The notes below the pieces were generated by a model. That model searched no databases and was not told the DNA's origin. It worked only from the letters and a program-made list of their open reading frames with translations. Shown here in pieces: positions 1 through 25,944 of a DNA stretch of 25,944 bases. Origin of the DNA: a virus; the IMG/VR virus record IMGVR_UViG_3300012017_001208, positions 1 through 25,944 of that record. One strand, 5' to 3'. The position numbers and the translations under genes are program-made. How positions within the stretch are numbered: the stretch's first letter is position 1; every line of letters begins with the position of its first letter.

Positions 1-333
1 TAGTTGTTGTTGATAGGCACTAGACCCTTGTGCTCCTTCACCCATGGAGGTAAAACTTTCAGCGATACCAGGTATTACTTGTTCACCGAATTGTCTTCTT
101 AAAGGTGCTTCTAACTCTTGCAAAAGTGCAGGATCTCCAGAAAGTAGTCTGCTGATGAAATCAAATCCTCCAGGAAATGCACCTAAAGTACCTTGCGCCA
201 TTTGCCCATACAACATTTGACGACCAGGAATATTACCGTACATTTCAGGTGATCCTGTAAAGAATCCTCCCCGACCTGTTGGTGTAAACTGTGGCTGAAA
301 CCCCAGAGGGCCTCCTAATACGCTCGGTGTCAT
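1..333 (-). CDS. Virion-associated protein, paralogue of its neighbour (cut by window edge)
   Basis: The leftward frame opens at an ATG one base after the stop of the 335-895 gene (TAGCATG) and stays open to the window edge: 111 codons, C-terminus missing. It shares a series of motifs with that neighbour in the same order: FTPTGRGG near the N-terminus, then PGRQMLY, then GEGAQGSSAYQQQ at the cut end. The two are therefore tandem duplicates. No named family is recognised. The composition (Gly, Pro, Gln, Ala) and the position at the end of the late virion block suggest a tail or ejected internal protein, which is inference. Its ribosome-binding site is weak (GGCGGGG), so translation is probably coupled to the upstream gene. 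Confidence 0.75.
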   Translation of the reverse strand, partial: MTPSVLGGPLGFQPQFTPTGRGGFFTGSPEMYGNIPGRQMLYGQMAQGTLGAFPGGFDFISRLLSGDPALLQELEAPLRRQFGEQVIPGIAESFTSMGEGAQGSSAYQQQL

Positions 334-334
334 G

Positions 335-895
335 CTATACCCCGCCAAATCTTGAAATGCCTTTACCTACACCTTGCAACAATCCTAAAGCTCCACTCTC
401 TAAAGCACCTGGTCTACGTGGCATAAGATCAAAAGGTCTTGCTGCCATTACTTGCCCAGCTTGTGAAAAGAGTTGATCTAGTGCTGACATTCTCATGCCT
501 GTTCTACGTGCTGCTAAATCCTGTGCTAAACGGCCTGCTGCCGCTTGCATTTGTTGTTGGTAAGCACTTGACCCTTGCCCGCCTTCTCCACGAGCTGTAA
601 AGCGTCCTGCTAGCTCTGGTACGAGTTCTTCTTGGAACATGCGGATTGCTGGTTGTTCAAATTCGCTATAGAGTCCTGATTCTGGGCCTAGAAGTGTACT
701 CAGTAGATCGTATCCACGAGGTAAGTTCTGCGTTAAACCTCTGATCATCTGCTCATAAAGCATTTCACGACCAGGTGTACGCACGAATTGTTCAGGTGTA
801 CCTAAAAGAAAATCTCTCAAACCTCCCCGTCCTGAGGGTGTGAATGTGGGGCTAGTTAAACCGCCAGGCTGAAACCCTGGTGCAGCAATGGACAT
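335..895 (-). CDS. Late virion-associated protein, 186 aa, Gly/Gln/Ala-rich
   Basis: The start follows a good ribosome-binding site (TTGAGGTC, 898-905). The N-terminal third is Pro/Gly-rich with FTPSGRGG and PGREMLYEQM. The middle is predicted helical, and a segment around residues 103-135 (GEGGQGSSAYQQQMQAAAGR) is Gln/Ala-rich and likely coiled. The C-terminus is Gly-rich. It has no signal peptide or membrane segment. It is the paralogue of the truncated gene at 1-333. It is the second-last gene visible in the leftward structural block, downstream of the nozzle-like protein. A minor tail, ejection or internal virion role is inference; no named family is recognised. Confidence 0.75.
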   Translation of the reverse strand: MSIAAPGFQPGGLTSPTFTPSGRGGLRDFLLGTPEQFVRTPGREMLYEQMIRGLTQNLPRGYDLLSTLLGPESGLYSEFEQPAIRMFQEELVPELAGRFTARGEGGQGSSAYQQQMQAAAGRLAQDLAARRTGMRMSALDQLFSQAGQVMAARPFDLMPRRPGALESGALGLLQGVGKGISRFGGV

Positions 896-948
896 AAGAC
901 CTCAACTTTTATTTATAACAATGACAGTTTTATTTTTTTTAGACTAGT

Positions 949-1437
949 TTACGCATTTTTGACGTATTCAATTGTTACAAGCGTCTTGGTATAGGCTGTG
1001 TAGTTGCCAAAGGTTGTGATCACAATGTCTGTCGCTGTTAGGTCTAATTGCACTTGAGGTGTAGCTTGTACGTAGGGTAGAGGTATGGCACCAACTGTAG
1101 GTTGTGTAGATGCTCCATAGATGTTTAAGAATTCGAGATCGGTATTTGTAAAATCAATACCGTGAGCGATGGTAATTGTTCCTGTGTTCGGTAACGTTCC
1201 GCATTCAAATGTTTTTCTAAAAGCAAAACGGTTTCTTTGGGGGTTACCTGGAATATAAACTTGTTGGCCTGTGATTTGCTCTTCTGACAAATAAAATCCA
1301 ATCTGACGCAAATTAACAGCGGTTGCAATCAAGCTATAAATAAGAGTCAATTGATCGGGGAGTAATTTAGGGTTATCTGTGAAATCAACAGAGTTCGGCA
1401 AGAACGCTTGGATGTAGTTAGTTGTGTTAATCGTCAT
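949..1437 (-). CDS. Conserved small virion protein, 162 aa
   Basis: A beta-rich, largely neutral protein with no signal peptide. The central stretch FRKTFECGTLPNTGTITIAHGI (about residues 73-94), followed by an IYG...PLPY segment, resembles an unnamed family of short virion proteins encoded beside tail genes in many podo- and siphoviruses. That resemblance is from memory and untested. Its start overlaps the stop of the 849-aa nozzle-like gene by 4 bases (ATGA), so the two are translationally coupled. A tail-tip or fibre-associated role is likely from context. Confidence 0.75.
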   Translation of the reverse strand: MTINTTNYIQAFLPNSVDFTDNPKLLPDQLTLIYSLIATAVNLRQIGFYLSEEQITGQQVYIPGNPQRNRFAFRKTFECGTLPNTGTITIAHGIDFTNTDLEFLNIYGASTQPTVGAIPLPYVQATPQVQLDLTATDIVITTFGNYTAYTKTLVTIEYVKNA

Positions 1438-3983
1438 TGGATTAACCTACCACTTGATGTGTATTGGATCACGATTGCCTGTATGATCATCTGTGCGTAG
1501 CTTTCTGTGGCATAATTAGCAATTTGTCTTGTGTCCAAAGTTAACTGCATTCTTAAAGATTGTCCTTGCACGCTGTTTTGCAGTATTGACCAGACATACT
1601 CTTGGGATTGATTACCTATAAGAAGTTGCGAGGGGGCTGTTGATACAAGGTTGCTATCAGAATAATCGATGTTATTAATTGTGGTAACGGTACCTAAGTT
1701 CGTAGTAATGTCCCCATTGATGGGGTTACCGAGTGTGGTGTTGTCGTATATATTACAAACAAATGAACCACCGCTTGATTGGGCTACGTAGAAATCGATT
1801 TCGTTGATTCTTATTGAGATAGGGGATTGCAGGAAATAATTGAAATCTTTGGTGACCACGTTTGGTACAATAATTTTTGTAATCTGTCCCAAACCAAGAT
1901 ATGTCCCACTCCAGCCTAGAGGCGAACCATCCGCTTTAGTAACGGTTACAGTATCATTATCGATAATCGAAACTATGTAGTTATAATCATTAATACCTGA
2001 TGTCCCTACACATCCAGTAATTCTTATCGCTGCTCCTTCATCAAAACCGTGATCTGTCACAGTTAGTGCACCTGTAGTGTTGTTTACAGCGGTGATGTTG
2101 AGTTGTGCATCATTAACATTTAAACCTAGCAAAAAGGCAAATACATACCCTTTTTGGTTTCCTCCGATAGAATTACGGTAGCCTGTTATTTGCTCAGCGG
2201 ATCCCCATTCGAAATCTGCTTCACCCCATGTAATCTCTGTATTCCAAGTAATGGATTGATCAATCTTCAAATAAGAATAACCTAGGGCAGTGACGTTATC
2301 TCGGTATTTTGCAAATGATTTGTTGACGTAGTTGTAGACCAAAATTCTATTAGGATACGGAAATGTTTCGTTATTCAAAGAGGTGATTGTTGCATCGGGA
2401 TACGCAAAATAGACGATCTCCTCGAAGTAGTTGATATTACCAGAAACCCTTTGTGGGCCAAAATCAGTGTTTTTGATCTTGAATATTTCTGATGGGATTC
2501 TTTCATCTACTCTTAGGATGTCAGTAGTTGTAGATTCATGAACTCCTGTCTGACCAAAGCCCATAGCGTATTTATCAAACTGCACCGTGGAGAAGGTAGA
2601 TTCTACACCTAACTGGTCATTGATCTTTTGAAATACAAATGGCAGGACTTCATTACCTGTATATACAAGACGGAATGTAGATCGTTCGCAATAGATCAAA
2701 ACTACGTCTTTGTTTTGCGCTATGCTCGTAATAAACTCGTTGGTAGGGACATCAATATATCCTCCCCGACCTGGTTTAGTTTCATCCCATGAGTAGGGAT
2801 CTACAACTTGCCCCGTTGGGTTTTGTCCCCAGAAAGGTGTTCCATTTTGTGACCAACGCACCCGTTGTGGATATCTTTGGGCGTTTACATTCGATACGCC
2901 TTGTTTTGCTTCAACGGTGTTAAAGAAAATTGTTCGATCTTTAAATACACATCCGACTAAAGCACCCCTGAGATACACTATGTCTGCAAGTGCTGGATTT
3001 GCGTTGAGATTGAGAGGTGGTTGGAAGTTTACAAATCCTGTTCCATCATACCAGCGAATGCCGTCTCCAGTTCCAGTTAAAGAACCTCCTACAACCATAA
3101 TTCCATCACCTATGGCTGGGCCAGGGGCTGTGGCTGGGCTAATATCAAATGTGTTTGCAGTTACATTGCTGATTACAAATGGAAAAGCAATAATTCCAGC
3201 AACTATTGTTGAGGAAACAAACGATACCACCATTCCGTTCGATAGACCGTGTGCTGCTGTGGTAGTTACTGTAGGTGAAACAAAACCCGAAACAGTTACA
3301 GCAATTACATTTTGTCCAGGAACGTTATTCGTCGTCCAAAGAACATTCCGATAGTTAAACGTGTCAAACTGTTGGTAGTTTGCACCTGTCCATGTTACTG
3401 CTGGCCTTGGAGTGCTCGTGCTTTTGTAGAAGCTTTCATCTTCGTATTGTGTAGTTACAAACTTATAGGCGTACTTAGTGTCGAATGCGAGGTTCTCTTC
3501 AATGTTCAGTTGAGTGGTATCGAAGTTTGGTAACCCCATGACGGGTAAGCCAGGGTAATAGGCGAATGTAGCCACAATAGACGTTGCTGCTGGAGCTGAA
3601 GCGATTGTTATAGCACCTGTAGCGTAATTGATTGTTCCTGTTGCTCCACCACCAGCCAAAACACCTAGGCCATTGTCGGTAAGAGTAGCAGCACCTATGA
3701 CGATGCTAAAGGATTCTCCTTCAAAGTTTGCAGTTGTTTCAAGTGAGGCAATTGTGATGATATTTCCACTAAATGCCCCTGCTCCATCTGTAGAACCCAA
3801 CGTAAATTCAATTTCACGTCTTAATCTTCCGACTAGTTTAACACCGTCTTTTTGCTTTAAACGATTACGCCATATAAGAGCGTCTTCAAGTGTAGGGAAT
3901 GCATCGTTAGACAACTTCGCTTGGGCGATGTTTGTTTGGTATCCTGTTGCGAAATCTGAGATAACGAGATTATTTACACTCAT
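1434..3983 (-). CDS. Large tail/nozzle-like virion protein, 849 aa
   Basis: This is the longest gene here. The N-terminal 60 residues (DFATGYQTNIAQAKLSNDAFPTLEDA) resemble long podoviral tail-tube or nozzle proteins. Residues about 66-142 hold a module with TDNGLG and GTINYATGAITI. A second beta module with an HGL motif lies near residue 245 and a third with HGF near residue 645. The long central part is rich in W/Y/F and short strands, consistent with a beta-propeller-like tail hub such as P22 gp10 or T7 gp12, but P22 gp10 is much shorter, so the exact equivalence is unproven. It overlaps the upstream tail-fibre-like gene by 4 bases and sits between adaptor and terminal tail genes. Confidence 0.75.
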   Translation of the reverse strand: MSVNNLVISDFATGYQTNIAQAKLSNDAFPTLEDALIWRNRLKQKDGVKLVGRLRREIEFTLGSTDGAGAFSGNIITIASLETTANFEGESFSIVIGAATLTDNGLGVLAGGGATGTINYATGAITIASAPAATSIVATFAYYPGLPVMGLPNFDTTQLNIEENLAFDTKYAYKFVTTQYEDESFYKSTSTPRPAVTWTGANYQQFDTFNYRNVLWTTNNVPGQNVIAVTVSGFVSPTVTTTAAHGLSNGMVVSFVSSTIVAGIIAFPFVISNVTANTFDISPATAPGPAIGDGIMVVGGSLTGTGDGIRWYDGTGFVNFQPPLNLNANPALADIVYLRGALVGCVFKDRTIFFNTVEAKQGVSNVNAQRYPQRVRWSQNGTPFWGQNPTGQVVDPYSWDETKPGRGGYIDVPTNEFITSIAQNKDVVLIYCERSTFRLVYTGNEVLPFVFQKINDQLGVESTFSTVQFDKYAMGFGQTGVHESTTTDILRVDERIPSEIFKIKNTDFGPQRVSGNINYFEEIVYFAYPDATITSLNNETFPYPNRILVYNYVNKSFAKYRDNVTALGYSYLKIDQSITWNTEITWGEADFEWGSAEQITGYRNSIGGNQKGYVFAFLLGLNVNDAQLNITAVNNTTGALTVTDHGFDEGAAIRITGCVGTSGINDYNYIVSIIDNDTVTVTKADGSPLGWSGTYLGLGQITKIIVPNVVTKDFNYFLQSPISIRINEIDFYVAQSSGGSFVCNIYDNTTLGNPINGDITTNLGTVTTINNIDYSDSNLVSTAPSQLLIGNQSQEYVWSILQNSVQGQSLRMQLTLDTRQIANYATESYAQMIIQAIVIQYTSSGRLIQ

Positions 3984-4633
3984 GGAGCTAACTCAACGAT
4001 TGCTTGATAATACGTGGGGCATGCAAAAGCATTATCACCGTTTACTTTTAAATATCTTGGTTTAAAAGTTCCTAATGCAGGGACATTGTTTATGTTTTCA
4101 ACAAATATGAAAGCAGCATTATTTCCTAATGGTACTGTAATTGGTGGAGCAACTTGTAATGTTAATTGATAAATATTTGCTACATTTATTCCGCCAACTT
4201 GTGGAAATGTTTGGTCTACGTTATTAACGAAAGCAGCTACATGACCCCAAACATATACCAAACCACCTGGCAAAAATGTATATCCCTGTGTTCCTACACC
4301 ACTACCAGAAAGTGCAGGTGTAAGTCCTCCAGAGCTTAATTGTATTTCACTTCCATTGTTAGCCCTTCTAAAAAACCACTCTAGATATGGTGTTCCACCA
4401 GCTGTCACATTTTTAGCATATAACGCAACTTGTGTCGTTGTTGTGGAGGGCCCTACAGCTTGAACATTCAATCTGACTTTGTCATGTGTTAGTCTTGTTC
4501 CTGAGGTTGGATCATTGATATCAGCATGATCGTTTGATAATCCAGCAGCTAAGTTGTCAAAGTTTGCTCGAATCAGGGATGTTGTGTTTTTAATTTTCTG
4601 GGCTGAAAGAGGGATATTTGTTGTGTAAGTCAT
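3980..4633 (-). CDS. Tail-fibre-like protein with gp53-like C-terminal region
   Basis: A 217-aa protein started from ATG after AGGATGAAAGT. The N-terminal 55 residues include IKNTTSLIRANFDNLAAGLSNDHADI, which looks like a short helical attachment segment. The C-terminal half contains GYTFLPGGLVYVWGHVAA followed by a QTFPQ strand. This pattern (hydrophobic strand, GGL-x-V-x-WG, then TFP) resembles the gp53-like C-terminal domain of phage tail fibres. It probably forms a trimer on the tail and contacts the host or a neighbouring tail protein. It lies between the adaptor gene and the nozzle-like gene in one operon. Family assignment is by eye. Confidence 0.7.
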   Translation of the reverse strand: MTYTTNIPLSAQKIKNTTSLIRANFDNLAAGLSNDHADINDPTSGTRLTHDKVRLNVQAVGPSTTTTQVALYAKNVTAGGTPYLEWFFRRANNGSEIQLSSGGLTPALSGSGVGTQGYTFLPGGLVYVWGHVAAFVNNVDQTFPQVGGINVANIYQLTLQVAPPITVPLGNNAAFIFVENINNVPALGTFKPRYLKVNGDNAFACPTYYQAIVELAP

Positions 4634-4642
4634 ACTTTCATC

Positions 4643-5614
4643 CTAAAAGAAAAAGTTATTGTTACTAAATTGTCCTGTCATTTGAGCAGAGTATAACGTT
4701 GCTACTCTCTGCACATCTTGCTGATTTAATGTTCTCCTTCTCACAAGATCCATTTGCTCTTCTAGGTAGGGTTGATAGGCTTGAGCTTGGTCTAACTTTC
4801 CTGTATCGATGAAGATCTTCTGAGCTGCTCCAAATGCTAGAAGTTGCCACATAGCATTAAATACGGGTTCATCTGTAGGGTTCGTAAGTTCAGTAGGTTT
4901 CTTGTAGACGTTCATATTGACGATGTAGGCGCGGTCTGGGATTGGTCTAAAGGTAAATGTATCCTCGAAGAATAAAACCGACGTAGGTCGTGTAGCGCTG
5001 TAGCTGTAGTAGGTGCAATTCACATCAGCTGCACTTTGAATCGCAATAGGGAAAACAATACCAATTACGCCCGTTAGATAGTTGATCGTACAGAAGGGTA
5101 CAATTGCTCCATTAGAGTCTAAAAATGCTCCCTGACCATTATCCCTTAAAACGATTGAGTCTCCGTTAATATCAATAGAAGCAACAATTACGTTAGAAAC
5201 AATTGTTCCAACACCATTCGTATAACCTGCAAGGACTGGGCTAGTGCCAAGTGTTGCGTTAAATGGGCCTGTGATACCGCTCCCTGTTCCGATACGTTGA
5301 GTTACATCAAGTGTTGGGAATGTGCGATTAAAAATTAGAGGATCTTGGAACCATTGAGTTTCATAGCCATTAACCTGAATCAATGGCTCTACAAGTGTAT
5401 AGTCATTCTTAGGGAAAGAGTAGCTAGCAACAAAAGGCTCGGTATAAAACTGATAGGTCTCTTTGAGGTTTAACAGTTTCATTTGTTCGGGGAGGTCATA
5501 GAGATAAAACGTATTCACGTAAAAATCTATGTTCGCATCACTAAGCTTAGCTGGAGTGTCTAAAGCCGTAATCCTTCGAACTTTTGTCCTTATTTGTTGT
5601 AGCGTTGCACTCAT
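4643..5614 (-). CDS. Head-tail adaptor (connector) protein, 323 aa
   Basis: The N-terminus (LQQIRTKVRRITAL, then LSDANIDFYVNTFYLYDLPEQM) has the layout of podoviral adaptor proteins that sit under the portal: a first helix, then a short segment that places the chain on the ring. The C-terminal 90 residues are again helical, with QLLAFGAAQKIFIDTG and LEEQMDLVRRRTLNQQDVQR. Between them, residues about 111-206 form an inserted beta module with DNGQGAFL and CTINYLTG, of the same type as in the 849-aa tail protein. The start follows GAGGGGCT and overlaps the upstream gene by 4 bases. The adaptor role rests on fold layout and gene order (capsid, small proteins, adaptor, tail). Confidence 0.75.
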   Translation of the reverse strand: MSATLQQIRTKVRRITALDTPAKLSDANIDFYVNTFYLYDLPEQMKLLNLKETYQFYTEPFVASYSFPKNDYTLVEPLIQVNGYETQWFQDPLIFNRTFPTLDVTQRIGTGSGITGPFNATLGTSPVLAGYTNGVGTIVSNVIVASIDINGDSIVLRDNGQGAFLDSNGAIVPFCTINYLTGVIGIVFPIAIQSAADVNCTYYSYSATRPTSVLFFEDTFTFRPIPDRAYIVNMNVYKKPTELTNPTDEPVFNAMWQLLAFGAAQKIFIDTGKLDQAQAYQPYLEEQMDLVRRRTLNQQDVQRVATLYSAQMTGQFSNNNFFF

Positions 5615-6006
5615 AGCCCCTCAGGAAGTATCTCTACAGAGAATCTTTTTTCATATCCTACTTGTTTATGGACTTGTAATCCACTAACAGGATCGGTTAC
5701 ATAATCATATTTTGGAATTTTACTATCCATCAAATGTTTAATTTCCATCTTGGTAAGATCGTAAGTTCTCCCCGATAGAAGCTTTTGTCTAATTTCGGGT
5801 TGATTAGGATAGAGTTGTAGAGTGTATTGAATAGAGCCACTCATAGGTGCTTGAAGATCAATAAAACGGCAACGGAACTTTTTTAAATCCTCTTGCATAC
5901 GCTTATTCAGTTCTTCTTTTCTTTTTTTCTCATCGGTAGGTAACGGGTTAGCGTTTGATTTAACGATGATATCGTGTTCTTTGTGAACGATTGCAGATAC
6001 TGTCAT
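5611..6006 (-). CDS. Conserved virion-region protein, 131 aa
   Basis: The ATG at 6006 is chosen because AAAAGGAG lies just upstream; the longer open frame to 6075 has no such site. The protein is charged, with a Lys/Glu-rich helix near residues 24-45 (TDEKKRKEELNKRMQEDLKKF) and then short strands ending in GYEKRFSVEILPEGL. No membrane segment is seen. It lies between a putative decoration protein and the adaptor, a place often held by a small head-completion or tail-assembly protein. Function is unknown. Confidence 0.7.
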   Translation of the reverse strand: MTVSAIVHKEHDIIVKSNANPLPTDEKKRKEELNKRMQEDLKKFRCRFIDLQAPMSGSIQYTLQLYPNQPEIRQKLLSGRTYDLTKMEIKHLMDSKIPKYDYVTDPVSGLQVHKQVGYEKRFSVEILPEGL

Positions 6007-6056
6007 AGTTCTCCTTTTGAAGTTAAAGGGGGCAGTTGCCCACCCCCTAGTTTGTT

Positions 6057-6941
6057 TTAGGTCAATGCAACCCAATAGAATTCATTACCTGCAACACCCA
6101 ACACGTTGGCTCCCAAAGCTAGTCCGCGAACACCTTCGTTCACTGAAGCTCCAGGTGCTACGTTACCTTGGGCCAATGTAGTTTGTGATCCTGCTGGCTC
6201 AACTTGAGCAAAGCTAAACGGCACTGCACCAGAAACTGGGAATGCGAAAGCTGTTGCTGCGGATGAGTCAATATCTACCACAAATTCATCTGCTGCTGGT
6301 ACAGAAGAAATTCTTCCTCTAAGACCATTCAATTGTACTGATCCAAAGTCTGATGGGACTTGAAGAGTTACCAATTGACCAACGGAATAACCGTGATCTA
6401 CAGATGTTTTAATCGTTGTAGTAGCACCTAGGGTGATTCCTACAATGAATTTCTGTCTTGGTTGCCACAATTGCGGAACAATCAGTTTTTGGCAAACACC
6501 AGCTGTTGCTTGTGATGCGAATCCTGATGAATCCAGATTGATCTTGAAGTTGTTTGCATCAACTACAATTGCAACTTGGAAAAACATTCCTGCAATTTGT
6601 CTCATGCTAGTTGTATTAGTGATCTTGATGATATCACCAGCAACATAACCATGGTTCAAAACAGTGATTGTTGTTTGGCCAAATCCTGCAGATGCAGAGA
6701 ATGGATTGCTCATGTTTTTTTGAGCTGCAAAGCTGCTTTCAGATGAAAGGAACGCTGTTACTCCACCTGATGTAATAGCGGCTCCTGTAGCTACGTTTGT
6801 AGCGGTATCAGCTGCATAGCCTTCGTACCACTCGAACTGTCCTACAGCGCTTGTGTTTGTTAGTTTTAGATATTTTGCTCCCGCTACGATATCCAATAGT
6901 TCGGATACGCCATCGGAGGTAAAGCTGCCATATACTGCCAT
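6057..6941 (-). CDS. Virion beta-module protein, possible capsid decoration or tail protein
   Basis: A 294-aa protein that starts after a strong AAGGAGATAGAAT site, 11 bases after the capsid stop. It is Ala/Gly/Thr-rich and almost entirely beta in character. Two repeated modules are visible: TITVLNHGYVAGDIIKI near residues 91-107 and TIKTSVDHGYSVGQLVTL near residues 176-193, each followed about 30 residues later by a strand such as NNFKINLD or DEFVVDID. The same HG(Y/L/F)xxG module occurs twice in the 849-aa tail protein. Such modules resemble the E1 FCCH-like repeats annotated in some virion proteins. Its position next to the capsid gene favours a capsid-surface or head-stabilising role; this is inference. 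Confidence 0.75.
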   Translation of the reverse strand: MAVYGSFTSDGVSELLDIVAGAKYLKLTNTSAVGQFEWYEGYAADTATNVATGAAITSGGVTAFLSSESSFAAQKNMSNPFSASAGFGQTTITVLNHGYVAGDIIKITNTTSMRQIAGMFFQVAIVVDANNFKINLDSSGFASQATAGVCQKLIVPQLWQPRQKFIVGITLGATTTIKTSVDHGYSVGQLVTLQVPSDFGSVQLNGLRGRISSVPAADEFVVDIDSSAATAFAFPVSGAVPFSFAQVEPAGSQTTLAQGNVAPGASVNEGVRGLALGANVLGVAGNEFYWVALT

Positions 6942-6952
6942 ATTCTATCTCC

Positions 6953-7610
6953 TTATGAAAGCGTTGAGTTAAGTAGGAATACCCAGGCATCGTTGGTGAT
7001 AACACCAGCATAGGCCATTTTCCAACCCACTGTTGCGTTAAGCGCTAGTGGTGAAGAGAAGATTGGTGGTCTATAGATGAACGAAGAGCTATAACGATCT
7101 TGTTCAACGATACAGTAGGACTCTCTACCGATTACGATTAGTGGATACACATCCGCACCGTTTGCAGAAGCGTTAGGCAACTTGGCTCCAATTGAGGAGA
7201 GCAAGAAGCGAACGTTCGCAATCGCACCATACTCAGATGGCATAGTGGACTGGATAGATGGGTAGTTCCATTTGTAGGTAAATTGAGGAATTCCTTCGAA
7301 CTGACCTTGCAATTGAGTCGAACCCATCGCCAAGTAGGCATCGCGTGTCGGACTTGTGCCAAAGCGATTTTCGCCAATGATACCATCCATAAACTCGTAG
7401 GCGTTGTTGCTACGAAGTTGTTTAACTACATTCACCACGTCGGAGAATGTTAGTTCAGTAGGATTATCAAGATTTGATCCACCAGTACAGTTTACCTGTG
7501 ACATGGTAGAAAGAAGACGATCTCTTGTAAGTTCATCCTCTGTTTGTCTTAAGCTGACACCGAGCCTTTCCGCAGCTGCGTTAAGGACAGGATCTTGACG
7601 TTGTAATGTT
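6953..7610 (-). CDS. Major capsid protein, exon 2 (residues 97-315)
   Basis: This is the C-terminal 218 residues of the major capsid protein; the first base completes the Val97 codon begun in exon 1. The join gives NEQ-V-TLQRQDPVLN then AAAERLGVSLRQTEDELTRD, which reads as a continuous helix typical of N4-gp56-like capsids (DP-x-L then LG-x-S-x-R-x-TED). Further in, FSDVVNVVKQLRSNNAYEFMDG and a C-terminal WKMAYAGVITNDAWVFLL agree with that family. A longer open frame continues upstream to 8335, but that part is intron sequence antisense to the endonuclease gene, not capsid. Downstream lies the 294-aa beta-module protein. Confidence 0.88.
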
Positions 7611-8399
7611 CTTGCTATTACTTTCAGCTCGTCAGGCTTACTGACCATTTTTAGTGGCGGGAGTGGCACTTCAACCTCTCCTCTCATGGTTTCCCATGAG
7701 TTTAGACTATAACTTCGCTTTTTAAAAGCGCCTCTAGGGTTAGTCGTTGCGGCTAGACATTTAATTGTTGATATTGTACAGTAACTGTACCATACAAAAG
7801 GAAGAATTTTATGCCACGTCTTGATTATGTAAGAAAAGAATACCTTTCGACCGATATTGCTTATCTCGCTGGAATTATTGATGGTGAAGGTTGTATCTAT
7901 ATTGGAAATTTTTCTAATAATCCCAAAACAGGGGAACCTTATCACCAAACAAATATGCAAGTCACTTCCACTGATCAACCTTTGATTGATTGGTTGGTTG
8001 TAACTTTTGGAGGTCTTTTTTCCAAAAGAACCGCTAAACAGCATCCTATAAATTCTAGAAAACAAGCCTACATGTGGACAGCTTCTGGTGAGCGTTTGAC
8101 ACATCTTTGTGAGCTTATTTTGCCATTTCTTAAAATCAAAACAAGACAATGTGAAATTATGTTGAAGATGCGAAAAACTTACGATATCCCCCATTTCCAA
8201 AAAGGACATAGTGGCGCACTCACTTTGGATCCCCAAATTAGAGCTTTGCGTCAATCCTATATGGATGAGATTCGTTCTTTGCATATTCGAACATTTTCCC
8301 ATAAAAACAATTAAACCCTTGCCTCGTGTTACCATGCGCTATGCAGCGTTTAGGCTTTCACAGGTATTTACTAGTGGTTTATAGCAGGCAACTATCTCT
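7611..8399 (-). mobile_element. Group I intron in the major capsid gene
   Basis: A 789-base intervening sequence in the leftward capsid gene. P1: exon GCAGGU pairs with intron GCCUGC, ending in the U-G wobble that marks the 5' splice site (8400/8399). P10: the exon 2 start AAC pairs with GUU just before the guide. The intron ends in G (7611). P7: GACUA (7741-7745) pairs with UAGUC (7705-7709) inside the canonical strings GCAACGACUA and UUAUAGUCU. P8 is a hairpin at 7716-7730. P9 is CUCAUGG-GAAA-CCAUGAG (7683-7700). A 10-bp helix, 8306-8315 with 7760-7769, probably P6a, encloses the endonuclease gene. P3, P4 and P5 could not be settled by eye. Confidence 0.88.
7811..8314 (+). CDS. LAGLIDADG homing endonuclease, antisense within the intron
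   Basis: A 167-aa protein starting after AAAGGAAG. It has a single LAGLIDADG motif near residues 17-27 (AYLAGIIDGEGCI), whose acidic residue in DGEG would bind the catalytic metal. One motif implies that it acts as a homodimer. The later parts, with the strand QTNMQVTSTDQPLIDWLV and the stretch KQAYMWTASGERLTHLCELILPFL, match the usual beta-saddle layout. It should cut intronless capsid alleles at the exon junction and so spread the intron. It lies in the opposite direction to the intron and capsid gene, so its mRNA is antisense to the capsid transcript. Its stop codon falls inside the 10-bp helix that closes the loop. Confidence 0.88.
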   Translation: MPRLDYVRKEYLSTDIAYLAGIIDGEGCIYIGNFSNNPKTGEPYHQTNMQVTSTDQPLIDWLVVTFGGLFSKRTAKQHPINSRKQAYMWTASGERLTHLCELILPFLKIKTRQCEIMLKMRKTYDIPHFQKGHSGALTLDPQIRALRQSYMDEIRSLHIRTFSHKNN

Positions 8400-8689
8400 A
8401 CCTGCTCATTAAGCTCAACATAGGTTCCATAGAATCCAACAACCGCGTCAATGTTTACAGCGGTTAATTGTTGAGCTGGGGGAGTTTGTCCCGAATTACC
8501 GATTGGAACAAGTGCTGCTGCCAATGGGTTATATCTGGTCATCCTCAGAGTTGTTCCACCATTTGCCGGCATGGTTCTATAATCCGCGCCGATTGTATGG
8601 ATGAAATAAGGCACAGGAGTACTGAGCAATTTCATCGAAAATGATAGAAGAACCTGTGGAGGCAGAGTAGATGTTGTTGTAATAGACAT
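8400..8689 (-). CDS. Major capsid protein, exon 1 (residues 1-96 plus two bases)
   Basis: This is the N-terminal part of an N4-gp56-like major capsid protein, which forms the icosahedral shell. The ATG follows AAAGGTTAGAT. Residues such as TMPANGGTTLRMTRYNPLAA and GFYGTYVELNEQ match the N-terminal arm and E-loop pattern of the family. Without splicing the frame runs about 60 bases into the intron and stops at a TAG (8339-8341), giving a truncated 116-aa product that lacks most of the shell-forming fold. Spliced exons total 948 bases, in frame: 315 residues. The exon ends in GCAGGT, which pairs with GCCTGC in the intron to form P1. Confidence 0.88.
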
Positions 8690-8705
8690 ATCTAACCTTT
8701 ATTAG

Positions 8706-9389
8706 TTAGCGACGTCCTTGAGATGCTCGCATTTCCTCATACAATTTCTGACGCATTTCTGTTGTCATTCTTCCCGAGGCAAACTCTTCTGCGTGATCAA
8801 GTCCACTTTCTTTTAAAGAGGAGGTTGTTCTCGGTTTCTGTAGGTTTTGCCGTATGGTTTGTTTATCCACCTGTTCTGGATGTGCCCTATCCATCATGCG
8901 GATATACCTGTACGCAGCAACTCCTTTTGCATAAGGATCGCTAGTAGCTCTTAAGACTTTCGCTAGTTCTGGTTCATCTTTTATGAGTTTTCTAACGTTT
9001 TCCTCGCTTACCACGTCATCGAAATCAGTAAACTTTGATCTAAGCCTGTCCTCTGCTGTCTCCGCTTCAAACTTCACCCTTTCTTGTTGGTAGAGTTCTT
9101 TAGCCATTTTCTTTGCAAGCAACTTTACATCTTTCGCTGTGACGATATCATCGTCGGCTAATACAAGATCCTCTTCTTCTGGCTGAGGCTGATGGCTGAG
9201 GGCTGAGGGCTGTCTTTTTTCGTAATCTTCTAATCTCTGCTCGTAGTATTCGAGTTTTTTACGCATTTCTCTCCAGTTCCGATCCTGTTTAGATTCTTGA
9301 ACTTGAGCCTCTTGCGTAGGCTCTTGAACTTCTTGAGGCTGATGTGATACCTCTTGCTCTAACACATCAATTGGTTGTTCGTCATTCAT
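8706..9389 (-). CDS. Probable capsid scaffolding protein
   Basis: A 227-aa, highly charged protein immediately upstream of the capsid gene, where scaffolds normally lie. The N-terminal 40 residues are Glu/Gln-rich (VLEQEVSHQPQEVQEP). A helix with YYEQRLEDYEKR follows, then an acidic EEEDLVLADDDIV segment and long helices with KDVKLLAKKMAKELYQQERVKF. The C-terminus is basic (MRASQGRR), as expected for a scaffold that binds the inside of the shell. The start follows AAGGAACAGCTC. The DNA at 9181-9212, encoding SALSHQPQPEEE, is a short GGCTGA-type tandem repeat also seen in the gene at 22,090. No homology test could be run; the call rests on composition and position. Confidence 0.7.
   Translation of the reverse strand: MNDEQPIDVLEQEVSHQPQEVQEPTQEAQVQESKQDRNWREMRKKLEYYEQRLEDYEKRQPSALSHQPQPEEEDLVLADDDIVTAKDVKLLAKKMAKELYQQERVKFEAETAEDRLRSKFTDFDDVVSEENVRKLIKDEPELAKVLRATSDPYAKGVAAYRYIRMMDRAHPEQVDKQTIRQNLQKPRTTSSLKESGLDHAEEFASGRMTTEMRQKLYEEMRASQGRR
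9181..9212 (+). repeat. GGCTGAnGGCTGA microrepeat inside the scaffold gene
   Basis: GGCTGAGGCTGATGGCTGAG and a following GGCTGAGGGCTG form about five imperfect 6-8 base units. They encode the Ser/Pro/Gln linker of the scaffold on the other strand. The core GGCTGATGGCTGA is shared with 22,141-22,167. Confidence 0.7.
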
Positions 9390-9523
9390 GAGCTGTTCCT
9401 TGGCGAATGGATTTTACTGCCTATAAGTCTAGGATGCGCCTAGCCGATAGTACTTTCAAGATAGTTTTTCAATTCTGTTTATGTCAATTTTTTGTTATAT
9501 AATCTTTAGCTTTGAAGGAAGAT
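9390..9523. promoter_or_regulatory. Divergent intergenic region with rightward -10 element
   Basis: This region separates the leftward scaffold gene from the rightward 179-aa gene. TATAAT at 9498-9503 is a good -10 box for the rightward gene, but no convincing -35 lies at the usual distance. A small hairpin, CTAGG-ATGCG-CCTAG (about 9430-9444), may affect leftward transcription. GAAGGAAGAT just before 9524 is the ribosome-binding site of the rightward gene. Confidence 0.45.
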
Positions 9524-10063
9524 ATGAAAGAAATAGATCTCGTAGAAGGTAGAAAAAATACCAAAGAAATCAACATCTCTGAACTATCAGCAAATGCTTA
9601 TAGCACTCAAGAAAGGTTGCAAGTACAAGAGATAGTAGATGAGAAAAAAAAGAATCACCAAAAGATGATGGATAAGATAATTGCTGAACATCGTAACTAT
9701 GACCCCCAAGGTTATTATATCGTGGTGATTAGCAAAAACGACTACACCAATACCAACGTTATCAAAACTAGGTATTTTGTTAGATCAACAAAACCCGAAC
9801 CCGATTGGAGCCAAGATCTTTACTACTACGACAATCAAAAAGAGTGCCTGTATTTTATCTATAGCTTACCTAAGCAAGAGGACACGGTTTATTTCAAAAA
9901 GAATTGGGACCTATTTAAGCCTGAATGGGTAGAGCCCTACATGGCTGCTATTACTGCTATGCAAAATGGGACCCTTATTTATTGGGATGCACCAGGGAAA
10001 AAGATAGAAGACTTGACGCAACCTAAAAGAGATGCTACATCTAAGGTTAAACTAATTATTTAA
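9524..10063 (+). CDS. Unknown 179-aa protein on a rightward island in the late block
   Basis: ATG at 9524 is preferred over an in-frame TTG at 9512 because GAAGGAAGAT lies directly before it. The first 55 residues are charged and helical (LQVQEIVDEKKKNHQKMMDK), probably coiled. The rest looks globular and rich in Tyr/Trp/Phe: GYYIVVISKNDYTN, then KPEPDWSQDLYYYDNQKECLYFIYSL, then YWDAPGKK. It has no signal peptide. It runs against the flanking late genes, has its own -10 box and is followed after one base by a small membrane protein gene. That layout fits a separately expressed accessory (moron) unit, perhaps affecting the host or superinfection. No family is recognised. Confidence 0.75.
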   Translation: MKEIDLVEGRKNTKEINISELSANAYSTQERLQVQEIVDEKKKNHQKMMDKIIAEHRNYDPQGYYIVVISKNDYTNTNVIKTRYFVRSTKPEPDWSQDLYYYDNQKECLYFIYSLPKQEDTVYFKKNWDLFKPEWVEPYMAAITAMQNGTLIYWDAPGKKIEDLTQPKRDATSKVKLII

Positions 10064-10064
10064 A

Positions 10065-10190
10065 ATGTTCTCCCTAGGCGTTTACTCAGCGTTCCATCCA
10101 CAAAGAAGTGGTTGGATTATTTTTTTTTTATTTGTTTTCTTTTTTTGTATTATTGGATACATTTGGTCTGTCAATCAACCGATTGATTAA
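10065..10190 (+). CDS. Small single-pass membrane protein, 41 aa
   Basis: ATG lies one base after the stop of the 179-aa gene. The short N-terminus (FSLGVYSAFHPQRSG) carries an Arg, followed by one strongly hydrophobic span, WIIFFLFVFFFCIIGYIW (residues 17-34), and a short polar tail. This fits a one-span inner-membrane protein. There is no clear Shine-Dalgarno site, so translation would depend on coupling. A caution: the T-run coding for Phe also follows an imperfect hairpin (10093-10116) that could act as a terminator or attenuator, so the reading frame might be fortuitous. A good terminator lies 42 bases after the stop. Confidence 0.5.
   Translation: MFSLGVYSAFHPQRSGWIIFFLFVFFFCIIGYIWSVNQPID
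10093..10130 (+). terminator. Possible terminator or attenuator hairpin
   Basis: TCCATCCAC-AAAGAA-GTGGTTGGA forms a 9-base stem with one T-T mismatch and is followed by a nearly unbroken T-run (10117-10129). It lies within the small membrane protein frame, so it either ends the upstream transcript or attenuates expression of the small gene. Confidence 0.5.
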
Positions 10191-10231
10191 TATGAAAACA
10201 AACATATAACGGTTGTTTTTTGAAATTTTGG

Positions 10232-10267
10232 GAGGCTATCACGCTGAGTGTTTGGTAGCCTCTTTTT
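10232..10267 (+). terminator. Rho-independent terminator of the rightward island
   Basis: GAGGCTA (10232-10238) pairs with TAGCCTC (10256-10262), with further CAC/GTG pairing inside, followed by TTTTT. It points rightward and closes the 9,524-10,190 unit before the leftward SpoVG-like gene. Confidence 0.75.
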
Positions 10268-10284
10268 AAAATCTACTCTATTTT

Positions 10285-10548
10285 TTATAGACCCATAACT
10301 TTTTCAGCTTTGTTAGAAATAGCTTGCTCAATCGCTTCACTTAATATGCGATTAGTTGGATGGAAAATATTAACATCATGCTCACCGACTTTTCTAGTCG
10401 GATAAGTAATCCTATAACCATTTCCATCTAGCCTTTTATGGACGCCGATTGAACTAACATAGAATTGGCCTTCAATCTCTACAGAAGCAAAACCCACCAT
10501 GCCGTTTTTGGGTCGAATCGGAATTATTTCCACTTTTGTTATTTTCAT
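10285..10548 (-). CDS. SpoVG-family nucleic-acid-binding protein
   Basis: An 87-aa protein whose start MKITKVEIIPIRPKNGMVGF, followed by ASVEIEGQFYV, matches SpoVG: an initial strand, then a beta hairpin with V-x-I-x-x-x-F. The segment YRITYPTRK and the HPTNRILSEAIEQAI helix match the family's P-x-x-K/R and H-P-I/T-x-x-x motifs. SpoVG proteins are small dimeric DNA/RNA-binding regulators; phage versions are known but their job is poorly defined. Its ATG overlaps the stop of a 51-codon frame (ATGA), and TTGAAGGTATT serves as its ribosome-binding site. Of usual length (80-100 aa) and intact. Confidence 0.85.
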   Translation of the reverse strand: MKITKVEIIPIRPKNGMVGFASVEIEGQFYVSSIGVHKRLDGNGYRITYPTRKVGEHDVNIFHPTNRILSEAIEQAISNKAEKVMGL

Positions 10549-10700
10549 AATACCTTCAATTTTACGTTTTTATAATTGAAAAAACTCTGCTCCATTACCA
10601 AACCGTTGGCCACTTTTTGATCAAAAAAGCTAAAGAGCAGATAATCAAGCATTGTTTTTGATCGAAAAAAATCTAGCGCATTACTGAATTTTTCAGCCAT
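10545..10700 (-). CDS. Possible small protein, 51 aa, coupled to spoVG-like gene
   Basis: A frame from ATG 10700 that ends by overlapping the SpoVG-like start (ATGA), the coupling style used throughout this genome. The product is aromatic-rich, with FSNALDFFRSKTMLDYLLFSFF in the first half and NYKNVKLKVL at the end. No clear ribosome-binding site precedes the ATG, and two TTTTTGATC palindromes lie inside it, so it could instead be leader DNA that happens to be open. Unknown function. Confidence 0.35.
   Translation of the reverse strand: MAEKFSNALDFFRSKTMLDYLLFSFFDQKVANGLVMEQSFFNYKNVKLKVL
10614..10669. promoter_or_regulatory. Paired TTTTTGATC palindromes upstream of spoVG-like gene
   Basis: TTTTTGATCAAAAA (10614-10627) is a perfect palindrome, and TTTTTGATCGAAAAA (10655-10669) is a near copy 41 bases away, about four helical turns. 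Two identical-core sites on one face of the DNA upstream of a regulator gene suggest operator sites. The repressor is unknown. Confidence 0.4.
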
Positions 10701-10747
10701 CACTATCGGCTTATGACTAAACGCTAGACCATCCTTTTAAATGCCGA

Positions 10748-11011
10748 TTAACAACGCCACTTCTTACGAGCTAGCCTTAGACGTGATTTTGGATTTGCTG
10801 CAGCTTTTGGAAACATCTTCATCTGTCCTGCGGATCTAGCGCAATAAGATTTTCTACGTGCTGCTCTTTTTGGCCCTGGGTCTTTCTCTGTTACAGCCAT
10901 AGCAAGCTTAGAGCCTGGATTTTCTCTACGGTAGGAAGCAATTCCTTTGGGATTGAGTCCACCTGATTTTGATTTTCCCTCTTTACGTTGCCAAGCTGGT
11001 GTCTTTGCCAT
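10748..11011 (-). CDS. Small basic phage protein (DUF6321-like), 87 aa
   Basis: The N-terminus MAKTPAWQRKEGKSKSGGLN, followed by PKGIASYRRENPGSK, matches a small basic protein family widespread in phages and annotated, as far as I recall, as DUF6321. It is Lys/Arg-rich to the end (RLRLARKKWRC), so binding to DNA or to the acidic inside of the capsid is likely. The start follows GGAGATTCATC. It is the last of a run of small basic genes located between the terminase/portal genes and the capsid. No catalytic residues are seen. Confidence 0.75.
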   Translation of the reverse strand: MAKTPAWQRKEGKSKSGGLNPKGIASYRRENPGSKLAMAVTEKDPGPKRAARRKSYCARSAGQMKMFPKAAANPKSRLRLARKKWRC

Positions 11012-11029
11012 GATGAATCTCCGAATGCT

Positions 11030-11293
11030 TTAGCGTGATGATTTAGAGCGATTAGATGCATAGGTCTTTACCATCGTAGGTTTGCCTTTTACGCCCTGTT
11101 TTTTAGCCCTTTTGCGCTTTACTGCTGATTGTATTTCAGAAGGAGACATAGTGGTCGCTTTTGAGAGAGGAACGCATTTGGGATAGCCTTTAGAGGCTAA
11201 TTTGGCTTTCGGTCTACCGCATGGGGCGAATGATCCATCTTTCTTCTTGCCGATGTTTACCCATTTTTCAGCGAACCATTTTTTAAGACTCAT
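11030..11293 (-). CDS. Small basic phage protein (KWFAEKWVNI type), 87 aa
   Basis: ATG 11293 is chosen because it follows GGGGAGGGGGTT; the longer open frame to 11395 is occupied by another gene. The first 30 residues, SLKKWFAEKWVNIGKKKDG then SFAPCGRPK, with a conserved Cys-Gly-Arg, match a small protein family (DUF5872-like, from memory) found in phages and large viruses. The remainder is Lys/Arg/Ser-rich. It overlaps the upstream 50-aa gene by 11 bases. Likely a minor virion or DNA-binding protein; function unknown. Confidence 0.75.
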   Translation of the reverse strand: MSLKKWFAEKWVNIGKKKDGSFAPCGRPKAKLASKGYPKCVPLSKATTMSPSEIQSAVKRKRAKKQGVKGKPTMVKTYASNRSKSSR

Positions 11294-11435
11294 AACCCCC
11301 TCCCCGAGCTTTATATGTTTTGACAAGCCAAGCGTTGGCGTATGCGGATGGGTACACCTTGAATTTCTTCTTAGCTTCTGCTTTGACACGTGCATATAAA
11401 GCAGGGTTCGTTGGTTTTGGAGAACTATTTCCCAC
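11283..11435 (-). CDS. Small basic phage protein, 50 aa, GTG start
   Basis: A short gene with a GTG start eight bases after a perfect AGGAG (TTAGGAGCTTTAAACGTG). The protein reads VGNSSPKPTNPALYARVKAE then AKKKFKVYPSAYANAWLVKT and ends YKARGGGYES. The P-x-NPxLYxxVKxEAKxKFxVYPSAYANxW pattern is common among small phage proteins encoded next to DUF6321/DUF5872-type genes. It overlaps both neighbours (11 bases each), as expected in this packed late operon. Function unknown; the basic character suggests a packaged or nucleic-acid-binding protein. Confidence 0.8.
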   Translation of the reverse strand: MGNSSPKPTNPALYARVKAEAKKKFKVYPSAYANAWLVKTYKARGGGYES

Positions 11436-11610
11436 GTTTAAAGCTCCTAAGGGTTAGAGCTAGGTTTGCTCTTTTACCGAGCTTGCCACCTTTTTTTGCA
11501 GCTGATTTTAGTTTAGCAACAGGTATTTTTTTCTCCATGGGTACTTTTAAAGCTTTATGGAGTTTGCCTTTAGACTTAGGATTGAGTGCTTTTTGAATCC
11601 ACTTTTCCAT
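11425..11610 (-). CDS. Small basic phage protein, 61 aa
   Basis: ATG 11610 lies one base after the stop of the 97-aa gene (TAATATGG) and is preferred to the start at 11661, which would overlap that gene. The sequence runs MEKWIQKALNPKSKGKLHKA, then LKVPMEKKIPVAKLKSAAKK, then GGKLGKRANLALTLRSF. The K-IP-x-x-KL-x-x-AAK-x-x-GKLG-x-RA-x-LA-x-TL pattern resembles a family of small, very basic phage proteins seen with structural genes. Probably helical. Function unknown. Confidence 0.75.
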   Translation of the reverse strand: MEKWIQKALNPKSKGKLHKALKVPMEKKIPVAKLKSAAKKGGKLGKRANLALTLRSFKRGK

Positions 11611-11611
11611 A

Positions 11612-11905
11612 TTACTTCTTCTTTTTCGCCATGATCTTGATACCAAGAAGAACTTTTTCACCCTTCATATGTTTTTTAAGTTGTGCTGGGGAATATTTTG
11701 CGTATTCTTTGGCGTGCTCTTTACTCATTCCAGGAAGTTTTTTAGAGCCTTTATCCATCTTCGAAACACTAGCATAAGATTTCTTGCCAGCTTTTTTCTC
11801 CATACCTTCAGACTCATGCGCTCTCGCTTTAAGTGATTGTTTCTTTTTGCCTTTGTGTCGCATTCCCAAAGACTCTTTTAATTTATCATTAAACCCTTGT
11901 TGCAT
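11612..11905 (-). CDS. Small basic phage protein, 97 aa
   Basis: The start follows AGGGAGCGGTAAA. The N-terminus GFNDKLKESLGMRHKGKKKQ, then SLKARAHESEGMEKKAGKKSYA, matches a recurring small phage protein pattern (G-F-N-x-K-L-x-E-S-L-G-M-R, then E-S-x-GMEK). Nearly a third of the residues are Lys/Arg. It has a predicted helix, HAKEYAKYSPAQLKKHMKGEK, and a Lys-only tail. It is translationally coupled to the 61-aa basic protein downstream. A structural or DNA-condensing role is inference. Confidence 0.75.
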   Translation of the reverse strand: MQQGFNDKLKESLGMRHKGKKKQSLKARAHESEGMEKKAGKKSYASVSKMDKGSKKLPGMSKEHAKEYAKYSPAQLKKHMKGEKVLLGIKIMAKKKK

Positions 11906-11906
11906 T

Positions 11907-12161
11907 TTACCGCTCCCTAATTCTTCGCCATTTGATTACAGGGGGAGAATTCTTTATTTTGTATCCTTCCCATATTCTACCGTTAAACCAGGCTTTGAAT
12001 AGTTGCTGGTCGATGGTTTCTATTTCTACCAGATCAAAAGGTATTGGGCTATAGACAGTAAAAGATATCCAACCTTCTGGGTCTTTTTCTATCTTTGAAT
12101 AGAGTATTTTGATGTTATCAACGACAATCAATCTTTTGCTTTTGTCGGGAAAAACAATCAT
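11907..12161 (-). CDS. Unknown 84-aa late protein
   Basis: The start follows a strong GGAGGGGTT. The product is a compact mixed alpha/beta protein: RLIVVDNIKILYSKIEKD, then GWISFTVYSPIPFDLVEIET, then LFKAWFNGRIWEGYK. It is not basic like its downstream neighbours and has no membrane span. No family is recognised. It begins the small-protein run in the late operon. Confidence 0.65.
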   Translation of the reverse strand: MIVFPDKSKRLIVVDNIKILYSKIEKDPEGWISFTVYSPIPFDLVEIETIDQQLFKAWFNGRIWEGYKIKNSPPVIKWRRIRER

Positions 12162-12219
12162 AACCCCTCCAGCTTTTTTGATCTGGTGAATACAAATTAA
12201 AACATGAGAAGTTTTCTAG

Positions 12220-12378
12220 CTACTTACGACCTAAACTTATATTTTTAGAAAGTCTTACTTCGCTATTTTTAAATGTCCAAATCTCGCAATTATCTAAAAA
12301 AACGATCCAGTAAAGTTCCCCTTCTTCTCCTGAGTCAATCAGAAAGTTTGCGTAGCCGTGGCCTTTACTCGTCATCAT
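12220..12378 (-). CDS. Unknown small protein, 52 aa
   Basis: The tandem ATG codons at 12375-12378 overlap the end of the 131-aa upstream gene (ATGATGACGAGTAA), which supports coupled translation; a longer frame to 12408 is possible but has more overlap. The product is mainly beta: GYANFLIDSGEEGELYWIVF, then DNCEIWTFKNSEVRLSKNIS. The pattern of an acidic loop and W-bearing strands suggests a small beta-barrel-like fold. No family is recognised. Confidence 0.55.
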   Translation of the reverse strand: MMTSKGHGYANFLIDSGEEGELYWIVFLDNCEIWTFKNSEVRLSKNISLGRK

Positions 12379-12760
12379 CGAGATGATCGGATTTAGTTGG
12401 AGAATCACTTGTCGCCTTTGCGTAGATTATTTCGAGTTTCTTCAATCCGTCATCAATTGAGATAGACCCTTTTTTCTTTTCTATTTCCCATGCTTTTAAA
12501 TCATCATCGTAAAGCGGTTGTGAGTCTTTATACACCGATGCGTTTATTTCGTTTTCTAAAGCTTTCTTTTCTCTACGTATACCGATTTTAAGACGTGCGT
12601 AGTGATAAGCCTCTAAGAGATCAGGATCTTTTGATAAAAGTGTTGTAAATCTATTTTGAGATAACCTTTGCTCTGCAATGAATTCACGAAGAATCAGGTT
12701 CTTGGGGTCGTCTGCGTAAGCGTACAGTTCTTCAATAAGATGTTGTTTATCCTCTTTCAT
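12365..12760 (-). CDS. HTH protein, candidate small terminase subunit
   Basis: A 131-aa protein. The N-terminal half has the layout of an HTH phage protein: a first helix HLIEELYAYADDPKNLILRE, then FIAEQRLSQNRFTTLLSKDP, then a helix LLEAYHYARLKIGIRREKKAL. The second half has KDSQPLYDDDLKAWEIEKKK and a very acidic tail ending HLDDDE. This resembles small terminase-like proteins (HTH followed by a helical oligomerisation region), and no other small terminase candidate was seen. It lies away from terL, between RusA and small genes, which is unusual. It overlaps the RusA gene by 14 bases. Function is inferred. Confidence 0.5.
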   Translation of the reverse strand: MKEDKQHLIEELYAYADDPKNLILREFIAEQRLSQNRFTTLLSKDPDLLEAYHYARLKIGIRREKKALENEINASVYKDSQPLYDDDLKAWEIEKKKGSISIDDGLKKLEIIYAKATSDSPTKSDHLDDDE

Positions 12761-13142
12761 AGACTCTTACTTTGGTTCCTACCTCTAAACCGTATACCTT
12801 TTTACCTGAAATTTCAATAACTTGTTTGTCATCAATAAATACTATACCAGTTAGGCAATCTTCCATTTGCTTATTTAGGTTTGTGGTGTCAGGTCTTTTG
12901 GTATGAAATAGTTCTTCGTGGAACTTATTTTTTAAGATCTTTTTTCGTATGGTCTGAGGAAAAGGCAGTATATGAACGAACTCGAGTGCTATTGGTTTGT
13001 TGGAGGGAGGAAACGGAAAGCGCTCAACTATAAAGCGTTTCACTTCATCGATGTAAGCTTGATTCACGTTATAGAAAATGAAACGACTTCTTTGGACTTT
13101 CCAAGCTTTTGGTAAAAAGGGGATGAAGGTTTCAAATAGCAT
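12747..13142 (-). CDS. rusA: RusA-family Holliday junction resolvase
   Basis: RusA enzymes are dimeric, metal-dependent endonucleases that cut four-way DNA junctions. The 131-aa length is typical. The active-site block is clear: KRPDTTNLNKQMEDCL at residues 82-97, then TGIVFIDDKQVIE at 98-110. It supplies Asp85, Asp95 and the Asp104-Asp105 pair, with Lys91 as the conserved basic residue. The N-terminal IPFLPKAWKVQRSRFIF matches the usual beginning with P-x-P-K-x-x-R. The start follows TAGGACTCT. In a phage with ERF/YqaJ recombination it would resolve branched DNA before packaging, in keeping with its place in the late operon. Confidence 0.9.
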   Translation of the reverse strand: MLFETFIPFLPKAWKVQRSRFIFYNVNQAYIDEVKRFIVERFPFPPSNKPIALEFVHILPFPQTIRKKILKNKFHEELFHTKRPDTTNLNKQMEDCLTGIVFIDDKQVIEISGKKVYGLEVGTKVRVYERG

Positions 13143-13159
13143 AGAGTCCTAAAAGTTAA

Positions 13160-13198
13160 TAGCCCTGAGCAAAAAGGAAGATAAATGCAACAGGGCTA
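13160..13198 (-). other. Intercistronic hairpin
   Basis: TAGCCCTG (13160-13167) and CAGGGCTA (13191-13198) can pair as 8 bp, with a short GCA/TGC extension inside. It separates the 63-aa gene from rusA in the leftward mRNA. No long T-run follows, so it is more likely a processing or stability element than a full terminator. Confidence 0.4.
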
Positions 13199-13210
13199 CT
13201 AACCAATATA

Positions 13211-13402
13211 TTACTTCTGAGAAGTACCATATTTTTTGATTTGATTTGCTGAATACGCAACGATATCGTCTGCTTCTTTCATCGTATCATCAGGAATAGC
13301 ATAAGCTGCATCCCCTCCCCGACTACCAGCACGACCAACCTTCATACGCTTAACGTCTTGAGGCATGTTGGCGTATTCATCATGATCTGCGAACATTTTC
13401 AT
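13211..13402 (-). CDS. Unknown small protein downstream of portal, 63 aa
   Basis: Starts by a 4-base overlap with the portal stop (ATGA). The sequence is charged, MKMFADHDEYANMPQDVKRM, then KVGRAGSRGGDAAYAIPDD, ending in IVAYSANQIKKYGTSQK. Short proteins with an N-terminal D-x-EYANMPQ segment and a Gly-rich centre recur after portal genes in other phages as far as I recall, but I know no function. It is probably expressed in a fixed ratio with the portal. Confidence 0.7.
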   Translation of the reverse strand: MKMFADHDEYANMPQDVKRMKVGRAGSRGGDAAYAIPDDTMKEADDIVAYSANQIKKYGTSQK

Positions 13403-15489
13403 AATGCACCTTGTTGTTGTTGGCCTTGGGCGAGGCCTGGGACTTGACTAACTACATTTGACAACTGTTGATTTATTTTTTCAACCCCCAAATCTTGTTC
13501 TGGCTCAATTTTTGTTTTAATTGTTTCAAGAACGTTCAGAAGCTCTTTAAGGTTAGATAAATCTAAGCTTTGAAGACGAAGGGCAGTCTCGACGAGGTCA
13601 AGGTTTGCTTTTGTTTTATTTGCTTGTGCTTGTGTGATACGTTCAGCAGAAAGGGCGGTATCCAGTGAAACTTTATTTAATCTTTCAGCAGCTAATGATT
13701 GTTTAGCTTTTGCCTCGGCCATCAGATTTTCATTTTCAATGATCTGTCGCTGAGTTTGTAGCTGTTGCTGTACTTGTGTTTCTCTTTGCGCCATCATCTC
13801 TTGCTCTGCTACAGCGTCGACGAGTTGCTTTTTGTCGATGAGTGGAGAGTTTTCGATATAGAGCTTTGAAGGTACAGGAACACCCAGTTGACCAAGTTGT
13901 ACGAGCTGTTGGAACTGTAGACGCTTTTGGCTGTCTGTGTAAGCGACTTCATCAACAACAATGTTAAACTTTGTAAAGGTTTTGTTCTGGATCATCGGGT
14001 CAATCTCTTCCCCGACGACATCTTGGTATTTGCCGATCTTCCAGTTGTTTTGTAAGCAGGTTAACATCTTCTCCCCGACAAGCTTTTGCGTTGAGTCGAG
14101 TTGATCGAATAGACGTTGAAGCATTGTAAGACCAGCACCTTGACGCACCATAGCAAGAATACCTGGGACGTCATCTTTTGCCATTCCCATTAGCTCTTGG
14201 TTTACGAGACCTGTTTGATACACGAGGTTCTTTAGTTCGTTTTGAAGACCTGCTAAACCTGGATTCGGGGAGGTAGGTTGGATCTTTTCGGCATCAGACA
14301 TGTTTGCGTTTTTAGCGACTTTTACATTGATACCGTTACCGCCCTTTTTAAGATCTTCAGGATTGACTACAGCGTTTTCTTTATACTTCCAGCCTGAGTT
14401 AACTTGAGACTCGATCTGATCTGCTGTATTGATGAGGACGCGGTTATACAAGAATTGAGAATCACGCATACCTCTTACGAGGCCTTGATGACGTAATGCA
14501 AAGTTGGTCAGCTCTGGATTGTAAAAGCCATAGCAAGGGGTCATAGGGTAGCAGTCTAGGCCTGTCGGGTGCGGGCCAGAATAAAAAACTACCCCATTGA
14601 CGACTATGTTATATACAACTGTCGGAATATCCATTTCAATTAAATCAAGCTCAGGATAGATGCCGAGTAAGTCACCAAGGGCCTCTTGATTTGATGATGT
14701 CCACTCTTTTGTTTGCCCCGTCTTTGCATCGACGATGAACTTTGCTTTTCGTGAACTTTTGTAATAGTACTCGTCTACTGTGTAAAGCCCGATGTCTCGC
14801 ATGTAGTAATTTTCTGGCATGAAGATGAACTTGCCGTCTTTTTGGTAGACTGGTTGAAGCTTATCTACTTCTTCATCGCGTTGATAATTGAACATGCGTT
14901 TGACTTGGCTTTTAGTCAATGCTTGACGACGCCATACTGACTCTGCATCTGACATGTCAAAGTTCTTATAGAATGGGTCTATCCAGTAGTAGTTGTACGG
15001 AACGTTTGAAAGAATAATGTCACCATTCACGGGATCGTTTTCGTACGATACGTCCATATCAATAAAAGACAGGCCTTGAATTGCTGCTCCGTCAAATGCT
15101 TTAGAGATGACTTCATGACCGCCAGCTTGTTCAAATGACCAGATAAGAGATTTGGAAAGTTGTTGTGCGGCGACGTCTGCTTTCTTTGAAAGTGCTGAGC
15201 AAGATAAGCTTTTCTTATGCTGACGTTGATAGCCTGTGACGATTTCGATAGCGGGCTTGATAATGTTGAAGTAATAGCGTTTTTGACCCCAGTAAGGTGA
15301 GTTTCCATAGATCTCAAACCAGAGCGTTTGATCTCCTGCGTAGAAGCGTGTGTCTAAGTCTGCTTCTGCTTGAAAAGCTTGATTGACAACGACATAGTTC
15401 ATGTACGATCGTTCCATCCGATCAAGTACGTCTGTTTTATCACCGCTTTTATAAAATCTAGATTGTAGTCTTTCCGAAAGATTGTACAT
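13399..15489 (-). CDS. Portal protein (P22-like)
   Basis: The dodecameric portal sits at one capsid vertex and is the channel for DNA entry and exit. At 696 aa it has the length of P22-type portals. The N-terminal half contains ADLDTRFYAGDQTLWF, NIIKPAIEIVTGYQRQHKKS, and SFIDMDVSYENDPVNGDIIL, a typical clip/wing arrangement. PHPTGLDCYPMTPCYGFYNPE and QSQFL-like DSQFLYNRVLI are characteristic later segments. The C-terminus from about residue 555 is a long Gln/Ala/Glu-rich coiled coil (for example QRETQVQQQLQTQRQIIENE), as in portal barrel domains. It lies downstream of the terminase with a 76-base gap. The ribosome-binding site is weak (GGTAGTGA). Confidence 0.88.
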   Translation of the reverse strand: MYNLSERLQSRFYKSGDKTDVLDRMERSYMNYVVVNQAFQAEADLDTRFYAGDQTLWFEIYGNSPYWGQKRYYFNIIKPAIEIVTGYQRQHKKSLSCSALSKKADVAAQQLSKSLIWSFEQAGGHEVISKAFDGAAIQGLSFIDMDVSYENDPVNGDIILSNVPYNYYWIDPFYKNFDMSDAESVWRRQALTKSQVKRMFNYQRDEEVDKLQPVYQKDGKFIFMPENYYMRDIGLYTVDEYYYKSSRKAKFIVDAKTGQTKEWTSSNQEALGDLLGIYPELDLIEMDIPTVVYNIVVNGVVFYSGPHPTGLDCYPMTPCYGFYNPELTNFALRHQGLVRGMRDSQFLYNRVLINTADQIESQVNSGWKYKENAVVNPEDLKKGGNGINVKVAKNANMSDAEKIQPTSPNPGLAGLQNELKNLVYQTGLVNQELMGMAKDDVPGILAMVRQGAGLTMLQRLFDQLDSTQKLVGEKMLTCLQNNWKIGKYQDVVGEEIDPMIQNKTFTKFNIVVDEVAYTDSQKRLQFQQLVQLGQLGVPVPSKLYIENSPLIDKKQLVDAVAEQEMMAQRETQVQQQLQTQRQIIENENLMAEAKAKQSLAAERLNKVSLDTALSAERITQAQANKTKANLDLVETALRLQSLDLSNLKELLNVLETIKTKIEPEQDLGVEKINQQLSNVVSQVPGLAQGQQQQGAL

Positions 15490-15565
15490 TCACTACCAAC
15501 TTTTTTTTATAAGTTAGCAAATTTTAAGAGGTGCTGTCTATGAATAGAAAAGATAACGGAGTTTT

Positions 15566-17089
15566 TTAAAACATTTGCTGACCAAGCGGGAAACGATCTG
15601 TATCAAAAATTGCTGGCATGGAGCTTTGTTCTTGTACTTGCTTACGAGTATCTGCAAAGTACTTTTTATATGCTAAAATACTATAGCGTAGGGAATCTGC
15701 GCAATGAGAATGCTCATCGTGTCGCGGTCTTTCTTCTGGTCTTCCTAAACTCGTGTTCCACTCCCGAGAGTAGTTTGCGATATGGTCTATTCCAATTTTG
15801 CATAAAGGTTCGTGAAACCATGATCTTTCTAAACAAGATTTAACTAAGTCTATACCGTCTTGTACACCGATTCGATCTACAACTGTCATGTTTAAACCTA
15901 AGTCATAGGCAATCTCTAGACGTGTGAGACCAGTACTCATCTCATGTACTTTTGCGTCGTGCGGTACAAAATGTTCCCCGTACACATAACGCTTTGATTT
16001 GACGATGCGAATGTTTTCAGCAAGTGATTGTCCAGACGTTTCGTGAAAATCAATAAAACGTATGTCTCCAGATGGCATGACTTGAAAGTACCATACTGAC
16101 ATTGAATCAAAGTAACCTAGATCCCATCCTGTATGAACTGGTGTTGATGAGTCGTAGGGGAAGTTTCCAATACGTCCTTCATCACGTGCTTGATTGATGT
16201 AACGAGTGTAGTATTGCGCTTCTGTCGATGCTTGGAAAGCTTCTGTCGATGTAGACGGATACTCACGTAGCATAGCGTCTTTTTGAATCGCGTACTTTTG
16301 AGCGTACCATGCTTTTTGATACTCTGATAAGTTGATCCCTTTTGCTTTGAGAGACTCGAAGTACTCAAGCATTCGGGGAGTGTAGTAGACAGATTCGCGA
16401 AGCTGATATTCGTGATGTAAGTGCCAAGGGAAAAAGAAGAAACGATATTCGCTAGCTGTTAGTTTTGTCTTATCTTTACGTCTCTCTTCAGCAAGTACGC
16501 ACATATCTTTGAAGTGTCCAGAGCTTCCTTCTGCAGTAGACTCTATAATGATTTTTTGACCTGTTGCGACTGTGTTGAGAGAACCCGAGATTATCTCCTG
16601 AGCTTTGGATGGGTACTGAGCGCAGATCTTACCGAATTCTGATAAATGCAAGAGATTGAGTGTAGCTGAGCGCATAGATGTGCCGACGCGTATCATTGAG
16701 CCGTTAATGAAACTAAGCTCTCTTGCGCTGTCTGAGCGCGCTTTGAACGTGTCTTTTAGATCTATGATGCCTTCTGACGTCTCAACCGCGGGGAGATTGT
16801 CGTAAGCGTACTTTACACGCTTGAATAAATACTCCGCGTCTTCTCTAGTATGTGCGATGATGCCTGCAGTAAAGTTCTTATTGAATAAGCATTCGTCAAG
16901 GAGATAGAGACAGCAGAAAGTAGATATGCCGAGCTGCCGTGCTTTCAGTATGACATTACATGTATGCAAGCGTGAATAGATCTCTTCTTGAGCCCAGTTA
17001 AACTTAAATACTGTTGACTCACCCTCTTTGTCAACTATTTTGTAAAGATGCTCTAAACGCCATTTTTGATCTAACAGTAGATCTTTCAT
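15566..17089 (-). CDS. terL: Terminase large subunit
   Basis: The packaging motor ATPase and headful nuclease, 507 aa, intact. The ATPase has a Walker A-like KARQLGIST (residues 49-57), a Walker B LLHLSEF (146-152) with catalytic Glu151, and motif III IIESTAEG (181-188). The RNase H-like nuclease has TGWDLGYFDS (320-329) with Asp323, a later GIDHIANYSREW segment, and a C-terminal HCADSLRYSILAY with the third Asp. It would work with the portal and a small terminase to fill the capsid. Its ATG shares one base with the stop of the 46-aa RHH gene (TAATG), so the two are co-translated from the promoter at 17,249-17,277. Confidence 0.93.
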   Translation of the reverse strand: MKDLLLDQKWRLEHLYKIVDKEGESTVFKFNWAQEEIYSRLHTCNVILKARQLGISTFCCLYLLDECLFNKNFTAGIIAHTREDAEYLFKRVKYAYDNLPAVETSEGIIDLKDTFKARSDSARELSFINGSMIRVGTSMRSATLNLLHLSEFGKICAQYPSKAQEIISGSLNTVATGQKIIIESTAEGSSGHFKDMCVLAEERRKDKTKLTASEYRFFFFPWHLHHEYQLRESVYYTPRMLEYFESLKAKGINLSEYQKAWYAQKYAIQKDAMLREYPSTSTEAFQASTEAQYYTRYINQARDEGRIGNFPYDSSTPVHTGWDLGYFDSMSVWYFQVMPSGDIRFIDFHETSGQSLAENIRIVKSKRYVYGEHFVPHDAKVHEMSTGLTRLEIAYDLGLNMTVVDRIGVQDGIDLVKSCLERSWFHEPLCKIGIDHIANYSREWNTSLGRPEERPRHDEHSHCADSLRYSILAYKKYFADTRKQVQEQSSMPAIFDTDRFPLGQQMF

Positions 17090-17229
17090 TAGCTCAAGTG
17101 TCTTTCTTTATACTCTTTCAAAGCAAGTTCAAAAACTTCTTTAAGCTTTAGAGATTTTTGCACGCAGTATATTTTGATCTCTTTGAGAAGTTCTGCATCT
17201 AATTTAACTGTAGCTGTTGACTCTTCCAT
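17089..17229 (-). CDS. Ribbon-helix-helix protein, 46 aa, first gene of the late operon
   Basis: A short gene that starts after AAAAGGAAAAA and ends by TAATG overlap with terL. The protein has the RHH layout: strand STATVKLD, helix AELLKEIKIYCVQKSL, helix KLKEVFELALKEYKERH. RHH dimers bind DNA through the paired strands. It is preceded by TTTACT-17 bases-TATAAT, so it heads the leftward late transcript and could regulate its own promoter. The central IKIYCVQKSLKLKEVFE resembles FKIHCIQNDISQQDLFE of the early RHH protein at 21,550, so the two may be paralogues. Confidence 0.7.
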   Translation of the reverse strand: MEESTATVKLDAELLKEIKIYCVQKSLKLKEVFELALKEYKERHLS

Positions 17230-17248
17230 TTTTTCCTTTTTTCTCTAT

Positions 17249-17277
17249 ATTATATACGCGTAATATTTAAAAGTAAA
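17249..17277 (-). promoter_or_regulatory. Leftward late promoter
   Basis: On the leftward strand TTTACT (17272-17277) is separated by exactly 17 bases from a perfect TATAAT (17249-17254). The next features are an AAGGA ribosome-binding site and the RHH/terminase genes. This is the best sigma70-type promoter match in the window and probably drives the structural block. Confidence 0.7.
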
Positions 17278-17343
17278 GCACAAAAAAATTAAACTGTTTT
17301 AATTGTGTAATGTACATTTTAATAAAAATAAATCAGAAAAAGT

Positions 17344-17373
17344 TTGCAATAAAAAAAGACATTGTGATATTGT
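17344..17373 (+). promoter_or_regulatory. Possible rightward promoter for the 159-aa gene
   Basis: TTGCAA (17344-17349), an 18-base spacer and TATTGT (17368-17373) are a moderate promoter match 55 bases upstream of the ATG. Further left, ATTAAACTGTTTTAAT (from about 17,289) is an inverted repeat that could be an operator between the two divergent promoters. Confidence 0.4.
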
Positions 17374-17428
17374 GATGTCATTAAAGCGTTCTAACGCAAA
17401 ATTAATTGAGATAAACTGAGAGACTTTC

Positions 17429-17908
17429 ATGAACACAGTTAAAGATTATTATCTATTTTCAAAAATTGAAGATGGTATTTTCATTAATCCTCTACACGAC
17501 ACAACAAAGACAAAAACAAGAAAACGACTAGAAGATTTAGCAACACAAAGAGAAGAATCAATAATAAAATATTTTAAGGGTAGTGGCATAAAATACACTC
17601 TTAGCAAAGATTGCGACAACTGTCATTGTATGTATGATTCTTTGCCAATTTATTTGCGTGGTCTCTCTTTAAACGGCGTAAAATTTGAAATAGAAAGATT
17701 TAAAGAGAATGATTTAGTTGAATTTACTTACTTACATTCGATTAATACTTCGTCAGATCGTATGCGTATTGCAGAGGTAGAAAAAGAAGATGTTGTTCAC
17801 TATCAGATTTATGCACAAGTACATAAAATTACAGAAAATTACATAACGTTTTTAGTTTTTGCTGATGAGTCAGATTTCTTTTTAAAACTAAAAGAATCCC
17901 ATCAATAA
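17429..17908 (+). CDS. Unknown 159-aa protein, rightward
   Basis: The start follows CTGAGAGACTTTC, a weak ribosome-binding site. The N-terminal half is charged and helical (KTKTRKRLEDLATQREESII). A cysteine-bearing segment, SKDCDNCHCMYDSLP, lies near residues 60-74 and could bind metal. The second half alternates strands: KFEIERFKENDLVEFTYLHS, then HYQIYAQVHKITENYITFLV. That layout could be a small beta-barrel. The gene is a single rightward unit between the divergent late promoter and the leftward replication genes, a place for an early regulator or host-directed protein. No family is recognised. Confidence 0.75.
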   Translation: MNTVKDYYLFSKIEDGIFINPLHDTTKTKTRKRLEDLATQREESIIKYFKGSGIKYTLSKDCDNCHCMYDSLPIYLRGLSLNGVKFEIERFKENDLVEFTYLHSINTSSDRMRIAEVEKEDVVHYQIYAQVHKITENYITFLVFADESDFFLKLKESHQ

Positions 17909-17929
17909 GGGGGGTCTCGCGGAACTCGG

Positions 17930-17951
17930 GGGGTTTGTTTATTCAAACTCC
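17930..17951. terminator. Possible weak bidirectional terminator
   Basis: GGGGTTTG-TTTATT-CAAACTCC can form an 8-bp stem (one G-U pair) between the converging ends of the 159-aa and 91-aa genes. It has no strong T-run, so efficiency is doubtful. Confidence 0.4.
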
Positions 17952-18227
17952 TCATTTCACGATACGTAGAATCTCGTTTGATTTGCCTAGAAACAAAGTC
18001 CTCACTGCTAACTCTACCTGTGCTCTAAAGTTCTCGCTACTCAACTCAATCACATAGCAAAACCCTTTCCGTACAGTAACGATAACACAATAGTCTTCAA
18101 GCAAAAATGGTGTTTCTAAGCTCATAGACAAGAGCTTTTCGTTTAAAGCTGTGATGAGTCGTTTTTGTTGAGATAAGTCCTTGGGAGGCTCTGGAACGAT
18201 GTTCTTTGATCTTCTAGAATTATACAT
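17952..18227 (-). CDS. Unknown 91-aa protein coupled to the replication initiator
   Basis: It overlaps the end of the O-like gene by 8 bases and has its own GGGGAGTTCT ribosome-binding site. The N-terminus is basic and polar (NSRRSKNIVPEPPKDLSQQK). A helix LITALNEKLLSMSLE follows, then a beta hairpin FLLEDYCVIVTVRKGFCYVIELS and a final helix. In lambda-like phages the gene after O is the helicase loader P, but this protein is far too short and lacks an ATPase motif, so it is not P. A small accessory replication factor is possible. Confidence 0.65.
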   Translation of the reverse strand: MYNSRRSKNIVPEPPKDLSQQKRLITALNEKLLSMSLETPFLLEDYCVIVTVRKGFCYVIELSSENFRAQVELAVRTLFLGKSNEILRIVK

Positions 18228-19179
18228 AGAACTCCCCGAATGCTTTATCGATAAACTTTTTAAACTCTTCAGGATTAGCGTAAACGTAACATTCGTAATC
18301 GCGATTTTTGACTTTGATATGCAGATCTCGAAATTCTAAAAGCTTGTTGTATGGCAAAGAGCAGTAGAACTCATAGTTCTCTCTCCCTTGCTTAATTTGT
18401 TCAGCTGTCAATGTTGCTTCATGCTTTTTCTTCATCTCGTTTCGAATCCATGGAAAAGCTCTATCTCTATAAAAGCTCTCTAAAAAGCTACCGTAGCGTT
18501 CTACTTTCAAGCCTTTTTTGATCAAATCGCAAGCATCGAAGTATACATCTTCCATAAACATCCCCCTAGCTTCCAGCCTTTCCTTGTACTTACTCTCAAA
18601 CTCCTCCTTTACAGCTTCAGCATTTGTAAAGACTCCAGCTACAGAATCAAAGCCAATCTTCTGTAAAGAAGCAGCCCCAGCCTCGCGCGTGCTAGCTGTT
18701 TTTTCCTTTATTTGCAGCCGTTCTTTGTGTGTTACCGGGATTCGGTAGGGGGGGGTTACCGGGATTCGGTATACCTCTATACCGGAATCCGGTATATAGG
18801 AATTATTTTGAACATTATCTATACCGCCATTCGGTATATAAGAATTATTTTGCTGCTCATCTGGTAAAAATTCTTTACTAGTAACTGTATGTTCTTTGTT
18901 AACGATGAAAGAGTAAGCTCTGATACCATCAACTATTTTTGAAACTACAATTCCCTTATCAACTAATTTCTTAATTGCATTCTGTACTGTACTCAATGCT
19001 AAACCTGTGGCTTTTGTAAGCTGTGAAAAAGAGATCTTATCTTCTGCTTTATGCCATCCGTACGTTTTTCTAATGATCGCACACATGACATGAACTTCAG
19101 TCGATGAAAGCTGATTAAGTAAAACGTCGAAAAAATAATTTGGCGCTTGAGTAAAATTAGGTAAAAAATAATCTTCCAT
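18220..19179 (-). CDS. Lambda O-like replication initiator
   Basis: A 319-aa protein. Its N-terminal 95 residues match the phage replication protein O N-terminal winged-helix domain: PNYFFDVLLNQLSSTEVHVM, then IIRKTYGWHKAEDKISFSQL, then LALSTVQNAIKKLVDKGIVV. This domain binds origin iterons. Residues about 108-150 are a low-complexity linker with repeated NNSYIP and YRIPVT units, encoded by the DNA iterons. The C-terminal half is helical and charged (LEARGMFMEDVYFDACDLIK, FPWIRNEMKKKHEATL) and would contact a helicase or loader. The start follows AAAGGTCATC. With the origin inside the gene, the initiator binds its own coding sequence, as in lambda. Confidence 0.82.
   Translation of the reverse strand: MEDYFLPNFTQAPNYFFDVLLNQLSSTEVHVMCAIIRKTYGWHKAEDKISFSQLTKATGLALSTVQNAIKKLVDKGIVVSKIVDGIRAYSFIVNKEHTVTSKEFLPDEQQNNSYIPNGGIDNVQNNSYIPDSGIEVYRIPVTPPYRIPVTHKERLQIKEKTASTREAGAASLQKIGFDSVAGVFTNAEAVKEEFESKYKERLEARGMFMEDVYFDACDLIKKGLKVERYGSFLESFYRDRAFPWIRNEMKKKHEATLTAEQIKQGRENYEFYCSLPYNKLLEFRDLHIKVKNRDYECYVYANPEEFKKFIDKAFGEFYV
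18733..18852. repeat. Iterons inside the O-like gene: putative replication origin
   Basis: Four copies of a 15-bp site with consensus TACCGG(G/A)AT(T/C)CGGTA lie at 18733-18747, 18757-18771, 18780-18794 and 18822-18836. The third is the core of a 19-bp perfect inverted repeat, TATACCGGAATCCGGTATA (18778-18796). After units 3 and 4 comes the same AT-rich 20-base block (18791-18810 and 18833-18852, one mismatch). Spacing is 24, 23 and 42 bases. The position, mid-gene in an O-type initiator and encoding a flexible linker, is that of ori-lambda. Other evidence of origin activity cannot be obtained here. Confidence 0.75.
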
Positions 19180-19209
19180 GATGACCTTTAATTAAAATTT
19201 TTAATAAAG

Positions 19210-19331
19210 GTTCTATTAAAAGAATTTATCGTATAACGTAAAAAAACGACGATATGCTACGATTGAAGCGTTCTTTTATAGAACCGTTCTTCTAATAGAA
19301 CTGTTGTTAATGGAACTGTTTTACATAGAAC
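19210..19331. promoter_or_regulatory. Tandem GTTCT(N)AGAAC operator-like array upstream of the O-like gene
   Basis: Inverted-repeat units of the GTTCT-(5 or 6 bases)-AGAAC type lie at 19270-19284 and 19286-19301. Degenerate copies follow at 19303-19316 (GTTGTTAATGGAAC) and 19318-19331 (GTTTTACATAGAAC), and a further one lies at 19210-19224. The four adjacent units have a 15-17 base period. They are 30-150 bases upstream of the initiator ATG, where a regulator or initiator would bind. Confidence 0.6.
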
Positions 19332-19394
19332 TTCTCCTTAAATACTAAAGAGGCTTCACTATAGAAAATTGATCGTCAGAAATACCCTATAAAA

Positions 19395-19471
19395 TCTTTA
19401 ACTAAAACCGTGTAGCGATTTCACAGATCGCTATAAATTAATAGCCCGTAGCTTACCACTACGGGTTTTTT
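19395..19471 (+). ncRNA. Possible OOP-like small RNA between the initiator and an upstream wHTH gene
   Basis: Rightward, two hairpins follow one another: TAGCGAT-TTCACAG-ATCGCTA (19413-19433) and CCCGTAG-CTTACCA-CTACGGG (19445-19465), then TTTTTT. No rightward protein gene precedes this terminator, and TATAAA at 19388-19393 is a possible -10 box, so a transcript of roughly 70-75 bases is possible. Lambda OOP RNA has a similar setting: short, opposite to O, ending near the 3' end of the gene upstream of O. The -35 box is poor; the terminator may instead only block stray rightward transcription. Confidence 0.4.
19445..19471 (+). terminator. Rho-independent terminator, rightward
   Basis: A 7-bp GC-rich stem, CCCGTAG/CTACGGG, with a 7-base loop is followed by TTTTTT (19466-19471). 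It lies 22 bases before the 3' end of the leftward 96-aa gene. Confidence 0.8.
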
Positions 19472-19493
19472 GTTTGGTATTAAATTTAAAATT

Positions 19494-19784
19494 TTACTGT
19501 TTCATGCTATATGTTAATGTCCTACCCTTGATTTTTGTTATCAGTCCTCCGTCAACTAATTCTTTAACAGCTGAAATAATCGTAGAAATATCTAAATCTG
19601 TTCTTTCTCTAAGCATCGAATAAGTAATTCTAATTTCATCATCTTGAAATTTTATAAGTGATGAAATTGCTAGATATACTCTTGCTGCCGAAAAACTTGA
19701 ATACTGTAATTTTTTAGTCAACTGATCTATAATTTCCCACTCAAACCTGATCATTTCATTCTCTCTATTACTTCTAAGAGACAT
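19494..19784 (-). CDS. Winged-helix DNA-binding protein, 96 aa
   Basis: The start follows AAAAGGAAGACTAAA. Residues about 30-90 form a winged-helix pattern: FSAARVYLAISSLIKFQDDE, then IRITYSMLRERTDLDISTII then SAVKELVDGGLITKIKGRTL. This is a helix, a turn-recognition pair and a beta wing, like the replication-initiation or GntR-like HTH fold. It lies just upstream of the O-like initiator in the leftward operon, the place of cII in lambda, and is probably a transcriptional or replication regulator. The specific role is unknown. Confidence 0.7.
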   Translation of the reverse strand: MSLRSNRENEMIRFEWEIIDQLTKKLQYSSFSAARVYLAISSLIKFQDDEIRITYSMLRERTDLDISTIISAVKELVDGGLITKIKGRTLTYSMKQ

Positions 19785-19805
19785 TTTAGTCTTCCTTTTA
19801 AAATT

Positions 19806-20165
19806 TTAATATTTACAATCGTCAATAATTGTATATAAAATCCAATCGCTAGAATTTTCGACATCTTCAAATATTTCAGTGTGTTTAAATCCATATAAAA
19901 TCGGCGGTAAAAATTCTTTTTTATCTTCAGAAACGAAGCCCAAAGTCATTTTTTTAAATGCTAAATCTATTTTATCGTCATTGAGTGTTGGTAAAATAGC
20001 ACGTAAACTTAAATTATTAATTTCTACCCATTTTTTATTAAAATGTTCGCTACAATGTCCTGATAGCTTTAGCTTTATATAGTAAAATATTATAGCACAG
20101 TCTAGACCGTACTTGTATTCTATTTCTGCATTGTAATTCTCTTTATTTCCTTTAGGAAAGTACAT
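19806..20165 (-). CDS. Possible winged-helix protein, 119 aa, first leftward early gene
   Basis: The start follows AGGGAGATTAAA. The pattern IEYKYGLDCAIIFYYIKLKL, then HFNKKWVEINNLSLRAILPT, then LNDDKIDLAFKKMTLGFVSE resembles the N-terminal domain of phage replisome-organiser or DnaD-like proteins: GL-x-x-A-I, an inserted loop, then a helix-turn-helix. The C-terminus (FEDVENSSDWILYTIIDDCKY) is short and acidic, lacking the usual second domain. As first gene of the leftward transcript from the divergent control region, it may be an early regulator. Assignment is tentative. Confidence 0.55.
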   Translation of the reverse strand: MYFPKGNKENYNAEIEYKYGLDCAIIFYYIKLKLSGHCSEHFNKKWVEINNLSLRAILPTLNDDKIDLAFKKMTLGFVSEDKKEFLPPILYGFKHTEIFEDVENSSDWILYTIIDDCKY

Positions 20166-20323
20166 TTTAATCTCCCTTCTTTACTCTATAGTTATACTAG
20201 CACACAGAAAGCTTTTTAACAAACTTTTCTTTTTTTTCTTTTTTGTTGTGTATAATTATTGTGTGTGTTATATTGAATATACAAAAGCAAACAAGTGCAA
20301 TAAAAAAAATTGAGGCAATAAAA
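20166..20323. promoter_or_regulatory. Divergent early control region
   Basis: An AT-rich spacer with no gene lies between leftward and rightward early genes. Rightward, TATAAT (20251-20256) is a perfect -10 box. Leftward, TTAAAA and TATAAC are 17 bases apart (about 20,187-20,215). The region resembles a lambda-type early switch, but no repressor gene next to it was recognised. AATTGAGGCA at 20308-20317 is the ribosome-binding site of the rightward gene. Confidence 0.5.
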
Positions 20324-20824
20324 ATGAGAAACTATCTTTACAATCACACATCAGAAGAAACAGCGTACGTAATAAAAGATTATCCGTGGGGTTTTCGTAT
20401 GAGAACAGAACAACGATCATGGATTGAATCGAATAAAAACGGCGATCGTTACATAGTTCAAACAAAAGATCCGCGAACTGGAAATTGGTGCGCTCCAAAA
20501 AAATCTACTTATGCCCCTGTAAAAGTTTTATTTCTTGATGAACATGGTCATTTACAATACTTCTCTTTAAAACATTCTGCAGATGAAAAAACTATTTTAG
20601 AATTTTATGAGCAACACAAAGAGAACTTAAACCCATTTCAACTCGCTCAAATTAAAAAACGTATTGCTATTGAAAAAGTTATGAAAAACGTGAGTTTTAA
20701 ATTTGAAAATGTTTCGTTTAATGAAACAGAAGAACAGCGAACAGCTAGAGAAGAACAAGAAAAGAAAAATGAAAACGCTATTCTTAATGCTATTAACTAC
20801 GAGTTAAAACAAATAACACTATAA
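20324..20824 (+). CDS. Unknown 166-aa early protein with PWGFRMRTEQ motif
   Basis: ATG 20324 is chosen because it follows AATTGAGGCAATAAAA; the longer frame to 20243 would run through the promoter. The N-terminal 60 residues contain VIKDYPWGFRMRTEQRSWIE, then GDRYIVQTKDPRTGNWCAPK and STYAPVKVLFLDEHGHLQYF. This arrangement (PWGF-x-x-R-x-EQ-x-x-W, then KDPRTG-x-W-x-x-PK) seems a conserved phage/host domain that I cannot name. The C-terminal half is Lys/Glu-rich and helical, probably coiled. It is the first gene of the rightward early transcript, so expressed early. Nucleic-acid binding is possible, not shown. Confidence 0.75.
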   Translation: MRNYLYNHTSEETAYVIKDYPWGFRMRTEQRSWIESNKNGDRYIVQTKDPRTGNWCAPKKSTYAPVKVLFLDEHGHLQYFSLKHSADEKTILEFYEQHKENLNPFQLAQIKKRIAIEKVMKNVSFKFENVSFNETEEQRTAREEQEKKNENAILNAINYELKQITL

Positions 20825-20830
20825 AATTTA

Positions 20831-20846
20831 GCCCCCTTTTGGGGGC
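20831..20846 (+). other. Intercistronic hairpin GCCCCC-TTTT-GGGGGC
   Basis: A perfect 6-bp GC-only stem with a TTTT loop lies 7 bases after the stop of the 166-aa gene and 25 bases before the next ATG. It has no following T-run rightward, so it may stabilise the mRNA end or partly reduce downstream expression. Confidence 0.55.
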
Positions 20847-20870
20847 AACACAACAAATTGAGGTAATGAC

Positions 20871-21107
20871 ATGACAAAATCAGATTCTTTTACACCCCAA
20901 CATTTACGTGACATTGTATTTATAGAACAAATGTTCAAACAATTAGACATGAAGGACATTGAGATGTTCCGTAAATTATCTTATCAAGAGCAATGGAGCG
21001 TTTTAAAAATAACCGCATTCATGAACAAAAAATTTGATATTTTAGAAGGTCTAAAGGTTTGGGAAAATCAGTATAAAGACGCAACACAACAAAAGGAAAA
21101 AACATGA
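20871..21107 (+). CDS. Unknown 78-aa early protein
   Basis: Starts after AATTGAGGTAATGAC, the recurrent early ribosome-binding motif. The protein is all-helical and charged: PQHLRDIVFIEQMFKQLDMK, then DIEMFRKLSYQEQWSVLKIT, ending in DATQQKEKT. No membrane span or enzyme motif is visible. It overlaps the DUF4116 gene by 4 bases (ATGA), so both are coupled. No family is recognised. Confidence 0.7.
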   Translation: MTKSDSFTPQHLRDIVFIEQMFKQLDMKDIEMFRKLSYQEQWSVLKITAFMNKKFDILEGLKVWENQYKDATQQKEKT

Positions 21108-21523
21108 TCACAGATAAAGAAATTGCACTTAAAAAAGTCAGACAAGACGGATTAAGACTTCAATTCTTAAGCGACGAGATCAAGAATGATAGGGAAGTTG
21201 TTATTGAAGCAGTTAAACAAAACGGTTTGTCACTTAGATACGCTAGCGACGAGTTAAGGAATGATAGAGAAATTGTTCTTGAAGCTGTGAGAAAAAACTG
21301 GAAAGCACTTTTTTTCGCAAACGAGAAGCTCAAGAATGATAGGGAAGTTGTTCTTGAAGCTGTGAAAAGTGACGGCTATTTACTTGAATACGCAAGCGAT
21401 GAGTTTAGGAATGATAAAGAAATAGTTTACGAAGCAGTTAAACAAGACCGCTATTCACTTGGATATGCTAGTGAGGAGATTAAAAATGATAGAGAATTTC
21501 TTTCGCGGAATTTTAAATTTTAG
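21104..21523 (+). CDS. DUF4116-repeat protein, 139 aa
   Basis: Five tandem repeats of 25 residues with consensus D(R/K)E(I/V)VLEAVKQ(N/D)G-x-SL-x-YAS-x-E(L/I)(K/R)N. Examples are NDREVVIEAVKQNG near residues 28-41 and NDREIVLEAVRKNW near 53-66. At DNA level the period is 75 bases, and copies two units apart are still near-identical over about 25 bases, which suggests recent repeat expansion. DUF4116 repeats are, to my knowledge, typical of amoeba-associated bacteria and protists and are thought to be protein-interaction solenoids. Cytoplasmic, with no signal peptide. Function in a phage is unknown; target binding in the host is inference. Confidence 0.85.
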   Translation: MITDKEIALKKVRQDGLRLQFLSDEIKNDREVVIEAVKQNGLSLRYASDELRNDREIVLEAVRKNWKALFFANEKLKNDREVVLEAVKSDGYLLEYASDEFRNDKEIVYEAVKQDRYSLGYASEEIKNDREFLSRNFKF

Positions 21524-21549
21524 TGAAATGTTTAAAAAGGAAAAACAAA

Positions 21550-21711
21550 ATGACAGAGAAAAAATTTAGAAAAGACCAACCAAGGATTTTGGTTTACATA
21601 CCTAATCATCTATATAAAAAATTCAAAATTCATTGCATTCAAAACGACATCTCACAGCAAGATTTATTTGAATCATTTGTAGCGGACTTTTGCAGTAAGA
21701 TTGAGGATTGA
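21550..21711 (+). CDS. Early ribbon-helix-helix protein, 53 aa
   Basis: ATG 21550 after AAAAAGGAAAAACAAA is chosen over an in-frame GTG at 21523 that overlaps the DUF4116 stop. RHH layout: strand QPRILVYIP, helix NHLYKKFKIHCIQND, helix SQQDLFESFVADFCSKI. It probably binds DNA as a dimer and regulates early or late promoters. The helix pair resembles that of the late-operon RHH protein (17,089-17,229). The stop overlaps the next ATG (TGATG). Confidence 0.65.
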   Translation: MTEKKFRKDQPRILVYIPNHLYKKFKIHCIQNDISQQDLFESFVADFCSKIED

Positions 21712-21872
21712 TGTTTTACTTAGACAATCACGAAGATAAAGAAGAAATCATCAGCGAGAACAAATTAGCTCTCTCGAGGCTCATAACTCATCTAGTTTTC
21801 GTTCATCAATTAACGCAGCTTCAAAGCATAGCGTTATTACAAGACTTATTAGAACAGCTTGAGGAAAAGTAA
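21711..21872 (+). CDS. Small helical protein, 53 aa
   Basis: A short gene whose ATG overlaps the RHH gene's stop and whose own stop TAA lies one base before the next ATG, with a GAGGAAAAG ribosome-binding site shared with that next gene. The protein is acidic at both ends and helical: DNHEDKEEIISENKLALSRL, then ITHLVFVHQLTQLQSIALLQ, then DLLEQLEEK. Leu-rich heptads suggest a coiled coil. Unknown function. Confidence 0.6.
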   Translation: MFYLDNHEDKEEIISENKLALSRLITHLVFVHQLTQLQSIALLQDLLEQLEEK

Positions 21873-21873
21873 A

Positions 21874-22089
21874 ATGAATACCGCAACGATCATTTGGATT
21901 GTTTTATCAATTGCTACTCAATACTTCATGTTTAAATTCTTCAAGGATAAATTATATAGTATTGATCACTTTTACAAAGACACACTTACAAAGTCATGCC
22001 AAAAAAATAACTATGACATTGAAAGTCTAAATGTACGTTTGACTTTATTTGAAGAAGCAATAGATAAACTTAACAAGAAGAAAAAGTAA
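21874..22089 (+). CDS. Small membrane protein, 71 aa
   Basis: ATG 21874 follows GAGGAAAAGTAAA. One N-terminal hydrophobic span, TIIWIVLSIATQYFMF (residues 4-20), is followed by a basic KFFKDK that would keep the long polar tail in the cytoplasm. The tail ends in a coiled-coil-like SLNVRLTLFEEAIDKLNKKKK. The size fits a small phage membrane effector (exclusion, host-membrane or lysis-related); the early position argues against a lysis gene. No family is recognised. Confidence 0.65.
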   Translation: MNTATIIWIVLSIATQYFMFKFFKDKLYSIDHFYKDTLTKSCQKNNYDIESLNVRLTLFEEAIDKLNKKKK

Positions 22090-22449
22090 TCACTCTGCTT
22101 TCTTACTTTGAAAGGGTGAGAAAGCAAGTCTTGGCTTTTCTGCTGATGGCTGATTGGCTGATGGCTGTTTGCTGACTGCTGAGGCTGGGGCTGGCTTTTC
22201 TTTTGGGAAAACTTCGCTGTAAACTTCGTAAGCTTCTAGTAAACTATCAAGCAACACTCTTGAAGACTTTAGCTTAGATCTCGAATCGTAAATAGCCTTC
22301 TTCAACTGATCTACATTTTCTTTTAACACAAAGTCGGGCCAATCGCTGATTGATATCATTTCCAGTTCGTTAACACACATCATTATTTCAAGAATGTAAA
22401 GACCCCATATTTCGTTTATCTTGTCCAGCATGTCTTGTTTAGTACTCAT
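22090..22449 (-). CDS. Unknown 119-aa protein of a leftward cassette
   Basis: Coupled to the upstream 93-aa gene by ATGA. The first 75 residues are helical (MLDKINEIWGLYILEIMMCV, then KKAIYDSRSKLKSSRVLLDS). The C-terminal third is a Pro/Ser/Ala linker with QPSANQPSAEK encoded by a GGCTGA-type DNA microrepeat, ending in RLAFSPFQSKKAE. It runs against the flanking early genes and ends exactly where the rightward 71-aa gene ends. No family is recognised. Confidence 0.65.
   Translation of the reverse strand: MSTKQDMLDKINEIWGLYILEIMMCVNELEMISISDWPDFVLKENVDQLKKAIYDSRSKLKSSRVLLDSLLEAYEVYSEVFPKEKPAPASAVSKQPSANQPSAEKPRLAFSPFQSKKAE
22141..22195 (+). repeat. GGCTGATGGCTGA microrepeat
   Basis: Imperfect 6-8 base units of the GGCTGAT type, including GCTGATGGCTGA (22142-22153) and GGCTGATGGCTG (22156-22167), encode the Pro/Ser/Ala linker of the leftward 119-aa protein. 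The core matches that at 9187-9199. Confidence 0.75.
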
Positions 22450-22727
22450 AGAACTGCAATCTCTCTTCTTGATAGTTGATACTCTTTAATCATCTTTAAC
22501 AGGACAAATAAGAGCTTCTGATTCCGAATTAAAATCTTTCTCATTGCTTCGAAGTTCTTGATCTTCCCTGATTTATCTGTTTTTACGTAATGTAATAACG
22601 CAAGTTTATCTGATTGAACGCGAGATATGATTTTCTGAATTTCTTTCTTTTTTATGCTTATTTTTTTCTCAATGATTTTTTTCTGTATTTCATATTCGTA
22701 GTCATAGTCAAAACTTTTTTCTTGCAT
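22446..22727 (-). CDS. Unknown 93-aa coiled-coil protein of a leftward cassette
   Basis: ATG 22727 is chosen because the longer frame to 22862 would run through the divergent ERF gene start. The protein is Lys/Ile/Glu-rich: SFDYDYEYEIQKKIIEKKIS, then IKKKEIQKIISRVQSDKLAL, then LIRNQKLLFVLLKMIKEY. It should form long basic helices. The ribosome-binding site is poor. With its partner it forms a two-gene unit divergent from ERF, sharing a 52-base control region. Such a pair could be a regulator/accessory or toxin-antitoxin-like unit, but nothing specific supports this. Confidence 0.6.
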   Translation of the reverse strand: MQEKSFDYDYEYEIQKKIIEKKISIKKKEIQKIISRVQSDKLALLHYVKTDKSGKIKNFEAMRKILIRNQKLLFVLLKMIKEYQLSRREIAVL

Positions 22728-22775
22728 AATAAATCGCTTTTTTTGTATGATAAAATCATGAAATAAATTGAGGTA
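22723..22775 (+). promoter_or_regulatory. Promoter, inverted repeat and ribosome-binding site of the ERF operon
   Basis: TTGCAT (22723-22728), 17 bases, TATGAT (22746-22751) form a promoter with a good -10 box. Overlapping it is the inverted repeat ATGAT-AAA-ATCAT (22747-22759), a possible operator. AATTGAGGTA (22766-22775) is the ribosome-binding site. Confidence 0.5.
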
Positions 22776-22779
22776 AAAA

Positions 22780-23400
22780 ATGATTAAATCTGAATCTATT
22801 ACAAAGTTACTGCCAGCTCTAGTTTCTGCAAAACAAAAATTTGGCACGATCAATAAAAACAAATCTGGTTACGGCTATAAGTACGCAACTATCGATGAGA
22901 TCTTAGACAAGATCGAAAAGCCACTTTTAGAAGCTGGTCTGTTTATTGTACATGATCGAAACATCGAAACCATGGAGCTAACTAGCTTCGTATATCACAC
23001 AAGCGGTGAATACATCGGAACTAAGATTAAACTTGATGTAGAGCTAAGTAATAAAATGAACTACATGCAAAACTTGGGTTCTGCTTCTACTTACGCTATT
23101 CGCTATAACTTGATCGCTTTGTTTAATTTATGTGCTGAAGAAGATGACGATGGCGTAGCATCTAATAAACCAAAATCCGAGCAAAAGAAATCTAAACCCC
23201 AACAAATTGAAATTAGCGAAGAGGATCAGCAATTAAACAATCTAAAACGAAAACTTATTCCGTTTATTGCCAAATACAATCTTAAAGAAGAAGTCAACAA
23301 GTTGTGTGGTTTGTCTGTGCAAACTTGGACAACTGAAAACCTCGAAGCGATTAAAGCATTAATTACAAAAAAGAAGGAAGAAAATGAATCTAATAATTAG
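22780..23400 (+). CDS. ERF-family single-strand annealing protein
   Basis: ERF proteins bind single-stranded DNA, form rings and promote annealing in phage recombination. The 206-aa protein has the family's signatures: KSGYGYKYATIDEILDKI (residues 28-45), then PLLEAGLFIVHDR, then GSASTYAIRYNLIALFNLCA (100-119), followed by the acidic EEDDDG (120-125). The C-terminal third is a Lys/Gln-rich linker and a helical tail typical of SSB-interacting regions. It is followed by a lipoprotein gene, YqaJ exonuclease and SSB: a complete exonuclease-annealase-SSB recombination set. Confidence 0.9.
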   Translation: MIKSESITKLLPALVSAKQKFGTINKNKSGYGYKYATIDEILDKIEKPLLEAGLFIVHDRNIETMELTSFVYHTSGEYIGTKIKLDVELSNKMNYMQNLGSASTYAIRYNLIALFNLCAEEDDDGVASNKPKSEQKKSKPQQIEISEEDQQLNNLKRKLIPFIAKYNLKEEVNKLCGLSVQTWTTENLEAIKALITKKKEENESNN

Positions 23401-23518
23401 CACTTTATTGTTTTTACTGCTAGCTGGTTGTAGCTCATCGGTAAAATTGGGAATAGGGAATTATACCGTTGTTGTATGTGGAGAAATTGAGGTAGTAAAT
23501 GAAACTTCTAGCACTTGA
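23384..23518 (+). CDS. Small lipoprotein, 44 aa, overlapping ERF and YqaJ genes
   Basis: The ATG lies inside the end of the ERF gene (17-base overlap) with AAGGAAGAAA upstream, and the stop lies 20 bases inside the YqaJ gene. The N-terminus MNLIISTLLFLLLAGCSSS is a short signal peptide with a clear lipobox (L-A-G-C, Cys16). A mature peptide of about 29 residues remains, with strand VKLGIGNYTVVVCGEIEVV. Ser at +2 favours outer-membrane sorting in Gram-negatives. Phage lipoproteins often block superinfection or assist lysis; early expression favours the former (inference). Confidence 0.6.
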   Translation: MNLIISTLLFLLLAGCSSSVKLGIGNYTVVVCGEIEVVNETSST

Positions 23519-24350
23519 GCAAAATAGCCAGGAATGGCTTGATTTTAGAAGAACAAAGATTGGGGCTAGTGATGCCCCTATCATTATGGGAGTATCGCCC
23601 TATAAGTCGCCTAAACAACTTCTAAATGAAAAACGAACAGGTGTTTCTTCTACTGTCATTCATGCAGGAATCCAAGCAGGGAAAGACCTAGAACCGTACG
23701 CACTTTCTTTACTGAATGCAGATAAAGGTTTGAAAATGGAACCGATCGTTTGTCAATCTGATGAATACGAGTTTATGATTGCAAGCTATGACGGTTACGA
23801 CTTAGAGGCAAATGTTGCATGCGAAATCAAAGTGCCAAATTTAGCGGATCATCAACTAGCGGTAAATGGTAAAGTTCCCGAAAAGTACTATCCCCAACTA
23901 CAACATCAAATGCTAGTTTCTAATCTTAAAAGCATTATCTATTGCTCTTATCGTGATCTTGAGATTGCAATCGTTATCGTAGAACGGGATGAAGCCTATC
24001 TTAAATCGCTTATAGCAAAAGAAAAAGAGTTCTATGAGTGTATGCTAGATGAAGAAAGTTATGCGCTAGGATACGAAGAAAACGATCTTCTCGACGATCT
24101 CTTTCAAAAGCTACAAGAATTTAGAGCAGAGAAAAAAGAACTCGTTAAGGTTTTAGAAGACAAAGAAGAGAAGCTTAAAGCTGCGATTCTTGCTTTGATC
24201 GGGGAGAAGGAAACTAAGACGTATAAAACAACGATTAAGAAAATCTATCGAACAACTTACGACTATAAGAAAATGGCGGAAGATTATCGGTGTAATACAG
24301 AGTTATATAAGAAAGAGTCCTTTTTTTGGGACTTCAAAGAAACAAAGTGA
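23499..24350 (+). CDS. YqaJ-family recombination exonuclease
   Basis: The start follows AATTGAGGTAGTAA. The 283-aa protein has the PD-(D/E)XK YqaJ motifs: WLDFRRTKIGASDAPIIMG (residues 13-31), AGKDLEPYALSLL with Glu65, ASYDGYD with Asp98, CEIKVP with Glu109 and Lys111, and YYPQLQHQM with the conserved Gln pair. These residues bind the metal ion and cut. The C-terminal 80 residues are a long charged helix (LQEFRAEKKELVKVLEDKEE) and a small tail. It should resect double-stranded ends to expose single strands for ERF. Length is about usual for the family. Confidence 0.92.
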   Translation: MKLLALEQNSQEWLDFRRTKIGASDAPIIMGVSPYKSPKQLLNEKRTGVSSTVIHAGIQAGKDLEPYALSLLNADKGLKMEPIVCQSDEYEFMIASYDGYDLEANVACEIKVPNLADHQLAVNGKVPEKYYPQLQHQMLVSNLKSIIYCSYRDLEIAIVIVERDEAYLKSLIAKEKEFYECMLDEESYALGYEENDLLDDLFQKLQEFRAEKKELVKVLEDKEEKLKAAILALIGEKETKTYKTTIKKIYRTTYDYKKMAEDYRCNTELYKKESFFWDFKETK

Positions 24351-24358
24351 GGTAACAA

Positions 24359-24691
24359 ATGTTTCTAGGTCAAATTGTAGGTTATTTATTTCAACCAGCT
24401 GAAACAAAAACACATAACGGAAAAACTTTTCATATTATGAAAGTTAAAGTAGCTAACAACAAACAAGGCTACATTTTCGTTGATTGCTTCTTGAATGAGG
24501 GAATTCTAAAGTATGCAAGCTTGATTGAAAAAGATTCTCAAGTACTTGTTTGTGGAGATATTATCATAGGAGCTTACACAAGTAAAACAGGTGAACCCTC
24601 CCCGAAAATTACTTGCCAAGTCAAACTAGTTAAGACAATCGGTAAACCTCAAGCACAAGAAAAACAGAATTTAGAAGATTTTCCATTCTAA
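24359..24691 (+). CDS. ssb: Single-stranded DNA-binding protein
   Basis: A 110-aa OB-fold protein: strands FLGQIVGYLF, then KTFHIMKVKVANNKQGYIFVD, then QVLVCGDIIIGAYTSKTG, followed by TCQVKLVKTI. It ends in LEDFPF, the acidic-hydrophobic tail (D-x-P-F) by which SSB recruits replication and repair partners. The start follows TGAGGTAAC. Shorter than cellular SSB, as common in phages. It closes the ERF-YqaJ-SSB operon and is followed by a hairpin at 24,697. Confidence 0.88.
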   Translation: MFLGQIVGYLFQPAETKTHNGKTFHIMKVKVANNKQGYIFVDCFLNEGILKYASLIEKDSQVLVCGDIIIGAYTSKTGEPSPKITCQVKLVKTIGKPQAQEKQNLEDFPF

Positions 24692-24696
24692 ATGAA

Positions 24697-24718
24697 AGGG
24701 TAGGTTTTACCCTACCCT
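24697..24718. terminator. Hairpin terminator-like element after ssb
   Basis: AGGGTAGG-TTTTAC-CCTACCCT is a perfect 8-bp stem six bases after the ssb stop. It lacks a T-run on the right and has only a short one on the left. It lies at the convergent end of ssb and the leftward 46-aa gene, so it may act in both directions. Confidence 0.55.
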
Positions 24719-24847
24719 AATCCTCAACCACGAGCTTGTTTTGGAGACTGTTTTATTCTGCGCTAATAAAACACTTTCTTTCAATAACTTATATTCGTTG
24801 TTTAACTTTTGTATTTCTTCTTCGAGATTCATGTTAAATTTTTTCAT
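24707..24847 (-). CDS. Small coiled-coil protein, 46 aa
   Basis: A short gene with a strong AAAAAGGAAGTT ribosome-binding site. The protein has clear heptads: MNLEEEIQKLNNEYKLLKES then VLLAQNKTVSKTSSWLRIRV. Its stop lies in the hairpin after ssb, so the two genes converge and share that element. No family is recognised. Confidence 0.6.
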   Translation of the reverse strand: MKKFNMNLEEEIQKLNNEYKLLKESVLLAQNKTVSKTSSWLRIRVG

Positions 24848-25048
24848 AACTTCCTTTTTTTGCATAAAGTATACTTATACAAATTAATTAGGAGAATTTA
24901 AAAAAACATAATTACCCTGTAACAGCTTCTACAGCAACTTTTTTATTTAAATTGAATAATAAAAAACAAACTAATGAAGTTGTTAAAAACAGAATTACAA
25001 TAGCTGAAATCAGTTTAAAATTTAGCTTAGGGAAACAATAATGAAACA
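24848..25048. other. Intergenic stretch without a supported gene
   Basis: AT-rich DNA with a TTAGGAGA motif (around 24,888) and a CTGTA-(8)-TACAG inverted repeat (24917-24934). A rightward frame ending at about 25,040 is open for about 45 codons but has no ATG, GTG or well-placed TTG. I see no definite gene. Confidence 0.5.
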
Positions 25049-25243
25049 TTATGCTTTCTCTGGTGAATCGGGTGAAAGATCGATATCAATACCAGTCTTT
25101 TTTTCTACAACCTTTTCAATAAACTCTTCAATCTGGTTGTCATGCGGATATTTTTCCCATGATAAACTTAAGTAATAAATTGCAATTGCTAGGGTGATTA
25201 TTAGAGCAAAACCAACTTTTAGTATGAAACTATCATCGTTCAT
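25049..25243 (-). CDS. Small membrane protein, 64 aa
   Basis: ATG 25243 follows AAAAGGGGTTCT and is preferred to the longer frame to 25291. A single span, FILKVGFALIITLAIAIYYLSL (residues 6-27), is followed by an acidic amphipathic tail, NQIEEFIEKVVEKKTGIDID then LSPDSPEKA. A tail of this form (EEFIE-x-V-x-x-KTGIDIDLSP) recurs in small mobile-element proteins as far as I recall, but I know no function. It is divergent from the lipoprotein-like gene at 25,323. Confidence 0.7.
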   Translation of the reverse strand: MNDDSFILKVGFALIITLAIAIYYLSLSWEKYPHDNQIEEFIEKVVEKKTGIDIDLSPDSPEKA

Positions 25244-25322
25244 AGAACCCCTTTTCTTTAACTTAAAAAAACTGTTTTTTTTTGAATACATAAACTATAA
25301 ATATTTAAAACTAAGGACTATT

Positions 25323-25844
25323 ATGAAACTGTTTTTTTTTCTATTTATACATTCATGTTCGCTATCAATTATTGATCCAACGATTACAATTGAGAAGGTT
25401 CAAAAGGAAACTACAGAAAAACCCTATTTAAATGAGCTAGAATCGCATAAATCCTTAAACTTGTCTAAACACTCTACCTCATTTCTTTTATGCTCTCAAA
25501 ACCCTCCTAAAACATCCGAATTTAAACATTATCAAGATAAAATTGATTGCATCGAAAAATTGGAATCTTTTAGACCACTTAACACAGTTTCAAGCAACGA
25601 AATTTGGTTACGTGCAGAAATGGCAAAGTATTTTGCGGAAAATATTTTTATTTATATTAAAAATTTAAAAGAAAAATTGTCTGAAGAAGATAAACTCATT
25701 TTAAATTATGAAATTGTAAATATTCGAAATTCAGCTGAATCTGTTCGTTTATTGCTGGGTGAACAAATCAAAAATTTGGAACTTAACAAAGATCTTGCAC
25801 AATTTTTCATCTATGATATAGAGTCAGAAAGTAAATTCAATTGA
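25323..25844 (+). CDS. Putative lipoprotein or secreted protein, 173 aa
   Basis: ATG 25323 is chosen because AAGGACTATT lies before it; the longer frame to 25194 would overlap the divergent gene. The N-terminus KLFFFLFIHSCSLSIIDP is a very short hydrophobic signal with Cys12 in an imperfect lipobox (F-I-H-S-C), so it may be a lipoprotein or a secreted protein. The rest is polar and helical: KDKIDC-like QDKIDCIEKLESFRPLNTV, then SNEIWLRAEMAKYFAENIF, then ESVRLLLGEQIKNLELNKDL. It is the last gene before a strong terminator. No family is recognised. Confidence 0.65.
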   Translation: MKLFFFLFIHSCSLSIIDPTITIEKVQKETTEKPYLNELESHKSLNLSKHSTSFLLCSQNPPKTSEFKHYQDKIDCIEKLESFRPLNTVSSNEIWLRAEMAKYFAENIFIYIKNLKEKLSEEDKLILNYEIVNIRNSAESVRLLLGEQIKNLELNKDLAQFFIYDIESESKFN

Positions 25845-25902
25845 TGCTTCTAATTGAATAAAACGGCTCCCTTTTGAGTTGAAGCCTTAATCGATGCAGT
25901 TT

Positions 25903-25932
25903 CCCCAGTGAGCAAATGCACTGGGGTTTTTT
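25903..25932 (+). terminator. Strong rho-independent terminator
   Basis: CCCCAGTG (25903-25910) pairs perfectly with CACTGGGG (25919-25926) across an 8-base loop, followed by TTTTTT. It ends rightward transcription from the 173-aa gene. Confidence 0.88.
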
Positions 25933-25944
25933 ATTGCAAAGTAC

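What the first reader, a model, noticed from the sequence alone, without database searches (positions are those of the whole stretch)
7611..8399. Major capsid gene split by a group I intron
The N- and C-terminal halves of one N4-gp56-like capsid protein are separated by 789 bases with a stop codon. P1 (GCAGGU/GCCUGC with terminal U-G), P10 (AAC/GUU), P7 (GACUA/UAGUC), P8 and a GAAA-capped P9 are all visible and place both splice sites to the base. The join restores a 315-aa frame. Without splicing the phage has no capsid, so splicing gates particle production and could respond to host state.
Basis: partly seen in the sequence, partly recalled or inferred. Interest (0 to 1): 0.85.

Follow-up and report, generated by a model that had tools for sequence, protein, structure and literature searches.

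The report
Capsid intron with backwards homing nuclease
A phage's main shell-protein gene is interrupted by a self-splicing RNA intron that carries its DNA-cutting enzyme gene on the opposite strand; relatives show this capsid gene is a hot spot for such introns, some with tiny companion inserts that look like introns lacking the catalytic part.

Summary
Confirmed, and larger than described. The N4-gp56 capsid gene (TIGR04387, 146.8 bits after joining) is split by a 789-nt group I intron at 8399..7611 (- strand). Uninterrupted relatives align with the joined exons over 948 nt without a gap (95.6% identity), so the splice sites hold. Helices covary across seven distinct related introns: 241/246 cognate pairs, against 58% when strands are swapped. 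The same layout recurs in relatives: 93 antisense and 4 sense endonuclease ORFs in introns of the homologous gene. One precedent is known (mycobacteriophage LittleE, antisense HEG in a spliced capsid intron). Host-state gating is unsupported: near-identical phages lack the intron. Following relatives led to 28-79-nt inserts at capsid codon 88 with group I P1, P10 and a terminal G but no catalytic core. Each is joined by a covarying helix ending 8 nt before the 5' splice site of the next complete intron (43/43). In complete genes they never occur without a core (42/42). They look like coreless guest introns spliced by the neighbouring ribozyme; inferred, not shown.

The parts
8400..8689 (-). 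Exon 1 of the N4-gp56-family major capsid gene (codons 1-96 plus two bases)
   Evidence: phrog_1357 major head protein, profile 22-121; contiguous with exon 2 in L008-L011
7611..8399 (-). Group I intron, 789 nt, begins AGAG after GCAGGU and ends in G
   Evidence: empty site in relatives; covarying helices; all predicted joins outside L004/L005 restore frame
6953..7610 (-). Exon 2 of the capsid gene
   Evidence: phrog_1357 profile 128-345; joined protein TIGR04387, 146.8 bits, cut-off 60
8400..8405 (-). P1 5' strand (exon GCAGGU, U at the splice site)
   Evidence: sequence; P1 pairs 42/42 across introns, 5 of 6 positions with two-sided changes
8384..8389 (-). Internal guide sequence GCCUGC (P1 3' strand); GUU at 8392-8390 pairs with exon 2 AAC (P10)
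8371..8377 (-). P3 5' strand CCACUAG
   Evidence: P3 46/49 pairs, 7 of 7 positions with two-sided changes
7755..8317 (-). L6 loop insertion (563 nt) that holds the endonuclease gene; P6 closes as GGC/GCC
   Evidence: HEG-free relative L024 has a short P6 loop here
7741..7745 (-). P7 5' strand GACUA
7731..7737 (-). P3 3' strand CUAGAGG
7716..7730 (-). P8 hairpin
   Evidence: P8 28/28 pairs, 4 of 4 positions with two-sided changes
7705..7709 (-). P7 3' strand UAGUC
   Evidence: last pair covaries A-U, G-C, U-A
7683..7700 (-). P9 hairpin CUCAUGG-GAAA-CCAUGAG
   Evidence: P9 47/47 pairs
7811..8314 (+). LAGLIDADG homing endonuclease gene, 167 aa, single LAGIIDGEG motif, ANTISENSE to intron and capsid gene
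   Evidence: phrog_5046 E 3.8e-26; PF00961 22.6 bits, cut-off 23.1; I-MsoI/I-CreI by profile; AF2 pLDDT 86.4, Foldseek I-CreI E about 2e-9; 18 of 29 substitutions versus L012 at third codon position on this strand
7797..7804 (+). Shine-Dalgarno-like AAAGGAAG before the endonuclease ATG
   Evidence: sequence; purine-rich site also before the antisense HEG of L004, L005, L027 and L028
8339..8341 (-). In-frame TAG that would end the unspliced capsid message after 116 codons

Best explanation
The insert is a mobile group I intron. The capsid transcript folds the intron into the group I core (P3-P9), exogenous guanosine attacks at GCAGGU|, and the exons are joined to give the intact N4-gp56 capsid mRNA. 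From the opposite strand the L6 loop expresses a homodimeric I-CreI/I-MsoI-type LAGLIDADG endonuclease, which would cut the uninterrupted capsid allele of a co-infecting relative and let the intron copy itself in. Antisense placement keeps endonuclease translation off the heavily transcribed late capsid message and away from ribozyme folding. Shown here: anatomy, empty site, covariation, antisense ORF, its fold and strand-specific conservation, recurrence in relatives. Inferred: splicing itself, cleavage, homing, and the reason for the antisense orientation.
For: Empty site with 0 gaps over 948 nt; joined protein TIGR04387 146.8 bits; cognate pairing 241/246 versus 774/1336 swapped; joins restore frame at sites A, B, C and D; endonuclease family and fold; intron present or absent among phages 90-96% identical in the gene; 78 of 80 relatives of the endonuclease have a group I P7 core on the opposite strand, 0 sense, all in a homologue of this capsid gene; across all capsid loci 93 antisense versus 4 sense HEG ORFs, 26:3 in capsid-sampled loci only; LittleE capsid intron with HEG on the opposite strand splices by RT-PCR (PMC3706429).
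Against: Rfam RF00028 below its gathering score. No RNA data, no cleavage data. No significant promoter found in front of the endonuclease: 3 promoter-like sites in the region, 2.0 expected. The helix set was assigned by hand. The HEG Pfam match is just under its cut-off.
Confidence: 0.93

Rival explanations
1. Splicing is a regulatory switch that gates particle production in response to host state.
For: The unspliced message stops after 116 codons, so splicing is needed for capsid.
Against: Phages 90-96% identical in this gene lack the intron, and most capsid-sampled genes have no intron. No riboswitch or other sensor was found.
Confidence: 0.04
2. A coreless HEG insertion (ShiLan-type out-of-frame element) or an intein, not an intron.
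For: The insert is in frame with only one stop; ShiLan elements in phage methylases carry hidden endonucleases without detectable introns (PMC11855218).
Against: A complete covarying group I core is present; the endonuclease lies on the opposite strand, so no intein splicing domain can be read with it; the TAG stop is used as a stop elsewhere.
Confidence: 0.02
3. A broken capsid pseudogene, or two separate capsid genes.
For: Two ORFs would be called by an annotation pipeline.
Against: Both exons are 98-100% identical in protein to intact relatives; the same split recurs in other contigs (L006, L012, L027); the joins restore the frame exactly.
Confidence: 0.01
4. TAG is recoded and the whole 579-codon frame is read as one capsid protein.
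For: Only one stop lies in the 789-nt insert in the capsid frame.
Against: TAG ends 6 of 39 putative genes; homologues lack the intervening residues; the open frame is explained by the antisense coding gene.
Confidence: 0.005

Closest known systems
Mycobacteriophage LittleE gp13 major capsid group I intron (PMC3706429; JF937101)
   Same: Group I intron of about 820 nt in a phage major capsid gene with a LAGLIDADG ORF (gp14) on the opposite strand; splicing shown by RT-PCR and N-terminal sequencing. The two endonucleases are distantly homologous (window family versus gp14, best E 2.3e-7).
   Different: In LittleE the P7 core lies upstream of the HEG, which therefore sits in the 3' part of the intron; here the HEG is in L6. 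Phage and host group differ. LittleE was reported as a single case.
I-CreI / I-MsoI homodimeric LAGLIDADG homing endonucleases
   Same: Fold and length (Foldseek E about 2e-9, TM about 0.7; profile match to I-MsoI over nearly the full length).
   Different: About 20% identity. That I-CreI and I-MsoI come from organellar rRNA introns is background knowledge, not tested here.
Antisense HEGs in nuclear rDNA group I introns (Didymium, PMC9548176)
   Same: [quoted passage not shown] expression from its own promoter proposed.
   Different: His-Cys box enzymes in eukaryotic rDNA, some interrupted by spliceosomal introns.
Small degenerate group I introns of fungi (Phialophora PaSSU 67 nt; Arthonia, Porpidia; PMC3160393)
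   Same: The phage mini-inserts resemble them in size (28-79 versus 56-81 nt) and in retained splice-site pairings.
   Different: The fungal ones are in rDNA; PaSSU is reported to have ribozyme activity of its own with longer flanks. The phage inserts are tied by a covarying helix to a neighbouring complete intron.

Membership tests
Group I intron | Last exon base U paired with G of the guide sequence (P1) | tested here: met
   GCAGGU/GCCUGC; P1 42/42 pairs with two-sided changes at 5 of 6 positions across introns
Group I intron | 3'-terminal G, with P10 to the 3' exon | tested here: met
   Intron ends ..GCAAG|AAC; GUU/AAC
Group I intron | P3-P7-P8 core in pseudoknot order, plus P9 | tested here: met
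   Order conserved in 7 introns; P3, P6, P8 and P9 covary
Group I intron | Uninterrupted homologues with the exact empty site | tested here: met
   L008-L011: 948 nt, 0 gaps, 95.57%
Group I intron | Rfam RF00028 gathering score | tested here: not met
   24.4 bits versus 50. Not a defining biological feature: the RT-PCR-proven LittleE intron also fails
Group I intron | Guanosine-dependent self-splicing | not testable with these tools
   needs RNA
LAGLIDADG homing endonuclease (I-CreI type) | LAGLIDADG motif with catalytic acid | tested here: met
   LAGIIDGEG; G25-E26-G27 invariant in 36 relatives
LAGLIDADG homing endonuclease (I-CreI type) | Fold | tested here: met
   AF2 pLDDT 86.4, I-CreI top Foldseek matches
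LAGLIDADG homing endonuclease (I-CreI type) | Pfam PF00961 gathering score | tested here: inconclusive
   22.6 bits versus 23.1
LAGLIDADG homing endonuclease (I-CreI type) | Cuts the intronless allele | not testable with these tools
   needs protein
N4-gp56 major capsid protein | TIGR04387 above cut-off | tested here: met
   146.8 bits versus 60, residues 4-310 of the joined protein
LittleE-type capsid intron | Antisense LAGLIDADG HEG in a capsid-gene group I intron | tested here: met
LittleE-type capsid intron | HEG in the same loop | tested here: not met
   L6 here, 3' of P7 in LittleE

The most novel reading that the evidence does not exclude
In relatives of this phage the capsid gene carries a 28-79-nt coreless group I mini-intron at codon 88: only P1, P10, a terminal G, and a helix that docks it beside P1 of the next complete intron, whose ribozyme would splice both in cis. 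The mini-intron would make the complete intron indispensable, because exact loss of the latter would leave the capsid frame broken. The window's own intron belongs to the helper class but has no mini-intron.
Probability: 0.75. Interest if true: 0.9.

Novelty: new variant of a known kind. Interest (0 to 1): 0.72.

Why it matters
It turns a single curiosity (LittleE) into a family: one structural gene repeatedly invaded, at several sites, by group I introns that nearly always carry their endonuclease on the opposite strand. That makes two questions testable: how an antisense endonuclease is expressed against a very strong late transcript, and why this orientation is favoured. The coreless mini-inserts, if spliced by the neighbouring ribozyme, would be a natural case of one group I ribozyme removing two introns and a possible addiction mechanism for a selfish intron.

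Tried and rejected
Rfam at gathering threshold on the window and on 11 relatives: nothing, including the proven LittleE intron, so judged insensitive. Translational bypass (T4 gene 60-like) for the codon-88 inserts: rejected as first choice, because the triplet before the resumption point is not a Gly codon and varies, while the last base is always G and P1/P10 covary. Read-through of the inserts: rejected, because lengths are 0, 1 and 2 mod 3 and the frame closes within 1-21 codons. MAFFT alignment A1 misaligned P3 by one base in L005, L027 and L024, so helices were assigned by hand and checked with a strand-swap control. Promoter scan before the endonuclease: not above chance. Distant endonuclease relatives in isolate phages (five annotated records) look like free-standing genes on the same strand as their neighbours, without a core motif (the unannotated L278, shows no core either), so they do not inform orientation. 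A collection scan for the P1 pattern gave mostly chance matches; four loci held the capsid gene.

Full report
Observation. The capsid gene is on the - strand. Exon 1 is 8689..8400, the insert 8399..7611 (789 nt, 263 x 3), exon 2 7610..6953. Joining gives 315 aa that match TIGR04387, N4-gp56 major capsid, over residues 4-310 with 146.8 bits (cut-off 60); apart, the exons match phrog_1357 at profile positions 22-121 and 128-345. The insert has one in-frame stop, TAG at 8341-8339, and TAG ends 6 of 39 putative genes, so recoding is not a way out.

Is it an intron? A search of IMG/VR found close relatives without the insert: L008-L011 align with the joined exons over 948 nt at 95.57% with no gap, L007 at 92.6%, L013-L017 at about 90%. 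The same intron is in L006 and L012 at the same site. More distant introns lie at the same site (A: L004, L005, L027) and at three others in the same gene (C: L028; B: L018, L020; D: L024, without endonuclease). In every case where the flanking exons are clean the predicted join restores the capsid frame. Helices assigned by hand in seven distinct introns pair in 241 of 246 cognate positions; with 5' and 3' strands swapped between introns the figure is 774 of 1336. P1, P3, P5, P6, P8 and P9 all have two-sided changes, as does the last pair of P7. The helices were chosen by eye, so the swap control, not the cognate count alone, carries the argument. Rfam RF00028 reaches 24.4 bits (gathering 50), and at gathering it also misses the LittleE intron, whose splicing was shown by RT-PCR (PMC3706429).

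On the + strand, 7811-8314 encodes 167 aa with a LAGIIDGEG motif: phrog_5046 E 3.8e-26, PF00961 22.6 bits, just under cut-off. A profile of relatives matches I-MsoI and I-CreI, and the AlphaFold model (pLDDT 86.4) matches I-CreI by Foldseek at E about 2e-9, TM about 0.7. It has a Shine-Dalgarno-like AAAGGAAG. Between the window and L012, 18 of 29 substitutions fall at third positions of this frame, so the + strand is under protein-level selection. The gene sits in the L6 loop, antisense to the intron.

How general is it? A profile scan for the endonuclease kept the 80 best loci. A P7 descriptor (3 chance hits in 23 Mb of shuffled sequence) lies close upstream on the opposite strand in 78 of them and on the same strand in none. 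All 80 lie in a homologue of this capsid gene, many with two or more introns. That sample is selected by the endonuclease, so the capsid gene was also sampled directly. In the 108 complete genes of the capsid-sampled loci, 36 have a core; the endonuclease ORFs there are 26 antisense and 3 sense, and over all loci 93 and 4. The four sense ones (L110, L129, L150, L167) lie in longer open frames of 311-374 codons. Orientation is thus strongly biased, not absolute. The known precedent is LittleE: its record shows gp14 on the - strand inside the capsid gp13, and the paper describes it. Searches of the paper library found no description of such a family, but that library lacks most subscription journals.

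Mechanism. Best supported: a self-splicing, endonuclease-mobilised group I intron. Why antisense? A plausible reason, inferred, is that the late capsid transcript is the strongest in the cell, and reading the endonuclease from the other strand separates it from capsid expression and ribozyme folding. No promoter stands out above chance.

Mini-inserts in relatives (not in the window). In L004 and L005 exon 1 carries a 53- or 31-nt insert after codon 88. Collecting all such loci gave 44 distinct capsid genes with inserts of 28-79 nt at that codon. Codon 88 is GGT in 44 of 44, against 23 of 126 genes without an insert. The insert ends in G in 44 of 44. A GCCGUA, GCCAUA or GCCGAA in the insert pairs with UACGGU, UAUGGU or UUCGGU of the exon, and the bases just before it pair with the start of the next exon (P10 of 4 or more pairs in 43 of 44). 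Lengths are of all three phases, and without removal the frame closes within 21 codons. These are the marks of group I splice sites, but there is no room for P3-P9. In complete genes the insert occurs with at least one full core in 42 of 42; genes without it have a core in 47 of 124 (p 1e-14 counting loci as independent, which relatedness makes optimistic). In capsid-sampled loci only, it is 19 of 19 versus 15 of 85. Two contigs end too early to tell (L187, L287). The 3' part of the insert pairs with 9 exon nucleotides that end exactly 8 nt before the 5' splice site of the next complete intron: 8 or 9 of 9 paired in 43 of 43 assignable loci, swapped mean 5.1, falling off sharply downstream of that position. 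It holds whether the next intron is at site A (35), C (5) or B (3); for C and B the pairing to the site-A position is only 4-6. The helix therefore abuts P1 of the neighbouring intron. The simplest reading is that the neighbour's ribozyme removes the insert too. This is inference from sequence. Small degenerate group I introns are known in fungal rDNA, where PaSSU is reported to have activity of its own (PMC3160393), so independent activity cannot be excluded.

Verdict. The window feature is a real group I intron with an antisense LAGLIDADG endonuclease: a known kind (LittleE), here with the gene in a different loop and shown to be a large family. The mini-inserts are the more surprising thing, and need an RNA experiment.

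Noticed in passing
L004, L005, L041, L044, L047, L050, L053-L056, L061, L062, L064, L068, L072, L078, L079, L085, L097, L102, L111 and others (capsid codon 88): 28-79-nt out-of-frame inserts with P1, P10 and terminal G but no group I core, tied by a covarying helix to the next complete intron; never found without a core in a complete gene.
   Followed up: yes
L018/L019 versus L020-L023, site B intron: Nearly the same intron core holds either a 134-aa single-motif HEG or a 307-aa double-motif HEG, both antisense: the HEG has been swapped inside the loop.
   Followed up: partly
L110, L129, L150, L167: The four exceptions: LAGLIDADG ORFs in the sense orientation inside capsid-gene inserts, in open frames of 311-374 codons; at L129 and L150 the P7 descriptor found no core.
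   Followed up: partly
L035, L065, L096, L105: Capsid genes cut into four or more segments, suggesting three or more introns in one gene.
   Followed up: no
L264, L267, L271: Three of nine capsid relatives in GTDB genome contigs are binned as Chlamydiota (Simkaniaceae, Parachlamydiaceae, Parachlamydia); could hint at the host or be mis-binning.
   Followed up: no
L007:2990-3010: An intronless relative has GAGCAAACT where the intron-bearing phages have GAGCAGGT: an allele that could not form P1 and may resist the endonuclease.
   Followed up: no
L030 (Stenotrophomonas phage StenR_269): A LAGLIDADG gene annotated 'intron homing endonuclease' lies directly upstream of an intact capsid gene on the same strand, with no group I core motif.
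   Followed up: partly
L273 (Sphingobium phage Lacusarx): A distant HEG homologue overlaps an annotated tmRNA gene.
   Followed up: no
window 10748-11905 (-): Four consecutive small, very Lys/Arg-rich ORFs of 78-121 aa without assigned function.
   Followed up: no
window 21104-21523 (+): ORF made of repeats of about 23 residues (NDREVVLEAVKxxGxxLxYASDEL).
   Followed up: no
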